A stretch of 64,000 bases of DNA, taken from positions 1,302,001 through 1,366,000 of the forward strand of contig NZ_CP019082.1 in assembly GCF_001956985.1 (NCBI RefSeq), written 5' to 3'. A program made the translations under genes and the position numbers. Positions 1-64,000 of the stretch are shown in pieces; within the stretch, counting starts at the first letter, position 1, and each line of letters begins with the position of its first letter. The notes below the pieces were generated by a model that did not search any database, was not told the DNA's origin, and worked only from the letters and a program-made list of their open reading frames with translations. The stretch comes from Paludisphaera borealis. GTDB taxonomy: Bacteria > Planctomycetota > Planctomycetia > Isosphaerales > Isosphaeraceae.

Positions 1-1
1 C

Positions 2-559
2 GCCCTCAAGGCCGTGCCCCAGGCCGTGAGCCCTCGGCTGCGGATCGAGCACGCGCAGGTGGTCCGCAAGCAGGACGTCGGGCGGTTCTCGAGCCTCGGC
101 GTGATCGCCTCGATGCAGCCCTCGCATGCAAGTGACGACATGCGATGGGCCGACGCCCGGCTCGGCCCGGGACGGGTGGACGGCGCCTACGCCTGGCGGT
201 GGTTCCTGGACGCCAAGGTCCCGCTCGCCTTCGGCAGCGACTTCCCGGTCGAAGTCGTCAGCCCGTTCTGGGGCCTCTACGCGGCAATGACCCGGCAAGA
301 CTCCGACGGTCAACCGAAGGACGGCTGGCATCCCGACCAGCGGCTGTCGCTGGACGAGGCGCTCCGGGCCTTCACCGCCGGCGCGGCCTACGGGGCGTTC
401 GCCGAGGGCCTCCGAGGCGTCCTGAAACCGGGCATGCACGCTGATATCACGATCTTCGATCGCGACCTGTTCCGCGAGCCCCCCTCGCGCGTGCTCGCGG
501 GCCAGGTCCTCTACACGATCATCAACGGGTCGGTCGTCTTCGATGCGAAGCGGCCGTGA
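2..559 (+). CDS. Amidohydrolase family 3 (YtcJ-like), C-terminal part
   Basis: This is the last 185 codons of a metal-dependent amidohydrolase; the start lies beyond the left edge. The frame is open from base 2 to the stop at 557-559. RIEHAQ provides the usual metal-ligand histidine region and FGSDFPVE the catalytic aspartate region. The end, SLDEALRAFT followed by GMHADITIFDRDLF, is the typical closing beta-sandwich strand of amidohydrolase_3 proteins, which act on N-substituted amides or formamides. The substrate cannot be told from this fragment. The next gene lies on the other strand and is convergent. Confidence 0.85.
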   Translation, partial: ALKAVPQAVSPRLRIEHAQVVRKQDVGRFSSLGVIASMQPSHASDDMRWADARLGPGRVDGAYAWRWFLDAKVPLAFGSDFPVEVVSPFWGLYAAMTRQDSDGQPKDGWHPDQRLSLDEALRAFTAGAAYGAFAEGLRGVLKPGMHADITIFDRDLFREPPSRVLAGQVLYTIINGSVVFDAKRP

Positions 560-599
560 CGGCGGCCTCGCATCGAAGATCCCTGCGGCGTTCGACGTG

Positions 600-1511
600 T
601 CACTTCTTGACGCCGGAGGGCAGCGTCTTGTAGCCGGGGGTGACCTTCTTGATGTTGGGCGAGACGTCGGCGTCGACCAGGCCGGTGGTCCAGGCCAGCG
701 CGCCGAGCAGCAGCCCCTGGTACTTGGGGTTGGTCCAGACGTCTTCGCGGTGGCCCATCGACGTGTAGAAGACGCGGCCCTTGCCGTAGGGGCGGGCCCA
801 GGTGGCCGGGTAGTCGGGGCGCTCGTACTCGTGGCCCTGCATGCCCTTGGTCTTCTGGACGAGGATCACGTGAAGATCGTCGGGGTGGTTCTTGAGGGCG
901 TACCATTCATCGTTGAGCTTGAAGCTGTTCGACGCGCCGAAGCCGTCGGCCAGGCCCGGGAACGCGGCGTCGGCGACCTCGATGGTCACCTCCTGCTGGG
1001 GGCCGTGCGAGTAGAACTCGCCGCCGATCATCTGGATGTACGGGTCGTCCCCGCTCTTGTCGCGGGGCTTGAAGTGGCCGAACGTGTCGGCCGCGCAGTG
1101 CATGCCGATGAACCCCTTGCCCCCCTTGAGGGCGTCGTAAAACGCCTTCTCGCCCTCGACCGAGATCGGGGGCGTCTTGTCGGTGCCGGGCACGGTGAGG
1201 TCGCCCGTGGTGTAGAAGACGAACCCGTCCCACTGGCCGATCTGGTCGGGCTCGAACAGCCGGCCGTCCTTGGAGGCGACGACCTCGAAGCCGTGCTCCT
1301 TGCCGATCTCGGTCAGGATCTTCTCGGCGTGCGAGAGGTTGCCCCCCTGGCGGGCGACCACCGAGTGGGGGAATCCCGAACTCTTGGTGAAGAAGAGGAC
1401 CCTCTTGGGTGCCTTGAGGGCCGCGGCCGTCGCCTTGGCGAACGCCCCCGCGCCCAGCCAGGCGGCTCCACTGGCCAGGAGCAACTCTCGACGGTTCAGG
1501 TCTCGCGACAT
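600..1511 (-). CDS. ThuA domain protein, exported
   Basis: This encodes 303 residues with an N-terminal Tat-like signal (RDLNRRELLLASGAAWLGA) and then a ThuA-like, glutamine-amidotransferase-type fold: VLFFTKSSGF at the start, DGFVFYTTGDL, GKGFIGMHCAADTF and GGEFYSHGPQQ. The family is linked to trehalose or sugar utilisation and is very expanded in planctomycetes; catalytic activity is unproven for most members. I chose the ATG at 1511 because GGAG lies 9 bases upstream and the Tat motif follows directly; the frame stays open to 1613 but gains only low-complexity residues. The protein probably works in the periplasm. No partner gene is evident. Confidence 0.85.
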   Translation of the reverse strand: MSRDLNRRELLLASGAAWLGAGAFAKATAAALKAPKRVLFFTKSSGFPHSVVARQGGNLSHAEKILTEIGKEHGFEVVASKDGRLFEPDQIGQWDGFVFYTTGDLTVPGTDKTPPISVEGEKAFYDALKGGKGFIGMHCAADTFGHFKPRDKSGDDPYIQMIGGEFYSHGPQQEVTIEVADAAFPGLADGFGASNSFKLNDEWYALKNHPDDLHVILVQKTKGMQGHEYERPDYPATWARPYGKGRVFYTSMGHREDVWTNPKYQGLLLGALAWTTGLVDADVSPNIKKVTPGYKTLPSGVKK

Positions 1512-1916
1512 CGTGCGGATCTCCATGGGGATGAGGGAAGAAGAGGCAGGCTGAACTCGTCGCGGCCCCATTCGAGGAAGGGGGCCGGCGCTCGGCAGCC
1601 GCCTTGGCGACATCCCTTCCTTGTACCGCGGCCGGAATCCGAAAGAAACCCGGCAGAGGTCGTCCGCCCGTGTAGGCGGCGGGTTGGCTTGCTTTGCCGT
1701 CGTCTGAACATAAAGTCAGTGCGAAGCGACCTTTCCGCTTGCATCGATTGCGCGTGGGGGGTAATCTCCAGGGGGAACCTTGGTTCCCAAGAATGGCGAA
1801 TCCTCGTTTCTTGAGGATTTCCGCCCCGAAGCCGACGTCAGGAGACGATCACCATTCCGCACGGACGCTGAAGCTTCGCTCAGGTGTCCGGCCCTTGGTC
1901 CGGAGACGCGATCAGG
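1512..1916. other. Intergenic region between divergent genes
   Basis: These 405 bases separate the divergent ThuA gene and the small tandem pair, so they should hold two promoters. Frames crossing it have no recognisable protein character. I see no convincing -35/-10 pair, repeat or RNA gene. Confidence 0.5.
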
Positions 1917-2225
1917 ATGACCCAGCTCACAGCCCCCCCCGAAGCCGTGGACGGCGCCCAGCTTTCCAAGCTTTCGGTCTCGATTCGCGGTAAGCTCCAG
2001 TTCATGGATTATCTGGTGCGCGCGGCGGTCGCCGACGTCGAGCGGTTCCAGGACGAGCCCGACCCGGGGACCCGTATCTTCATCAAGCAACTCGTCGAGA
2101 TGCATACGGCCAACCTGCGTCAAGAGAGCCAGAATCTGAGGGCGATCGCCGACCTCTGCAACATGCTCGATGCGATGGTGCAGACGCCCCAAGAGCAGCC
2201 GTACAGCTCGGGAGACCCCTCATGA
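1917..2225 (+). CDS. Small conserved-looking protein, first of a tandem paralogous pair
   Basis: This encodes 102 residues of unknown function, predicted cytosolic, with no signal or membrane segment. It is mostly helical by composition, with LSVSIRGKLQFMDYL, then DPGTRIFIKQLVEMHTANL and ends AIADLCNMLD. It aligns by eye with the next gene over about 70 residues: I.G..QF..YL, then DP....F....M....L, then Q.L...IA..C. The ATG at 1917 is preceded only by a weak GG; a GTG/ATG further upstream in frame (1884) is possible. Its stop overlaps the next start as ATGA, so the two are translationally coupled. Confidence 0.6.
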   Translation: MTQLTAPPEAVDGAQLSKLSVSIRGKLQFMDYLVRAAVADVERFQDEPDPGTRIFIKQLVEMHTANLRQESQNLRAIADLCNMLDAMVQTPQEQPYSSGDPS

Positions 2226-2581
2226 CGCCGTCGACCAACGGGCTCTCGGGAACTTCGCCGATGCACGAGTTCGCGACCACGAGCCGCGACCTCGAGATCG
2301 AGGGCGACGACGCGGGCGGCCACCTGCCCTCCCCCGAGCTGCGGAAGTTCCTCGCCGAGATCAAGGGCCAGGCCCAGTTCCTGCTTTACCTGGCCGACCA
2401 GATCGAGGAGTCGCTCGTCCAGCTCTCCCAGGAGAGCGACCCCTGCCACGGCGCGTTCTTGTGCAAGGTGCTGGGGATGTACTCGACCCAGCTCGAAACC
2501 AAGCACCAGGGCCTGGGCGAGAAAATCGCCGAGACCTGCCAGGAAGTCTACGTCACCGTCAGGGAACGCGAACTCGGCTGA
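2222..2581 (+). CDS. Small conserved-looking protein, second of a tandem paralogous pair
   Basis: This encodes 119 residues of unknown function. Residues from about 40 onward (ELRKFLAEIKGQAQFLLYL, SDPCHGAFLCKVLGMYSTQL, GLGEKIAETCQEVY) match the preceding protein position by position without gaps, so the pair arose by tandem duplication. The first 35 residues are extra. The start ATG overlaps the upstream stop by four bases (ATGA). Both copies look like small helical bundles that could pair with each other; I recognise no named family. Confidence 0.65.
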   Translation: MTPSTNGLSGTSPMHEFATTSRDLEIEGDDAGGHLPSPELRKFLAEIKGQAQFLLYLADQIEESLVQLSQESDPCHGAFLCKVLGMYSTQLETKHQGLGEKIAETCQEVYVTVRERELG

Positions 2582-3271
2582 GTGGGTGGGCCGCGAGCGG
2601 CTGACTTCGATCCGCCACAGGTTCGCCCAGAGTCGGGGCGATGCGAGGCTTTGCGCCGTCACCGAAATCCCATCACGCTGAGACCGCGGTCCAGGTCGAT
2701 GGGGTGGGCGAGAAGAAGAAGCAGGCGCCGCCTCCGATACGTCCGTCTTCACACATGGCGTGTTCCAACGGGTGGCATCGGAAAACTCGTCCCCCCCGGG
2801 AAGGAGGGCGAGTGGGAGCACCAGGGTCAGTGTCGGCGACGCCTGCTCGTCCAAGGAAACCGGACACGATCCGACGTCACGACGGTCATCGTGCTCGGTC
2901 GTTATGAAAGCTTTCGGCCCCCGCCGGCCGCTTTCATCAATCGATTCAGCCGAATTTCGCGGTTCTCGCGGCTCCGTGCTCCCGGCCGAGCGCGTGCCGC
3001 GTCGTCGAAGAGCCGTCACGGAATCCGCCGCGTTCCAGCCGGCCCGGACGACCACCCACGAGTCGACCGGGCGTTGCGCGCCGGTCCGCGCGGGGGCCGT
3101 CGCGCTCGGTCGCCGATCACCTGGAGGTACGCCGACGACCAACGGCCGGACGACCCGTCTAGCGGGCGTCGTCCGACCGATCGAGTTGTCCCTATCCGTC
3201 ACCATCATGGAAGGACGTCCCGAGGAGCGTGCGCAAGGGAAAGCCGCCTGTTCCGACAACCAGCGGGGGAG
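2582..3271. other. Intergenic region between convergent genes
   Basis: These 690 bases lie between the ends of two convergent genes. Long frames cross it on both strands but their translations are rich in Arg, Pro and Ser and look like GC-driven noise. The only structure I see is the imperfect inverted repeat at 2904-2937. Confidence 0.5.
2904..2937. terminator. Terminator-like hairpin in a convergent gap
   Basis: ATGAAAGC (2904-2911) pairs perfectly with GCTTTCAT (2930-2937); inside it CGGC (2915-2918) pairs with GCCG (2923-2926). It lies between two converging genes and could end transcription from both sides. There is no T-run beyond either arm, so it may be only a structural element. Confidence 0.35.
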
Positions 3272-4585
3272 CTACTTCGGCTGCCTCAAGCGGGTGAAAA
3301 GCTGGCTGTAGGGCGCGTGGTCGTGCTCGCCCTCGGCCCGGACGTCCGCGCCGAACTCGGCCTCGGTCGCGTCCTCGACGCTCTCCAGGTCGAGTTCATC
3401 GTTCGTCCCGGAATCCGGATCGGCGTCCTCGGCGGGGTCGTCCGTCGATTCGGTCGTGGGGTTCAGACGCCCGCGATTCCGGGCCCACTCGGCCCAGGCC
3501 TGGAGCGCGGCGTAGCGGTCTTCGATCGTCTCCTCGCCGAGGGGAGCGGTCGCGACGGCCGTCTCGGCCGACTCGTCCAGCTCGCTCGCCACGATCGACG
3601 GAGTGTTCTCGGCGTCGAGGCTCCCGCTCCAGCCGACTTCGATGAGCCCCTCCTCCTCGCGAAGGGGGGGCCGACTTGGAACCAGCGGAGGCGGTTCGAG
3701 GATCGTTTCGGCGATCACGACCGGTGCCGGCCGGGCTTCGGGTCGCGTCACGGGCCGGGGCGACGCCTCCAGGCTCGGGCTCGACGCGGCCGCCTGGACT
3801 TGCCGAGCGGCAGGCTGAGGTTGGGCGGGGGCCGGGACGGACGGCGACGGCGTCGCCGAGCGGCCGAGCCCTCGGGTTTCCACCAGCCTCAGCAGCGTGC
3901 GGGGGTTGCCGGCGGCGTCGCGGTGCAACGGCTCGATCTCGGCGGCGTCGAGGCGGTCGGGACGGACTGAGGCCAGAAGCTGGGACGCTTCCTCGACGTC
4001 GAGGGGCGGTAGATGGATGTGCCCCGCCAGACGATTGGCCACAGTCTGGAGCGATCGGCCCGCAAACCGCCGCGTCAGCTCGGTCCGGCCGACCAGGAGG
4101 ACGGCCGCGAAACCGTGCTCCGCACGCGGGCTGCCGCAGGCGGAAAGGGCCTCGATCTCGGACCAGACTTCGGGAGAAGCGTGGTGGGCGTTCTCGACCA
4201 CCAGAACCCATGACCGGCCGTCGGCCGACTCGTCCTGGAGGGCCGAGGCGATCGCCAGGCGATTCGTCGCGAGCCGGTCCGAGGCCGCGACCCCAAACTG
4301 CGACGCCGTCAGGCTGAGGAAGTCCACGGGGTCGAGCGCCGGGGCGGCCTGGACGACGGCGAACCGCCAGCCTGAGGGCAGCTCGTCGGCGAGGCGTCCC
4401 CAGAGGCGCGTCTTGCCGGCTCCAGACTCGCCCGTGATCAGGATCGGTCCGGCGGCCTTCGACCCGAGGGTCGTCGACCTGAGCGATTCCAATGCTGCGC
4501 GACGGCTGGTGACGTCGAGGCGATCAGGACGGCCGGGGACTTCACGGATCTCTCGATTCAGGGTGATGCGCCGACTTCGCTCCAT
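3272..4585 (-). CDS. ExeA-like AAA ATPase with long acidic C-terminal tail
   Basis: This encodes 437 residues. The N-terminal half is a P-loop ATPase: Walker A GESGAGKTRLW at about residue 50, Walker B-like WVLVVENAHH, and a later ELTRRF segment in the sensor position, similar to the AAA_22/ExeA group. From about residue 255 the chain becomes Pro/Ala-rich and then acidic (EDADPDSGTNDELDLE), with no visible domain. I start it at the ATG at 4585, since a T-rich, low-complexity leader lies upstream and the Walker A falls at the expected distance. The same frame stays open to 7051, but that part is antisense to the kinase and accA. The gene is divergent from the kinase; the role is unknown. Confidence 0.7.
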   Translation of the reverse strand: MERSRRITLNREIREVPGRPDRLDVTSRRAALESLRSTTLGSKAAGPILITGESGAGKTRLWGRLADELPSGWRFAVVQAAPALDPVDFLSLTASQFGVAASDRLATNRLAIASALQDESADGRSWVLVVENAHHASPEVWSEIEALSACGSPRAEHGFAAVLLVGRTELTRRFAGRSLQTVANRLAGHIHLPPLDVEEASQLLASVRPDRLDAAEIEPLHRDAAGNPRTLLRLVETRGLGRSATPSPSVPAPAQPQPAARQVQAAASSPSLEASPRPVTRPEARPAPVVIAETILEPPPLVPSRPPLREEEGLIEVGWSGSLDAENTPSIVASELDESAETAVATAPLGEETIEDRYAALQAWAEWARNRGRLNPTTESTDDPAEDADPDSGTNDELDLESVEDATEAEFGADVRAEGEHDHAPYSQLFTRLRQPK

Positions 4586-4852
4586 GGTCGACCGACTCCT
4601 TTTCCTGCTGGGGGAGTTGGGGATGCGGCGAACGCGACGCCCGGTACCCATCGCCGACGACTCCGCGTCGAGGCCCGACGTCGACCGAACCGCGTTCGCA
4701 ATACGCGTCCGGCGGCGCATCTCCAGGTCTTCAAGATCGACGCCCGGGCCTCTCTCTCTTGAGCAACGCGCCGGCCGAGGCTTCAGAGGGTGGTCGCGGC
4801 TCGGCGGGAAGTTGATGGATCGCTTGGGTTTTTGTAAAGTGGGGAGGGGTGT

Positions 4853-5842
4853 GTGGGATTTCGGGATCTTGCCGTGGGATCGGCCGGGGAGCGACCGAAC
4901 GCTCGGCGGTTCGTCGTCTGCGACCACGAGGGAGCTTGGCCTTTGGCGACGGGCAGAAGCGCTGCCAGCGAAGACCGGATCGGCGAATACCGCATCGTCC
5001 GGCTGATCCATCCTGGCGTCACATCGGTGGTCATCGAGGTGGTCCAGGAATCCACCCAGCGGCGGTACGCCGTCAAGCAACTGCTCGAATCGCGCGCCGG
5101 CGACGCCAGCGAGCGGAAGTCGTTTGCGTTCGAAGCCAAGCTGGGAATGGAGTTGCGACATCCGAATCTGGTCCGGGTGATTGAGTTCGTCAAGGATTGC
5201 GATCAGCCTTACTTCGTGATGGATTACTTTCCGTCCTTCCATTTGAAGCTTCCCATCGCGCGTCCGTCGGTCTATCCCATGCCGACGACCCAGCTTCACC
5301 GGATCATCCGTCAAGCGGCTTCGGCCCTGGCTTACATGCACGATCAGGGCTGGATTCACCGCGACGTCAAGCCGGAGAACATTCTGGCGAACAAGAGCGG
5401 GGAAGTCCGGGTGATCGACTACACGATCGCGATGCGGCCCCGGACCGGCCTGAGCAAGCTTTTCGGCGGCAAGATTCCTCGTCAGGGGACCACCAGCTAC
5501 ATGGCGCCGGAGCAGATCCGTTGCGAGGACCCGGCCCCGGGGGCGGATATTTACAGCTTCGGCGTCACTTGCTATGAATTGACGTGCGGCCGCCCCCCCT
5601 TTCGGGCCAATTCCCAGCAGGAACTTCTCAACAAACACCTGCGGGAACGGCCGGTTCCGTTGATCACCCACAACAAGCTCGTCACTCCGAATTTCAACGA
5701 ACTGGTCATGAAGATGATCCAGAAGCGGCCCGAAGATCGGATCGCGAGCTTCCACGAATTCCTCACCCGGTTCCGGTCGGTCCGAATTTTTCAGGACGAC
5801 CCGGACCCGGGCGCCGATAATGACGTCAGGTCGTTTTCGTGA
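4853..5842 (+). CDS. Hanks-type serine/threonine protein kinase, soluble
   Basis: This encodes 329 residues, almost all kinase domain. The ATP-anchoring lysine is in YAVKQLL (K75), the catalytic loop is HRDVKPEN (H169-D171), the metal loop is DYT (D189) in place of DFG, and MAPEQ closes the activation segment. The glycine-rich loop is degenerate (LIHPGVTSVV has one Gly instead of three). There is no membrane segment or sensor domain, unlike the typical PknB layout, so it is cytosolic and must receive its signal from a partner. GTG at 4853 follows GGGGAGGGG; a GTG two bases earlier is out of frame. It is divergent from the ATPase gene and 108 bases ahead of accA. Confidence 0.88.
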   Translation: MGFRDLAVGSAGERPNARRFVVCDHEGAWPLATGRSAASEDRIGEYRIVRLIHPGVTSVVIEVVQESTQRRYAVKQLLESRAGDASERKSFAFEAKLGMELRHPNLVRVIEFVKDCDQPYFVMDYFPSFHLKLPIARPSVYPMPTTQLHRIIRQAASALAYMHDQGWIHRDVKPENILANKSGEVRVIDYTIAMRPRTGLSKLFGGKIPRQGTTSYMAPEQIRCEDPAPGADIYSFGVTCYELTCGRPPFRANSQQELLNKHLRERPVPLITHNKLVTPNFNELVMKMIQKRPEDRIASFHEFLTRFRSVRIFQDDPDPGADNDVRSFS

Positions 5843-5950
5843 CCGCGTTCCACTTCGTGATCGTGTTTTTAGTGTAAGTGCCAGGCTAGTCAAGGTTTGC
5901 GATAAGATCAATCGATTCGCCGCGAGCATGCTTTCGAGGATCAGGCCTTC

Positions 5951-6985
5951 ATGCGCAGTCCCCACGAACAGCGTCTGCCCTTCGAGGCGCCCATCTACGA
6001 GATGGAGTTGCGCCTCACCGAGATGGAGGCGCAGTACGCCAAGAACCGCGGCGGCGGCGACACCTCGAAGATCGGCGAGCAGATCCGCCGCCTGCGTCGC
6101 GAGCTGGCGGCGCTCAAGCGCGAGATTTATTCGCATCTCGACCCCTGGCAGACCGTCCAGGTGTCGCGGCACCAGCAGCGACCCCAGACCCGCGACTACA
6201 TTGAGCTGATCTTCGACCAGTTCCTCGAACTTCACGGCGACCGAGCGATCGGCGACGACCAGGCGATCGTGACCGGGCTGGGTTATCTCGACGACGTGAA
6301 GGTCATGTTCATCGGCCACCAGAAGGGCAAGAACCTCGCCGAGCGGACCGCCTGCCACTTCGGTTGCGCCCACCCCGAGGGCTACCGCAAGGCCCTCCTG
6401 AAGATGCGGTTCGCTGCCAAGTTCGGGTTGCCGATCGTCTCGTTCATTGACACTCCGGGCGCCTACCCGGGGATCTCGGCCGAGGAACGGGGGCAAGCGG
6501 CGATCATCGCCGAGAACCTGATGGAGATGAGCCAGATCGCCACCCCGATCGTCTGCGTGGTGATCGGCGAGGGAGGCTCGGGAGGCGCTCTGGGAATCGG
6601 GATCGGCGACCGTCTGGGCATGCTCGAACACACCTATTATTCGGTCATCAGTCCCGAAGGCTGCGCCACGATCCTCTGGAAGGGGAGCGAGCACGCCCCC
6701 AAGGCCGCCGCGGCCCTGAAATTCACCAGCCGCGACCTGCTCGGCTTCGGCATCGTCGACGAGATCGTCCCCGAGCCTCTCGGCGGCGCCCATCGCGACC
6801 ACACCGAGATCGCCACGACGCTCAAGCAATTCCTCCTCCGCCAGGTCCGCGAGTTGATTGGGGTCCCCACGCCCGAACTCCTCGACCGTCGCTACGACAA
6901 GTACCGCAAGATCGGCGTCTTCCTGGAAGGAACCGAGGGCGGTCCGGAACCCCAGCGCAACGGGCGAGCCCCGTCCCCCGTTTGA
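5951..6985 (+). CDS. accA: Acetyl-CoA carboxylase carboxyltransferase subunit alpha
   Basis: This encodes 344 residues, slightly longer than the usual 320. It is the alpha half of the carboxyltransferase that moves CO2 from biotin to acetyl-CoA, the first step of fatty acid synthesis, working as alpha2beta2 with AccD. The helical N-terminus (FEAPIYEMELRLTEMEA) is the AccA-type dimer region. Carboxyltransferase motifs follow: HGDRAIGDDQAIV, GHQKGKN, FIDTPGAYPG, GEGGSGGALGIG and the final SVISPEGCATILWK. The ATG at 5951 gives the expected N-terminus. accD and the biotin subunits are not in this window. The C-terminal 25 residues are charged and poorly conserved. Confidence 0.95.
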   Translation: MRSPHEQRLPFEAPIYEMELRLTEMEAQYAKNRGGGDTSKIGEQIRRLRRELAALKREIYSHLDPWQTVQVSRHQQRPQTRDYIELIFDQFLELHGDRAIGDDQAIVTGLGYLDDVKVMFIGHQKGKNLAERTACHFGCAHPEGYRKALLKMRFAAKFGLPIVSFIDTPGAYPGISAEERGQAAIIAENLMEMSQIATPIVCVVIGEGGSGGALGIGIGDRLGMLEHTYYSVISPEGCATILWKGSEHAPKAAAALKFTSRDLLGFGIVDEIVPEPLGGAHRDHTEIATTLKQFLLRQVRELIGVPTPELLDRRYDKYRKIGVFLEGTEGGPEPQRNGRAPSPV

Positions 6986-7372
6986 CGCCTCGCGGCGCGC
7001 GGGCCGGGCTCGACGCCCGGTCTCGCTGCGCAAGTTTCGTGTTTGGAACAAGTTAAGGTGTCCTGCTCGCTAGGGTGACGGATCTCTCACGAGGGCCTTT
7101 CGCTCCGCACGGGGACTGCTCGCTCTGGTGTGGGTACTCCTGGATCTGCTAACTTAGTCGCCGCATTAACACTCGATCGACGCTCGGGATTTGGGGGTCG
7201 CCAGCCCTATCTGTTTCTCAACCCCGGCTTTTCTCGCACCTGGAACACTCGAAAAGCAGCTTGCCACGACTTGATTTCTTGCGATGACAAACCTCTCGGA
7301 TCGAATTCTCCACCTGGCGGCCGGGCTTTCCTGCTCGCGGCGAGACGAGACTTCGGCGCACACCCATCGAGA
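6986..7372. other. Intergenic region after accA
   Basis: These 387 bases separate accA from the methyltransferase gene. A small hairpin, CCGGGC with GCCCGG, lies about 20 bases after the accA stop and could aid termination. Otherwise I see no gene, repeat or clear promoter. Confidence 0.45.
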
Positions 7373-8344
7373 ATGCAGACCATGAGACTGATTCAACGGT
7401 TGATCCGGCCGTACGTCTGGCACGAGTTGCCGGGGTGGGGACGACTCTATGGCGCGTTCGTCGGCGATTTCCGGCGCGACGTCGAGTGGCGAGACGAACC
7501 GCGCAGGACCATCCGGGGCAAGCTCCACGGTTACCAGCTCGACCTCGACCTGTCGCGGTGGTCGGAACGGATGACCTATTACCTCGGCCGGTTCTACGAC
7601 CTCGAGTTGCAGCTCCTGGTTCTCGGGCTGCTGCGGCCCGGCGATCGGTTCATCGACATCGGGGCCAACATCGGCATGATCACCCTGGCCGCGGCAAGCA
7701 AGGTGGGCGAGACCGGCGTCGTCGACGCATTCGAGCCCAACCCCCGGTGCGCCGCGCGGATTCGATCGTTTCTTGAGCACAATCATATCGGCCACGTCCG
7801 GCTGCACGAGATGGGCGTCGGCGACGTCGACGCGGAGCTGAGCCTGTCCGTCCCTCGCCATAACTCGGGCGAGGGCAGCTTCTTGCCGTTCGACTCCACC
7901 GAGAACACCCCCGATCGATACGAACAGATGACCGTCCCGGTGCATGTCGCCGACTCGGTTCTGGAAGCCGACCCACGACCGCCCATGATGATCAAGATGG
8001 ACGTCGAAGGGTTTGAGTGCTTCGCCCTCAAGGGCCTGGCCCGGACCATCCAGCGCCATCTACCGATCGTCGCCACCGAAGTCGAGTCGGCCCACCTCGT
8101 TCGGGCCGGACAGACGCCCGCCGACCTCTGCCGAGTCATGGAAGATTTCGGCTACGAGGGTTGGGTCTTCGGCCTGCGTCGCATCGGTTTGCGCCAGGAA
8201 CTCGATCTCCAACCGATCGATCCCGCGGCTTCCTCCTATAACGCCCTCTGGCTGCCGACCGACGGCCTCGCCCGGCGACGGTTCGAGGAAAGTTTCCCCA
8301 ACCTCGCCCGTCGCCCGTCTCCGGTTGCCGCGACGACTGCCTGA
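7373..8344 (+). CDS. FkbM family methyltransferase
   Basis: This encodes 323 residues from the ATG at 7373 (a second ATG three codons on is equally possible). The class I SAM-dependent fold is clear: motif I GDRFIDIGANIGMITLA, an acidic ribose-binding position in DAFEPNPR, and the FkbM-type IKMDVEGFECFALKG. FkbM proteins O-methylate sugars or polyketides, in bacteria often surface glycans. The 90 N-terminal residues before motif I are basic and amphipathic (IQRLIRPYVWHELPGWG). The in-frame region upstream to 7130 looks non-coding. No glycosyltransferase genes are adjacent, so the acceptor is unknown. Confidence 0.85.
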   Translation: MQTMRLIQRLIRPYVWHELPGWGRLYGAFVGDFRRDVEWRDEPRRTIRGKLHGYQLDLDLSRWSERMTYYLGRFYDLELQLLVLGLLRPGDRFIDIGANIGMITLAAASKVGETGVVDAFEPNPRCAARIRSFLEHNHIGHVRLHEMGVGDVDAELSLSVPRHNSGEGSFLPFDSTENTPDRYEQMTVPVHVADSVLEADPRPPMMIKMDVEGFECFALKGLARTIQRHLPIVATEVESAHLVRAGQTPADLCRVMEDFGYEGWVFGLRRIGLRQELDLQPIDPAASSYNALWLPTDGLARRRFEESFPNLARRPSPVAATTA

Positions 8345-8827
8345 ACGACTCGGAGGGGGGACGAGCTGATCGGAAAATTGTTTTGTTCGGCGAGACATGG
8401 GGAGCGTTCGATGCCCCTCCACCGTCGCCGGGAAGCCCGTGACGTCCGGCTCCCTCCCGTTCCGGACGCCCTGGTCGGCTGCCCGAGATTGGGTTCGTTC
8501 GCGTCTCGTTCCAGCTTCGTTGGCGCGACGTAAAGTTTTTTTGGCTATAGCCTTTCGGCGCGACTGGCCGATTGGCTTCATTCGGCTGGAATTTCGTCGG
8601 TCAGCCCCCCCAGGCCCTCTTCCGGGAGACGGAACCGAGGTCGAGTGGCTGACGCCTCGGTGTTGGCTGTCAGAAATTGGCTTTGTTTGTCGAGGGTCTC
8701 GACGAGGTTTTTCAGTGCGCGCGGATTGGCAAAGAGCCATCGACCAGACGGTTCTCTCTTAACTTATGATACGTTCGCGTCCTTGAGCGAGGATTCCCAC
8801 GGCGGATTGGGATTTTTCATCGCGTTC
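8345..8827. other. Convergent intergenic region with weak terminator candidate
   Basis: These 483 bases lie between convergent genes. At 8689-8703 GTCGAG pairs with CTCGAC around a GGT loop, followed four bases later by five T residues (8708-8712), a weak intrinsic terminator for the plus strand. No gene is convincing in either direction. Confidence 0.35.
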
Positions 8828-10354
8828 TTAAACGCGAATGCTCCGCGCGGTGGGCGAGAGGTATCCGGTTGTTTCCTCCGCCGGGGCGAGCGGCGGGAAG
8901 TCCGGGTAAGGCTTGGGCGCGACCTCAGGAAGTCGGACGGTGAACCGGGCGCCCTGGCCGGGACGGCCCTCGACCTGTATTGAGCCTCGTGAGGCGGCGA
9001 CGATCCGGTGCACGACCGAGAGGCCGAGGCCGACGCCGCAGCGCCCCATGAGCCGCGCGCGAGGCGACCGGTAGAAGGGCTCGAAGACCGCGGCGGTTTC
9101 CTCCAGGCTCAGCCCGCAGCCGCGATCCTCGACAGCGAGACACGACACGCCCGGCTCACGCCAGACCCTGACCCGCACGGCCGATCCGGGCTCGCTGTAC
9201 TTGAGGGCGTTGTCCACCAGGTTTTCTAAAGCCTGCGCGAGCAGCGGAGCGTGGGCGCGGGCCCAGACGCCGTGATCGGCCCCCTCATAGTGAAGGTCGA
9301 CGGCACGGGGATGCTCGGCCCACCGCTTGAGCGTCTCGGGGGTCCAGACCGTGAGGTCGAGCGGCTCCTCCTTGAGCGGTTCCGATTCGGTCTCGGTCCG
9401 GGCGAGGAACAGGAGCGAATCGACGATCTGGCGGAGGCGGTTGGCTTCGCGATGGACCTGGTCGAGCGTCTGCTCGTATTCCTCGGCAGGACGAGGCCGA
9501 CGGCGGACGACCTCGACGAGGCTTAATAGGCCCGCGACCGGCGTTCGCAGCTGGTGCGAGGCGTCGCCGGTGAACCGCTGCTGGCGTTCGAGCGCCTCGC
9601 GCCTCCGGTCCAGAAGCGCATTGAACGCCTTGCCGAGGTCTTCAAGCTCGTCGCCCGTGCCGGGACTCGGCAGGCCGCTCTGGTCGTTGGACGCGGCTTT
9701 CTCGCGTGCGGCCGCGGCCATCTGGACGATCGGGGCCAAGGCGCGCTGGCAGAGCCATCGACCGAGGACGGCCGACAGCAACAACACGGCCGCCGAGACC
9801 CCGCCCAGCGCCAGGGCGAGCCGATAGAGGCTCGCCTCGGTTGGGAATGGCGAAAGGCCGGCGGTCAGCACGAGTTCGGGGTACTCGATGTCGTCGTCGG
9901 AATCGTTTTCGGGGTGCCCCCGGCCCAGGTTGAGAAGCTCGGTCAGGCGCAAGTGGCGCCGGGCGATCCGCCAACCGGGGACATCGGTCATCGACGTTCC
10001 GTCGATCGGCATCTCCGGGAGCGCCTCGGGGTCGATATGAGGCGGAAACGGCTCGTTTACCAGATTCGGCGAACGGTCGACGACCCCCCCGGCGCCGTCG
10101 TGCACCGTCCAACGCACTTGCTCGACGCCGTTCTCGACGCCGAGCGTCAGTCGACGGTCCCGGGGCTCCCATTCGAGGCCGTCGGTCTCGATGTCGACGG
10201 CCGCCTCAAGGGTGTCGAGGGCCTTCTCCAGGCGCTCGTCGAGCTGATTGGTTAGGTACGATCGGCCCAGCAGGTAGAGGGTCGACGAGAACCCCAGGAG
10301 CACCACGGCCAGCGCGGCGAGGAAGAACAGCGAGAGCCGCGTCGAAAGACTCAT
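8828..10354 (-). CDS. Two-component sensor histidine kinase
   Basis: This encodes 508 residues with the classical order: a membrane helix at 7-29, a periplasmic sensor region of about 150 residues, a second helix near 180-200, HAMP, HisKA with the phosphorylated histidine at H267 (DASHQLRTP), then HATPase_c with the N-box ALENLVDNALKYS and G-boxes VEDRGCGLS and GVGLGLSVVH. The periplasmic part has no recognisable ligand domain. The ATG at 10354 overlaps the stop of the response regulator (ATGA), so the pair is co-translated and certainly works together. The stimulus cannot be inferred from the neighbours. Confidence 0.93.
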   Translation of the reverse strand: MSLSTRLSLFFLAALAVVLLGFSSTLYLLGRSYLTNQLDERLEKALDTLEAAVDIETDGLEWEPRDRRLTLGVENGVEQVRWTVHDGAGGVVDRSPNLVNEPFPPHIDPEALPEMPIDGTSMTDVPGWRIARRHLRLTELLNLGRGHPENDSDDDIEYPELVLTAGLSPFPTEASLYRLALALGGVSAAVLLLSAVLGRWLCQRALAPIVQMAAAAREKAASNDQSGLPSPGTGDELEDLGKAFNALLDRRREALERQQRFTGDASHQLRTPVAGLLSLVEVVRRRPRPAEEYEQTLDQVHREANRLRQIVDSLLFLARTETESEPLKEEPLDLTVWTPETLKRWAEHPRAVDLHYEGADHGVWARAHAPLLAQALENLVDNALKYSEPGSAVRVRVWREPGVSCLAVEDRGCGLSLEETAAVFEPFYRSPRARLMGRCGVGLGLSVVHRIVAASRGSIQVEGRPGQGARFTVRLPEVAPKPYPDFPPLAPAEETTGYLSPTARSIRV

Positions 10355-11052
10355 GAGCCCTCCCCCGTTGATCCGCCTGGAGGGTCGCCGAAGACGTAGC
10401 CGCGTCCACGGAGCGTGTGGATCAGGCGGTCGCCGTGCGCTTCGAGCTTGCGCCTCAGCTCGAATATATGGACTTCGAGCGTATTTGAGAGCCCGTCGTA
10501 CCGCTCGTCCCAGACGTGCTCGTAGATCCGGGTCCTCGAAAGCACCTCGTTGGGGTGGCGGAGGAAGAATACGAGCAGGGCGTATTCCTTGGCCTTGAGG
10601 TCGAGCGGCTTGCCGCCGCGGTCGGCCTTCTGGGTGGCGAGATCGACCTTCACGTCGCCGGACGACACGATCGTGCCTGACCGCCCCTCGCGACGCCGCA
10701 GCAAGGCGTGGACGCGAGCGAGCAGCTCATCGAAGGCGAACGGCTTGCAGAGGTAATCGTCCGCGCCGCCATTGAGCCCTCGAACCCGATCGGAGACCGA
10801 GTCGCGCGCGGTGAGGAACAGCACGGGCGTCTCGTGATCGCGCTCGCGGAACCGACGGAGGACCGAGAGCCCGTCCTGCGACGGCAGCCACCAGTCGAGG
10901 AGCACGAGATCCCACGAGCCCGATTGCAAGGCCTGCCACGCGACCTCGCCATCGGCCGCGCGTTCGACCGTGAAGCCCTCCTCGCGAAGGCCACGGACCA
11001 GCGACGCGGCGATCAGCTCATCATCCTCGACCACCAAGACGCGAATCCCCAT
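10351..11052 (-). CDS. OmpR-family response regulator
   Basis: This encodes 233 residues. The receiver domain has the acidic pair ED at 9-11, the phospho-acceptor D53 in VLLDWWLP, the conserved Thr in FLTARD and Lys in LCKPFAFDEL. The C-terminal winged helix is OmpR-like (LKAKEYALLVFFLRHP, then YDGLSNTLEVHIFELRRKL and IHTLRGRGYVF). I use the ATG at 11052 because the receiver begins right there (MGIRVLVVEDD). It is upstream of and overlaps the sensor kinase gene. Targets are unknown; the region upstream may carry an autoregulatory promoter. Confidence 0.94.
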   Translation of the reverse strand: MGIRVLVVEDDELIAASLVRGLREEGFTVERAADGEVAWQALQSGSWDLVLLDWWLPSQDGLSVLRRFRERDHETPVLFLTARDSVSDRVRGLNGGADDYLCKPFAFDELLARVHALLRRREGRSGTIVSSGDVKVDLATQKADRGGKPLDLKAKEYALLVFFLRHPNEVLSRTRIYEHVWDERYDGLSNTLEVHIFELRRKLEAHGDRLIHTLRGRGYVFGDPPGGSTGEGS

Positions 11053-11414
11053 TGCGTGGCTCCGCTCCGCTCGGTTCGCCGATCGCTCGTTCTCGATCGG
11101 CTCAACTTCATTGTAGCGCGAAGAAGCCTCCGTGATCGACGTCACATCCAGGGCCGAGCGACGGAATCGGCCTCGGTCGACGAAGGCGGACCGCCTCCCG
11201 AGCCGTCGTCGAGGAAGCCCAGCTCATCGATCCGGTCTCTCGTCCGGCTCGCGAGACAGAGGCCGAACCAGGCCAGAATGCGCTTGGCCTCCGCATCATT
11301 CGCGGCCGCGGCTGTCGTCGACGGGACGTTCGATCCGCAAGGGCGTCCGCACGGCGAGCGACAGGGGCGACGGAATGAGAACTTCCTCGTTTCGATGGCG
11401 ATGGTGATCGAGAG
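11053..11414. other. Intergenic region upstream of the two-component pair
   Basis: These 362 bases lie upstream of the regulator gene and must contain its promoter, unless it is read through from the small gene at 11618. Possible frames on both strands are rich in Arg and Ser and not convincing. I see no clear direct repeats of the kind bound by OmpR regulators. Confidence 0.4.
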
Positions 11415-11618
11415 TTAAATTCCAGCCGCATGGTCGCATCTTGGGGCGTCGCATGCGCCACGCGATGGAGCCGCCCTGCGCGACGGTCCCGATCCGACTC
11501 GCGCCAGTAGCCAGCCGACCGATTCGATCAATTGAAAAGCGATAAAGCCCAGAACCAGCCCAGCGAGAACTCCCGAGCAGACCGGTAAGACAAGGATGCG
11601 GAACACGGAGTCGTCCAT
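11415..11618 (-). CDS. Probable small single-helix membrane protein
   Basis: This encodes 67 residues. After MDDSVFRI comes one long hydrophobic helix, LVLPVCSGVLAGLVLGFIAF, and then a basic, Ala/Pro-rich tail. The start ATG at 11618 is preceded at 10 bases by GGGAGG, a good ribosome-binding site. It points the same way as the two-component genes, 360 bases upstream of them. No family is recognised. It could be a small membrane regulator or a chance frame; the ribosome-binding site and clean helix favour a real gene. Confidence 0.45.
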   Translation of the reverse strand: MDDSVFRILVLPVCSGVLAGLVLGFIAFQLIESVGWLLARVGSGPSRRAAPSRGACDAPRCDHAAGI

Positions 11619-11694
11619 CACGATCCAACCTCCCAAACAAAGAAGCCGCGGCGGAAGGCCGCCTTCGGGTCGTCTTTACGGAAGAAGCTTAGAC

Positions 11695-11770
11695 AGAGAA
11701 GGTTAGATCAGCGTTATCTCGATATAAATTGCGGCTAATATAGTTGTAAGAGTTTATGGCTAAAAAGGAT
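11695..11770 (+). promoter_or_regulatory. AT-rich region, probable promoter of the aquaporin operon
   Basis: About 75 bases here are strikingly A/T-rich against a very GC-rich background, including GATATAAATT near 11729-11738, which resembles a -10 element. The aquaporin start is about 140 bases downstream, leaving room for a leader. The exact start of transcription cannot be told. Confidence 0.3.
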
Positions 11771-11877
11771 GAGGAAATTGAAGTGGGCTCAGGTCGGCCG
11801 AATCTTGCGGTTCGTTCTGGGGACCCTGAGAATGTCCGGATTCGATTTCGAGGGTTCCGCGAGATGAAGGAGTCGGC

Positions 11878-12762
11878 GTGAGCGACGAACGACCATCCCT
11901 GGCGAAGCCGTGCGCGGCGGAGTTTGTGGGCACGTACCTGCTGATTTTCCTTGGCTGCGGGGTCGTGCATGCATCGGTTTTGACCGGGGCGCAGAGCGGG
12001 CTCTGGCAGGTCGCGATCGTCTGGGGCGTGGCGATCATGCTGGCGGTCTACGCCGTCGGCGCGATCAGCGGCGCGCACATCAATCCGGCGATCACGCTGG
12101 CCTTCGCCGTCTGGGGACGCTTTCCCTGGCGGTTGGTGGGGCCGTACATCGCTTCGCAGACGGCCGGCGCGTTCGTTGCGGCGGCGACGTTATACGTGCT
12201 GTTCAACCCGTACCTGAAGCTCCGCGAGGAAGCCAAGAACGTCGTCCGGGGCGCGGCGGGGAGCGAGATCACCGCGATGTGCTACGGCGAATACTTCCCC
12301 AGCCCCGGCCCGCTCTCGAACGCCGAGGGGCCCTACTCGATCGACCGACACGAACGGTTCAACAAGCTGGTGTCCGAGCCCGCTGCGTGCCTCGCCGAAT
12401 TCCTGGGCACGCTCGTTCTGGCTCTGGTCGTCTTCGCCGTCACCGACGACCGCAACCCGTCGGCCCCGCCCAACGGCCTGGCGGCGGTGTTCATCGGCCT
12501 GGCGGTCGCGGCGTTGATTTCGGTGATCGCCCCGTTGACGCAAGCCTGCTTCAACCCCGCGCGCGACTTCGGCCCGCGACTCTTCGCCTGGCTCGCGGGC
12601 TGGGGACCGATCGCCCTGCCCGGCCCCAGGGGCGCGGGGTTCTTGACGGTTTACATCCTCTCCCCGATCGCGGGTGCCATCACCGGGGCGGGGCTGTATC
12701 TGCGCGTTCTTGCGGTCGACGGAACGCGAAGAGTGCACGACATCGAAGGGAACGCGGAATGA
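11878..12762 (+). CDS. MIP family aquaporin / glycerol facilitator
   Basis: This encodes 294 residues with six membrane helices and the two half-helix signatures, GAHINPAITLAF and ACFNPARDFGPRL, so both NPA boxes are intact. The long loop between helices 3 and 4 (about 125-165, with FPSPGPLSNAEGPYS) and the D after the second NPAR fit the aquaglyceroporin (GlpF) branch, which passes glycerol and often metalloid acids. GTG at 11878 is preceded by AAGGAG. The stop overlaps the start of the next transporter (ATGA). No glycerol kinase gene is near, so the solute may be something other than glycerol. Confidence 0.92.
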   Translation: MSDERPSLAKPCAAEFVGTYLLIFLGCGVVHASVLTGAQSGLWQVAIVWGVAIMLAVYAVGAISGAHINPAITLAFAVWGRFPWRLVGPYIASQTAGAFVAAATLYVLFNPYLKLREEAKNVVRGAAGSEITAMCYGEYFPSPGPLSNAEGPYSIDRHERFNKLVSEPAACLAEFLGTLVLALVVFAVTDDRNPSAPPNGLAAVFIGLAVAALISVIAPLTQACFNPARDFGPRLFAWLAGWGPIALPGPRGAGFLTVYILSPIAGAITGAGLYLRVLAVDGTRRVHDIEGNAE

Positions 12763-13781
12763 CGCGGCGGCGGTTCGATTGGTTCCTGCCGGGGATGGTG
12801 ATCGCCGTTGCGCTGGCGTGCGTGTTTCCGGGGCCGGGGGCTCACGGCGGGTGGCTGCATCCGGAGATCGTGACCAAGGGGGGCGTGGCTCTGATCTTCT
12901 TCCTGCACGGGGTCGCCCTCTCGTTCGGGGCGCTCCGGGCCGGGGCCTTTCAGTGGCGGCTGCATGTGGTCGTTCAGCTTGGCACGTTCTTGTTGTTTCC
13001 GGTGCTGGGGCTGGCGATGCTGGCGGTCTTCGGCGGGTACATCTCGGCCCCGCTCCGGCTGGGCTCGTTCTATCTGTGCGCGTTGCCGTCGACGGTGTCG
13101 TCGTCGGTCGCGCTCACGGCGGCCGCGCGGGGCAACGTGCCGGCCGCCGTCTTCAACGCGACGCTTTCCAGCCTGCTCGGCGTGGTGCTCACTCCACTGT
13201 CGATCGGCTGGTATCGCGGAGCGAGCGGAGAAGGCGCGTCGCTGACCGGCGTGATGATCGACCTCGTCGTCTGGCTCGTCCTGCCGCTCGTTGTCGGCCA
13301 GATCGCGCGGCGATGGCTCGGCGGGTGGGCGGCGCGCAACAAGGCGAAGATCAACGTGGTCGATCGGATCACGATCCTCTTGCTGGTCTATACGTCGTTC
13401 TGCGACTCGGTGGCGATGGGCGTCTGGCGGGGACACGGCCTTGACGCGTTCGCGACGCTGGCGGCGTCGATCGTGCTGTTCTTCGCCGTGATGTTCCTGA
13501 TCGGCTGGATCTGCGACCGCCTCGGCTTCTCGACGCCCGACCGCATCGCCGCGATCTTCTGCGGGTCGAAAAAGACGCTCGCCTCCGGCGTGCCGATGGC
13601 CCAGCTCATGTTCGGCGAATCGCCCGACCTGGGCCTGATCCTCCTGCCGATCATGATCTATCACCCGTTGCAACTGCTCATTTGCGGCGTCCTCGCCGGG
13701 CGTTGGGCGAAGCGGGCCGAGGAAATAGGCGAATTGGCGCAGCCGATCCCGCAAGCTGGATTGCTGCTCGACGAGGACTGA
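12759..13781 (+). CDS. SBF-like bile acid:sodium symporter family transporter
   Basis: This encodes 340 residues with about ten membrane helices. The fold is that of SBF-like/YfeH proteins in the BART superfamily: VTKGGVALIFFLHGVALSF, LCALPSTVSSSVALTAAARGN, then IFCGSKKTLASGVPMAQLMFG near the end. These carry organic anions with sodium; the sister family Acr3 exports arsenite. The ATG at 12759 overlaps the aquaporin stop, so the two are coupled and perhaps move related solutes. The C-terminal tail is soluble. A strong hairpin follows at 13827. Confidence 0.88.
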   Translation: MTRRRFDWFLPGMVIAVALACVFPGPGAHGGWLHPEIVTKGGVALIFFLHGVALSFGALRAGAFQWRLHVVVQLGTFLLFPVLGLAMLAVFGGYISAPLRLGSFYLCALPSTVSSSVALTAAARGNVPAAVFNATLSSLLGVVLTPLSIGWYRGASGEGASLTGVMIDLVVWLVLPLVVGQIARRWLGGWAARNKAKINVVDRITILLLVYTSFCDSVAMGVWRGHGLDAFATLAASIVLFFAVMFLIGWICDRLGFSTPDRIAAIFCGSKKTLASGVPMAQLMFGESPDLGLILLPIMIYHPLQLLICGVLAGRWAKRAEEIGELAQPIPQAGLLLDED

Positions 13782-13826
13782 GTTGGTGCGGCGTTCCCGG
13801 CGGATCACCCCCATACAAGCAAGCTC

Positions 13827-13860
13827 GAAGGTAAGCGCGACGACCGTCGCGCTTACCTTC
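13827..13860. terminator. Bidirectional terminator-like hairpin
   Basis: GAAGGTAAGCGCGAC (13827-13841) and GTCGCGCTTACCTTC (13846-13860) form a perfect 15-bp stem around the loop GACC. It lies between two convergent genes that end at 13781 and 13878. No T-run follows, but position and strength fit a shared terminator. Confidence 0.65.
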
Positions 13861-13877
13861 TCATACGACTTACGTGC

Positions 13878-15209
13878 TCAGATCTTCGCCGGCACGACGA
13901 AGCCTGCGCGATAGGGCCGCGTAAGATACGTATCGGCTTCCGAGTCGTTCACGAACGTCTCGGCGGTCGGGTTGACGTGGAGCTTGCGGCCGAGGCGGTA
14001 GGCGATGTTTCCGAGGTGGCAGTAGGCGCTCGAAAGGTGGCCTTCCTCGATGTCGGCGTTGAGCGCCTTGTGATCGCGGGCGCGGACGGCCTTGACGAAG
14101 TTGGCGTAGTGATCGCCGCCGCCGGAGCCCGCCGGGCCGGGGTCGAGCTTGGGGCCGAAGAAGGTTTGCCAGTTGGTGTAGCTTGTGATCGTCAGGATGC
14201 CTTCGGTGCCGTAGAAGATGTCGCCGATCCTGACCTTCATCTCGTCGTTGGTGATCAGGCCGCGGACTTCGAACTGAAGCTCGCAGTCGTCGAAGCCGAA
14301 GCTGGTGGTCAGCGTGTTGGGCGTCTGGCCGTCGTCGGAGTAGCCGAATCGGCCGCCGGACGACTGCACGGTCTTCGGCAGCTCGTGCTTGTCGATCCCC
14401 CAGCGGGCGAGGTCCATCTGGTGGATGCCCTGGTTGCCGAGGTCGCCGTTGCCGTAGTCCCAGTTCCAGTGCCAGTTGTAGTGGAACCGGTTGGGGTTGA
14501 ACGGCCGTTCGGGGGCGGGGCCGAGCCAGAGGTTGTAGTCCACGCCGGCCGGGACGGGGCCGTCGGGTTTGTGGCCGATCGAGCCGCGCGGCTTGTAGCA
14601 GAGCCCCTTGGCCATGTAGATCTGGCCGAGCTTGCCCGAGCGGAGGAACGCCATCGCGTCCTGAATCCCCTTGTGGCTGCGGCACTGGGTCCCGGTCTGG
14701 ACGATCTTGTCGTGCTTCCGCGCGGCCTCGACGATCCGCCGGCCCTCGCTGACGTTGTGGCTGACCGGCTTCTCGACGTAGACGTCCTTGCCGGCCTGGA
14801 TCGCCCAGATCGCGGCGAGCGCGTGCCAGTGGTTGGGCGTGGCGATCGAGACGGCGTCGATCGACTTGTCGTCGAGCAGGCGGCGAATGTCCTGGACGTA
14901 CTTCGGCGCCGAGCCTGGAGAGAGCTTCTCGACCTCGTGCTGGGCGCGCGCGCCGGATTGCGGGTCGATGTCGCAGATCGTCGCGACGGTCACGTTCTTC
15001 TGCTTGCAGAAGCCTTCGACGTGGTCCATTCCACGACCATGGACGCCGATCACCGCGACGCGCAGCGTCTCGTTCGCGCTCGGCTTCGACGAGTCGGCCG
15101 GCTCGTCGGCGGGCGAAGCCGCCTTGGCGTAGCCGGCCGGCAGCGCGGCGATCGCGGCGGCCAGCTTGGCGGTGTCGTGGAGGAAGTGACGGCGATTCGG
15201 CTCTCGCAT
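13878..15209 (-). CDS. Gfo/Idh/MocA family oxidoreductase, Tat-exported
   Basis: This encodes 443 residues. A Tat signal opens it (MREPNRRHFLHDTAKLAAA), followed by a Rossmann fold with the nucleotide loop in VAVIGVHGRGMDHV, the TPNHWHA segment and EKPVSHN holding the catalytic Lys. The C-terminal domain is the alpha/beta sheet used for substrate and oligomer contacts. Family members oxidise or reduce sugars with NAD(P); the secreted planctomycete subfamily has no proven substrate. ATG at 15209 has GGGAG eight bases upstream; the frame upstream is noise. Confidence 0.9.
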   Translation of the reverse strand: MREPNRRHFLHDTAKLAAAIAALPAGYAKAASPADEPADSSKPSANETLRVAVIGVHGRGMDHVEGFCKQKNVTVATICDIDPQSGARAQHEVEKLSPGSAPKYVQDIRRLLDDKSIDAVSIATPNHWHALAAIWAIQAGKDVYVEKPVSHNVSEGRRIVEAARKHDKIVQTGTQCRSHKGIQDAMAFLRSGKLGQIYMAKGLCYKPRGSIGHKPDGPVPAGVDYNLWLGPAPERPFNPNRFHYNWHWNWDYGNGDLGNQGIHQMDLARWGIDKHELPKTVQSSGGRFGYSDDGQTPNTLTTSFGFDDCELQFEVRGLITNDEMKVRIGDIFYGTEGILTITSYTNWQTFFGPKLDPGPAGSGGGDHYANFVKAVRARDHKALNADIEEGHLSSAYCHLGNIAYRLGRKLHVNPTAETFVNDSEADTYLTRPYRAGFVVPAKI

Positions 15210-15403
15210 GGGCGTGGCTCCCAGGGACGTTGAGAGGTTGTCATACCGTGTGTTCAAGGATTGTATGATACCTCGGTGCCGAATGCGACGGATCGAAGAA
15301 TCTGGAAAGATCCGCCCTGAGCCAGAAAGATGGATCCAGGTCGCGGGGCGAGGTCTCAAACTCGGTGGAAGGGTCGAACGAACCGCCGGAGCGAGGTCGG
15401 AAC

Positions 15404-18400
15404 ATGACGCGCATTCATCAAGACGTACGCCTGGTCGAGCAGATGGAAACGCTGTTTCACGCCGGCTCGCTCGGCGGCCTGTCGGACGGGGCGCTTCTGG
15501 ACCGATTCCAGGCTCGCCAAGTCGCCGGCGCCGAGGCGGCGTTCGCCGAGCTGGTGAAGCGGCACGGGCCGATGGTGTTTGGCACCTGCCGGCGGATTCT
15601 CGCCGACCCGCATCTCGCGGAAGACGCGCTCCAGGCCACGTTTCTCGTTCTTGCCCGTCGCGCGGGGTCGGTTCGCAATCGCGAGACGCTCGGCGGCTGG
15701 CTTCACCGGGTCGCGTGCCGGATCGCCTGGCGGTCTCGCAAGCGCGCCGACCGCCGCCGGGCGAAGGAGGAAGCGATGGTCGAAGAGATCGCCGCGAAAG
15801 CCGTCGACCGCGCAGATGACTCCGAGCTGCGATCGATCCTCGATCAAGAAATCGACCGACTCCGCGACGTCCAGCGCCTCCCCGTCGTCCTTTGCTGCCT
15901 CCAAGGGCTTTCGCACGAGGAAGCCTCGCAGCGGCTTTGTTGGCCGCTCGGAACCGTCAAAAGCCGCCTGGCCCGAGGCCGCGAGAAGCTCCAATCGCGA
16001 CTCATCCGCCGAGGCGTCGCGCCTGCTCTGGCAGCCACGGTCCTGACAGGCGGGATGCAAGCCACCGAGGCCGCCGCCATTTCGTCCGCGCTCGTCAAAT
16101 CCACGGCCGCGCTGGCCTGGAAGGCGAGCTTCGCCGCCGCGGGAGCTTCGGCGGCCGTCGCTACGCTTGTGGGTGAGGAGCTGGGATCGGTCCTGGCGAT
16201 CAAGCTGAAGATCGGGGCCGCCGTGGTGACGACCGGTCTCGCGGTTGCGGCCGTCGGATTCTTCGGGCCGGGGGCCCTGAGCCAGAAGCCGCGCGGCGAG
16301 GACTCACCGAAGCCGGCGGTGATTCAGAACGAGGCGCGTAAGCCCGACCCGCCTGCGATTGATTCGACGCTCTCGGCCTCGGGCCGGGTGCTCGACGCGG
16401 CGGGAAGGCCGATTGCAGGTGCGCGAGTTTATCTCCGCGAATGGACCGCGAGCCGATTGGGTCGCGTGGACTTCGCGAGGAGAGACAAATTGTTGCCCGG
16501 AGAAATCATCAACGACGCTCTGGCTGAGCGGACGACCGACGCCGACGGGCGTTTCGAGTTCACGGAGGTCCTCGCGTCGGGAATTCCCAGAGTGCTCTAC
16601 ACGGGCGAGACCGTGTACCCCTGTGACGTCGTCGCCCTCGCATCCGGGCGGGGGCTGGCCTGGCTACCCTTGAAACCCCATCACCTCACTGTGCCGATCA
16701 CGCTGACTCTGGGCGAGGAGGGAATCATTCGCGGGAAGCTCGTCGAGCCCGGAGGCAATCCCGTCGCAGGAGCAAGCATCTTGATCACTGCTCTCGGTGC
16801 TCTGGATCAACCGGACGGCGACGAGCGGGACACGGAGAATCGAATGGACCTCAGGTGGTCGGGCTTCCTTGGTGTAAAAACCGGAGCGGACGGCCGTTTT
16901 ATCGTTCGCGGGTTGTCGCGCGAGATGGCCGTCACGCTGATCGTCGCCGAGCCCCAGCACGAGCGACTTGTGGTGTATGCGGCGACCGAACCTCCTCCAT
17001 CACAAGCGACAGCCCAACAGAATCCGAGCCGTGAGGCCGGCAAACTTGCCGACCCGGAACTCCTTCGCGGCGACTTCACGCTCACGATCCGCGTGGCCGA
17101 TCACGTCTTGAACGGTCGCGTCGTGTTCGAGGCCGACGACAAGCCCGCCCCGAACGCCCAATTGAACTACGTCATGAAGTCCGCAACGAGGGTCTTTGGG
17201 GCCGCGAAGCTCGACGCCGAGGGGAAGTTTCGCATCGAGGGGCTCGTGCCTGGTACGGTGGTTCTTCGCGCCCTCAATCCCCAAGCGGATGCGGTGCCGG
17301 CCGACGTTGAAGTCTCGATCCCGGAGACGCCGAAGGAGAGCGAGTACACCCTCGTCTTGCCTCGCGGCCTGGTCGTCAGGGGCCGAGTCGTCGACGGCGC
17401 CAGTGGTCAGGGGGTTGGAAACGTTGACGTTCGATACATCCCGGAACCGCAACACGGTCGGAAGGGGTCCCCGTTCGGGCTCGACTGCCGCACCGATTTC
17501 AACGGCCGCTATCGCATGGTCGTGCCTGCCGGTCGTGGCGCCGCCGAAGTCTTTGGCGTGCCTCGTGAGTTCGACCATCCCCTCCGAGGGGACGTGGGCG
17601 ATCCCCCGAACCCGAGTTACTCGCGGCAGGCCGAGGGCGAGGCCGGACAGACGATCGAGCTTGCCGATATTCCCCTCAATCGCTTAAGAGAGGCCGTGAT
17701 CCGGGTCGTCAGCCCGGACGGTCGTCCGGTTCGTAACGCCGAGGTCAGCCTCCTCGATAGCGCGTATACCTCAGGGGGGACCGACAAGGGCCGCACGGAC
17801 GCCGAAGGTCGCTATCGCACGAGGGGATTGCAAAGCGGCCAGAGCGCAACCGTCGATGTTGTGGGTCCTGACGGCTTACAGGGGGGAACTGCGGAGATCA
17901 CTCGAATCGACGCACCGGGCAAGAAAACCGGAGAGATCGAGGTCCGACTCTCTCCGCTCGGTTCGCTCTCCGGGCGCGTCCTGGGCGACGACGGCGTCCC
18001 GCTTCCGGAAGCCCGCATGACGCTTTTCCGGAACGTCAGATACGCCGAGCAGTCCGACCCGTCGTTCGGAAAGGCCGTGGACGTCGGCTGCCAGGTCGCT
18101 GGCGACGGTTCGTATTCCTTCAAGAGGCTGATCCCAGGCGGCGTCTTCAGCATACGGGTCGAGGTCGACGGGCACGCCACCGCGACAAGCGCCGACGTGA
18201 AGGTCAAGCCGGGAGAGGACGCTCGCTTCGAGGACTTTCGACTCCCCTTCTCAGACCAGGAAATAACCGGTGTCGTCGTCGATCCGAGGGGAAAGCCGCT
18301 TGCGGGCGTGACGGCCACTTATGAACGCGACCATCGAGGGCCCGTGCTCTACGCACCAAATGGGGCCGTCTGGTTCCAGAACACCGACGCGTCGGGGCGC

Positions 18401-18568
18401 TTCCATCTGACCGGTCTCCCGCGAGGAGCGAAGCGGATCATGGCCTACCGCAACGAAGGGACCGAGAGGAACATCCGGAACCTCAAGCGAGCCGACGTTG
18501 CAGAAGGACAGAAGGATATTCGCATCGAGCTTCCCGATGTGAACGAGCGGCTGCGAGGAATCGAGTAA
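15404..18568 (+). CDS. ECF sigma factor fused to a membrane-anchored Ig-like/carboxypeptidase-regulatory array
   Basis: This encodes 1054 residues. Residues 30-185 are an ECF sigma factor: region 2 (FAELVKRHGPMVFGTCRRIL, ATFLVLARRAGSVRN, LGGWLHRVACRIA) and region 4 (LPVVLCCLQGLSHEEASQRL, GTVKSRLARGREKL). An Ala-rich stretch (205-265) leads to one membrane helix near 268-288 (IGAAVVTTGLAVAAVGFFG). Residues about 325-1045 are a chain of beta-sandwich repeats, each with a start like GRVLDAAGRPIAGARV and an end like TDADGRFEFTEV, as in carboxypeptidase-regulatory domains. This puts a promoter-recognising part inside the cell and a large array outside. Region 2/4 spacing is normal for ECFs. No anti-sigma gene is adjacent. 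The ATG at 15404 follows GAGG. Confidence 0.9.
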   Translation: MTRIHQDVRLVEQMETLFHAGSLGGLSDGALLDRFQARQVAGAEAAFAELVKRHGPMVFGTCRRILADPHLAEDALQATFLVLARRAGSVRNRETLGGWLHRVACRIAWRSRKRADRRRAKEEAMVEEIAAKAVDRADDSELRSILDQEIDRLRDVQRLPVVLCCLQGLSHEEASQRLCWPLGTVKSRLARGREKLQSRLIRRGVAPALAATVLTGGMQATEAAAISSALVKSTAALAWKASFAAAGASAAVATLVGEELGSVLAIKLKIGAAVVTTGLAVAAVGFFGPGALSQKPRGEDSPKPAVIQNEARKPDPPAIDSTLSASGRVLDAAGRPIAGARVYLREWTASRLGRVDFARRDKLLPGEIINDALAERTTDADGRFEFTEVLASGIPRVLYTGETVYPCDVVALASGRGLAWLPLKPHHLTVPITLTLGEEGIIRGKLVEPGGNPVAGASILITALGALDQPDGDERDTENRMDLRWSGFLGVKTGADGRFIVRGLSREMAVTLIVAEPQHERLVVYAATEPPPSQATAQQNPSREAGKLADPELLRGDFTLTIRVADHVLNGRVVFEADDKPAPNAQLNYVMKSATRVFGAAKLDAEGKFRIEGLVPGTVVLRALNPQADAVPADVEVSIPETPKESEYTLVLPRGLVVRGRVVDGASGQGVGNVDVRYIPEPQHGRKGSPFGLDCRTDFNGRYRMVVPAGRGAAEVFGVPREFDHPLRGDVGDPPNPSYSRQAEGEAGQTIELADIPLNRLREAVIRVVSPDGRPVRNAEVSLLDSAYTSGGTDKGRTDAEGRYRTRGLQSGQSATVDVVGPDGLQGGTAEITRIDAPGKKTGEIEVRLSPLGSLSGRVLGDDGVPLPEARMTLFRNVRYAEQSDPSFGKAVDVGCQVAGDGSYSFKRLIPGGVFSIRVEVDGHATATSADVKVKPGEDARFEDFRLPFSDQEITGVVVDPRGKPLAGVTATYERDHRGPVLYAPNGAVWFQNTDASGRFHLTGLPRGAKRIMAYRNEGTERNIRNLKRADVAEGQKDIRIELPDVNERLRGIE

Positions 18569-18596
18569 GTTCATCTTGATCTACGAGGAACCAGCC

Positions 18597-19817
18597 ATGT
18601 CCCCTGCCCTGATCCCCTTGATTCTCCTCGCCCTGACGGCTGACCGGCCTGTTCTCGTGGGGCGCGTGACGACGACCGACGGCGCTCCGGTCGTCGGGGC
18701 GCACGTGGCGATCGACTCGGCCGGCGTCCGCAAGGGGACGAGCCCGCTCTGCCCGTCGTGCTACCTCGACTGCCGCAAGAGTGCTGAGACGGACGTAAAA
18801 GGCGAATTTCGGATCGACGCCGTCGACCCCGAACTGCTGTTCAACGTCCTGGTCATGGCCGATGGGTTCCGCCCGACGTTCGCGATGAAGTCGGACCCCC
18901 TGAAGGAGCCGGTCAAGGTGACGCTCTCGGCCTTCGACCCGAGCACGTTCGAGGCGAACCGGATCTTGAAGGGGGTCGTCGTCGACGCCGGCGGCCGTCC
19001 GCTGGCCGGCGTCAAACTCACTCCCCAAGGCTTCGCGACCGAGGCGTTTCGGGGCTTCAGCCCGGACATCCTCGACCCACTGGCCGTGACCAACCTGAAG
19101 GGCGAGTTCGTGATGACGTCGAAATCGCCGATGGAATACGCGGACCTGCGTGCGACCGGGAGCGGCGTCGCGCCCCGAATCTTTCACGGCTGCAAGCCCG
19201 AGGCGAATCCGCAGACGCTGACGATGACCCCAGGGGCGACGCTGATCGGCCGGGTGGTCCGCGACGGCAAGCCCGTCGTCGGCTGCGAGGTCGGCCTGGT
19301 TCAGGTCAATCGCGGCAGCGACGGCTGGCTCGGCGAGACATCGGTCGGAACCGATTCCGATGGACGGTTCACCTTCGTGAACGTCCACCCCGACGAGGGC
19401 TATTTCGTTTATACGGTGATGGGGAGCGTGAAGGACGGCGGAGCGGCCGATGCGAAGAAGATCCACTCCGGGGGCGAAGGGGCGACGACCGACGCGGGGG
19501 ATTTCGTCGTGGTTCGCGGGCATACGATCAAGGGGCGCGTCCTGCTCTCCGATGAGAAGCCGGTTCCGCCGAAGACGAGGCTTCTGCTCTCCCGGGAAGA
19601 CGCATGGGACGCCCGGTACTTCGATCTCGACGCCGAGGGCCGGTTCGCGATCGACGGCCTTCCGACCGAGCGTTACATGCTCAACGTCGCGCTGAAGGGT
19701 TACGCGGTCTCGCCGAAGAACCACAGCATCGACACGCAGAACGGGCGCAGCCTCGTCGGCATGATCGATCAGGACATCGATGGGCTGAAGATCCTCTTGG
19801 AGCCGCGCGCCAGGTAG
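18597..19817 (+). CDS. Exported protein with carboxypeptidase-regulatory-like domains
   Basis: This encodes 406 residues: a short signal peptide (MSPALIPLILLALTA) and then three or four beta-sandwich units of the same type as in the upstream sigma fusion, for example LVGRVTTTDGAPVVGAHVAI, LKGVVVDAGGRPLAGVKL and LIGRVVRDGKPVVGCEV. A CPSCYLDC cluster lies near residue 50. The gene begins 28 bases after the sigma factor stop, on the same strand, with GAGGAA before its ATG, so they form an operon. It could be a binding partner of the sigma factor's outer array. There is no catalytic motif. Confidence 0.8.
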   Translation: MSPALIPLILLALTADRPVLVGRVTTTDGAPVVGAHVAIDSAGVRKGTSPLCPSCYLDCRKSAETDVKGEFRIDAVDPELLFNVLVMADGFRPTFAMKSDPLKEPVKVTLSAFDPSTFEANRILKGVVVDAGGRPLAGVKLTPQGFATEAFRGFSPDILDPLAVTNLKGEFVMTSKSPMEYADLRATGSGVAPRIFHGCKPEANPQTLTMTPGATLIGRVVRDGKPVVGCEVGLVQVNRGSDGWLGETSVGTDSDGRFTFVNVHPDEGYFVYTVMGSVKDGGAADAKKIHSGGEGATTDAGDFVVVRGHTIKGRVLLSDEKPVPPKTRLLLSREDAWDARYFDLDAEGRFAIDGLPTERYMLNVALKGYAVSPKNHSIDTQNGRSLVGMIDQDIDGLKILLEPRAR

Positions 19818-19833
19818 GCGCGTCCGGCCGTCC

Positions 19834-20940
19834 TCAACGGTTGAACGCGCCCCGCGAGATGGCGCCGGGGTCCTGGGAGACTTTTTCGGCGAAGCTGCGG
19901 AACGAGGCGAGGACGAGCTTGAGCTGGTTGAGCGTCTGGTTGGCGGAGACGGCGACGGTGTTGAAGTTGTCGTAGAGTTCGCCCTGGGTGAGCAGCTTCT
20001 GGATCGCGCCGTTGGTGTTGAGCGTGCCCTGGCGGGTGCGGAGGACGGCCGAGAGCAGTTCGAGGTCGGAGGCGATCCGGTTGACCCGGCGGACGGTCTG
20101 GCCGAAGTCGGTCGACGGCGTCTTGTTCACCGGCGCGCCGAGATCCTTGAGCAGCGGCTGGGCGTCGGCGATCGCCGAGTCGAGCCGCGCGGAGGCCGCC
20201 GAGAACTTCGCGACGCCGGTTTTGAAGGCGTCTTGCGTGGCGGGGTCGAGGGTGGTGTTGAGCTTGTCGGCGACCTTCTGGAGGTTTGCCATCGTCGTCT
20301 TGAATTCGGTCTGGTTGTCGCCGATGAAGCCGCGGATGCCCTCGGCCGCGCCCGAGACGTTCTTGCCCGTGGTATCCCAGGTGACCAGGAACTCGTCGAG
20401 CTTCTGGGCGCTCTTGGAGAGCTTCGCCACGCCGTTCGCCGCCTCCTGGATCGTGTCGAGGGTGGTTCCGGCCCGTTCGAACGCCTTGGTCGCCGCGGCG
20501 AGCGCCTTGGAGGGGTCGGCGGCGACCTCGCCCTCGATCACCAGCGCCGCGGCGGGCGTGGGCGCCATCTGAAGCCGTCCCTCGCCCGAGCCGGGAAGCA
20601 GGTCGATGGTGACGTCGCCGATCAGCGACCGCGTAAGCCGAGGCACCGAGCCCTCGCGGATCTTGAATTTGCGTTCCAGCGCGATGGTCACGAGTACGCC
20701 GTCGGGCTGATTGTCGCGGTCGTCGAAGTCGATGGCCACGACCTCGCCGACCCGGATTCCGCTCTTGCGGACGGCCACCCCCTGGAGGACCCCAGGCGCT
20801 TCGGCGTAGTGGACCTTGATGTAGCCCTGCTCGCGAAGGATCTGCGGGGACTCGCCGAACCAGACGATCAGCATTGTCAGGACCAGACCGGCGACGATCA
20901 CGAACATGCCGATCCGGAACTGCATGACCCGTTCATTCAT
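19834..20940 (-). CDS. mlaD: MlaD-type MCE domain protein
   Basis: This encodes 368 residues. A single N-terminal helix (FRIGMFVIVAGLVLTMLIVWF) anchors it in the inner membrane; the MCE domain follows (IKVHYAEAPGVLQGVAVRKSGIRVGEV and SLIGDVTIDLLPG), then about 220 residues of long helices that probably form a tube or coiled coil. MCE proteins form hexameric rings that pass lipids between membranes. It is longer than E. coli MlaD (183 residues) and nearer to PqiB/Mce in having a helical tail. It lies 60 bases after the ATPase gene in the mlaE-F-D order. Confidence 0.9.
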   Translation of the reverse strand: MNERVMQFRIGMFVIVAGLVLTMLIVWFGESPQILREQGYIKVHYAEAPGVLQGVAVRKSGIRVGEVVAIDFDDRDNQPDGVLVTIALERKFKIREGSVPRLTRSLIGDVTIDLLPGSGEGRLQMAPTPAAALVIEGEVAADPSKALAAATKAFERAGTTLDTIQEAANGVAKLSKSAQKLDEFLVTWDTTGKNVSGAAEGIRGFIGDNQTEFKTTMANLQKVADKLNTTLDPATQDAFKTGVAKFSAASARLDSAIADAQPLLKDLGAPVNKTPSTDFGQTVRRVNRIASDLELLSAVLRTRQGTLNTNGAIQKLLTQGELYDNFNTVAVSANQTLNQLKLVLASFRSFAEKVSQDPGAISRGAFNR

Positions 20941-20999
20941 GAGGAACTTCCTCTTCCATCACAGGCGCTCGGGACCGGCGTCCGACTGACCGAGGGGTA

Positions 21000-21857
21000 T
21001 TATACGCCGCCGCCGCGATTCTGGGCCATCTCGCGGAGCCGTTCGCCGGCCTCGCCGCGGACGAATTGCCGGACGCGCGGGTCGGACGAGCTTTCCAGGC
21101 CCTCGGGCGGACCGTCGTAGAGGATCTGGGAATCGTCGCGTCCGATCCGCGTCAGGGGGTAGAACATGACCACCCGATCGGCCACCTTCTGCACGGTCTT
21201 CATCTCGTGCGTGACCACGATCCCGGTCTTCTTGCTGGACTTCTGGGTCTGGAGGATCAGCTCGTTGATGACGTCGGTCATGATCGGGTCGAGGCCGGTG
21301 GTGGGTTCGTCGTAAAGCATGACTTCGGGGTCGAGGGCCAAGGCCCGCGCCAAGCCGACCCGCTTGCGCTGACCGCCGGAGAGCTCGGCCGGCTTCTTGC
21401 GTTCGAGGCCCGCGGGGAGGCCGACTTCCAGGAGCCGCTCGGAGACGATCGCGCGGATCTTCTCCTCGTCGCAGACCTGGTGCTCCCGCAGTCCGAACGC
21501 CACGTTGTCGTAGACGGTGAGGCTGTCGAAGAGCGCGGCCGACTGGAAGAGGAAGCCGAACCGGAGGCGAAGCTGGACCAGCTTCTTACCCCCCAGGCGG
21601 GTCACGTCGGCGCCGTCGAAGAGGATCTTGCCGCTGGTGGGATGCAAGAGGCCGATGATCAGCTTCAAGAGCACGGTCTTGCCGCAGCCGCTCTCGCCGA
21701 TCACGCAGACCGTCTCGCCGCGACGGATCGTCAGCTCGACGTTCCGCAGCACCTGCTGCTGGCGGAACCGGATCGACACCCGCTGAATCTGGATCAGATC
21801 GGCGCGCGCCGGCTGGACCGGCGTCGTCGGGTCGGCGGGGGTTTCGGCATCGCTCAT
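21000..21857 (-). CDS. mlaF: Mla-type ABC transporter ATP-binding protein
   Basis: This encodes 285 residues of one ABC ATPase: Walker A GESGCGKTVLL, Q-loop FLFQSAALFDSLT, signature LSGGQRKRVGLARAL, Walker B EVMLYDEPTTGLDP and the switch His in VVTHEM. Sequence and neighbours identify it as the MlaF type that powers lipid transport by MlaE and MlaD. The C-terminal tail (LESSSDPRVRQFVRGEAGERL) resembles the MlaF tail that contacts MlaB, yet no mlaB gene is seen here. ATG at 21857 overlaps the stop of the permease gene (ATGA). Confidence 0.93.
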   Translation of the reverse strand: MSDAETPADPTTPVQPARADLIQIQRVSIRFRQQQVLRNVELTIRRGETVCVIGESGCGKTVLLKLIIGLLHPTSGKILFDGADVTRLGGKKLVQLRLRFGFLFQSAALFDSLTVYDNVAFGLREHQVCDEEKIRAIVSERLLEVGLPAGLERKKPAELSGGQRKRVGLARALALDPEVMLYDEPTTGLDPIMTDVINELILQTQKSSKKTGIVVTHEMKTVQKVADRVVMFYPLTRIGRDDSQILYDGPPEGLESSSDPRVRQFVRGEAGERLREMAQNRGGGV

Positions 21858-22711
21858 AGCAGGCCCGAGGCCTGAGGCCAGAACGAGCGATAAACCGTGT
21901 TCCACCCGATGCCCAACACAAAGTCCAGGAACAGGATGGCCATGAACGAGTACACGAAGGCCTCGGTCGCGGCCTTGCCCACGCCTTCGGCCCCGGCGCT
22001 CGAATTGAATCCGCGATGGCAACTGATTAGAGCGATCGCCGCGCCGAAGAAATAGCTCTTGAAGATCCCTGCGAAGATGTCGAGGCCCTCGACGTAGTCG
22101 CGCGAGTGCTTCCAGTAGGCGAACGAGTCGATGCCCATCACCTGCGTGCTGACCACCGCGCCGCCGATGACCCCCATGAAGTCGGCCATCAGCGTCAACA
22201 GCGGGATCAAGAGCAGACAGGCCATGAACCGGGGGACGGCCAGGTAATAGATCGGGTTCGTGCCCAGCGCTGAGAGGGCGTCGATCTGCTCGGTCACCCG
22301 CATCGTCCCCAGCTCGGCCGCCATCGACGACCCGACCCGGCCCGCCAGCATCGTCGCGGCGAGCACCGGCCCCAGCTCCTTCACCAGCGAGATGTTGATG
22401 ACCGAGCCCAGCCGAGTGGCCAGCCCCATCATCTGGAACTCGTGATGCGCCTGGACCGCGAGCACCATGCCGATGAACGTCCCGGTGACCGCCACCACCG
22501 ACACGCTTTGCACGCCGATCGCGTAGAAGATCGGCACCAGCACCGACCACCTCGGACGTCGGCGGAAGATCCAGATCAGCGTCTGAACCGAGAACAGGCC
22601 CACGTCGCCGATTTCGGCCACCATGTCGAAGACCTGCTCGCCGAGCCGGTGGACCGCGGTCTCGGGTTTTTCGACCAGCTCCGCATCCGGGTTGAGTGAA
22701 GCTACCGCCAT
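21854..22711 (-). CDS. mlaE: MlaE-type ABC transporter permease
   Basis: This encodes 285 residues. After about 45 soluble residues come the MlaE helices, with the conserved VTGTFIGMVLAVQAHHEF, LGPVLAATMLAGRVGSSMAAELGTM and ALSALGTNPIYYLAVPRF. It forms the membrane channel of the phospholipid transporter with the next two genes and keeps outer-membrane lipid asymmetry or supplies the envelope. I start at the ATG at 22711; codons farther upstream are of poor quality. Outer membrane partners (MlaA, MlaC) are not in the window. Confidence 0.92.
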   Translation of the reverse strand: MAVASLNPDAELVEKPETAVHRLGEQVFDMVAEIGDVGLFSVQTLIWIFRRRPRWSVLVPIFYAIGVQSVSVVAVTGTFIGMVLAVQAHHEFQMMGLATRLGSVINISLVKELGPVLAATMLAGRVGSSMAAELGTMRVTEQIDALSALGTNPIYYLAVPRFMACLLLIPLLTLMADFMGVIGGAVVSTQVMGIDSFAYWKHSRDYVEGLDIFAGIFKSYFFGAAIALISCHRGFNSSAGAEGVGKAATEAFVYSFMAILFLDFVLGIGWNTVYRSFWPQASGLL

Positions 22712-23096
22712 TCTCGCACCACCCCCCGACGGTTCCGTCCGAGCCCCTCGACTGCCGGTCATTCTGGACATTCCACGGCGACTTGGCAAGCCCGACCCGT
22801 CGATCGCGATGTTCGAATGAATTCGGAGTTGTAAGTGGACAGAGAGTGAGGTTTTGGAGCAAAACCGTTGTGTGGAAGTGTTGGTTTCAGGATCGGCCGA
22901 GGATGACTCAGGGGCCCGAAAGTTCGGATTTGCGAGGATTCAACGGAACGTAAGAGAGACCGTGCACGAGGCCGAGCCCGGCCGTGCCTTGTAAGGGTCG
23001 TGGTGGTCGCGTGGCATCAAGTGGAAGTCAGCGTGGCGCGGGCATGGGCGGTTCGATGGCGAAGCCGCCTGGTCTCGGTTCCGGAGAGCGCGGCGG
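22712..23096. other. Intergenic region upstream of the mla operon
   Basis: These 385 bases should hold the promoter of the mlaE-F-D operon and the end of the small gene at 23097. I see no repeats or clear RNA structure and no convincing frame. Confidence 0.4.
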
Positions 23097-23372
23097 TCAG
23101 CGGACGATGCGGACGAAGACGCGACCGCCGTGGATGCAGATGTCGGCCTCGACGTCGTCGACGCCGGTGAGAGCGATCTCGACGTATTCGAAATCCTGGT
23201 CCCTGTAGCTGTGGACCGACCCCCGCGGCAATTCCACGGCTTTTCGGCCCGGCAAGCTGGTCAGTCGATTGACCAGATCCACCATGAGGTCCGGCAGGGT
23301 GCGTTGCGGGCTCTCATCGACTCGGAGAGGCCGAACCATGGGAAAGGTACTGGTGCGCGTGGGCTCGATCAT
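23097..23372 (-). CDS. Small protein of unknown function
   Basis: This encodes 91 residues, without signal or membrane helix. The second half is well structured by pattern (YRDQDFEYVEIALTGVDDVE, ADICIHGGRVFVRIVR), three strands ending exactly at the C-terminus. AAGGA precedes the ATG at 23372 by about nine bases; a second ATG at residue 12 is possible. No family is recognised. A perfect hairpin lies 21-46 bases upstream of the start and could be an operator or leader structure. Confidence 0.55.
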   Translation of the reverse strand: MIEPTRTSTFPMVRPLRVDESPQRTLPDLMVDLVNRLTSLPGRKAVELPRGSVHSYRDQDFEYVEIALTGVDDVEADICIHGGRVFVRIVR

Positions 23373-23392
23373 TCTCGTAAATCCTTCGTAGG

Positions 23393-23418
23393 TCCCTGGA
23401 CCGCCAACGGTCCAGGGA
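23393..23418. promoter_or_regulatory. Perfect palindrome upstream of the 91-residue protein gene
   Basis: TCCCTGGACC (23393-23402) and GGTCCAGGGA (23409-23418) pair over 10 bp around GCCAAC. It begins 20 bases upstream of the start codon at 23372 (minus strand), so it lies in the leader or promoter of that gene. It might be an operator, a leader hairpin, or a terminator of something unseen. Confidence 0.4.
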
Positions 23419-23500
23419 ATGGAAAAGCTGAAAAACAGCCTGTGAAGAACCTACTAACATCCTGTTCGAGGTCTGATGCCAGGGGATTGGGGGAGCAAGA

Positions 23501-23522
23501 TTGGTCACTCCTCCGTGACCAA
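23501..23522. repeat. Perfect 8-bp hairpin
   Basis: TTGGTCAC (23501-23508) pairs with GTGACCAA (23515-23522) across TCCTCC. There is no T-run. Its role is unknown; it stands in a gene-free region with another hairpin about 80 bases away. Confidence 0.35.
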
Positions 23523-23952
23523 AGCGCACTACGTCGTGAGAACCAAAAACAATCGTCGCTGGATTCGATGGCGCAGAGGAGTCGGGGGGCCGCGCTCCGT
23601 CGGACCGTCGTCGCTTCATGGGACTGTCACTTCGGTTTAATCTTACTTAGTAGGACGTCGGCCAGAGAGCGAATGAACAGTCGAATCACGAATCATCTGC
23701 GACATGAATGCGTGTTGTGATGGCTCGACTCCTAATATAACGCACCAAATCACGCAAGGAAAGATGATTTTTCGAAATTTACTTTGTTAAGGCCTAAACG
23801 AAGGAAATGGGCCGAGAATCGGGTGAAAAGCTTCATGTTACGTTCACGGCGTCGCCGGCGTGCTTCCCGGCCGCGGCTGGCGCGTGCGGGGGCCGTTGAA
23901 GTCGAGAGCGAACCGCGGTCGTCGCCGCGTGCGCTCGAGGATGTTCCCCCGG

Positions 23953-25110
23953 TCAGCCGGCGGGTCGTTTCGAGAGGTCGGGAACGCCGATCTGGTCGAG
24001 TCGCTGGGTGAGCATGCGCTCGATCGTCTCGGCGGTTCGGCGATAGGTCGGTAGGTCCGCGCCGATCGGGTCGGGAACGTCGTTCCCCTCGGGATCGAGG
24101 AGGAACGCGCGCGGCTGGGCACCGGGGACGACGTTGAGCAGGGCGTCCAGGTGGTCGGTCGTCATGGCGAAGAGGCAGTCCGCCTGCTGGACCAGTTCGG
24201 GGGTGACGCCCCGGCTGCGGTGGCGGTCGAGCGAGCCTCCCATGGACCGGAGGACCTCGATCGCATGAGTCGCGGCGGGCGATCCGGTGGACGCCGCGAC
24301 TCCGGCCGAAACGACTGCGTAGCCGCGTTCCTGAAGCGCGTCGACGGGGCACTGGAGGCGTCGCGACAGGAGCACTTTGCAGATCGCCTCGGCCATTGGA
24401 CTGCGGCAGGTGTTGCCCGTGCAGACGAACACGAGGATCAGGCCCGAGAGCCGGGTGAGCGTCTCGGCGTCGACCACGCCCTCGCGGACGACCGACCAGC
24501 CGTTCTCCTCAATGCGGACGGTGGTGGAGACCTGGCCGTAGCGGGTCGGCCCGGAATCGATGGCCATGTCGAGGCCGGCCATCGAGCGGAGCGCGTCGGC
24601 CGTCGCGGCTGGGGCCTGGTCGGCCCCGCGTACGAGGCTGAGAACCAGGGGCGCCGGGGAGAACCGGAGGATATGCCGGATCAAACGGTCTTCCGGACAG
24701 CGCAGGGCGATGTCGCCGTTGGGCGAGATCAGCGGCTTCACCTGGTCGGGGAGGCGCTGATACAAGCCGTTGCACGCATCCTTGGGAAAAAGCAGCGTGA
24801 CTGGTCCGGGCCAGAGCCTTCGGACGAGCCTGCGGCTACTGTCGGGGATGTGGGAGACCCAGTCGGTCGTCTCTTCCGGCCCTTTCAGCAAGATCGTCAG
24901 GGGCCGACTCTCGGACTCGCCGCGAAGCTCGCGCAGCTTGGCGACCCCCGTCGGGTTGAGGGCGGAGGCGGCCAGGCAATAGACCGTCTCAAGGCTGAGG
25001 CCGACGACTCCTCCCTGGGCCAGGCAGGCGACCGCCCGATGAACCACGTCGCGGGCGTCGTCGCACTGGGCCAGGTCGATCCACTGGGAGGGCGAAAGGC
25101 TTTCCGTCAT
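23953..25110 (-). CDS. Degenerate Sua5/YrdC domain fused to a YwlE-like low-molecular-weight phosphatase
   Basis: This encodes 385 residues in two domains. Residues 20-215 follow the Sua5/YrdC/TsaC pattern (LETVYCLAASALNPTGVAKL, LWPGPVTLLFP, ALRCPEDRLI). However, the KxR motif is replaced by RGESESRP and the SxN motif by LSLVRG, so threonylcarbamoyl-AMP synthesis is doubtful. Residues 225-380 are a low-molecular-weight phosphatase with CTGNTCRSPMAE and the acid loop DPIGADLPTY. Thr after GN is the residue that marks arginine phosphatase YwlE; tyrosine phosphatases usually have Ile. In Bacillus the separate ywlC and ywlE genes lie close together, so this is a true fusion of neighbours. Confidence 0.82.
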   Translation of the reverse strand: MTESLSPSQWIDLAQCDDARDVVHRAVACLAQGGVVGLSLETVYCLAASALNPTGVAKLRELRGESESRPLTILLKGPEETTDWVSHIPDSSRRLVRRLWPGPVTLLFPKDACNGLYQRLPDQVKPLISPNGDIALRCPEDRLIRHILRFSPAPLVLSLVRGADQAPAATADALRSMAGLDMAIDSGPTRYGQVSTTVRIEENGWSVVREGVVDAETLTRLSGLILVFVCTGNTCRSPMAEAICKVLLSRRLQCPVDALQERGYAVVSAGVAASTGSPAATHAIEVLRSMGGSLDRHRSRGVTPELVQQADCLFAMTTDHLDALLNVVPGAQPRAFLLDPEGNDVPDPIGADLPTYRRTAETIERMLTQRLDQIGVPDLSKRPAG

Positions 25111-25151
25111 GAAGTCTCAGTCAATCGAGGACGACGGCAAGTGCGTCGAGA

Positions 25152-25448
25152 TCAAAAAAGCAGGGTCAGGCCGCGAACGTCGCGGATCTCGGCGTAGATC
25201 GAACGAACCTGCTCGGCGTTCTGCACGTTCATGTCGAGCGTGAGGGCGATGTGCCGCCCTCCCCTAGTGGCGCGGACCGAATAATCGAGATCGGACGCCG
25301 CCGCCAGATGCTCGGAAACCGCGGCGACGACCCGCTGTTCGAAATCGTCGTCGACCAGGCCGATCGCCTTGATCGTGTAACTGCCGGGGAACGGATGAGT
25401 CGATTCGAGGAGTTCAACCGAGGGACGATTGTCAGGCAGACTTTCCAT
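25152..25448 (-). CDS. DUF493 (YbeD-like) family protein
   Basis: This encodes 98 residues with the ferredoxin-like pattern of the YbeD/DUF493 family: FPGSYTIKAIGLVDDDFEQRVV, the basic strand VRATRGGRHIALTLDMNV and NAEQVRSIYAEIRDVRGL. The fold resembles ACT-type regulatory domains; in E. coli ybeD lies next to lipB but the role is unclear. I start at the ATG at 25448; another lies four codons upstream. The Sua5-phosphatase gene begins 41 bases downstream in the same direction, probably one operon. Confidence 0.8.
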   Translation of the reverse strand: MESLPDNRPSVELLESTHPFPGSYTIKAIGLVDDDFEQRVVAAVSEHLAAASDLDYSVRATRGGRHIALTLDMNVQNAEQVRSIYAEIRDVRGLTLLF

Positions 25449-25730
25449 GGCCCGCTCCAAGAAAAAACACGCGCCGAGCCCTCACGCCGGCGCTCTCTCC
25501 ATCATACGGCCGGAGGTTTCCGCCGCCAAACCCGCGCCGGCGATTTTGCCGGCCCAGCCGGCGCCGGCCGCCGCCGACCGTAAAATACGAACAGCCCCGG
25601 CGCTCAGTGTTGCAAGCGGCGAGGCTGACCGTGGATTGTGGCAGGCGGGACGCGGACGGCTCTTGTCCGTCCGGCGGCGAACCGGCGGCGATACGGCTTC
25701 CGAATGGATGAACCGGCGGGCGCTCAATGC

Positions 25731-25820
25731 TTATTTTTTGCGATGACGAATCCGACTCCGCATCCGGCGCTTCTTGCGCCCGACCTTGCGGCGACCTTTA
25801 CCTCGACGACGACTGGCCAT
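25731..25820 (-). CDS. Tiny, extremely basic protein, possible ribosomal-type peptide
   Basis: A 29-codon gene that begins MASRRRGKGRRK and ends RIRHRKK, then TAA. Eighteen of the 29 residues are Arg or Lys and there is no acidic residue. AAGGAG sits seven bases before the ATG at 25820, one of the best ribosome-binding sites in the window. Composition and the RH-R-KK ending resemble the very short ribosome-associated proteins of the AURKAIP1/COX24 (bS22-like) group, but similarity in so basic a peptide is weak evidence. It lies upstream of the DUF493 gene on the same strand, 282 bases away. Confidence 0.7.
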   Translation of the reverse strand: MASRRRGKGRRKVGRKKRRMRSRIRHRKK

Positions 25821-26144
25821 GCGTTCTCCTTGGGGTTCCTTACGACTCGTTCACGAAAGCGCAACGACGTAGATCGTTTCGACGCTGGAATACCTTATTC
25901 TATAACCGACAAGCTGCTTTCGCTCAAGAGGGCGATTCGCGCGGACCGGCGCGGAGCCTGGTCGAATCAACACGACCGAACCGTCGCGCGGGACCGTCGC
26001 CAACATCCCAAGTTCGTGATTCTCGTTCTAGAGTGCTCCTGTGCGGAAGTGGGCTCGAAGAGGTCGTTGAATGGCCGAGACGCGAATTTCCGTGAACCGA
26101 TCCGGGTCGACTCACACCTTTAGCCGCTGAAGGATGGGACTGTC
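25821..26144. other. Divergent intergenic region
   Basis: These 324 bases lie between the tiny basic gene and the secreted SnoaL-like gene and should carry promoters in both directions. Several A/T-rich patches are present (for example around 25890-25910). No gene was recognised. Confidence 0.4.
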
Positions 26145-27173
26145 ATGTCGTTTCGGAAGCCTTGGATCACGCTCTTGCTGGCGTTCCTCTCGGTGCCGGG
26201 ATCACCCGGCGACCCAGGAATCCGCCCCGCCCACGCCCAGGACGCCACCAGGACCGAGGCCGCCGGGGCGCGGGGCCCTACCCCGGGGCCGACGGCCGAG
26301 GAGAAGACGATCCTCGGCCTCGACGAGGCGTTCGTCCAGGCTTACAACAACGGCGACGCCAAGGCCCTGGCCGCCCTGTTCGCCGAGGACGCGGAAGTCG
26401 TCGAGGACGACGGATCGCATTACCGGGGTCGCGCCCTGGTCGCGAAATCCCTGGCCGAGACGTTCGAGGCGAACAAGGGGGCCAAAATCGCCTTCGACGT
26501 CGAGTCGATCCGGTTCCTCACGCCCGACGCCGCCAAGGAAGAAGGCCGATCGATCGTGACGCCGGTCAAGGGGCCGGCGGTCTCGCGGCTGTACACGGTG
26601 CTCTACGTCCGTCGCGAGGGCCGCTGGCTGATCGCCGACGTTCGCGAGGAGCGCGATCCGAGCGTCCCCCCGCACGAGCGGCTGGAAGAGCTTTCGTGGT
26701 TGATCGGCGACTGGCTCGACGAGGGGGACGACGCCGTCGTCCGGGTCAACTGCCGATGGTCGGAGGATGGCAACTTCCTGATCCGGTCGTTCACCGTCAA
26801 GCATCAGGGCAAGCCCGCACTGTCGATCATCCAGCGGATCGGCTGGGACCCGCTGGCCAAACAGCTCCGGTCGTGGGAATTCGATTCGGAAGGAGGCTTC
26901 GGCGAAGGTCGATGGACGCGCGACGGTGATCGCTGGATCGTCAAGCATGCCGCCGTCCAGCCGGAAGGCTCGACCGCCTCGGCCACCAACATCATGACCC
27001 GCGAACGCCCCGACCTGGTCCGTTGGGTCTCGACCGACCGCATCGTCGACGGCCGGCGTGAGTCGGACGGAGCAACCTACACACTCGTCCGGGTCCCCTC
27101 GTCGCCGGGGCCGAAAGTCGACGACAAGAAGGCGACTTCCGAATCACCCGACGCCCCAAGGAGCCCACGATGA
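26145..27173 (+). CDS. Exported SnoaL-like (SgcJ/DUF4440 type) protein
   Basis: This encodes 342 residues. A signal peptide (ITLLLAFLSVPGSPG, ending near APAHAQ-like AHAQDA at 31) is followed at 50-170 by an NTF2/SnoaL-like cone: VQAYNNGDAKALAALFAEDAEVVEDDG, HYRGRALVAKSL and LYTVLYVRREGRWLIADVREE. Residues 180-310 form a second region beginning ELSWLIGDWLDEG, like the lipocalin-type domain of DUF1579-like proteins. Such proteins often follow SnoaL domains in planctomycetes. No catalytic role is known. The stop overlaps the next ATG (ATGA). Confidence 0.75.
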   Translation: MSFRKPWITLLLAFLSVPGSPGDPGIRPAHAQDATRTEAAGARGPTPGPTAEEKTILGLDEAFVQAYNNGDAKALAALFAEDAEVVEDDGSHYRGRALVAKSLAETFEANKGAKIAFDVESIRFLTPDAAKEEGRSIVTPVKGPAVSRLYTVLYVRREGRWLIADVREERDPSVPPHERLEELSWLIGDWLDEGDDAVVRVNCRWSEDGNFLIRSFTVKHQGKPALSIIQRIGWDPLAKQLRSWEFDSEGGFGEGRWTRDGDRWIVKHAAVQPEGSTASATNIMTRERPDLVRWVSTDRIVDGRRESDGATYTLVRVPSSPGPKVDDKKATSESPDAPRSPR

Positions 27174-28813
27174 ACCGCAATTTGATGATGCGATCGCTCC
27201 TGATTTTGTCGATGGCCGTCCTGGCGCCCGCCGACCTGGCCTTCGCTCGGGGCTTCGGCGGCGGAGGAAGAGGCGGCGGCGGTGGCGGCTTCCGTGGCGG
27301 CGGCTACGGCGGCGGTGGCTTTCGTGGCGGTGGCGGCTATGGCGGCTATGGCGGCGGTGGCTTTCGTGGCGGCGGCTTCAGCGGCGGTTACGGGGGGTAT
27401 CGGGGCGGTTACGGCGGGATGTCGTCGTTCGGCCGTACTCCGTCGTTCAGCGCTCCACGCACCTACAACGCGCCCGGCGCGGGTCGGCTCGACTACGGGG
27501 CTCGCACCGGCTCGTACAACACGGCTCGGGGCGGGAGTGTCAACTATGGCGCCGCCGGAGTCGGCGGTCGCGGGCTGGGGGGCGTCGAAGCCGGTCGAGG
27601 CGTGTACGGCATCGCGGGGACGACGGCCGGCGGACGCAGCTTCGCCGACGTGGGCCGCGTCGGCGGGGTGGCCGGCGGGCGCGGAGTTTACGGCGCGTCG
27701 ACGATGCGCCCGTACGGGTTCAACGCCTACGGTGGCTATCACAACGGTTGGATGCACGGTTACTGGAACGGCCACGACAACGCGGCCTGGGGATGGCGGT
27801 CGCCGTACTGGGGAGGCGGCCTCTGGGGCTCGGGGCTCGGCTGGGGCATGGGGATGGGCCTGGGACTGGGCTGGGGCCTGTCCTCTTGGGGGTACGGCTC
27901 ATCTCTGTACGGCATGGGCTACATGCCGTACATGAACCCTTATTACTCGAATGCGTTCGTCGCGAGCGCCCCTTACGACTATTCGCAGCCGATCGACACG
28001 ACGGCCGCGCCTGTCGACCAGATGACGGCCGACCCGGCGGTCGCCCTGTTCGACGCGGGCCGCGAGTCCTTCAAGCAGGGGAATTACGACGAGGCCCTCA
28101 AGCAGACCGACGAGGCCCTGAAGCAGCTTCCCAGCGATACCACGCTGCACGAGTTCCGGGGCGCATGCCTGTTCGCCCTGGGCCGTTACGAAGAGGCCGC
28201 GGCGACCCTTTACGCCGTGCTCTCGGTCGGACCCGGTTGGGATTGGACGACCCTGGTCGGCCTGTATCCCAACGTCGACGTCTACACGGTGCAGCTCCGG
28301 GCGCTCGAAGCCTACTGCAAGTCGCACAGCTCGGGCCCGGCGTGGTTCGTGCTCGCTTATCACTACCTGACCCAGGGGTTCACCGACGCGGCGGTGACGG
28401 CTCTCAAGCACGTCGTGGCGCTCAGCCCGAGCGACACGCTGTCGGCGAAGCTGCTCAAGCAGCTCGACGCGCCCAAGACCGAGCCCGTGGCGACGACGGC
28501 GCCCGCGCCGGCGACGGACACGGTCCTGCCCGCGGGGGCGACGATCGCCGGAACGTGGACCGCCACGCCGTCGGCCGATCTTACGGTGTCGCTCACCATC
28601 GCCGAAGGGGGCGCGTTCACCTGGAAGGCGACGCACAAAGACCAGCCGCGGACGTTCAACGGTTCGTCGACCTTCGGCGACGGCCTGCTCACGTTGGTTC
28701 AGGACCAGGGGCCGGCGATCGTCGGCCGGGTGTCGTGGACCGACCCCACGCACATGACCTTCCGGATCGTCGGCGACGGCCCGGACGACCCGGGGCTCAG
28801 CTTCTCGAAATGA
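27170..28813 (+). CDS. Exported Gly-rich protein with TPR-like region
   Basis: This encodes 547 residues. After a signal peptide (LLILSMAVLAPADLAFA) come about 55 residues of nearly pure Gly with Arg, Phe and Tyr (27-80), then a Gly/Tyr/Trp-rich region up to 265 that includes GWGMGMGLGLGWGLSSW. Residues 285-420 look like TPR helices (ALFDAGRESFKQGNYDEAL, GACLFALGRYEEAAATLYAVL). A C-terminal beta domain (GTWTATPSADLTVSLTIAEGG) ends the chain. It may be a surface or matrix protein that self-associates through the Gly-rich part. It is coupled to the upstream SnoaL-like gene by a 4-base overlap. Confidence 0.75.
   Translation: MNRNLMMRSLLILSMAVLAPADLAFARGFGGGGRGGGGGGFRGGGYGGGGFRGGGGYGGYGGGGFRGGGFSGGYGGYRGGYGGMSSFGRTPSFSAPRTYNAPGAGRLDYGARTGSYNTARGGSVNYGAAGVGGRGLGGVEAGRGVYGIAGTTAGGRSFADVGRVGGVAGGRGVYGASTMRPYGFNAYGGYHNGWMHGYWNGHDNAAWGWRSPYWGGGLWGSGLGWGMGMGLGLGWGLSSWGYGSSLYGMGYMPYMNPYYSNAFVASAPYDYSQPIDTTAAPVDQMTADPAVALFDAGRESFKQGNYDEALKQTDEALKQLPSDTTLHEFRGACLFALGRYEEAAATLYAVLSVGPGWDWTTLVGLYPNVDVYTVQLRALEAYCKSHSSGPAWFVLAYHYLTQGFTDAAVTALKHVVALSPSDTLSAKLLKQLDAPKTEPVATTAPAPATDTVLPAGATIAGTWTATPSADLTVSLTIAEGGAFTWKATHKDQPRTFNGSSTFGDGLLTLVQDQGPAIVGRVSWTDPTHMTFRIVGDGPDDPGLSFSK
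27255..27420 (+). repeat. Gly-coding low-complexity repeat
   Basis: Here the DNA is a run of GGC/GGT triplets broken by TTCCGT, TACGGC and TATGGC units, with GGTGGCTTTCGTGGCGG recurring three times. It codes the Gly-rich segment of the protein and is prone to length change by slippage. Confidence 0.7.
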
Positions 28814-28861
28814 CCCTCGGCTCTCGCGGTTTGACGCTCGAACACGTGTTTTCAGGCTTGG

Positions 28862-28894
28862 CGTGGGACCGACCTCCGTGCGGTCGGTCCCACG
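28862..28894 (+). terminator. Strong hairpin after the Gly-rich protein gene
   Basis: CGTGGGACCGACC (28862-28874) and GGTCGGTCCCACG (28882-28894) form a perfect 13-bp stem around TCCGTGC, 48 bases past the stop at 28813. It fits a terminator, though without a T-run, and could equally be a dispersed palindromic repeat. Confidence 0.5.
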
Positions 28895-28974
28895 GCTCGC
28901 CGTAACGGACACGACAGGATCTCGGCCGGCAAAAAGACGGTTCCCGCACGCACCTGCCTCGAAGCGCCGCGACC

Positions 28975-29017
28975 CTCATCCGGCCTTCGGCCCCATTCCC
29001 CCCAAGGGAGACGGGAT
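28975..29017. repeat. Intergenic repeat-like segment
   Basis: The segment CCTCATCCGGCCTTCGGCC, followed by CCATTCCCCCCAAGGGAG, has the form of a dispersed intergenic element common in GC-rich bacteria, with nested self-complementary parts (GGCC-TTC-GGCC, CCC...GGG). Only one copy was found in this window. Confidence 0.4.
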
Positions 29018-29120
29018 GTTTGCGCCGGCATTTCTTGATGTCCGCGCGCAACGAGCGAACCAATCACGCTCATCCAACGCGCCCGCAATGGGTTCTTCTG
29101 AAAATCTTCCGGGCCATGTG

Positions 29121-30269
29121 TCAGGCTGCAGGGGCTGGTAGTTGGCGTTCGCGGTAGTCGGCCCCGTTCTTGAGCAGGTGCCAGATCACCACCAGGATCT
29201 TGTGCGCCACGGCGATGAGAGCCTTCTTTTTCCCGAGTCGTGGGACCCATCGACGGTAGCAGATGCTGAAGGCGGTGTTCTTGGCGTGGCTGGCCGACCA
29301 CGCCGACTGCACCAGGAGCGAACGCAGCCACGGACTCCCCTTGGTCGTCTTGCCGCTGCGGCGTTTGCCGGCGCTTTGGTCGTTGCCCGGGCACAGCCCC
29401 GCCCAGGAGCAGAGGTGGCCCGCGGTCGGGAACGACTCCACGTCCGGCCCGATCTCCCCCACGATCACCTCCGCCGCCCGATCCCCCACTCCGGGGATCC
29501 CCTGGAGCCGGCCCGCCGCCTCGTCGAACGGCCTCATGGCCTCGTCGATCCGCTCGTCCAGCCGCTCGATCAGGCGTTCCAACGCGTCGATCTGATCCGT
29601 CAGCAGCCGGAGCACGAAGCGGTGGTGGTCGGTGACCCGGCCCAACAGCGCCCGCCTCAGCTCGGGGATCTTGCCCCGGAGCCGCTGCTTGGCCAGATCG
29701 GCCAGCTTCTCCGGGTCGTCCTGGCCGTCGATGATCGCCCGGATCATGGCGCGCCCCGAGGCCCCCAGGACGTCGCTGGCCACCGACCCCAGCTTGACGT
29801 TGGCGTCCTCCAGCGTCTTCTGGAGGCGATTGGCCACCGCGGCGCGGTCGCGGACCAACTCGGTGCGCTGCCGGGTCAGGTCGCGAAGCTCGCGGATCTC
29901 CGGCTTGGGGATGAAGCTGGGCGACAGCAGGCCGTGCTGGAGCAACTGGGCGATCCACTCGGCGTCCTTGACGTCGGTCTTGCGGCCGGGGACCTGCTTG
30001 AGCCGCCCGGCGTTGACCAGCATCACGTCGAATCGCCCTTCCAGGATGTGGAAGATCGGCTTCCAGTAGACGCCCGTGCTCTCCATGGCGACCTCGCGGA
30101 CGCCGTGGGCGTCGAGCCAGTCGGCCAGGGCCAGCAAGTCCGCGGTCATCGTGCCGAAGGTGTGGACCACCGAGGCGACCGAGCCGTCGGGGTTGATGTG
30201 GCGGACGCAGGCGACGACGGTCTTCTTGTGGACGTCGAGCCCGGCGCAGCGATCGTGAACGATGTCCAT
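29121..30269 (-). CDS. IS110 family transposase (DEDD recombinase)
   Basis: This encodes 382 residues, a normal length for IS110 recombinases. The RuvC-like N-terminal domain has the DEDD set: D12 in AGLDVHKKTVV, E63 in AMESTGVYW, D99 and D102 in KTDVKDAEW. A coiled region follows and then the second transposase domain (LQGIPGVGDRAAEVIVGEIG, CSWAGLCPGNDQSAGKRRSG) with the Ser that acts in strand transfer. The ATG at 30269 follows GGAGGGG. The frame is intact, so the element may be active. It sits in a gap between two genes and damages neither. Confidence 0.93.
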   Translation of the reverse strand: MDIVHDRCAGLDVHKKTVVACVRHINPDGSVASVVHTFGTMTADLLALADWLDAHGVREVAMESTGVYWKPIFHILEGRFDVMLVNAGRLKQVPGRKTDVKDAEWIAQLLQHGLLSPSFIPKPEIRELRDLTRQRTELVRDRAAVANRLQKTLEDANVKLGSVASDVLGASGRAMIRAIIDGQDDPEKLADLAKQRLRGKIPELRRALLGRVTDHHRFVLRLLTDQIDALERLIERLDERIDEAMRPFDEAAGRLQGIPGVGDRAAEVIVGEIGPDVESFPTAGHLCSWAGLCPGNDQSAGKRRSGKTTKGSPWLRSLLVQSAWSASHAKNTAFSICYRRWVPRLGKKKALIAVAHKILVVIWHLLKNGADYRERQLPAPAA

Positions 30270-30495
30270 GACGTCCCCTCCAACTCGAGTGGTCGGAAAC
30301 GAAGCAGTCCGAGCCGGTGGGACGACCTCGGGGCGTAAAGCAGTTTCTTCTACGTGCTCCCCCGCTTCCGGGGGGCGACAGGACGGGGTTCGACATGAAG
30401 TCGAGCCGAGGCCGGGACCAAGTTCCTTCGCGGGTTCGCGACACCAAAGCCAATGACGGCCTCTCGCCCAGGGCCGGACATCCGCAGCATAACCC
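30270..30495 (-). ncRNA. Candidate IS110 bridge RNA leader
   Basis: In IS110-group elements the non-coding end upstream of the recombinase encodes a bridge RNA with loops that pair to donor and target DNA. This region is upstream of the recombinase, holds no credible gene and has stem-forming segments, for example CCCCC with GGGGG around GCTTCC near 30358-30373 and CCGAG with CTCGG near 30309-30334. That it is a bridge RNA is inference from the family. Confidence 0.3.
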
Positions 30496-30538
30496 AACCC
30501 GACCCCATTTTCATGGGACGGGTTGAGCCAAAGGCTCA
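30496..30538. repeat. Adjacent inverted repeats upstream of IS110 transposase
   Basis: Two hairpins lie back to back: AACCCG and C-GGGTT arms enclosing CCCAT/ATGGG (30496-30524), then TGAGCC (30524-30529) with GGCTCA (30533-30538) around AAA. They may be part of the element's left end, or the palindromic target into which it inserted, as is common for IS110 relatives. Confidence 0.4.
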
Positions 30539-30904
30539 TGACCGTTCCTTCCGCAACGCGCGCCGGGAACTCGGGAAGCTGCTCCGCGCAAGCCCTTATC
30601 TCGCCGCATCGAATCCAGTCAGATGCTGCGCGAAAACCGAGCGGTCGAGCCTGAGCCGGCACCACGACCCAGCATTTCCAGCGACCGTCCCGCCGAATTT
30701 TCATCGATGTTAAATACCTTTCATAGGCGATCTTGCGCCCATTGTCCGTTCGCCCCGGCCGAATCGTGGCACGCGGGCTGCTAAGTTCACCGGTGCCCTT
30801 GCATGGATTGCTGAATTATTCAGCAGCAGGTCGACGTATTTCGCGGGCTCGCTCGCCGCGGTCGGAATGAATACGACCCGAAGCCTGATTGCCGGTCGGC
30901 GCCG

Positions 30905-32734
30905 ATGAATCGGAAACAGCCCATGGACCCGAACGAATTTCTCGACGACCAGAAGCAATACCTCCAGGGTTTCATGAGCGGCGCCCAGTTCGCCCGGGCG
31001 GGCCGGGGCTTGGCGACGTTCGAACAGGTGCTCGGGCTGTCGAAGGCGGCGACCTCGACGCCGACGCCCAAGCCGGATGGGACGACGGGCCCCGAGGAGT
31101 TGCACTGGAACGCCCAGCGTCGTGTGATCGATGAAGGGAAAACGCTGACGCCGCAGGAGCAAGCCAAGCGAGTCCGCCACCCGCTCGACATGTGGGACGA
31201 CCTCGCCCGCCACGCGGCCGAGAGTCGGTTCCCCCGAGGCGACGACGTGCTCGCCTTCAAATACCACGGCCTTTTCTATGTGTCGCCCGCTCAAAACGCG
31301 TACATGTGCCGGCTGCGGCTGGCGGGGGGCTTCGTCGACAGTCATCAATTCCGGGGGATCGCCCGGATCGCCGACGATTGGGGGGGAGGTTACGCCGACG
31401 CCACCACGCGGGCCAACCTCCAGATCCGCGAGATCAAGGCGGCCGACGGGCCGAAGGTCGTCACGGCCCTCGAAGACCTGGGCGTCGTGACCCGAGGCTC
31501 GGGCGCCGACAACATCCGCAACGTCACCGGCAGTCCGACCGCCGGGATCGACCCGTCGGAGCTGATCGACACCCGACCGTTCTGTCGGGAGATGCACCAT
31601 TACATCCTCCACAACCGTTGGCTCTACGGACTGCCGAGGAAGTTCAACATCGCGTTCGACGGCGGCGGCGCCGTCTCGGCGCTGGAAGACACCAACGACA
31701 TCGGCTTCACGGCGGTTCGCGTCGGCGAGGGCCAGGCCGCGCCGGCCGGGGTTTACTTTCGGCTGATGCTGGGCGGGATCAGCGGCCACCGCGATTTCGC
31801 CCTCGACGAGGGGGTTTTGCTCACTCCCGACCAGTGCATTCCCGTGGCCGCGGCGATCCTCCGCGTTTTCATCGAGCACGGCGACCGGACCGACCGCAAG
31901 AAGGCCCGGCTCAAATATCTGCTCGACCGTTGGGGGCACGAGAAGTTCGTCGAGACGGTCGAGACCCTGCTACCGTCCCGCTTGACCCGGTTTCCGCTCG
32001 AACAGTGTCAGCCGAGGCCGGCGGTCGACAAGCACGGCCATATCGGCGTCCACGCTCAGAAGCAGCCGGGACGGTTCTACGTGGGGGTCGTGCTGACCGT
32101 CGGCCGGATGACGACCGACCAGATGCGCGGGCTGGCCGCGATCGCCGACCGGTACGGCAGCGGCACGATCCGGTTGACCGTCTGGCAGAACCTGCTGATC
32201 TCCGATGTGGCCGAGGCCGACCTTCCGGCCGTCCGGTCGGCGATCGAAGACCTTGGCCTGGGCTGGAAGGCGGGGCCGGTCCGCGGCGGGCTGATCGCCT
32301 GCACGGGGAACGCCGGCTGCCGGTTCGCCGCGTCCGACACCAAAAGCCACGCGTTGGCGATCGCCGACCACCTCGACCCTCGAATCACGATGAATCAGCC
32401 GGTGAACATCCATTTGACCGGCTGCCCGAATTCGTGCGCCCAGCACTACATCGGCGACATCGGGCTGCTCGGCGCGGGCGTCGAAGTGGGCGACGACGTG
32501 GTTGAAGGCTACCACGTCTTCCTGGGCGGCGGTTACGGCGACGAGCGAGGCGTCGGCCGCGAGGTTCTCCGATCGGTCCCTGCGACGGACGTGCCGATGG
32601 TGGTGGAGCGGTTGCTTCAAACCTACCAGGAGCGCCGGTCGTCGCCGGACGAGTCGTTCGACGGCTTCGTGCGCCGTCATCCGACCGAGCAGTTGAAAGC
32701 GTGGTTCGAGCGCCGAGACCCGGCCTCCTCATGA
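30905..32734 (+). CDS. nirA: Ferredoxin-type nitrite reductase (siroheme, [4Fe-4S])
   Basis: This encodes 609 residues. It reduces nitrite to ammonium with six electrons. Two nitrite/sulfite reductase half-repeats are visible: GGGYADATTRANLQIREI in the first and GSGTIRLTVWQNLLISDV in the second. The cluster ligands are C466 and C472 (ACTGNAGCRFA) and C507 and C511 (LTGCPNSCAQH), the canonical spacing; the last Cys bridges to siroheme. The N-terminus has an unusual FLDDQKQYLQGFMSGAQFA segment akin to the start of the next gene. It is first in the nitrate operon, 21 bases before the flavin reductase. ATG at 30905 or 30923 could be the start. Confidence 0.92.
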   Translation: MNRKQPMDPNEFLDDQKQYLQGFMSGAQFARAGRGLATFEQVLGLSKAATSTPTPKPDGTTGPEELHWNAQRRVIDEGKTLTPQEQAKRVRHPLDMWDDLARHAAESRFPRGDDVLAFKYHGLFYVSPAQNAYMCRLRLAGGFVDSHQFRGIARIADDWGGGYADATTRANLQIREIKAADGPKVVTALEDLGVVTRGSGADNIRNVTGSPTAGIDPSELIDTRPFCREMHHYILHNRWLYGLPRKFNIAFDGGGAVSALEDTNDIGFTAVRVGEGQAAPAGVYFRLMLGGISGHRDFALDEGVLLTPDQCIPVAAAILRVFIEHGDRTDRKKARLKYLLDRWGHEKFVETVETLLPSRLTRFPLEQCQPRPAVDKHGHIGVHAQKQPGRFYVGVVLTVGRMTTDQMRGLAAIADRYGSGTIRLTVWQNLLISDVAEADLPAVRSAIEDLGLGWKAGPVRGGLIACTGNAGCRFAASDTKSHALAIADHLDPRITMNQPVNIHLTGCPNSCAQHYIGDIGLLGAGVEVGDDVVEGYHVFLGGGYGDERGVGREVLRSVPATDVPMVVERLLQTYQERRSSPDESFDGFVRRHPTEQLKAWFERRDPASS

Positions 32735-32755
32735 CCATCGAGGTTCAAAGACGCC

Positions 32756-34327
32756 ATGGCAGTGCCCGTCCTCCCCGAAAGCGCTCCGTTCACGCCCATG
32801 CAGCGAGCCTGGCTGAACGGATTTTTCGCCGGCATGCTCAACGTCGACTCAGCCCCGATCGACTCTTTCGCCGCGCCCTCCATTCCGGTCGCGGCCGAGC
32901 CGGTCGTCGTGGAGGATTTCCCCTGGCACGATCCGGCCCTGGCGCTCGACGAGCGCCTGAAGCTGGCTGACGGCCGCCCTCCCGAACGGGTGATGATGGC
33001 CGCGATGGCCCAGCTCGACTGCGGCGCGTGCGGCTACCTCTGCAAGACCTACGCCGAGGCTGTCTTCGGCGGCGAGGAGTCCGACCTGACCAAGTGTACG
33101 CCGGGCGGTCGCGAGACGGCCAGGAAGCTCAAGGAACTGGTCGCCGCCAGGAAATCGAGCCCGGTCAAAACCAACGGTTCGGTCGCGGTCGTCGATAAGT
33201 CCTCCCACGGCCGGGCCAATCCGTTCCGGGCGCCGCTCCTGAGGTCCGAATCGCTGAACCGCCCCGGCTCGGCCAAGGACGTCCGGATGGTGGCGCTCTC
33301 GCTCAAGGGGAGCGGCCTGTCGTACGAGGTCGGCGACGCCCTCGGCGTGTTCCCCGAGAACGACCCGGAACTGGTCGAGGCGATCATCAAGGCGATGGGC
33401 GCACGCGGCGACGAATGGGTGCCGATCCCGGGCGGGAGCTGCATCCATCTTTACGAGGCCCTGACGAACCATTATGTGATCACCAAGATCGGCGACGACT
33501 TCGCCTCGTTGATGGCGGCTCACGCCACGACCGAATCCGAGGCGGCCACGCTGCGGACGTTGGTCGAGGACGACGCCGAGGGAATCCCGGCGCACTGGGA
33601 CGTGCTCGACGTCCTGGAGCAGTTCCCGTCCGCCCGGCCGCCGCTGGGCGAGATGGTCGGGGCGCTGTCGTCGCTTCAGCCTCGGCTGTACTCGATTTCC
33701 TCGTCGTTGAAAGCGTTTCCCGACGAGGTCCATTTGACGGTCGGCGTGGTCCGGTACGAGCAAGGCGGAAGGCGGCGGCGCGGGGTCGCGTCGAACTTCC
33801 TGGCCGAGACGCTGCGGCCCCGTCTCAAGGCCAGCGTGTTCGTCCATACGTCCCCTGGGTTCCGGCTGCCGGCCGACGACGGCGCCCCGGTCGTCATGAT
33901 CGGACCGGGGACCGGCGTCGCGCCGTTTCGGGCCTTCCTCCAGGATCGTGCGTCATCAGGGGCCAAAGGCCGTAACTGGCTGTTCTTCGGCGATCAGCGG
34001 AGCGAGACCGATTACCTCTACCGCGACGAGATCGAGACGTACCGGGCCGTCGGCCTGCTGACGCGGCTCGACCTGGCGTTCTCGCGCGACCAGGCCGAGA
34101 AGGTCTACGTGCAGCACAAGATGCGCGAGTCGGCCGCCGAGCTGTGGAGCTGGCTCGAAGCCGGCGCCCACGTCTACGTCTGCGGCGACGCCCGCAAGAT
34201 GGCCCTGGACGTCGATTTCGCCCTCCGCGAGATCGTCGCCGACCAGGGCCGGATGTCGGCCGACGCGGCCAAAGAGTACCTGAAGACGATGAGCCAGTCC
34301 GGCCGCTACCAGCGCGACGTTTACTGA
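32756..34327 (+). CDS. CysJ-like flavin reductase with Fe-S domain in place of flavodoxin
   Basis: This encodes 523 residues. It begins PMQRAWLNGFFAGML, the helix found at the start of sulfite reductase flavoproteins. Instead of a flavodoxin domain it has a cysteine motif like the Fe4 domain of RnfB: C89, C92, C96 and C114 in CGACGYLC...KCTPGG. Residues 150-523 are the FAD and NADP parts: RLYSISSS binds FAD, IGPGTGVAPFRAFLQ and the C-terminal YVCGDARKMALDVD bind NADPH; the end YQRDVY is the usual aromatic cap. It probably passes electrons from NAD(P)H through FAD and the cluster to nitrite or nitrate reductase, both adjacent. This gene may replace ferredoxin-NADP reductase plus ferredoxin. 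Confidence 0.85.
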   Translation: MAVPVLPESAPFTPMQRAWLNGFFAGMLNVDSAPIDSFAAPSIPVAAEPVVVEDFPWHDPALALDERLKLADGRPPERVMMAAMAQLDCGACGYLCKTYAEAVFGGEESDLTKCTPGGRETARKLKELVAARKSSPVKTNGSVAVVDKSSHGRANPFRAPLLRSESLNRPGSAKDVRMVALSLKGSGLSYEVGDALGVFPENDPELVEAIIKAMGARGDEWVPIPGGSCIHLYEALTNHYVITKIGDDFASLMAAHATTESEAATLRTLVEDDAEGIPAHWDVLDVLEQFPSARPPLGEMVGALSSLQPRLYSISSSLKAFPDEVHLTVGVVRYEQGGRRRRGVASNFLAETLRPRLKASVFVHTSPGFRLPADDGAPVVMIGPGTGVAPFRAFLQDRASSGAKGRNWLFFGDQRSETDYLYRDEIETYRAVGLLTRLDLAFSRDQAEKVYVQHKMRESAAELWSWLEAGAHVYVCGDARKMALDVDFALREIVADQGRMSADAAKEYLKTMSQSGRYQRDVY

Positions 34328-34364
34328 GCCGCACGCGCGGCGCAACCGACGGGCCTCTCCCGCA

Positions 34365-36491
34365 ATGACTTCGATCACCGCGTTGCCGATCACCGATCTC
34401 GCCGTCCAGTCGCACTGCCCCTATTGCGCCTTGCAATGCGGAATGCTGTTCGGCGCGGGCAGTCCCGACTCGCCGGCGTCGGTCATGGGCGACCCGCACT
34501 TTCCGGTCAACAACGGCGACCTCTGCATCAAGGGGTGGACCTCCACGGAGTTGCTCCGCCACCCCAAGCGGCTGACGTCGCCCCTGGTCCGCAGCCGGGG
34601 CGAGCTGCGGACGGCTTCGTGGGATGCGGCCCTCGACGCCGTGGCCGACGCGATCATCGAAACCCGCGACGCCTACGGCCCCGACGCCGTCGGCTTGTTC
34701 GGCTCGGGCGCGCTCAGCAACGAGAAGGCGTACCTCCTGGGCAAGTTCGCTCGCGTGGCGGTGGGGACGGCGAACATCGACTACAACGGCCGCTACTGCA
34801 TGGCGAGTGGCGCGGCGGCCGGCAACCGGGCGTTCGGAATCGACCGAGGTCTGCCGTTTCCGCTGGCCGACATCGTCGACGCGGAAGTGGTCCTCGTCGT
34901 CGGCGGCAATCCCGCCGACACGTTGCCCCCTGTCATGCAGTGGTTCGACCGCCAGAAGAAGGCCGGCGGACGGCTGATCGTCTCCGACCCGAGGCGGACC
35001 GCCACCGCCCGCGCCGCCGACCTGCATCTGCAAGGCACGCCCGGCTCCGACTTGGCGCTGGCGAACGGCCTGCTGTACCTGGCGATCGAGGAGGGGTTGA
35101 TCGACTGCCAATACGTCGCGGATCGGACCAACGGCTTCGACGCCGCCCGGCGTTCGGCGCTCGCGTATCACCCGGCGGTCGTCGAGCGGCGGACGGGGGT
35201 CTCCGAGGCTGATCTTCGCAAGACGGTCCGCTGGCTGGGCTCGGCGAAGTCCGCGATGATCCTCAGCGGCCGGGGCCCCGAGCAGCAGAGCAAGGGAGTC
35301 GACACGTCGCAGGCCTACATCAACCTGGCGCTCGCCCTGGGCCTTCCCGGCCGCCCCAACAGCGGCTGGGGGACGCTCACCGGCCAGGGGAACGGCCAGG
35401 GGGGGCGCGAGCACGGCCAGAAGGCCGATCAACTCCCCGGCTATCGGCTGATCGAGGTCGATGCCCACCGCGAGGCCGTCGCCCGCGTCTGGGAAGTCGA
35501 CCCGGCGTCGCTGCCTCGCAAGGGGCTGAGCGCCTTCGAGATGCTCGACTCCGCCGGCTCGGTCGGCGGGGTGCGGACGCTTTTGGTGATGGGCTCGAAC
35601 GTCGCGGTCGCCTCGCCCGACGCCGGCCGGATCGACCAGCGGCTGCGGTCGCTCGATCACCTGACCGTCTGCGACGCCTTCCTCAACGAGACGGGCTCGC
35701 TGGCCAACGTCGTCTTGCCGGTCCTGCAATGGGCCGAGGAAGAAGGGACGATGACCAACCTCGAAGGCCGGGTCATCCACCGCCGCCGGGTGGCTCGACC
35801 GCCGGGGGGCGTTCGCGGCGATCTGGAAATCCTCCGGGCGCTCGCCGACCGCCTCGGCTGCGGGCCGAAGTTCGCCTTCGACGACGCCCGGAGCGTCTTC
35901 GACGAGCTGCGGCGGGCCACGGCGGGGGCGCCGGCCGACTACAGCGGCATCACCTACGAGCGGATCGACCGCGAGCGGGGAGTCTTCTGGCCGTGCCCCG
36001 GCGAGGGGCATCCCGGAACCCCTCGGCTGTTCGCCGACCGGTTCGCCCACCCCGACGGCCGGGCGCGGTTCTTGCCCGTCGCGGACCGGCCCGCCGGCGA
36101 GGAACCTGACGACGATTACCCGTTCTTCTTCACGACCGGGCGCTACAAAGAGCACTACAACTCGGGGGCGCAGACGCGCATGGTCGGCCCACTCGTTCGC
36201 GCCCGGCCCCGACCGATCGTCCTGATTCACCCGACGGCCGCTCAGCGGCATCGGATCGTCAATGGTTCGCGGGTGACGCTCGAAAGCCGGCGCGGTCGGA
36301 TCGAGTTCCAGGTCGAGGTGACGGCCGACGTCCGGCCCGACACTCTGTTCTGCCCCTTCCACTGGGGAGGCGAGCACGCGGCCAACCGATTGACCAATCC
36401 GGCGCTCGATCCAATCAGCCGGATGCCCGAATTCAAGCTGGCCGCGGTGCGGATCGCGGCCGTCGAAGCCGGCGAAGGAGACCCCTCATGA
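34365..36491 (+). CDS. nasA: Assimilatory nitrate reductase, molybdopterin catalytic subunit
   Basis: This encodes 708 residues, the length of NasA/NarB-type cytosolic enzymes that reduce nitrate to nitrite. The N-terminal [4Fe-4S] ligands are C18, C21, C25 and C54 (SHCPYCALQCGM, DLCIKGW). Mo-bis-MGD binding regions follow: GSGALSNEKAYLLGKFARV, YCMASGAAAGNRAFG, VLVVGGNPADTLP and the closing FHWGGEHAANRLTNP. There is no Tat signal, so it acts inside the cell. It lies between the flavin reductase and the FAD/[2Fe-2S] protein, either of which could be its electron donor. The stop overlaps the next start (ATGA). Confidence 0.93.
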   Translation: MTSITALPITDLAVQSHCPYCALQCGMLFGAGSPDSPASVMGDPHFPVNNGDLCIKGWTSTELLRHPKRLTSPLVRSRGELRTASWDAALDAVADAIIETRDAYGPDAVGLFGSGALSNEKAYLLGKFARVAVGTANIDYNGRYCMASGAAAGNRAFGIDRGLPFPLADIVDAEVVLVVGGNPADTLPPVMQWFDRQKKAGGRLIVSDPRRTATARAADLHLQGTPGSDLALANGLLYLAIEEGLIDCQYVADRTNGFDAARRSALAYHPAVVERRTGVSEADLRKTVRWLGSAKSAMILSGRGPEQQSKGVDTSQAYINLALALGLPGRPNSGWGTLTGQGNGQGGREHGQKADQLPGYRLIEVDAHREAVARVWEVDPASLPRKGLSAFEMLDSAGSVGGVRTLLVMGSNVAVASPDAGRIDQRLRSLDHLTVCDAFLNETGSLANVVLPVLQWAEEEGTMTNLEGRVIHRRRVARPPGGVRGDLEILRALADRLGCGPKFAFDDARSVFDELRRATAGAPADYSGITYERIDRERGVFWPCPGEGHPGTPRLFADRFAHPDGRARFLPVADRPAGEEPDDDYPFFFTTGRYKEHYNSGAQTRMVGPLVRARPRPIVLIHPTAAQRHRIVNGSRVTLESRRGRIEFQVEVTADVRPDTLFCPFHWGGEHAANRLTNPALDPISRMPEFKLAAVRIAAVEAGEGDPS

Positions 36492-37918
36492 TCAAGACGC
36501 GACTCGCCGTCATTGGCAACGGGCTGGCGACCGGACGACTCCTCGACGAGCTGATGCGCCGGGGTGCCGTGAGCCGATTCGAGATCCAGGTCTTCGGCGA
36601 GGAGCCGCACGGGCTCTACAACCGGATCCTGATCGGTCGCATCCTCGGCGGCGGCACGCAGGACGAGATCACGCTCAAACCGACTTCGTGGTACGCCGAG
36701 AACGACATCACGTTCCACCCCGGCGTGCTGGTCGACCGCGTCGACCCGGCCCGGCGCGTCGTCGAGACGGCGGACGGCGAGGTCCATCCGTACGACGTCG
36801 CGGTCTTCGCCACCGGGAGCCGCGCCTTCATCCCCCCGATGGACGGACTGCGTGGCGCTGACGGAAAGCCGAAGCCCGGCATCTTCGCGTATCGGACGAT
36901 CGACGACGGCCGCAGAATCCGCGATCACGCCCAGGCCGGCAGTCGCGCGATCGTGCTCGGCGGCGGGCTCCTCGGGCTCGAAGCCGCCAAGTCGCTGGTC
37001 GACCTCGGCGTTCACGTCACCGTCGTGCAGCCGTCCGAGACCCTGATGGAGCAGCAGGTCGACGCCCTCGGCGGGCAATTCCTTCGTCGCGCGATCGAGC
37101 GGCTGGGGATCGAGATCGCCTCGGGCGTCGGAGCGGCGGGCGTCGTCGGGGAGGAGCGAATTGAGGCGATCAAGCTGAGCGACGGTCGGTCTCTGCCCGC
37201 CGATCTCCTCGTTCTGGCCTGCGGCATCCGGCCCCGGGTCGACGCGGCGGCGGCCTCGGGCCTGAAGATCAATCGGGGGATTCTCGTCGACGACCGCCTG
37301 GGCACGTCGGAACCAGGAGTCTACGCCGTCGGGGAGTGCGCCGAGCACGACGGGCAGGTCTACGGGATCGTCGAGCCGATCTACGAGCAATGCGCCGTCC
37401 TGGCCGACGTGCTGGCCGGCACCGATCCCAAGATCCGCTACCGGGGATCGAAGTCGTACACCCGGCTGAAAGTCGCCGGCGTGGGCGTCGCCAGCATGGG
37501 GTTGATCCGTCCCGCGACCGACGCCGACGAGGTGATCCAGATCATTGAGGAGCGGACCGGCACGTACCGCAAGCTGATCGTCCGCGACGACCGGCTCGTG
37601 GGCGCGGTGCTGGTCGGCGAGACCAGTTGCTCGCCCGACCTGGCGCGATGGCTCGATCGCGGCGACCCACTGCCGGTCAATCGGGTCGACGTGCTTTGCT
37701 CCGGCGGCGCGTTCGCGGCGTCGGCCGATCCGGAGATCTGCAACTGCCACCACGTCCGCGAATCAACGCTCGTCGCCGCGATCCAAGACGGTCGCACGAA
37801 TTTGAACCAGATCGGCCAGGCGACCCGCGCCGGGACCGGCTGCGGCTCGTGCCGTGGCCAGATCGCCCACCTGCTGACAGTCCACGCCAAGCCCGCCGCC
37901 GTACTCAGCGAGGCGTAG
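36488..37918 (+). CDS. NAD(P)H-dependent FAD oxidoreductase with BFD-like [2Fe-2S] tail (NasB/NirB type)
   Basis: This encodes 476 residues. A pyridine-nucleotide disulfide oxidoreductase fold starts with VIGNGLATGRLLDEL (FAD) and has a second nucleotide loop at VLGGGLLGLEAA; GVYAVGECAEH closes the FAD site. The last 60 residues are a BFD-like [2Fe-2S] domain: C418 and C420 (ICNCHH), C452 and C455 (GCGSCRG). This is the N-terminal half of NirB or the electron-donor NasB/NasC, here cut free of the siroheme part. It probably feeds NasA. Coupled by 4-base overlap to nasA. Confidence 0.88.
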   Translation: MIKTRLAVIGNGLATGRLLDELMRRGAVSRFEIQVFGEEPHGLYNRILIGRILGGGTQDEITLKPTSWYAENDITFHPGVLVDRVDPARRVVETADGEVHPYDVAVFATGSRAFIPPMDGLRGADGKPKPGIFAYRTIDDGRRIRDHAQAGSRAIVLGGGLLGLEAAKSLVDLGVHVTVVQPSETLMEQQVDALGGQFLRRAIERLGIEIASGVGAAGVVGEERIEAIKLSDGRSLPADLLVLACGIRPRVDAAAASGLKINRGILVDDRLGTSEPGVYAVGECAEHDGQVYGIVEPIYEQCAVLADVLAGTDPKIRYRGSKSYTRLKVAGVGVASMGLIRPATDADEVIQIIEERTGTYRKLIVRDDRLVGAVLVGETSCSPDLARWLDRGDPLPVNRVDVLCSGGAFAASADPEICNCHHVRESTLVAAIQDGRTNLNQIGQATRAGTGCGSCRGQIAHLLTVHAKPAAVLSEA

Positions 37919-37929
37919 CCGAGGATCGG

Positions 37930-37996
37930 TTGTAGCCGGGGTCTGTGACCCCGGGACGCTCGCCCGTCGGACCGGCCTCACAGAGGCCGGCTACAA
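37930..37996. repeat. Cruciform palindromic element (REP-like)
   Basis: Outer arms TTGTAGCCGG (37930-37939) and CCGGCTACAA (37987-37996) enclose two more perfect hairpins: GGGGTC/GACCCC (37938-37952) and CCGGCCTC/GAGGCCGG (37972-37990). It lies between two nitrate genes and could end or weaken read-through into the transporter gene, or protect mRNA ends. Confidence 0.65.
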
Positions 37997-38031
37997 AGCA
38001 TTGAACGTCTCGCCAAGCCAACGAGGTGGAA

Positions 38032-39390
38032 ATGATCGACTCCCCATCCCCGCGTCCCGATTCGGATCTCGCCGGACCTCGCATGCGGGTCCTCTGGGCG
38101 TCGACCTGGGCCTTCACCTCGCTGTTCGCCGTCTGGCTGATGCTGGGGGTGCTCGGCCTGGAGATCAAGAAGGACGCCGCCCTGATGCTGGGGCCCGTCG
38201 CCGCGACGATGACGGCCGACCAGATCAAACCCGCCGTCGAGGCCCGATTCGAATGGCTGCTGGCCGTCGCGATATTGGCCGGCTCGCTGCCGCGACTCGC
38301 CTTCGGCATCTGGGCCGACAAGTACGGCGGCCGGCTCGTGATGATCGCCCTTCTGGCCTTCTGCGCGGTTCCGACGTACCTGCTCGGGCGCGCCCACAGC
38401 TACGGCGAGTTGATGGCCTGCGCCGCGTTGTTCGGCCTGGCCGGCAATGCGTTCACGGTCGGGATCTCGTGGAACTCGGCGTGGTTCCCCGCCGGTCGCC
38501 AGGGATTGGCCCTGGGGGTCTTCGGCGCGGGAAACGTGGGCGCCGCCGGTACGAAGATGCTGGTGATCCTGGTCCCCGCGATCCTGACCCTGGTCCCGAT
38601 CGGCGGCTTCTTGGGGGGCCTGATCCCGGGCGGATGGCGGCTGGTGCCGACGATCTATTCGGTCGTCTTGCTGGCGACGGCCGTGCTCGTCGCGCTGGTC
38701 TGTCCCCGACCCGACCATCGGCCGGGACGCGGCCGCACGCTCGCCGAGTTGCTCGCCCCGTTGCGGTTCACGCAGGTCTGGCGGTTCAGCCTGTATTACG
38801 TGGTGGTCTTCGGCGCGTACGTCGCCCTCTCGGCCTGGCTGCCCAACTATTATAAGACCAAGTACGGCGTCGACCTCCGCACGGCCGCGCTGTTGACGGC
38901 TCTCTACATCTTCCCGGCGAGCCTGCTGCGACCGGTCGGCGGCTACCTCTCGGATCGGTTCGGACCCCGGACGGTCACCTACGCCGTCTTCATGGTGATG
39001 ATCGCCGCCCTGATTCCGCTCTGCCTTCCCGCTTCGATCCTTGACCTGAACGCGGTCTGGTTCACGGTCTTGATGGTCGTGGTGGGGGCCGGGATGGGGA
39101 TCGGCAAGGCGTCGGTCTTCAAATACATTCCCAACTACTACCCCGACGACGTCGGCGCCGTGGGCGGCCTCGTCGGCGCGATCGGCGCTCTCGGCGGATT
39201 CGTCCTACCCCCGCTTTTCGGTGAAATCGGCCGTCGCACCGGCACCCCGCAATCGGCGTTCATCGCCCTCCTGGCCGTGACCGCGTTCAGCCTCGCCTGG
39301 CTGCACCTCGCCGTGCTCAAGCTCCGGGCCGACGAACGACTCCCCGCCGACCTGGCCATCGCCGCTTCGCCTTCGTCAAGCCTGGCTTGA
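38032..39390 (+). CDS. narK: NarK/NasA-type nitrate/nitrite MFS transporter
   Basis: This encodes 452 residues, with twelve membrane helices of the major facilitator fold. The nitrate-porter signatures are seen as GLAGNAFTVGISWNSAWFP and GAGMGIGKASVFKYIPNYYP; an Arg in helix 2 region (LPRLAFG) is the expected nitrate ligand. It imports nitrate, or exchanges it for nitrite, for the reductases upstream. Two starts are possible: GTG at 38026 or ATG at 38032; I prefer ATG, with GAGGTGG before it. The REP-like element at 37930 may set a separate expression level. Confidence 0.9.
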   Translation: MIDSPSPRPDSDLAGPRMRVLWASTWAFTSLFAVWLMLGVLGLEIKKDAALMLGPVAATMTADQIKPAVEARFEWLLAVAILAGSLPRLAFGIWADKYGGRLVMIALLAFCAVPTYLLGRAHSYGELMACAALFGLAGNAFTVGISWNSAWFPAGRQGLALGVFGAGNVGAAGTKMLVILVPAILTLVPIGGFLGGLIPGGWRLVPTIYSVVLLATAVLVALVCPRPDHRPGRGRTLAELLAPLRFTQVWRFSLYYVVVFGAYVALSAWLPNYYKTKYGVDLRTAALLTALYIFPASLLRPVGGYLSDRFGPRTVTYAVFMVMIAALIPLCLPASILDLNAVWFTVLMVVVGAGMGIGKASVFKYIPNYYPDDVGAVGGLVGAIGALGGFVLPPLFGEIGRRTGTPQSAFIALLAVTAFSLAWLHLAVLKLRADERLPADLAIAASPSSSLA

Positions 39391-39406
39391 GAATCCTCCA
39401 GGAGAA

Positions 39407-39433
39407 CGCGCGGACGAGAAGGATGTCCGCGCG
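39407..39433. terminator. Hairpin between convergent genes
   Basis: CGCGCGGAC (39407-39415) pairs with GTCCGCGCG (39425-39433), loop GAGAAGGAT; TTT lies two bases beyond. It separates the nitrate transporter gene and the convergent dehydrogenase gene and probably ends both transcripts. Confidence 0.6.
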
Positions 39434-39489
39434 GTTTCCTGACGGGTTGCATGACGGCCTCGGTCCCATATAGGTCCTCGCGGCGGTCG

Positions 39490-40413
39490 TCAGGCGTTTT
39501 TGCGGTTCTTCCAGTCGATGTTCGAGAGGCTCGCCAGGGCGAGCAGGAGGGCGTGGGTTCCCTTGCGGTCGTAGCCCTGGGCGGCGACGGCCCGGTAGAG
39601 CTGTTCGGCGAGGGCCAGTCCGGGCAGCGCCAGGTTCATCCGTCGCGACTCGGCCAGGGCGATGCCCATATCCTTGAGGAAGTGCTCGACGAAGAAGCCG
39701 GGCTCGAAGTTGTCGGCGATCATCCGGGGGCCGAGGTTGCTGAGGCTCCACGAACCCGCCGCGCCGCTGGCGACGCTCTGCATCACGGTTTCCAGGTCCA
39801 GGCCCGCCTTGTAGCCGTAGAGCAGGGCTTCGCAGACGCCGATCATGTTGGCGGCGATCAGCACCTGGTTGACCATCTTCGTATGCTGGCCCGCTCCGGG
39901 CCCCCCCTGGCGGACGATCGTCTTGCCCATCGCATCGAACAGAGGCCTGAGCGCGTCGACGACCTCCGGCTCGCCGCCGATCATGATCGAGAGCCGGGCC
40001 TCCTTGGCCCCGACGTCGCCGCCGGAGACGGGGGCGTCGACGGAGTGGACCCCCTTGGCCTTGGCGCGCTCGGCGATCTCGACCGCCAGCGCCGGCTCGC
40101 TGGTCGTCATGTCGACGAGGACCGCGCCGGCTTTCACGCCCGCCAGGGTCCCCTGCTCGCCCAGGACGACTTCGCGGACGTCGCGCGGGTAGCCGACGAT
40201 TGTGAAGACGACGTCCGACGCCTCGGCGACCTCGCGGGGGGACGACGCGACCTTGGCCCCCTTGGCGGCCACGGCGTCGGTCTTTGAACGCGTGCGGTTG
40301 TAGACGGTCGCTTGATAGCCGGCGGCGATCAGGTGGCCGCACATCGACGAGCCCATGACCCCGGTTCCGATCCAGCCGATACGCGTCTTCCCGGGCTCGA
40401 TTTGCAGTGCCAT
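39490..40413 (-). CDS. Beta-hydroxyacid dehydrogenase (3-hydroxyisobutyrate / tartronate semialdehyde reductase type)
   Basis: This encodes 307 residues. NAD(P) binding is at [17 protein letters not shown]; the substrate loop is [19 protein letters not shown]; the catalytic Lys is in [15 protein letters not shown]; and [18 protein letters not shown] binds the substrate carboxylate. Family members act on 3-hydroxyisobutyrate, 2-hydroxy-3-oxopropionate (GarR) or beta-hydroxybutyrate and cannot be told apart by eye. The neighbouring glyA would fit a glyoxylate/serine link, hence a GarR-like role is tempting but unproven. The start at 40413 places the Rossmann loop at the normal distance. Confidence 0.9.
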
Positions 40414-40610
40414 CACATGACCTTTCGTGGTGCGAGGCGGCGGGGGTGGAGGGGACTCGCGGGCTCGGGACCCGGCTGCGTGCTCTTGAGCGGATCGAGT
40501 CCAAACCCTTACAATCCTGGCTCTGAAATCACGATTATAGCCGCCCCGGACCCCCGCGACAGTCCGAGGCCGCTGGACTCCGACGCCACGGCACAAGCTC
40601 AGGGCACGAC

Positions 40611-42149
40611 ATGCAACCCTCTTTGATCCGGAACTATCTGGCGAGCAAGTCGACCACCGACGTCGACTCGGCCTTCCTCGCTTACCTGGCGAACCTTGAG
40701 ACCGTGGCCCGGGTTTCACCCGAAGTCGCCAGGGCGATCGTCCAGGAACTTGCCGACCAACGCAGCAACATCAAGCTGATCGCCAGCGAGAACTACTCGT
40801 CGCTGGCCGCGCAGTGCGCGATGGGCAACCTGCTGACCGACAAATACGCCGAGGGCATCCCTCACCGCCGCTTCTACGCCGGCTGCGACAACGTCGACAC
40901 GATCGAAGACCTGGCCAACTCCCGGGCTCGCGAGTTGTTCGGTGCCGAGCATGCCTACGCCCAGGCCCATAGCGGCGCCGACGCCAACCTCGTCGCTTTC
41001 TGGGCAATCCTTCGCGCCAAGGTCGAAGTTCCGATGATGGTCAAGCTCAAGGGCGTCGAAGGCCCCGACGCTCTGGCCCCGGCCGACTGGACCTCGATGC
41101 CGATCGAGAAGTGGAACGAGGTCCGCCACGCCCTGGGCAACCAGCGGCTGCTCGGCATGGATCTGTCGTCGGGCGGCCACCTGACGCACGGCTACCGGCT
41201 CAACGCGTCAGGCAAGATGTTCGAGGCGCACGGCTACACGGTCGACCGCGAGACCTTCCTGCTCGACTACGACGCCATCGAGCGCCAGGCCGTCGAGGTC
41301 AAGCCGCTGATCCTCCTGGCCGGCTTCAGCGCCTATCCCCGGAACATCAACTACCGCCGGATGCGCGAGATCGCCGACAAGGTGGGCGCGGTTTTGATGG
41401 TCGACATGGCCCACTTCGCCGGGCTGGTCGCCGGCAAGGTGCTCAAGGGCGAAGAGAATCCGCTCGGCTACGCCGACGTGGTGACCACGACGACTCACAA
41501 GACGTTGCGAGGCCCACGCGGGGGGCTGGTCCTCTGCAAGAAGGAGTTCGCCGAGCACGTCGACCGAGGCTGCCCGATGGTCCTGGGCGGCCCCCTGCCC
41601 CACGTGATGGCCGCCAAGGCGGTCGCCTTCACCGAGGCGCTTCGGCCGGAGTTTTCGACCTACGCCCACAAGATCGTCGAGAACTCCCGGGCGCTCGCCG
41701 AGGCGTTCGTGAAGGTCGGCCTCAAGGTGATCTCCGGCGGCACCGACAACCACCTGGTGCTGGTCGACGTGGCCTCAGCCCTCGGAATCACCGGCCGGCA
41801 GGCCGAGGACGCCGTCCGGCGGTGTGGGATCACGCTCAACCGCAACCCGATCCCCTTCGACCCCAACGGCGCGTGGTACACGAGCGGCCTGCGGTTCGGC
41901 ACCCCGGCTGTGACGACTCTCGGCATGGGCGCCGCCGAGATGACCGAGATCGCCGAGGTCGTCCATGAGGTGTTGACCCACATCACTCCGGGCGTGTCGA
42001 AGTCGGGCGGCAAGGACAAGACCAAGTACACGCTCGATCCGGCCGTTGAAAAGAAGGCCCACGACCGCGTCGAGAAGCTCCTGGGCTTGTTTCCGGTCTA
42101 TCCCGAGCTGGACCTGCCGTTCCTGCACTCGCAGTTCGTCGTGGGCTGA
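40611..42149 (+). CDS. glyA: Serine hydroxymethyltransferase, long form
   Basis: This encodes 512 residues against about 417 in E. coli. It converts serine and tetrahydrofolate to glycine and methylene-tetrahydrofolate with PLP. Conserved parts are [37 protein letters not shown] and [14 protein letters not shown] with the PLP Lys. Additional length comes from about 40 N-terminal residues and an insert of some 55 residues around [20 protein letters not shown], as in the longer GlyA variants of some other phyla. It stands alone, divergent from the dehydrogenase gene. Confidence 0.95.
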
Positions 42150-42178
42150 ACGTGTCGAACCGCGGAGGTCGGCCGACG

Positions 42179-42553
42179 ATGTCGAGCGAAAGTCAACCCA
42201 TCGAAAACCCCAGCGAGCTGGCCGCGCGAGCGATCCGCGACCAGCTCGCCGCCGGCGCGCCGGTGGCGTTGCTGGACGTCCGCGAGCCGGCCGAGCGGGC
42301 GTTCGCGTCCATCCCCGTCCCCGAGGGCGTCGTCGATCTGTTCGTGCCGATGCGCGAAGTCTCCACCCGGCTCGACGAGATCCGCGAGGCGCTCGCGCAC
42401 GGCCCCCTGGTGGTCTACTGCCATCACGGCGTCCGCTCCATGGCCGTCGCCCGCTGGCTCGCCGCGCAGGGGCTTGGGCCGATCGTGAACCTCGGGGGAG
42501 GCATCGACGCCTGGTCGATCGAGGTCGATCCGGGCGTGCCCCGGTATTTCTGA
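42179..42553 (+). CDS. Rhodanese-like domain protein
   Basis: This encodes 124 residues, one rhodanese domain: ALLDVREPAERAFA, the active-site loop with Cys in VYCHHGVRSM and the closing VNLGGGIDAWS. It carries sulfur as persulfide or acts on thiosulfate-like donors. I start at ATG 42179, ten bases after GGAGG; GTG at 42152 is an alternative. It follows glyA by 29 bases, so may be cotranscribed. Confidence 0.85.
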   Translation: MSSESQPIENPSELAARAIRDQLAAGAPVALLDVREPAERAFASIPVPEGVVDLFVPMREVSTRLDEIREALAHGPLVVYCHHGVRSMAVARWLAAQGLGPIVNLGGGIDAWSIEVDPGVPRYF

Positions 42554-42683
42554 CCGACACGCGTTCATGGGCTCCTGGCCGCCTGGTTCTTGAGATTCGC
42601 CCGCGTGTCTGTTACCAAGCAGGTTGAACGATCGTTGAATTTTCGGATCGCCAGGGCGAACCGCCTTATCGGGAGGAGAACGG

Positions 42684-44000
42684 ATGACGGGGCAATGGAC
42701 GAGGCGAGAGTTGCTGGCTGCTTCGGCCGCGGGGGCGGCATCTGCCGCGGTGGGACCTCGGGCGTGGGCGAGAGGTGACGATTCCGCGCCGGCCAAGCCG
42801 AGCGGCTCTCCGAACGAGTCGATCACGCTGGGCTTCATCGGCGTCGGCGGGATGGGGACCGGCCTGCTGAACATCTTCAAGGCGATGCCCGACGTCCGGG
42901 TCGCCGCGGTTTGCGACGTCTACGAGCCGCACGTCCTTCGCGCCAAGTCGGAAGCGGCGGGGAAGCCGGACACGTACGGCGACTTCCGCAAGGTCCTGGA
43001 CCGCAAGGACATCGACGCGGTCGTGATCGCCACGCCCGACCACTGGCACGCGATCCCGACGATCCTGGCCTGTCAGGCCGGCAAGGACGTCTATTGCGAG
43101 AAGCCGCTGACGCATCGCGTGGCCGAGGGACGCGCGGTCGTGACGGCCGCCGAGAAGGCCAAGCGCGTCACCCAGATGGGAAACCTGATCCACGCGGGTG
43201 AAAACTACCACCGGGTGGTCGAGATCGTCCGCTCCGGCGTGCTCGGCAAGATCACCAAGACGCGCGTCTGGATGGCCGCCGACCGCTCCGGCCTGGGCCG
43301 GCCGGCCGACGCGTCGGTCCCCGCGGGCCTCGATTACAACTTCTGGCTCGGCCCCGCCCCCGAGCGTCCCTTCAATCCCCAACGATTCACGTTCAACTGG
43401 CGGTGGTACTGGGACTACGGCGGCGGCGTCCTGACCGACTTCTGCTGCCACATCGTCGACCTCGTCCACTGGGCGATGGAAGTCGACGCCCCGAAGACCA
43501 TCTCGGCGACGGGCGGCCATTACGCCCTCGACGACAACAACGAGACGCCCGACACGCTCGAAGTCGTCTACGAATACGAGAAGGGGGACGACAAGTTCCT
43601 GATGGTCTGGAGCCAGACCGACGCCAACGCCCACGGCCTTGAAGGCCTGGGCCAGGGCATCATGTTTCAGGGGACCGAGGCGACCCTGATCGCGACCTAC
43701 AACAGCTACAAGATCATCCCGGCCAAGGGCAAGTCGATCGTAGAGCCGCCCAAGACCCTGGCTCGCTCGGTCGGTCATCATCGCGAGTGGCTGAACGCGA
43801 TCAAGTCGCGCGGGACGTGCTCGTGCAACTTCGAGTACGGCCATCGCCTCAGCAGCGTCGGCGAACTCGGCAACATCTCGCTTTTGACCGGCGAGAAGCT
43901 GGCGTGGGACGCCAAGGCCGAGAGGATCACCAACCACGCCGACGCCAACCAGTACTTGACCAAGGAATACCGCAAGCCCTGGATCTTGCCCGCCGTTTGA
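42684..44000 (+). CDS. Gfo/Idh/MocA family oxidoreductase, Tat-exported
   Basis: This encodes 438 residues. A Tat signal (TRRELLAASAAGAASAA) precedes a Rossmann fold with LGFIGVGGMGTGLLN, then TPDHWHAIPTI, and the catalytic-lysine motif CEKPLTHRV. The C-terminal domain has GPAPERPFNPQRF, almost the same as in the related protein at 13878 (GPAPERPFNPNRF), so the two belong to one subfamily. It probably acts in the periplasm on a sugar derivative. The FG-GAP protein gene begins 40 bases on. Confidence 0.9.
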   Translation: MTGQWTRRELLAASAAGAASAAVGPRAWARGDDSAPAKPSGSPNESITLGFIGVGGMGTGLLNIFKAMPDVRVAAVCDVYEPHVLRAKSEAAGKPDTYGDFRKVLDRKDIDAVVIATPDHWHAIPTILACQAGKDVYCEKPLTHRVAEGRAVVTAAEKAKRVTQMGNLIHAGENYHRVVEIVRSGVLGKITKTRVWMAADRSGLGRPADASVPAGLDYNFWLGPAPERPFNPQRFTFNWRWYWDYGGGVLTDFCCHIVDLVHWAMEVDAPKTISATGGHYALDDNNETPDTLEVVYEYEKGDDKFLMVWSQTDANAHGLEGLGQGIMFQGTEATLIATYNSYKIIPAKGKSIVEPPKTLARSVGHHREWLNAIKSRGTCSCNFEYGHRLSSVGELGNISLLTGEKLAWDAKAERITNHADANQYLTKEYRKPWILPAV

Positions 44001-44040
44001 TCGTCAGGATTCCCGCCTCTTCCTCCCATGGAGAAATTGC

Positions 44041-45252
44041 ATGCATCGTCTTTCGATCGCCTCGGCGTTGTGCGCCGGGCTGTTGTGGCTGGCGCCGGCC
44101 TCGTCGGCCGGGGAGCCCAAGTGGAAGCAGCACACGATCAACGGCAAGAGCGAATTCGAGGCGGCCGGGGTCTTTGACGTCGACGGCGACGGCAAGCTCG
44201 ACATCGTCTCCGGCGGCGCCTGGTATCAGGCCCCGGACTGGAAGCCGCACCACATCCGCGACGTCGTGCGTCAGGGGACGTACTACAACGATTTCGCCAC
44301 CATCCCGCTCGACGTCAACGGCGACGGCAAGACCGACATCGTGACGGTCTCGTACTTCGGCCAGAACATCGGCTGGGTCGAGAACCCGGGCAAGGCCGAC
44401 GTCGAGTGGACGTATCACGAGATCGACAAGCCGGGCACCAGCGAGGCCGCAACGACCGTCGATCTCACCGGCGACGGCATTCCCGACGTGCTGCCGAACC
44501 CGACCAACGTCGTGGCCTGGTACGAGGTGGCGAAGAAGGCGGACGGGAAGGGTTTCGACCTCAAGAAGCACGACTTCGGCACCCAGGCCGCCGGCCACGG
44601 CGTCGGCTCGGGAGACGTCAACGGCGACGGCCGCACCGACCTGCTCACCCCCAAGGGATGGTTCGAGGCCCCCTCCGACCCGTCGCACGACACCTGGACC
44701 TGGCACCCCGACTGGAACCTGGGCGCGACCGGCATCCAGATCCTCGCCCGTGACGTCGACGGCGACGGCCTTTCCGATCTCGTCTACGGCATGGGGCACG
44801 ACTTCGGGTTGTTCTGGGCCAAGCAGTCCAAGGGGCCCGACGGCAAGCCGATCTGGGTCAAGCAGCCGATCGATACGGGAGTCGCTTCCGTTCACGCCCT
44901 GCTCTGGGCCGATCTCGATGGCGACGGCAAGGCCGACGAGCTGGTCAGCGGCAAGCGGGTCTATGCCCATGAGATCGAGCCAGGCGCGACCGACGGTTCG
45001 CTGGTCGCCTGGTATCGCTTCGATCCCCAGTCGAAAGCCTGGAAGAAGCACGTCATCTTCCAGGGCGAACCCGCCAAGAACGCCCCCGAGAAGGCCGCCG
45101 ACCGCCTGGCCCTCAAGGACTTCCCCGCCGGCACGGCCGGCACCGGCCTGCAACTGACCGCCATCGATATCGACGGCGACGGCGACCTCGACCTGGTCTG
45201 CCCCGGCAAGAGCGGGCTGTACCTCTTCGAGAACCTCGGCAACGGCGGCTGA
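44041..45252 (+). CDS. Exported FG-GAP/VCBS repeat protein
   Basis: This encodes 403 residues: signal peptide (ALCAGLLWLAPASSAGE), then six or so blades each with a calcium-type loop, such as FDVDGDGKLDIVSGG, LDVNGDGKTDIVTV, GDVNGDGRTDLLTP, RDVDGDGLSDLVYG, ADLDGDGKADELVSG and IDIDGDGDLDLVCPG. It should fold as an integrin-like beta-propeller outside the cytoplasm. No catalytic motif; it could be a binding or adhesion protein. It follows a Gfo/Idh gene by 40 bases and may be in its operon. Confidence 0.85.
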   Translation: MHRLSIASALCAGLLWLAPASSAGEPKWKQHTINGKSEFEAAGVFDVDGDGKLDIVSGGAWYQAPDWKPHHIRDVVRQGTYYNDFATIPLDVNGDGKTDIVTVSYFGQNIGWVENPGKADVEWTYHEIDKPGTSEAATTVDLTGDGIPDVLPNPTNVVAWYEVAKKADGKGFDLKKHDFGTQAAGHGVGSGDVNGDGRTDLLTPKGWFEAPSDPSHDTWTWHPDWNLGATGIQILARDVDGDGLSDLVYGMGHDFGLFWAKQSKGPDGKPIWVKQPIDTGVASVHALLWADLDGDGKADELVSGKRVYAHEIEPGATDGSLVAWYRFDPQSKAWKKHVIFQGEPAKNAPEKAADRLALKDFPAGTAGTGLQLTAIDIDGDGDLDLVCPGKSGLYLFENLGNGG

Positions 45253-45324
45253 TCCAGCCGTCGATTGAGCCTCATCCAGGTCCGTCGCCGGCTCGTTCGT
45301 CGGCGGACCCGTCATTTCCTCCGT

Positions 45325-46086
45325 TCAGATGTCGATCCCCATCTCGCGCAGCTTCGCTGCCATCCGCGCGGCCTGCTCTCGCTCGCTCTCCAGCTCGCGG
45401 GCGATCTGATCGCGTTCCTGGATCGCGGTGTTGCGTTCCTGCTCGGCGGCATTGAGTTCTCGCTCGGCCGCGATGCGTTTCCGCTCGGCGGCGTCGCGCT
45501 CACGGGCGAAGGCGTCTCGCTGCGCGGCGATCTCGTCGAGGGTGAGGAACGGCGAGCCGTCCGGGTAGAGAATCCGCATGGGGCTCTCCGAGCAATCGAA
45601 CCGGATTCCAAGAAGCGGGCTGGTCCAGTCTCTCATGTCGGGGATCTCGACGAGTTCGTCGTTGATCCGTTGATAGCCCCGCAATCCGTCGGTCTGGGGA
45701 TCGTAGATGAGGTATTCCTGGACGCCGTGACGCTCATAGAACGCCAGCTTGGCACGCATCTCCGGGGGGCGGTTGCGATGCGACAGGACTTCGAAGACGA
45801 CCTGGGGAGCGACGCCCCCCTCTTCCCACTGTTTGTAGGACGGACGGTGCCCCTTGGGACGGCCGAAGGCGACCATCGCGTCGGGCGCGGTGCAGATTTT
45901 GGGGGACCCTTCGACCGGATACCAGAGCAAGTCGCCGGCGATGAACACGTCGGGGCGGTCGCGGAACAACAGGTCGAGGTTGCCCTTGATCGTGACGATC
46001 CACTCAAACTGTAACGTGTTCTCTGCTATGGGCTTGCCATCACAATCAGGATAGATGACCGCCGTCCGCGAGCGCGCGCTGCTCAT
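45325..46086 (-). CDS. Uma2 family (DUF820) putative endonuclease with coiled-coil tail
   Basis: This encodes 253 residues. Residues 10-175 carry the PD-(D/E)XK-like Uma2 core: PDAMVAFGRP, VVFEVLSHRNRPPEMRAKLAFYE and GVQEYLIYDP. From 180 to the end is a continuous charged helix (RDAAERKRIAAERELNAAEQ) likely to form a coiled coil. Uma2 genes are numerous in cyanobacteria and planctomycetes; their biological job is not known. AGGAGG precedes the ATG at 46086. Confidence 0.85.
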   Translation of the reverse strand: MSSARSRTAVIYPDCDGKPIAENTLQFEWIVTIKGNLDLLFRDRPDVFIAGDLLWYPVEGSPKICTAPDAMVAFGRPKGHRPSYKQWEEGGVAPQVVFEVLSHRNRPPEMRAKLAFYERHGVQEYLIYDPQTDGLRGYQRINDELVEIPDMRDWTSPLLGIRFDCSESPMRILYPDGSPFLTLDEIAAQRDAFARERDAAERKRIAAERELNAAEQERNTAIQERDQIARELESEREQAARMAAKLREMGIDI

Positions 46087-46128
46087 GGCCTGGCCTCCTC
46101 GATCGACAACCGTTACGAAGCTGGGGCC

Positions 46129-47634
46129 TCATGGCTCGTGACTCATCGGAATTGTACCCGAGAGCCGCTCTCCCGGCGATCGGGGAACGGCACCGGCGTC
46201 CCGGCGTCGAAACACGATCGACGCCGCGCCCCGATGCGCGACGGTCCATCCGGGGTCGTCCAGAAGTCGCCGGGCGAGCCCCCGGTCGGGCTTGATCCAG
46301 ACGACGTCGATGCGTTCGCGGTCCCGGATCGCGTCCCATTCCGGACCGCCGCCGAGGGCCGCGACGTACTCCAGAACGGCCTTCACGCCGAAGAGTTCGA
46401 AGCGGTCGTCGATGAACGAGAGCCGTCGGTTTTTACATTCCGAGGCGATCAAGCCTCCCCAATCTTGCTCATGAAACAGCCGCTGGCGGTCGTCCTGCGC
46501 GTCGAGGACGGCGACCGCATCCAGCGGCCATTTCGTCGGGTCGGGCGAACCGAGCGGGATTCTCGCCGCGATTAAAACGAGCAATCCGACTGCTAAAGCC
46601 CATGGCCAGGCGGACCGGCCGGGTCGTTCGGTCCAGTCGGTCTTGAGCGACGTGGCGAGGCCGTCGAGCAGGCCGGCCATGACCGGGGCGACGGCCAGCG
46701 CGAAGAACGGCGCATTGCGGATCGAAGTCAACGCCAGGTGCAGCCAGACCAGGACGTGGACGAGACTGTAGCGGTCGATCTTCCGATTCGAGAGCGCGGG
46801 CAGGGCGATGAGCGCAAGGACCGCCATCTCCAGGACCCGCGCCTCCGGCTGACCGAACGGCGCGGATTTGTACTCGTCGATCAGGCCCGTGACGCCGCTC
46901 GTGAAGAGAAGCCTGGCGACGTGCCGATGAAGATCAAGGCCGTAAGGATTCACGAGCGAGGCCAGGCAACACGCCGCGAACGCCAGCGCGTACCCCCCAA
47001 CGGTCGCGCGGCTCGCTCCTCCGCCCGACACAGCGCGTCCGACCCCCGCGCAGGCGACGATCAGCGGCAGGGCGACGAATCCACCGTGCAGGTTGGCCAG
47101 GACCGCCGTGAGCACCGGAACCCACGCGATCGCCCAGCCCCCCTGTTCGTACTGTTTACGGCAGAGCCGGAATGTCAGGTAGACGAACGCAAGCGTGAAG
47201 ACGTGGGGGCGGATCAAGAAATGGATGCAGCCGATCGCGGCCGAGAGCAGCGCGACGACGACGGCCGCGACCGCCGACGCTCCGCCCTGGATCAGATCGC
47301 GCGTCAGCGAGGCGTACACCCAGGCCAGCCCGAGCGCCGTGAGGGCCGCCGCGCACGACCAGCCGGCGTGATCGACGACGACTGCCAGCAGGACGTCGAA
47401 ACCCCACGATTGGTCGACCCAGGGCTCTTGAGATCGTGTGAACGTCAGCGCGTCGCAGCGCGGGGCCGAGGCCGTCGCCAGGATGTCGCGGCCCAGCCTC
47501 AGATGCCAGTACGTCCCCGGGTCGTTAAACAGGGCGTGGCGTCCACCCGCCAGGACGAGAACCAAAACCATCGCGAACACCACGTCGCTCGGTCCCGGAA
47601 CCAGCCGTCTGCCTTGAACCATGCGATGCGGCAT
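46129..47634 (-). CDS. Polytopic membrane protein of unknown function
   Basis: This encodes 501 residues with about ten membrane helices. The loop after helix 1, DPGTYWHLRLGRDILATASAP followed by VDQSWGFDVLLAVVVDHAGW, resembles the first outer loop of GT-C type glycosyltransferases and similar proteins, with an acidic residue and WH. A C-terminal soluble part of 130 residues follows (DAVAVLDAQDDRQRLFHEQDWGG). I would guess a membrane glycosyltransferase-like enzyme, but no signature proves this. Start at 47634 or 47622; upstream frame is noise. Confidence 0.65.
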   Translation of the reverse strand: MPHRMVQGRRLVPGPSDVVFAMVLVLVLAGGRHALFNDPGTYWHLRLGRDILATASAPRCDALTFTRSQEPWVDQSWGFDVLLAVVVDHAGWSCAAALTALGLAWVYASLTRDLIQGGASAVAAVVVALLSAAIGCIHFLIRPHVFTLAFVYLTFRLCRKQYEQGGWAIAWVPVLTAVLANLHGGFVALPLIVACAGVGRAVSGGGASRATVGGYALAFAACCLASLVNPYGLDLHRHVARLLFTSGVTGLIDEYKSAPFGQPEARVLEMAVLALIALPALSNRKIDRYSLVHVLVWLHLALTSIRNAPFFALAVAPVMAGLLDGLATSLKTDWTERPGRSAWPWALAVGLLVLIAARIPLGSPDPTKWPLDAVAVLDAQDDRQRLFHEQDWGGLIASECKNRRLSFIDDRFELFGVKAVLEYVAALGGGPEWDAIRDRERIDVVWIKPDRGLARRLLDDPGWTVAHRGAASIVFRRRDAGAVPRSPGERLSGTIPMSHEP

Positions 47635-47884
47635 GACGTACCGTGAGGAAGAGATTGGTCGATCGTTTGATGCGGCCCTTCGTTTCGAAGCATAGAACGC
47701 GGGCCGAAGGTCGAAGGCGGCCGATCCGATCGCCCGACCTACCCGAACGGCGTCCGGGGATGGCTTTCCCGCGCCTTGACGGCTATTCGAGTCGACTGAA
47801 AATCCGATATATTCAGGGTGGCGCGTCTCCCTTGCGTCTTGTTCCGCCTTTTGTCTCGCCAACAATCGTCATGAAGGCCTCGTT

Positions 47885-48958
47885 GTGAAAGCACCTCGCA
47901 GCGGCGTGAACCGTCGCGATCTTCTGCGGCTTCGGCGGATGGGCGCGGCGATATCGCAGCCGGCGGCCGGGCTCGGCGGCGGCGAGGGTGCCTCGGGCCT
48001 GCCGGATCTGGTGCGCGTTCATCGCCCGGGCATGGGCTCGTACTTCGAGATCCGCCTCGGCGCGAAGACGCCTGGCGCGGTCGAGCTGGCCACACGCGCG
48101 CTCGATCTCGTCGACCGGCTGGAAGCCCAGCTCACGGTGTATTCCGAAGATTCCGAGGTCAGCCGGCTGAATCAGACCGCCCACCTGGGGCCGTTGGCCG
48201 TCGAGCCGGGGCTGTTCGCGCTGCTTGAGCAAGCATGCGAGCTGAGCCGGTCGACCGGAGGGGCGTACGACGTGACGTCCGGGGCGTTGTCGGAAGCCTG
48301 GGGGTTCGTCCGAGGGCCGAAACGCGTGCCGACTCCCGAAGTTCTGGCCGAGGCGCGGTCGAGGACCGGCTGGCGGCAGTTGCGGCTCGACCGAAACGCC
48401 CGCACGGTCGCGTTCGACGCGCCGGGGCTGCGAATCAACCTGGGGAGCATCGGCAAGGGATACGCGATCGACCGCGCGGTCGACGTGATCCGGGCGCACT
48501 GGTTCCCGACGTCGGCCCTGGTTCACGGCGGCCAGTCGAGCGTGTTCGCCCTCGGCTCACCCCCGGGACGGTTCGCGGGGCGTTGGGAGATCGCCTTGCG
48601 AAACCCGTTCGTCCCCGACAGTCCGCTGGGGGTGCTCCGGCTCCGGAACCGGGCGCTCGGCACGTCGGGCGGGGCGTTCCAGCGGTTCGAGGTCGACGGC
48701 CGGTCGTATGGCCACATCCTCGATCCGCGGACCGGCGAGCCGGCCGACGGCCCGGCCAGCGTGACGGTGCTGGCGCCCACGTCGGCCGAGGCCGATGCGC
48801 TCTCGACGGCCCTGTTCCTGCTTGGCGCCGAGGCGGCTCGCGAGCTGGCCGCGCGGCGTCCGGAGATCGGCGTCGTGATCGTCGAGGAGGGGGACGCCGA
48901 TCGGTCGTGCCGCGTCATGGCCTTCGGACTCAATGAAGACGATTTCACGCCCGCGTAA
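47885..48958 (+). CDS. apbE: FAD:protein FMN transferase (ApbE)
   Basis: This encodes 357 residues. ApbE attaches FMN to Thr of exported flavoproteins such as NqrB/NqrC and RnfG/RnfD. Typical features: GMGSYFEIRL at the start, TGGAYDVTSGAL, the flavin-binding INLGSIGKGYAIDRAVD, and GHILDPRTGEP near the end. A twin-Arg-like start (GVNRRDLLRLRRMG) suggests export, though the hydrophobic part is short. GTG at 47885 is used with a weak AAGG. No Nqr or Rnf gene is near, so its targets are elsewhere. Confidence 0.9.
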   Translation: MKAPRSGVNRRDLLRLRRMGAAISQPAAGLGGGEGASGLPDLVRVHRPGMGSYFEIRLGAKTPGAVELATRALDLVDRLEAQLTVYSEDSEVSRLNQTAHLGPLAVEPGLFALLEQACELSRSTGGAYDVTSGALSEAWGFVRGPKRVPTPEVLAEARSRTGWRQLRLDRNARTVAFDAPGLRINLGSIGKGYAIDRAVDVIRAHWFPTSALVHGGQSSVFALGSPPGRFAGRWEIALRNPFVPDSPLGVLRLRNRALGTSGGAFQRFEVDGRSYGHILDPRTGEPADGPASVTVLAPTSAEADALSTALFLLGAEAARELAARRPEIGVVIVEEGDADRSCRVMAFGLNEDDFTPA

Positions 48959-49066
48959 CTTGTGGTTAAATTGGATGGATCATGACCAACCGATGAAGAC
49001 CCGCCATCCGGTCGAATCGCGACCGACGTTCGACGCCGTGAGGCGTCGCTCCCGCCGCCAGAAGAA

Positions 49067-49071
49067 AGGAG
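49067..49071 (+). promoter_or_regulatory. Ribosome-binding site that points to a CTG start
   Basis: AGGAG (within AAAGGAG) followed by a 7-base spacer and CTG at 49079. Position and strength favour this CTG as start of the DoxX gene over the TTG 54 bases on, which has no such site. Confidence 0.6.
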
Positions 49072-49078
49072 CCCTCCG

Positions 49079-50161
49079 CTGAACGCCTTCCGTCCCTATT
49101 ACCCTGGGTTTCTCGGGGCCCTCTTCCTGGTCTTGCTTCGCATCGCCATCGGCTGGCACTTCCTCACCGAGGGGCTTGAAAAGTACGACTCGACGCTCCA
49201 CGGCACGCAGCCGTTTTCGGCCGAGATCTATCTGCGAAATGCGAACGGGCCGTTCGCTCCCTATTTCCGGGGCATGCTGCCCGACGTCAACGGCCTGGCC
49301 TTGCTCGATCCGGACCGCCTCAAGGCCGGGTGGGCGGCCGAGGTCGAGCGGATCGGCCGTCATTACGACTTCGACGAGGAGCAGGAGATCCGGGCCAAGA
49401 AGCTCCTCGAAGAGAGCGAGACCTGGGCCGACTACTGGTTCAACAACCACGACAACGACGAGCTGCGGCGGAAATACTACCGCGACCTGGCCGCCGTCCA
49501 GGCGGTCGAGCGCAATCCCAAGGCGATGTCGTTCGAGCGCGAGCGCGCCTGGGAAGGACGCCGCACGGTCGACGTCGACCGCAGGACGGTCACTGGGCCG
49601 CTCGTCGCCCGGGGCAAGCAGCTCGAAGAGTGGGTCGTCGGGATCGCCACGGCCGAACAGAAGAACGCTCTGCTGTCGCGATTCGATTACGGCTTCATCA
49701 AGAGCGCCCTCGCGCCGCTGGGCCTTGACGACGACTTCGACGCCTGGCGCGTCCGTCGCGCCACGTACCATCCCCCGTCGACCACGCTGGATTTCGCCAA
49801 TTCGCTGACGATGTACGGCCTGATCCTGATGGGCGCCTGTCTGATCCTGGGATTGTTCACGCCGTTCTCGTCGCTCTGCGCCGCGGCGTTCCTGGCGATG
49901 ATTTACCTGTCGATGCCCCCCTGGCCGGGTACGCCTCCCAACCCCAAGGCCGAGGGGCACTACTGGATCGTCAACAAGAACCTGATCGAGCTGATCGCCT
50001 GCCTGTTGATCGCGTCGACGGCTTCGGGCCACTGGTTCGGTCTCGACGCCCTGTTCTTCGGCGCCCGCCGTCGCCGTCGGCTGGCCCGCCGATTCGGGCT
50101 CATCGACGACGCTGACGCGGCCTCGTCGACCAAGACGAAGCGCGACGTTCTAACGGTCTGA
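49079..50161 (+). CDS. DoxX family membrane protein, probable CTG start
   Basis: This encodes 360 residues. The DoxX-type helices are split: one near the N-terminus (FLGALFLVLLRIAIGWHFLTEG) and three at 225-315 (LTMYGLILMGACLILGLFTPF, LCAAAFLAMIYLS, LIELIACLLIAS), with a soluble helical insert of about 180 residues between. Role unknown; relatives are linked to quinol oxidation or thiosulfate. Start: the in-frame stop upstream is at 48983 and no ATG, GTG or TTG lies between it and 49079. CTG at 49079 is seven bases after AGGAG and restores the whole first helix. The next candidate, TTG at 49133, cuts that helix in half. Confidence 0.8.
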   Translation: MNAFRPYYPGFLGALFLVLLRIAIGWHFLTEGLEKYDSTLHGTQPFSAEIYLRNANGPFAPYFRGMLPDVNGLALLDPDRLKAGWAAEVERIGRHYDFDEEQEIRAKKLLEESETWADYWFNNHDNDELRRKYYRDLAAVQAVERNPKAMSFERERAWEGRRTVDVDRRTVTGPLVARGKQLEEWVVGIATAEQKNALLSRFDYGFIKSALAPLGLDDDFDAWRVRRATYHPPSTTLDFANSLTMYGLILMGACLILGLFTPFSSLCAAAFLAMIYLSMPPWPGTPPNPKAEGHYWIVNKNLIELIACLLIASTASGHWFGLDALFFGARRRRRLARRFGLIDDADAASSTKTKRDVLTV

Positions 50162-50214
50162 ACCCGGTTCGAATTCTCGAGTCGACCCCGACTTTTCCAT
50201 ACAAGGAGCGACGG

Positions 50215-51768
50215 ATGACCAATCTGACCCCCGAACAGCGCCTGATGGGCCGAGAGAACGCGGACCGGGCTCTTGGCGTCTCGCGACGCGACTGGCTGAT
50301 CGCGGCGTCCGCGACCCCGGCGATCGCCGGCTACTACTTCGGCTACAAGGGCCTTGGCGAGAAGCCGCCGGTCAAGGCGGCGATCATCGGCACCGGCGAC
50401 GAAGGCTGCCAGGCGATGATCCGGTTCCACAACCGCGACTACATGAACTTCGTCGGCTTCTGCGACATCCGGCCGACCCAGCAGGAACGCGCGGTCAAGG
50501 AGTTCACGAACCACAAGCAGTACTCCGAGGCCGACGTCCGCAAGCTCAAGCAGTACAAGTCCAAGGAGGAGATGTACAAGGACCCTGAGGTCGAGGTGGT
50601 CGTCATCGCCCTCCCCTTGTGGCTGCACGCGCCGGTCGCCATCGAGGCGATGAAGGCCGGCAAGCACGTCTTCACCGAGAAGCTGATGGCGCACTCGGTG
50701 GCCGAGTGCAAGGAGATGTGCCGGGTCGCCCGCGAGACCAACAAGCTGCTGGCCGTCGGCCACCAGCGCCATTACTCGGCCCTGTACGACAACGCCAACT
50801 TCCTGCTCTCCAGCGGCGTGCTCGGCGACGTCCGCCACATCCGCGCCCTCTGGCACCGCAACAACGCCCAGCCGCTCGTGGCCAAGGACAAGGACGGCCA
50901 GCCCCTCTACGATCCGGCGACCGGGCTTCCCCAGTACGTCCACGACGAGAAGGGGAACCTCGTCTATCGCGATAGCTGGAAGCGCCAGTATCCCGATAAG
51001 GACACGGGGATCGACTACGCGGCGTACGGCTACAAGAGCCTGGACGAGCTGATCAACTGGCGGCTCTACAAGCGCACCGGGGCCGGCATCATGGCCGAAC
51101 TGGGGAGCCACCAGCTCGACGCCTGCTCGATCTTCCTCGGCAAGCAGCACCCGCTAGCCGTCACCGGCGTCGGCGGCACGTACTTCTACAAGGACGGTCG
51201 CGAGGCTGACGACCACGTCTTCACGATCTTCGAGTTCCCCGGCCAGACCGAGAAGGACAAGATCGTCGTCACCTACTCGTCGATCAACACGAACGCGTTC
51301 GACGGCTACGGCGAGATGGTCATGGGCTCGAAGGGGACGATGATCGTCGCCACGGAGAAGGAGATTCTTCTCTACAAGGAAGCCGGCGCGGCGTTCGCCT
51401 CGCGAACGACGAGCGTGACGGTCGACACGCAGAACAAGAAGCCGGTGCTCGAAACCAGCCCCAGCACCGCCGGCCCGAGCGCCGCGACGGCCATCGGCGC
51501 CCTGGCGACCGCCGACCCCTCGCGCGGTTATCGCGAGGAGCTGGAGCACTTCGCCTACTGCATCCGCCACGGCGACGCGTCCAACTACCACGCCGACAAG
51601 GACCACCAGCCGCGCTGCCGCGGCGAAGTCGCCCTCGCCGACGCCGTCATCGCGCTGACCACCAACATCGCCATGCACGAAAACCGCCGGATCGAGTTCG
51701 ACCCCAAGTGGTTCGACTACACCTCCGACGCCGTCCCCGACGGCTCCGGCTCGATCGCCAAGGGCTGA
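50215..51768 (+). CDS. Gfo/Idh/MocA family oxidoreductase, Tat-exported
   Basis: This encodes 517 residues, the largest of three such proteins here. The signal is SRRDWLIAASATPAIAGYY, then the Rossmann start VKAAIIGTGDEGCQAMIR, LPLWLHAPVAIEAMKAGKH and TEKLMAH, where Leu replaces Pro of the usual EKP. The C-terminal domain has GAGIMAELGSHQLDACSIF. It starts 54 bases after the DoxX gene, on the same strand, after AAGGAG, so the two may work together. Substrate unknown. Confidence 0.9.
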   Translation: MTNLTPEQRLMGRENADRALGVSRRDWLIAASATPAIAGYYFGYKGLGEKPPVKAAIIGTGDEGCQAMIRFHNRDYMNFVGFCDIRPTQQERAVKEFTNHKQYSEADVRKLKQYKSKEEMYKDPEVEVVVIALPLWLHAPVAIEAMKAGKHVFTEKLMAHSVAECKEMCRVARETNKLLAVGHQRHYSALYDNANFLLSSGVLGDVRHIRALWHRNNAQPLVAKDKDGQPLYDPATGLPQYVHDEKGNLVYRDSWKRQYPDKDTGIDYAAYGYKSLDELINWRLYKRTGAGIMAELGSHQLDACSIFLGKQHPLAVTGVGGTYFYKDGREADDHVFTIFEFPGQTEKDKIVVTYSSINTNAFDGYGEMVMGSKGTMIVATEKEILLYKEAGAAFASRTTSVTVDTQNKKPVLETSPSTAGPSAATAIGALATADPSRGYREELEHFAYCIRHGDASNYHADKDHQPRCRGEVALADAVIALTTNIAMHENRRIEFDPKWFDYTSDAVPDGSGSIAKG

Positions 51769-51787
51769 GGAAGTTCCGACCATCGTG

Positions 51788-51824
51788 AACGGCGGCGGAC
51801 AAGAAAGCGTCGTCCGCCGCCGTT
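51788..51824 (+). terminator. Terminator-like hairpin after the third Gfo/Idh gene
   Basis: AACGGCGGCGGAC (51788-51800) pairs perfectly with GTCCGCCGCCGTT (51812-51824), loop of 11 bases, 20 bases after the stop. The sequence then turns A/T-rich (AAATATAG). No T-run, but position fits a terminator and marks the border of the AT-richer insert. Confidence 0.6.
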
Positions 51825-52052
51825 AAATATAGATATCCAGGTAATCGTTTGTCCTACTCGAGCTACAGGACCTTAACTCATTGACTTGAGTCCGGTTGAC
51901 CGAATGCTCAAGATTTCACGTAGAGTCAGCCTCCGTATCGCTTTCGTTGATGGCATATGCTTAGGTCAGTCGAGCTCCGATGGCAGATATGCCAAAAGGA
52001 TGTTGTGGCGGAATGATAGAGAAAGTCCACTGCAGCACCCGCCAAGCCATCA

Positions 52053-52571
52053 TCATTTGAGTTTTGATAGCAGCATAAGCTCTTGTACAGCAGTTCTTAG
52101 ATCGTGCCTGATCTCGTCAATGTCTCCGCGTACAGCAATGAACCTTCGGTTGTGGGCTGATTTATCACCAATGTCCTTCAGTTTCGGCAAAGCTCTCTTC
52201 GTGTTTCGGCCCAGATTCCAGGAGGGCTCGGAGAGGGCTATTGAAATTAAATCACGTAAGTAAAGGAAATCGCCTTGTGGATTCTTGATTTTCTGTGCGA
52301 TGGAGTGAGCTTCGAATGCCTCGATAATAAGGGTCTCAAGGAGTCTTCTTATCATCACTGCGCAAGAATCGTACCATCCATTTTCGTAACAGCCATTGAT
52401 TTGGTAGACGATTTTTTCAATATAGGCTCTGGAGTTTTTTACCAATGCGTGGAAAACGACCATCTCACTCTTGGGCGGACAGCCCTCGGAGGGTGGGATC
52501 CACTCTTTCGGTGCGGCCTCTTGAAGTTTTCTGGCAAGTCCGAGGGCGCTTTGGAGATTATCCGCGTTCAC
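52053..52571 (-). CDS. DUF4145-like (HEPN-related) protein
   Basis: This encodes 172 residues, all helical and cytosolic. The core is YENGWYDSCAVMIRRLLE, LIIEAFEAHSIAQKIKN and ALPKLKDIGDKSAHNRRFIA, the pattern of DUF4145-type proteins, which are placed in the HEPN group and found in restriction and defence loci. The common HEPN RNase motif R-x4-6-H is not plain here. Codon use and base composition are A/T-richer than neighbours, a sign of transfer. Its first codons overlap the end of the upstream gene by 14 bases, so both are co-expressed. Confidence 0.7.
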   Translation of the reverse strand: MNADNLQSALGLARKLQEAAPKEWIPPSEGCPPKSEMVVFHALVKNSRAYIEKIVYQINGCYENGWYDSCAVMIRRLLETLIIEAFEAHSIAQKIKNPQGDFLYLRDLISIALSEPSWNLGRNTKRALPKLKDIGDKSAHNRRFIAVRGDIDEIRHDLRTAVQELMLLSKLK

Positions 52572-53289
52572 TTACATCGCCCCTATTGTATAGATGCTTG
52601 GCCATGCTAGAGAAGATCTGGTCAATCTGATCGGGAGTGGCATCGGATGAGATGTGAACCTGAATGTTCAAGTGAATGTCGGGCTGACGGGAGTGCCGGG
52701 GCTTCTGTTCGGTGAGAGTATTGACGTGAGCCTCCCGAGCTGTCTCCGTGTCGGGTTGGTGGTCTTTCACGCCTGCTTTGCCAGTTGTGTTTTTCTTAAG
52801 TGCCCCGTTTTTCGTCGTCTTGGTAGATTGTTCTTTGTTGTTGTCGCTTGCTTTGCCCTTGCTCAAGTCCGCCTCACAGAGCGTGATGTAGAATGCGGAG
52901 TATTTGCGAATCAGTGCCTCCCCTCCTCCCGTGTGGTTGGCAAACCACCTTCCGATCTGAACGCGATCCACATTCTCATCAGATCCAATGTCACGTAGTT
53001 CTTCGGGATACACGCGATCAAGTATGATTTTGCAAACCTGAGTATATTGCGCGTCGTCCCGCCACTTCCTCGCCAAATCGGTTGGTTTTCCGCTTTCATC
53101 AATCAGCCCAGTCGTTCGGAGACTCGGAATGATATTGGCCTGAGCTGATTGTTCAGTCATCGCCAGCACGGTCGATAGATAGTTTGCGCTAACGGTCCCT
53201 GGGATGGATCTGCGAAATCTATCCCGTAGGATCCACCAATGTTTAACCGGCAGAACCGGGAATGATCGTGGAACTAGCACGTCGGCCAT
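52558..53289 (-). CDS. DUF5343-like protein
   Basis: This encodes 243 residues. Residues 1-140 look like a winged-helix domain (HWWILRDRFRRSIPGTVSANYLSTVL, IIPSLRTTGLIDESGKPTDLARKWR), as in DUF5343. A Lys/Thr-rich linker (145-200) leads to a conserved-looking end, IHLNIQVHISSDATPDQIDQ and IFSSMAKHLYNRG. The ATG at 53289 has AGAGGTG upstream. It overlaps the DUF4145-like gene by 14 bases. Composition is A/T-richer than the flanks. Role unknown; the pair may be a defence or toxin-antitoxin-like module, which is inference. Confidence 0.65.
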   Translation of the reverse strand: MADVLVPRSFPVLPVKHWWILRDRFRRSIPGTVSANYLSTVLAMTEQSAQANIIPSLRTTGLIDESGKPTDLARKWRDDAQYTQVCKIILDRVYPEELRDIGSDENVDRVQIGRWFANHTGGGEALIRKYSAFYITLCEADLSKGKASDNNKEQSTKTTKNGALKKNTTGKAGVKDHQPDTETAREAHVNTLTEQKPRHSRQPDIHLNIQVHISSDATPDQIDQIFSSMAKHLYNRGDVSERG

Positions 53290-53582
53290 CGCTCTGCACC
53301 TCTGAGTAAGTGACTGCGGCACGGTCCGAATTTACAGGCACGTTAAGTCTGCATCGCCAAGGACTGGTGTGGCACTACGCCGCGTATCATCGCTTCGAAC
53401 TCTGCAAGGATTTAAACAATCCGCCACGGGTTGAGAGTGACACGGCCCTTGGATGCTATTATGCAGCTGCAAGGGGGCGCATCGCAACGGCTCAAAACCA
53501 GAAAAGACGACAGGATGGGTACACGGCCTCATGCCGGAAATGCATTCGTACCCATGTCGTTCGCATGGCGGGCAGGCTCCGC

Positions 53583-54247
53583 CTAATCTGGATCATGCTC
53601 TTGCGACATCACCACGATTACCTCAAGAGTGCGCGGGCCGTGGACGCCTTCGACGCGGTTGAGTTCGATATCGGAGGTGGCCGACGGTCCCGAGATGAAC
53701 GTGATCGGGCGATCGGGGGACGCGGCGGCGGCTTGAAGTTTGGCGACCGCTTCGGGGACGAGGCCGACGACCTGGTGCTCGAAGATCACACAGAGGTGGT
53801 AGTCGGGCAGGAGCGTGATCGCGCGGCGGCCCTGGCCGGGGCCGCTGTCGAGGACGACGGTCCCCGTCTGGGCGATCCCCAGGGCGCAGGCGGTCAGGAC
53901 GCCGTCGCTGTGTTCGAGCTGGTCGATGGTCAGGCCCGGCTCGCGGACGAGCGTCAAGCCGGCCGGCACCCAACCTTCGGGGAGGTCGGCCGGGATCACG
54001 AGCTTTTGAATCCCCTGCGCGGCGCACGATTCGGCGATGGCGCGCGGCAGGTCGTCGGCGGTCGTCGTCTTCACCTTTGCCCGGTATTCGCCCACGCGTT
54101 CGATGAACTGGTGGATCATCGCGGCGCGCGGCGACGGGTCGATCGTGAGGTACGACCGCTCGACCTTCACGTCTTCGGGTTTCTCGGCGGTGGGAACGTC
54201 CTTCAGGGCCGTGCGAATGCGGCCGAGGATGGTTTCTCGCGACTGGC

Positions 54248-54251
<4 letters not shown>
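53583..54251 (-). CDS. lutC: Lactate utilization protein C (LUD domain)
   Basis: This encodes 222 residues of one LUD domain: ETILGRIRTAL at the start, KLVIPADLPEGW, GIAQTGTVVLDSGPGQGRRAITLLPDYHLCVI and ITFISGPSATSDIELNRVEGVHGP at the end, all typical of LutC/YkgG. LutC joins LutA and LutB in oxidising L-lactate to pyruvate. The start is GTG at 54251, overlapping the lutB stop as GTGA; the in-frame ATG further upstream lies inside lutB. Its end borders the AT-richer insert. Confidence 0.9.
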
Positions 54252-55764
<1,513 letters not shown>

Positions 55765-55768
<4 letters not shown>

Positions 55769-56556
55769 GAGCGTTCGGTCCTTTCGGCGGTCGCCGCCGC
55801 TGCCGCGATGCCGTCGCCTTCCATCCCCTGCTCCGTCGTGGCCAGGATCTCGGCGATGTGGATCGGGTTGACCCCGGCGCGCTGGCGGTGCAGGCCGCCG
55901 CCGATGTGCATGAGGCACGAGTTGTCGGCCGACGCGCAGTATTCGGCGCCGGTGTCGAGCACGCAGCGGATCTTGTCGGAGAGCATCGCGATCGACGTGT
56001 CGGCGTTCTTGACGGCGAACGTGCCGCCGAACCCGCAACACTCCTCGGCGCTCGGAAGCTCGACCAGGTCGATCCCCCGCACCTTGCGGAGCAGCCGTTG
56101 CGGCGCGTCGCCGATCCGGAGCATCCGCAGCGAGTGGCAGGTCGGATGGAACGTCACCCGGTGCGGGAAGTACGCGCCGACGTCATCGATCTTCAGCTTA
56201 TGCACCAGGAACGTCGTCAGCTCGAACACGCGCGGAATCAGGGCGGCGACGTCGCGCTGAAGCTTCTCGTCGCCGAGTTCGGCCGCGACCTTGGGGTAGA
56301 CCTCGTGAACCATGCTGACGCACGAGGCCGACGGCGACACGACGGCCTCGGAATCGCCGAAGACCTCGACGAAATGGCGGATCAGCGGGATCGCTTCACG
56401 ATGGTAACCCGTGTTGTAGTGCATCTGACCGCAACACGTCTGGTCCATCGGGAAGTCGACCGTGCAGCCGAGCCGATCGAGCAGGCTCACGACGGCCTTG
56501 CCCGTGCCGGGGAACAACGTATCATTAAAGCATGTAATGAACAAAGAAACGCGCAT
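55765..56556 (-). CDS. lutA: Lactate utilization protein A, CCG-domain Fe-S protein
   Basis: This encodes 263 residues with two cysteine-rich CCG modules: QTCCGQMHYNTGY near residue 40 and ECCGFGGTFAVKN near residue 172, with RVTFHPTCHSLR in between. These bind a 4Fe-4S or heterodisulfide-type site in LutA and glycolate oxidase GlcF. It is first in the lutA-B-C operon. The ATG at 56556 begins MRVSLFITCFNDTLFPG, a typical start. No LutR-type regulator or lactate permease is next to it. Confidence 0.92.
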
Positions 56557-56697
56557 TATGCGACGGCCTCGAACGGACCCGCGTCGGCCGGGTGGGGGGA
56601 AGGCTCGTTACGGCGAGCCGGAAGGCTGACCGGGAATCCCGCGAGTCGCTACGGCTCGATTATAGCCGATGCGGGCCCGCGCGGCACGGGCGATCGC

Positions 56698-58047
56698 TCA
56701 AGGGTTCTCGGCGGATCGTCGTTCGAACGACGCCTCGTCGGGCTTGAGCGGTTCGATGCGGATCTTGCGGACGCGGGTGGGATCGGCCCGGACGACGGTG
56801 AGCCGGTGGCCGCTCAGGTCGACGTAGTCGCCGGGGTGGGCGAGCCGGCCGAGGAGGTCGAGGATCAGCCCGCCGGTCGTCTCGGCGTCGGTCTCGGGGA
56901 TTTCGAGGCCGACGGTCTCGGCCAGTCGGTCGAGCGGGCACGACGCTTCGACCTCGAAGACGCCGTCGCCCAGCGGCGTGACGTCGGGCGTCTCGCGGTC
57001 GAACTCGTCCTGGATCGGCCCGACCAGCTCTTCGAGCACGTTTTCGAGCGTCACCATGCCGACGACGCTGCCGTACTCGTCGAGCAGCATGGCGAGGTGG
57101 ACGCGATTGCGCTGGAATTCCAGCAAGAGCTGGTCGAGACGCAGCGTGACCGGCAGGTACGGCGCCTTGCGGGCGAGCTGGCGGAGGTCGATCCGGCCGT
57201 TGTGGCCGTTGCCGCTGCGGAAGACGTCCTTGACGTGGATCATGCCGATGACCGACGTCAGATCGTCCTCGCAGAGCGGAAACCGCGTATGGCCGGCCTG
57301 ACGCGCCAGCCGGAGGTTCTCTTCGAGCGGCCGGGCCAGGCTGAGATAGACGATGTCGGGCCGAGGGATCATCACCCGTCGCGCGGTCTTCTCTTCGAGA
57401 TTCAGGACGTTCTCGATCATGATCCGTTCGCTGCGGGAGAGGTGTCCCCCTTCGACGCTCTCGGCGAGGATGTGCTTGAGTTCCTCTTCCGTGTGCGACA
57501 CCTCTTCGGCGTTGGTCGATCCGAGCCCCACCAGCACGAGCGTCAGATTGCTCGCGGTGTTCAAGAGCCAGATGACCGGCCAGAAAACGTAGGCCAGCAG
57601 AACCAGCGGCGGTGCGGTGATGAGCGCCACGATCTTCGACGCGCGGATCGCCAGGCTCTTGGGGGCCTGCTCGCCGAGCGCCATGTGCAAGAACGTCACC
57701 AGGCTCAGCGAGGCGATCGGCACGAGACCGATCGAGATCCCCCAGACGGCGACCCGCGCGTGCCCCACGCCGATCAGGCTGAGCGCGTTCGCGACCACGG
57801 GGTCGACCCAGACCTCGATCGCCCGCCCGAGCGCCAGGCTCGCGACCGTGATGCCGATCTGGGAGGCTGAGAGATAGAGGTCGAGCTTGTCCAGGGCCTT
57901 GCTGGTGAGCTTCGCAGCCCAGTTGCCCTGCTCCGCGAGTTGCTCGATCTGGCTGGTCCGGACCTTGACCAGAGCGAACTCGGCGGCGACGAAATAGGCG
58001 TTGATCAGGATCAAGCCGGAGATGATGAAAAAATGTGACGTGTCCAT
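56698..58047 (-). CDS. CNNM/CorC-type membrane protein (DUF21-CBS-CorC)
   Basis: This encodes 449 residues. The DUF21 membrane domain covers 1-200 (LILINAYFVAAEFALVKVRTSQI), two CBS domains cover about 215-335 (MIPRPDIVYLSLARPLEENL, LLDEYGSVVGMVTLENVLEEL), and the CorC_HlyC domain ends the chain (FEVEASCPLDRLAETVGL). Such proteins are called hemolysins but are probably magnesium/cobalt efflux or homeostasis proteins controlled by nucleotide binding to the CBS part. Divergent from the next membrane protein gene. Confidence 0.92.
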   Translation of the reverse strand: MDTSHFFIISGLILINAYFVAAEFALVKVRTSQIEQLAEQGNWAAKLTSKALDKLDLYLSASQIGITVASLALGRAIEVWVDPVVANALSLIGVGHARVAVWGISIGLVPIASLSLVTFLHMALGEQAPKSLAIRASKIVALITAPPLVLLAYVFWPVIWLLNTASNLTLVLVGLGSTNAEEVSHTEEELKHILAESVEGGHLSRSERIMIENVLNLEEKTARRVMIPRPDIVYLSLARPLEENLRLARQAGHTRFPLCEDDLTSVIGMIHVKDVFRSGNGHNGRIDLRQLARKAPYLPVTLRLDQLLLEFQRNRVHLAMLLDEYGSVVGMVTLENVLEELVGPIQDEFDRETPDVTPLGDGVFEVEASCPLDRLAETVGLEIPETDAETTGGLILDLLGRLAHPGDYVDLSGHRLTVVRADPTRVRKIRIEPLKPDEASFERRSAENP

Positions 58048-58335
58048 GACGGACGTAAACGCTTCCTCCGCTCGACCATGCTTCGTCCAAACCGACAGCC
58101 CCGAACCCCGGGGATTCTAACCGATCGCCGCCCCGATGACACTCCCGAAATCCGTGCCGGGGAAGGTCCTAGACGCGGCGCCGGCCCGGTTCGCCGTCGA
58201 AAGTTCACCGGCAGCTTGACGGCCGACCGCCTCTTGCTTTACGCTGCAAAGCACAGGCTCGCGTCCCGTCGCGTCGGCGAGGGGACGTCGGGGGGGTTTT
58301 GGTTCGGTGGGCGGGCGGCCGTGGAGAGGGCTTGA

Positions 58336-58950
58336 ATGGAGCTTCAAGAAGCCTTGACGCAGATCACCGAGATCCGCCTCCAGATGGCGCGGACGGAGGT
58401 GTTTCGCGGCTACCGGGCGGTGCCGGCGGCGTTTTCCGGGGCCTTAGCCCTGGCCGCGGCAGCGATTCAGGCGCTGGTGATCGTCGAGCCGCTGCAACAC
58501 ACCGGGGCCTATCTGAGCCTCTGGATCGGTTCGGCGGTGGTCAGCGGGGCGTCGGCGGTGATGGAGATGGTGATCCGGGCGCGGTACGCGCGGTCGCCGT
58601 TTACCCGCGAGCTGACGGCGCTGGCGATGGAGCAGTTCTTCCCGTGTCTGGCCGCCGGCGGGCTGGTCACGCTGGTGATCGTGCAAGCCGCGCCCGCGAG
58701 CATCTGGATGCTGCCAGGGCTCTGGCAGGTGTTCTACAGCCTGGGGATCTTCGCGACCTGCCGGCTGCTGCCCCGATCGATGTCGGCCGTGGCGGTCTTT
58801 TACGCCTTGAGCGGCCTGGCCACGCTGACCTTGGCGCAGGGGGACCGGGCGCTCAGTCCCCTAGCGATGGGCATCCCGTTCGGCGTCGGGCAGCTTCTCG
58901 CCGCCGCCGTGCTCTACCGCACGCTGGAGCGTAACCATGACGCCGCCTAA
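58336..58950 (+). CDS. Membrane protein paired with a winged-helix regulator
   Basis: This encodes 204 residues with about five membrane helices (AFSGALALAAAAIQALVIV, AGAYLSLWIGSAVVSGASAV-like, VFYSLGIFATCRLL, VAVFYALSGLATLTLA) and a cytosolic start ELQEALTQITEIRLQMAR. No family is recognised, but a four/five-helix protein directly before a winged-helix regulator is a recurring planctomycete pair. It overlaps the regulator gene by 14 bases. It may sense or pass a signal to the regulator, or be its main target. Confidence 0.7.
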   Translation: MELQEALTQITEIRLQMARTEVFRGYRAVPAAFSGALALAAAAIQALVIVEPLQHTGAYLSLWIGSAVVSGASAVMEMVIRARYARSPFTRELTALAMEQFFPCLAAGGLVTLVIVQAAPASIWMLPGLWQVFYSLGIFATCRLLPRSMSAVAVFYALSGLATLTLAQGDRALSPLAMGIPFGVGQLLAAAVLYRTLERNHDAA

Positions 58951-59332
58951 ACCGAAACACGACGAACCGACCGGCCGCTATGCGTACGAGGGCCTGGAGC
59001 GGATTTTCCACGAGAAGGCGCGGCTGGGGATCATGACCTCGCTGGTGACCCACTCGCGCGGGCTGATCTTCTCGGACCTCAAGGAGCTTTGCCAGCTTAC
59101 CGACGGCAACCTCAGCCGCCACCTCCAGATCCTTCACGAGGCGGGCTTCGTCGAGATCTGGAAGGGGTTCCACAAGAACCGCCCGCAGACGCTTTGTCGC
59201 GTCACCGACGGCGGCCGTCGGCGGTTCCTTGAATACATCAACGTCCTTGAAACAGTCGTTCAAGACGCGCTCAAGGCGGCCGGGAGCGCCGCGCCGAATT
59301 CCAATCTCGCCGAGGGCTGGTCGCCCGTCTGA
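58937..59332 (+). CDS. Winged-helix transcriptional regulator
   Basis: This encodes 131 residues with a winged-helix DNA-binding domain like PF13601: RLGIMTSLVTHSRGLIFSDLKEL, then the recognition helix region LTDGNLSRHLQILHEAGFVEI and the wing KGFHKNRPQTLCRVTDGGRRRF. There is no ligand domain. The gene overlaps the upstream membrane protein gene by 14 bases, and probably controls this operon. The PPOX flavoprotein gene follows after 17 bases. Confidence 0.88.
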   Translation: MTPPKPKHDEPTGRYAYEGLERIFHEKARLGIMTSLVTHSRGLIFSDLKELCQLTDGNLSRHLQILHEAGFVEIWKGFHKNRPQTLCRVTDGGRRRFLEYINVLETVVQDALKAAGSAAPNSNLAEGWSPV

Positions 59333-59349
59333 CCGGAGGCGTTACGAAG

Positions 59350-59931
59350 ATGCCGGATGAACTGTGGCGGCCCTCGCTCGATCTGGCGCTGCATCGGAAC
59401 CGCCGATCGCCCCAGTTGCGGTTCGTCCAGCTTGCGACGGTCCGACTCGACGGCCGTCCCGCGATCCGGACCGTCGTGTTCCGAGGCTTCCTCGGCGAGT
59501 CGCGGACGCTGCTCTTCACGACCGACGCCCGAAGCGCCAAGCGGGCCGAGATCGAGCACAAGCCGGACGCCGAGATCTGCTGGTACTTTCCCGAGACCCG
59601 CGAACAGTTCCGGTTGTCCGGCGTCGTCCGCCTGGTCGACTGCTCGACGGCCGATGCGAGCCTCCGCGAAGCTCGTTGTGAAACCTGGCAGGCGCTCTCT
59701 GAAGCCACTCGATTGAGCTTCACCTGGCCCGCTCCGGGCGAGCCGCGCGATGCTCGGATCGCCTTCTCGACGATCCCGCCGGACCCCGATACGCCGCTGG
59801 ATCACTTCGCGCTGATGGTCTTCTCGGCGCGCGAGGTCGACCACCTCGAAATCGACGGCGATCCCCAGCACCGCTGGAAATACTTCGCCGATGAGCGCGG
59901 CCGCTGGTCGGGGATCGAAGTCAATCCTTGA
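59350..59931 (+). CDS. FMN-dependent PPOX-type flavoprotein (Alr4036-like)
   Basis: This encodes 193 residues of the pyridoxamine-phosphate-oxidase fold: QLRFVQLATVRLDGRPAIRTVVFRGF, DARSAKRAEIEHKPDAEICWYF, then EQFRLSGVVRLVD. The C-terminal HFALMVFSAREVDHLEID and RWKYF are the PF12766-type end. Likely a FMN-binding oxidase or reductase, not shown to make PLP. It ends 11 bases inside the 3' end of the convergent GlcG-like gene. Confidence 0.82.
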   Translation: MPDELWRPSLDLALHRNRRSPQLRFVQLATVRLDGRPAIRTVVFRGFLGESRTLLFTTDARSAKRAEIEHKPDAEICWYFPETREQFRLSGVVRLVDCSTADASLREARCETWQALSEATRLSFTWPAPGEPRDARIAFSTIPPDPDTPLDHFALMVFSAREVDHLEIDGDPQHRWKYFADERGRWSGIEVNP

Positions 59932-61003
59932 CCGCGTTCGACGGCGGTTCGTCCTTCTTCTTCTCTCCCTTCGAAGGCTCGGGCGAGGCGAGTTGTTTGA
60001 GGAAGGCGTCGATTCCCGCGCGGGCGACCTCGGCGTCTTGCTCGCCGGTGCCGCCGCCGACTCCGACGCCGCCGATCACCTGGCCGTCGATGATGACGGG
60101 CTCGCCGCCACGGAGTGTGGTGATTTTGCCGCCGCTGGCGGTCGCGGCGTTTTGCATGCCGATGTTCAGGATCGGGTCGGGGTTGGCCGCGCCGGCCGGG
60201 ATCGGACCGGTCGGCTGGCGGAACGTGGCGGCGGTGACCGCCTTGGTGATCGCCGTGTAGCCGCTCGCCGGCCGCGCTCCGTTCATCCGGTCGAAGCTCA
60301 GCAGGTGGCCGCCGTCGTCGACGACCGCGATGTTCGATTTCAGGTTCATCGCCGCCGCTTGCCGCTCGGCCGCCTCGACGATCGCCCGCGCGCCTTCGAG
60401 CGTCAGCTTGACCTGGTTGCGAGCGACGAGGGCCGATGGGGGATGCTCGGCCTTGATCGCGACGACCGGGCCGACGTCATCGACGGGGGCCTCGATCGCC
60501 GGCAACTTCTTTTCGGCCTTGGCGGTCGCGACGGCCGCTCCGATCACGGCGACCCCTTCGCGGAGGCCGCGATCGAAATCGTTCTTGCGAAAGCCCTCGG
60601 TGAACGCCGTGCGGACGCCGTGGAGCGTTTCGCGCGAGAAGGCGTCGTGAAACTGGCGCGAGGCCAGAACTTCGATCTTCATCTCCTTCTTGGCGACCAG
60701 GATGAAGATCCCCTTGATGGCTGATCGCCGGGCCATGCGGATCGCGGCCTCGTCGATCGCCTCGCCGTTCAGGTTGGCGACGGTCTCGACGACGGCGACC
60801 ACGCCCGACTCGCGGGCGAATTTGCGGAGCGACTCACCGGCCTGACGGACCGAGTCTTCGGAAAACATCCCGGCCGCGTCGCGAACACCGGCCGTCGCCG
60901 GCCGCTCCACGAGCCGCTCTTGCGCAATCGCCGCCGTCGCGATCGAGAACGTGATCGCCTGGACGGCCAGAAGGATTCGGGGTATGGCTCGCGAAGTCAT
61001 CAA
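59921..61003 (-). CDS. Exported TPM domain - HbpS/GlcG (DUF336) fusion
   Basis: This encodes 360 residues: signal peptide (ILLAVQAITFSIATAAIAQ), a TPM domain at 35-165 (VRDAAGMFSEDSVRQAGESL, GIFILVAKKEMKIEVLAS, GFRKNDFDRGLREGV), then a GlcG/HbpS domain at 190-335 (LEGARAIVEAAERQAAAMNL, IAVVDDGGHLLSFDRMNGA, VIGGVGVGGGTGEQDAEVAR). TPM domains occur in photosystem repair phosphatase and membrane proteins; HbpS binds haem or redox cofactors. The combination in the periplasm is unusual. The charged tail is species-specific. Confidence 0.8.
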   Translation of the reverse strand: MMTSRAIPRILLAVQAITFSIATAAIAQERLVERPATAGVRDAAGMFSEDSVRQAGESLRKFARESGVVAVVETVANLNGEAIDEAAIRMARRSAIKGIFILVAKKEMKIEVLASRQFHDAFSRETLHGVRTAFTEGFRKNDFDRGLREGVAVIGAAVATAKAEKKLPAIEAPVDDVGPVVAIKAEHPPSALVARNQVKLTLEGARAIVEAAERQAAAMNLKSNIAVVDDGGHLLSFDRMNGARPASGYTAITKAVTAATFRQPTGPIPAGAANPDPILNIGMQNAATASGGKITTLRGGEPVIIDGQVIGGVGVGGGTGEQDAEVARAGIDAFLKQLASPEPSKGEKKKDEPPSNAVKD

Positions 61004-61061
61004 GGCCGGCTCCTGGGGTCGTTGAGAATCGAATCGAGCGATCGCGGTCTGGGCGTTCGGG

Positions 61062-63167
61062 TCAGGGCCGGCGCTGGGCGACCATCCAGTCGATCAGGTC
61101 GGGATCGTTGTACGCCCGGTTCCAGCTCAGGTGGCCGACGCCCCGGAACTCTGTGTAACCGGGATGCGCGCCCGTCGCGCGGAGGGCTTCGATCAGGGTC
61201 CGCATCCCAAGATGGACGCGCGGCGAATCGGCGTCGCCGACGTAGCCCCGGATCGGCAGGTTCTTGAACTTCTCGACGTCCTCGACCTTTCCTGGACCGC
61301 AGACCAGCACGACGGCCGCGAACTTCTCCGGATACTTCGCCGCCAGGCTCAACGATCCCATGCCGCCCATCGACAGGCCGGTGACGATCACCCGTTTCGG
61401 GTCGACCTTGTAAGTCGAGGACACGGCGTCGAGGGCCTTGAGCGCGGCCTTGGCGTCGTCGGAATCGGCTTTCCAGGTCTCACGAGCCTGGGGGAAGACG
61501 ACGACGGCCGGAACGCCCCCCGGGCGATGGACGATCGCCGGGCCGAAACCGACCTGCGAGGGAATCTTGCCGTCGTTCCCGCGCTCGCCTCCGCCGTGCA
61601 GGAAGAGGATCGCCGGGTACGTCTTGCTCGCGTCGTAGTTCTCGGGGACGTAAACCGTGTACTTGTACGGGCCCTTCTCCGTGTCGACGCTCTGAAGGTG
61701 GAAGCCGGGCGACTTTGCGTCGGCTTCATCGGGCGACGGCACGCGCTGGATCTGGATGTCCTTGAACTGGACCTCCATCGGGGGGCCGCCGTGGACCTGG
61801 ACGGCGATCAGGCCGTCGCGAGCGACGCCGGGGTCGGTCTCGCGATACTCGACGGCCAGGGCGCCGTTCAGGTGGATCGTGATCTTGTCGCCGAAGGCGC
61901 GGACGACGTAGCGGTTCCAGCCGTCTTTGTTGAGCTTCTTCAGGGCGTCTTCCGAGCCCTTGACGAGCGTCTTGTTGCGCCGGGATTCGTCGTACAGGCT
62001 GGCCCAGTAGCCTTCGCCGATATCGGCCTGGTAGCCCGACATCTCGGTTCCCGGCACGCGGACGCTGCGGAACTGGACGCCGCTGTTGCCCGAGCCGTTG
62101 ATCAGGCGGAACGAGAGGGATAGGACGAAATCGCGATACGGTTCCTTGAACGCCAGAAACTCGTTGTGGTCGAGCCCGTTCGACTTGCCGACGAGCAGGC
62201 CGTCGCGGACCGCCCAGACCGACGTATCGCCTTCCCAGCCGGTCAGGTCCTTGCCGTTGAACATCGGCGTATAGCCGGCCGTCTCGACGACCGGGGGCTC
62301 GCCACCGAGCCTGCGCAGCCAGTTGGTGATGATCGTCGCGGTATACGTCCCCCCCAGGTTTCCGGGCGTTCCCGGCGTGGAGGAATAGCTGCCGTCCGAG
62401 TGTCGGCAGCGGGCGATGAAACCGAGCAGGCGGTCGACGTCGGGCTTCTCTTTGAGCATGAAGAGCGCCCGCATGACGCGGTAGCTGCTGCCAAGGTCGG
62501 ACGGTCCGCCGTTCTTCGACCAGCCGCCGTCGGCCTGCTGTCCGGCCTTGATCGCGGCGACCGCCATCTCGGAGTTTTGGAGCGTGGCGCCGGTGCGTAG
62601 CACGGTGGCGGCGTAGGTCCCCGCGTTAAACGCCGCGTCCGCGCCGCCGCCGAAACCGCCGTCGGGCTGTCGGAGCTTGTGGAACGGCTCCAGCCACCGC
62701 TCGAAGTCGGGTGATTTGGCACCGACGGCTTCGAGAGCCGCGATCGCCAGCCGAACCTCCTCGAACGCCTTGGAGTTGTCGTGGAAGTAGGCGATCGCGG
62801 AGTCGATCATCTTCTGATCGGCGATTTTGAGTTCGGCCGCCGCCATGAGGCCGGACGAGGTCGTCAGCGAGTCGGGCTTGCCGCCCGGCGTCTGGGCGAA
62901 GCCGCCGCCTTCGACCTGGCACGACTTCACGAACTTGATGCACCCGATCACGTCAGGGACCGAGCCGCCGACGTAGTGGAGAATCCGGAGCGCCGTGCTC
63001 GTCGAACCGAGCGACGAGGGCTGTCCGGCCGCCGCTCCGAAGCCGCCGTCCTTGTTCTGGAGGGCCGCCACGTAGGCCGCGGTCTGGGCGAAATCGGCCG
63101 GCGATTGCGCCCGGGCGAAGGTGCCGCAGACGAGGCCGACGGCGAGGGTTGCAATCAAGCGTCTCAT
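61062..63167 (-). CDS. Three-domain exported protein: cyclase-type repeats, DUF1080, esterase
   Basis: This encodes 701 residues. After a signal peptide, residues 25-295 are alpha/alpha-barrel repeats like prenyltransferase/squalene cyclase (LQNKDGGFGAAAGQPSSLG, RQPDGGFGGGADAAFNAGT). Residues 303-480 are DUF1080/3-keto-disaccharide hydrolase (FNGKDLTGWEGDTSVWAV, GSGNSGVQFRSVRV). Residues 490-701 are an alpha/beta hydrolase of the PHB-depolymerase/esterase type: YPAILFLHGGGERGNDG, nucleophile in VTGLSMGGMGSL, and His in RGVGHLSWNRAY. It may break a complex glycan or ester polymer outside the cell. ATG at 63167. Confidence 0.88.
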   Translation of the reverse strand: MRRLIATLAVGLVCGTFARAQSPADFAQTAAYVAALQNKDGGFGAAAGQPSSLGSTSTALRILHYVGGSVPDVIGCIKFVKSCQVEGGGFAQTPGGKPDSLTTSSGLMAAAELKIADQKMIDSAIAYFHDNSKAFEEVRLAIAALEAVGAKSPDFERWLEPFHKLRQPDGGFGGGADAAFNAGTYAATVLRTGATLQNSEMAVAAIKAGQQADGGWSKNGGPSDLGSSYRVMRALFMLKEKPDVDRLLGFIARCRHSDGSYSSTPGTPGNLGGTYTATIITNWLRRLGGEPPVVETAGYTPMFNGKDLTGWEGDTSVWAVRDGLLVGKSNGLDHNEFLAFKEPYRDFVLSLSFRLINGSGNSGVQFRSVRVPGTEMSGYQADIGEGYWASLYDESRRNKTLVKGSEDALKKLNKDGWNRYVVRAFGDKITIHLNGALAVEYRETDPGVARDGLIAVQVHGGPPMEVQFKDIQIQRVPSPDEADAKSPGFHLQSVDTEKGPYKYTVYVPENYDASKTYPAILFLHGGGERGNDGKIPSQVGFGPAIVHRPGGVPAVVVFPQARETWKADSDDAKAALKALDAVSSTYKVDPKRVIVTGLSMGGMGSLSLAAKYPEKFAAVVLVCGPGKVEDVEKFKNLPIRGYVGDADSPRVHLGMRTLIEALRATGAHPGYTEFRGVGHLSWNRAYNDPDLIDWMVAQRRP

Positions 63168-63386
63168 GGTGCGCAGGCTCCCGTTGGAAATCTCGACGGA
63201 GGATCGAGCCCGCGGGACGCCGGCGACCCTCTTTGGTCCTCAGTCTGCCACGCCCTCAAGGTCTCGGCAACCACCTAGTCGGCGTCGAATGGAATCGTTC
63301 GGCCGGAACGGATAAGATCCTGGATAAGCAGAGATCCATCACTGTCTCTCGCAATCTTCGATCAACATCCCCGGCGAGGTCCTCTG

Positions 63387-64000
63387 ATGAACAGCGCGTT
63401 TCTTGGGCCGGCGACCGAACGCCTCGAATTTCGGAAGTCGGCCCTCTCAGCGACACTTCGGCTTGTTCTGGCCGCGGCGCTGTTCGGTCTGGTTCCGACC
63501 CGCCAGGCCGACGCCGCCGAGGATGCGGGGGGCGGCCCGGAGTTTCCGACCGCTTTCGCGGTCAAGGACGCCAGGCTCGTCGTCGCGCCCGGGAAGGTCG
63601 TCGAGAATGGCGTGCTGGTCATTCGCGACGGACGGATCGAAGCGGCCGGCGCGTCGAAGGACGTGACGATTCCCTACGACGCCGAGGTGATCGACGGCAA
63701 GGGCCTGGTCGTCTATCCCGGCTTCATCGACCTGTACACGACGGCCGGTCAGAAGTCGGGCGTCGAGCGTTCGGCGACGGGTCGAGGCGAGCAGGTCCAG
63801 CTCTCCGAACCGACTGTCGCCGCGACCCCCGCCGACAACCGCAAGGGGCTGACGCCCGAGTTCGAGACGGCCTCCGCCCTCGACCTGAACGACGGTTTCG
63901 CCGAGCCCCGCCGCCGGCTGGGTTTCACCGACCTGCTCTCGGCGCCGTCGGGCGCGATCGCCACCGGCCAGAGCGCCCTGGTCAGCCTGAGCGGCCAGCC
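63387..64000 (+). CDS. Exported amidohydrolase, N-terminal part
   Basis: The frame is open from ATG 63387 to the right edge (204 codons). A signal-like helix (TLRLVLAAALFGLVPT) is followed by the N-terminal beta-sandwich of an amidohydrolase: FAVKDARLVVAPGKVVENGV, then VIDGKGLVVYPGFIDLYTT, where the usual HxH metal motif after PGFID is replaced by LYT. The substitution suggests that metal ligation is lost or moved. The rest lies beyond the window. Confidence 0.8.
   Translation, partial: MNSAFLGPATERLEFRKSALSATLRLVLAAALFGLVPTRQADAAEDAGGGPEFPTAFAVKDARLVVAPGKVVENGVLVIRDGRIEAAGASKDVTIPYDAEVIDGKGLVVYPGFIDLYTTAGQKSGVERSATGRGEQVQLSEPTVAATPADNRKGLTPEFETASALDLNDGFAEPRRRLGFTDLLSAPSGAIATGQSALVSLSGQ

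Follow-up and report, generated by a model that had tools for sequence, protein, structure and literature searches.

A DUF5343 and DUF4145-like HEPN gene pair in Paludisphaera borealis as a candidate variant of the predicted defence system PDC-M34

The window analysed here, a 64-kb stretch of the Paludisphaera borealis genome to which all plain coordinates refer, carries two small genes, A and B, on an acquired AT-rich insert. The two genes form a real module: a homologue of A is found directly upstream of B in all 30 loci of the window's type, an adjacency beyond chance. The pair is most likely a variant of PDC-M34, an anti-phage candidate predicted by PADLOC, in which the HEPN protein has been exchanged. 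The tail of A follows the type of the neighboring HEPN protein across otherwise unlike A proteins, and related copies of the pair travel as integron gene cassettes between bacterial families. The original prediction of a candidate defence or toxin module is thereby supported, with gene A identified as PDC-M34A; a defence or toxin function is putative.

The insert in Paludisphaera borealis and its two proteins

The nucleotide homology to three genomes of the same genus (G294, G295 and G296) is interrupted between 51761-51765 and 53603-53611, which delimits a foreign stretch of about 1.84 kb, as had been proposed when the two genes were described as an insert. The A-B pair has a GC content of 49.7% and 600-bp windows fully within the insert range from 46.8 to 53.8%, versus a mean of 66.4% (sd 2.8, minimum 54.5%) for such windows outside 51.7-53.65 kb. 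The pair is therefore A/T-richer than its neighbors, as stated originally, and the GC content of the insert is strongly below that of the surroundings. In G294, G295 and G296, the site is occupied by a citrate synthase gene (68-69% GC); such a gene adjoins the oxidoreductase gene that flanks the insert in 5/5 same-genus genomes examined; in G297 and G298, lutC is located farther off from this site. Taken together, the limits of homology and the citrate synthase gene of the relatives indicate that the foreign DNA with the pair has taken this gene's position. One citrate synthase gene is retained elsewhere in the window genome (G000:C1:5658932-5660035). At the edge of the insert, the terminator hairpin that had been called at 51788 is indeed a perfect 13-bp hairpin, but it lacks a T-run and a terminator scan makes no call there.

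A and B are each present as a single copy in the 7.65-Mb genome. A profile search detected A in 1/59 near genomes, which is the window genome itself, and among 294 genomes of the phylum (including the window's own) A was found in four and B in six. Given this rarity, a housekeeping function was rejected as the main reading.

Table 1 Features of the insert and the A-B pair (window coordinates)
Feature	Position	Strand	Remarks
Acquired AT-rich insert	51766..53602	.	between a Gfo/Idh-type oxidoreductase gene and lutC
Perfect 13-bp GC-rich inverted repeat, 11-nt loop	51788..51824	.	at the insert edge
Gene B, DUF4145-like HEPN protein, 172 aa	52053..52571	-	GTG start; overlaps A by 14 bp
B residues 132-140, KDIGDKSAH (invariant KxxGDxx[AS]H)	52152..52178	-	end of helix 122-140, position of the HEPN RNase motif Rx4-6H
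Gene A, DUF5343 protein with C-terminal tail (PDC-M34A), 243 aa	52558..53289	-	ATG start at 53289
A residues 1-147, helical N domain, winged-helix-like part at about residues 14-82	52849..53289	-	AlphaFold2 pLDDT mostly >90
A residues 148-202, disordered polar linker	52684..52848	-	pLDDT ~40-60; length and sequence vary (A alignment A3)
A residues 203-236, conserved tail, putative HEPN-docking element	52582..52683	-	conservation in A3; tail type tracks HEPN type

The reported overlap of the two genes was confirmed at 52558-52571. For A, an alternative GTG start is possible 33 bp farther upstream. The guess of a DUF5343-like protein proved correct, since A exceeds the Pfam gathering cut-off of this family (PF17278; 36.3 vs 27 bits, E 8e-9), and the PADLOC model PDLC04589 (PDC-M34A) matches A with E 7e-13, tail included. 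The AlphaFold2 model of A (overall pLDDT 80) agrees with the winged-helix-like part suggested earlier and shows a C-terminal helix in the tail, perhaps preceded by a strand, which is a guess. The likeness of the N part to winged-helix (wHTH) regulators is weak (Foldseek best E 0.23, VIA-align Z ≤4.7); no PDB match to A under E 0.001 was obtained with Foldseek, and PDB sequence searches with the profiles of A and B gave chance-level matches only. The conserved tail that had been pointed out in A proved to be its key feature: it holds six of the eight invariant columns of the A alignment (A3, without L031, L035, L036 and L048), in proteins that span about 205-243 aa.

In another planctomycete, a DUF5343-like domain matched by A with E 1.9e-4 is fused, by eye, to a Ser/Thr kinase and carries no tail (L016:10011-11384, G203:C13); the next gene, on the opposite strand, is IS110-like by eye. 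This fusion suggests that DUF5343 is an input domain with exchangeable outputs.

Protein B scores 20 bits against Pfam DUF4145 (PF13643; E 7.5e-4), just under the cut-off of 23.1 that is passed by relatives from a second clade, L045 (28.1 bits) and L049 (24.9 bits). Together with the AlphaFold2 model (pLDDT 93), in which B has a predicted HEPN helical-bundle fold, this bears out the earlier guess of a DUF4145-like HEPN protein. The model superimposes on the HEPN protein 2hsb with a VIA-align Z of 13.6 (rmsd 2.8 over 119 residues); the same list also includes Csm6, RnlA, AbiV and HepT, whose chains, at Z ~9, fall short of the decisive level for helical bundles. With Foldseek, no PDB match to B under E 0.001 was found (best E 0.03).

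The motif KxxGDxx[AS]H is present in 39/39 members of the B alignment (A2, without L018, L048, L055-L057 and L059), with K132, G135, D136 and H140 invariant. The canonical Rx4-6H of catalytic HEPN RNases, located where helix 3 ends, is absent there in all 39; H140 is kept and the residue at H-5 is a glycine. A later R-x4-6-H string is found in 18/39 members and is lacking in the B protein of the window. As the canonical arginine is replaced throughout, RNase activity of B is uncertain. Alternative active sites of some HEPN families are described in PMC3710099.

Conserved pairing and the match between tail and HEPN type

A scan of genome contigs with the B alignment retrieved 43 loci, of which 29 are of the window's type (type I), 11 belong to the second clade and three are partial. 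Scanning viral contigs with B added one contig carrying the pair (L060) and thus a 30th type-I locus; the same scan with A alone found no contig. According to the record titles, the 29 genomic type-I loci come from eight phyla, namely Planctomycetota, Verrucomicrobiota, Acidobacteriota, Chloroflexota, Synergistota, Gemmatimonadota, Bacteroidota and Pseudomonadota. The co-occurrence in unrelated phyla that had been asked of the pair is hence found, and its homologues are not mostly single genes tied to a fixed housekeeping neighborhood. Both genes are retained in the closest relatives, L017 and L018, with 51% and 57% identity in A and 72% and 66% in B. In 37 pairs of both clades, the distance from the A stop to the B start is -16 to +13 bp, values that are biased low since the B start nearest to the A stop was taken; the exception is 55 bp in L035.

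Only the tail of A is visible in L036, since the contig begins there, and L048 has frame breaks in B and in the extreme end of A. Five loci or more (L031, L035, L092, L093 and L112) combine an intact B with a broken A, so B alone does not appear to be strongly toxic. The tail-coding part is still open in four of these five broken A genes and out of frame in L035; some of the breaks are possibly assembly errors in drafts. The converse is seen in L114 (L122:2809-4043, G1002), where an intact A is directly followed by an IS3-like transposase gene (by eye) and B is missing.

A tblastn search with A and B gave no match in 72,556 plasmid or 50,697 phage records. Of the A proteins with a Swt1-type partner, two had no plasmid match in tblastn and one of these no phage match either. 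A typical phage or plasmid gene was ruled out in these collections on the basis of the absent record matches.

The second clade (L044-L047, L049-L054 and L059) is found in candidate phyla, Chloroflexota, Nitrospirota and others. Its HEPN protein, B', has an additional N-terminal domain, and the two B' proteins tested both exceed the DUF4145 cut-off. The small gene that precedes B', termed A', differs from A: by eye, its product begins with a hairpin-helix and ends in a wHTH-like part. The hairpin-helix mostly reads 'LPDGTxIxIEG..EEVxKLL'; the upstream gene of L046 is strongly diverged (21% identity). The profile comparison of A and A' gave nothing significant (E 0.08), so a kinship between A' and the tail of A is merely hinted at, and L045 and L049 have no PADLOC match. 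One suggestion is that the second clade works on a comparable principle, its tail lying at the opposite end.

PDC-M34 resembles the window pair in its first gene, as 27/27 aligned A proteins match PDC-M34A, and also in gene order, in having a HEPN protein as the second gene and in tails of similar form. It differs in the second gene, which is a Swt1-like HEPN (PF18731) and not a DUF4145-like one, and in the tail subtype. Window B has no match to PDC-M34B at E ≤5 and 0/39 members of the B alignment match at E ≤0.01; PDLC04590, one of the three PDC-M34B models, was found in 0/20 genomes and 0/14 controls. As a positive check, four of four Swt1-type partners match all three PDC-M34B models and Pfam HEPN_Swt1. 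When 369 genomes from the class of one carrier were scanned for PDC-M34A, eight were positive, and in 8/8 the A gene is followed by a HEPN gene, three of the window type and five Swt1-like. On this basis, PDC-M34 is the combination of a DUF5343-tail protein with a Swt1-HEPN, and the window pair its HEPN-exchanged variant. The Swt1-type partners have R-x4-H in 5/5 cases (including L005). A profile comparison of the DUF4145-type and Swt1-type HEPN proteins revealed no significant sequence homology (E 0.08). No paper naming DUF5343 or PDC-M34 was found in the literature searched.

Other known systems were compared with the pair. The DUF4145 (PF13643) branch shares the HEPN fold and a weak profile match with B; its contexts, as given in PMC3710099, include R-M, McrBC and AbiJ-NTD. 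In contrast, window B is below the Pfam cut-off, stands alone as a protein, has a DUF5343 partner and carries KxxGDxx[AS]H in place of Rx4-6H. The MNT-HEPN system (MntA-HepT) likewise consists of two small adjoining genes with a HEPN effector of comparable fold, but the partner in the window pair is DUF5343 plus tail. No nucleotidyltransferase match to A was obtained in Pfam or in PDB sequence searches, and the fold look-up gave weak values (Z ≤4.7).

The A proteins that precede a DUF4145-type HEPN have three types of N-domain: W, which is the type of the window, Y, and X (L039). X has no Pfam match; the Y-type proteins match PDC-M34A and, among the types, come nearest to the DUF5343 domains found in A proteins with a Swt1-type partner. 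The N-domains share 20.5% identity between W and Y and 13-14% between X and either of them, versus 67% (W-Y) and 73% (X-Y) in the tails. Comparing Swt1-partnered A proteins with Y gives 25.7% for the N-domains and 22% for the tails, and their tails share 23% with those of W. These values refer to 41 tails and 40 N-domains, without L031, L035, L036, L048, L093 and L112 (broken or cut) and L095 (a duplicate of L022), with only the tail of L092, and with L114 kept despite its lost B. The type of the tail thus tracks the type of HEPN protein and not the N-terminal domain of A.

A profile of the tail alone, run against 398 genomes from the phylum of the same carrier as in the PDC-M34A scan, gave 11 matches, two of them in genomes already found by that scan. 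Ten are credible and nine of these precede a HEPN gene (four DUF4145-type, five Swt1-type), the tenth being L114 with its transposase gene. The match in L121 (E 0.005) lies inside an unrelated gene and was dismissed as chance. In the tree of B, the N-domain types are clustered and nevertheless require five changes, versus a minimum of three over four groups, and L039 (X) joins L038 (Y) with support 87/82. This is a coarse result with unsettled bootstrap, from a tree without L048, L055 and L059 and without L056 and L057, which have no full frame; L036 is labelled W though its N domain is cut by the contig end. Since the tail follows the HEPN type across unlike N-domains, we infer that it docks to the HEPN protein. 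An economical reading of these sequence comparisons would be that tail and HEPN form a docking pair and that the input, the N domain, can be exchanged, which the tail-less kinase fusion of L016 fits.

Integron carriage and genomic surroundings

The copies of Shewanella (L028) and Bowmanella (L031) are 94% identical over 1271 bp, and nothing alignable between these loci (E 1e-10) extends beyond the pair with 44 bp upstream of A and 5 bp downstream of B. L028 and the Halomonas copy (L034) share 90% over 1262 bp plus a separate 62-bp match that scored attC-like in both loci, at a low score. Horizontal transfer between bacterial families has thus occurred as a unit, with homologous DNA of roughly the pair alone (~1.26 kb). 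For the Swt1 type, L090 and L091 share 92% over 1231 bp; in L090, a TIR-domain gene (by eye; 2774-3616, reverse strand) directly follows the pair. The dN/dS ratios of 0.10 (B) and 0.12 (A) between L028 and L034 indicate purifying selection; eight pairs were tried, with synonymous sites mostly saturated, and both genes were measurable in L028/L034 alone.

The ends of the pair resemble integron attC sites. A covariance model built from 16 sites with a hand-written 7-pair structure gave 40 matches at E ≤1, in the orientation of the pair, in 12/46 sources (482 kb), 16 of them being the training sites, versus three matches in 35 control sources (462 kb). Matches adjoin the pair after B in L018 (4153), L025 (1954), L030 (7493), L031 (7512), L033 (7487), L034 (4100) and L116 (2172), and upstream of A in L028 (6200), L031 (6160), L034 (2783), L092 (1377) and L090 (2140, minus, E 0.39); the sites of L025, L028, L030, L033 and L116, the downstream site of L031 and the upstream site of L034 belong to the training set. 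Arrays are seen in L034 (13 matches) and L029 (eight). A scan by regular expression and energy was noisy, near or below the shuffled background in many loci; a narrower scan of the 130 nt after B was positive at 6/52 sites versus 15/1260 random windows. The integron integrase model TIGR02249 scored above cut-off in 10/21 genomes, a set without that of L092, and in 0/14 controls. In L028, the integrase gene and the pair share a contig, the integrase being 7.6 kb upstream. No integrase above cut-off was found in the genomes of L030, L034 and L116, of which the L034 genome is a draft and has the longest array.

In the near-identical cassettes of L028, L031 and L034, homology stops 5-6 bp past the B stop; the sequence downstream differs and is attC-like in L031 and L034. 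An integron cassette is expected to retain its own attC.

The 64 kb of the window contain no attC match at E ≤1, and the integrase model stays below cut-off in the window genome (G000), which places the window copy outside an integron. One of the two closest pairs is that of the planctomycete MAG L018; here, an attC-like site (E 0.04) is present and an integrase is encoded on a different contig, which makes an integron source of the window copy plausible. Anti-phage integron cassettes have reportedly been described by Kieffer and by Darracq. The attC-like bounds of the pair in several Pseudomonadota and one Planctomycetota MAG (L018) resemble such cassettes and those with HEPN genes, whose existence is stated in PMC3710099; the window copy, without attC match or above-cut-off integrase, differs from them. 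The claim of a mobile accessory pair accordingly holds, by its presence in a single near genome and its carriage as a cassette elsewhere.

As to defence islands, which had been suggested as a place to look, defence genes lie near some copies, but restriction or defence genes were identified near a minority of the 26 loci sampled, and the window copy sits between metabolic genes. The sample covers 26/30 loci (all except L018, L023, L026 and L031) and neighbor genes that are longest-ORF guesses. In total, 145 neighbors match 194 PADLOC families at 1e-10, versus 19 families, including PDC-S01, AriA and TIR effector models, for 141 control proteins from 13 stretches of the carrier genomes; this ratio is inflated, as single proteins match up to 44 families. 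Of ten neighbors picked by eye, seven have PADLOC matches, one of the seven being a RecQ-like helicase, maybe a housekeeping protein; a DrmD-like protein, a type I methyltransferase (twice), Vsr and NsnA/PD-T4-2 are among the matches. The neighbors support a defence link by association only.

Possible function of the pair

The reading that we favor, and hold to be rather probable, is that A and B form a mobile sensor-effector unit with a likely abortive or defensive output. The winged-helix-like DUF5343 domain of A would serve as the exchangeable input, and the tail at the end of the linker would bind the neighboring HEPN protein, holding B inactive or poised. On sensing phage infection, the presumed trigger, or a related stress, A might release or activate B. 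Like other HEPN proteins, B would then attack or bind RNA, so that growth stops.

The chief rival, less probable though to be taken seriously, is a type II toxin-antitoxin (addiction) module, in which the winged helix of A represses the operon and the tail neutralises the toxin B, the main role being the stabilisation of integron arrays and islands and not phage sensing. Type II antitoxins typically combine a DNA-binding domain, a flexible linker and a short tail, in a characteristic gene order and with gene overlap, a plan to which the order, overlap, DNA-binding-like domain, linker and conserved tail of the pair conform. The integron carriage fits as well, and Anantharaman 2013 places HEPN proteins both in toxin-antitoxin systems and in integron cassettes. 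With the tail-coding part open in 4/5 broken A genes, neutralisation could be achieved by the tail alone; however, B is also intact in L035, where even the tail is out of frame, and the intact A without B in L114 speaks against simple addiction. Usual antitoxins are smaller than A (~205-243 aa), which is oversized for this role, and its N domain varies between very different types. A regulatory pair, with B as a non-catalytic, RNA- or protein-binding HEPN and A as a DNA-binding regulator, both tuning other genes, appears improbable. The loss of the canonical Rx4-6H arginine would suit it, as would the weak resemblance of the modelled A to wHTH regulators, and non-catalytic HEPN regulators such as MtlR are known from Anantharaman 2013. 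Yet K132, G135, D136 and H140 do not vary even between distant lineages, a constancy that fits an active site, the Swt1-type partners of related A proteins keep their Rx4H, and the neighboring genes vary between loci, so that no fixed target operon is seen. That the insert is neutral or decaying, with no present function in the window genome, is very improbable: the copy is single and off-integron and the citrate synthase gene of the relatives is missing at the site, but neither reading frame is broken or shortened, and the pair is retained in L017 and L018.

Beyond the favored sensor-effector reading, a plug-and-socket immune architecture may be sketched, tentatively and with considerable doubt. 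The short tail module, instead of a domain, would define a superfamily of two-gene systems, in which very different sensors could be wired to any one of several HEPN effectors, tail and HEPN stay matched while the sensor is swapped, and integrons shuffle the units across phyla; the DUF4145-type effector would then be an enzyme that attacks RNA through a new HEPN active site built on lysine.

These results define a widespread module, open to testing, in what was an anonymous gene pair of 'unknown function', and extend the unvalidated defence candidate PDC-M34 to a second HEPN family that is missed by the PADLOC models 2.0.0. They predict that the HEPN effector under the control of a given sensor is specified by a tail of about 30 residues. 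Should this be true, the tail could be used to find more sensor-effector pairs.
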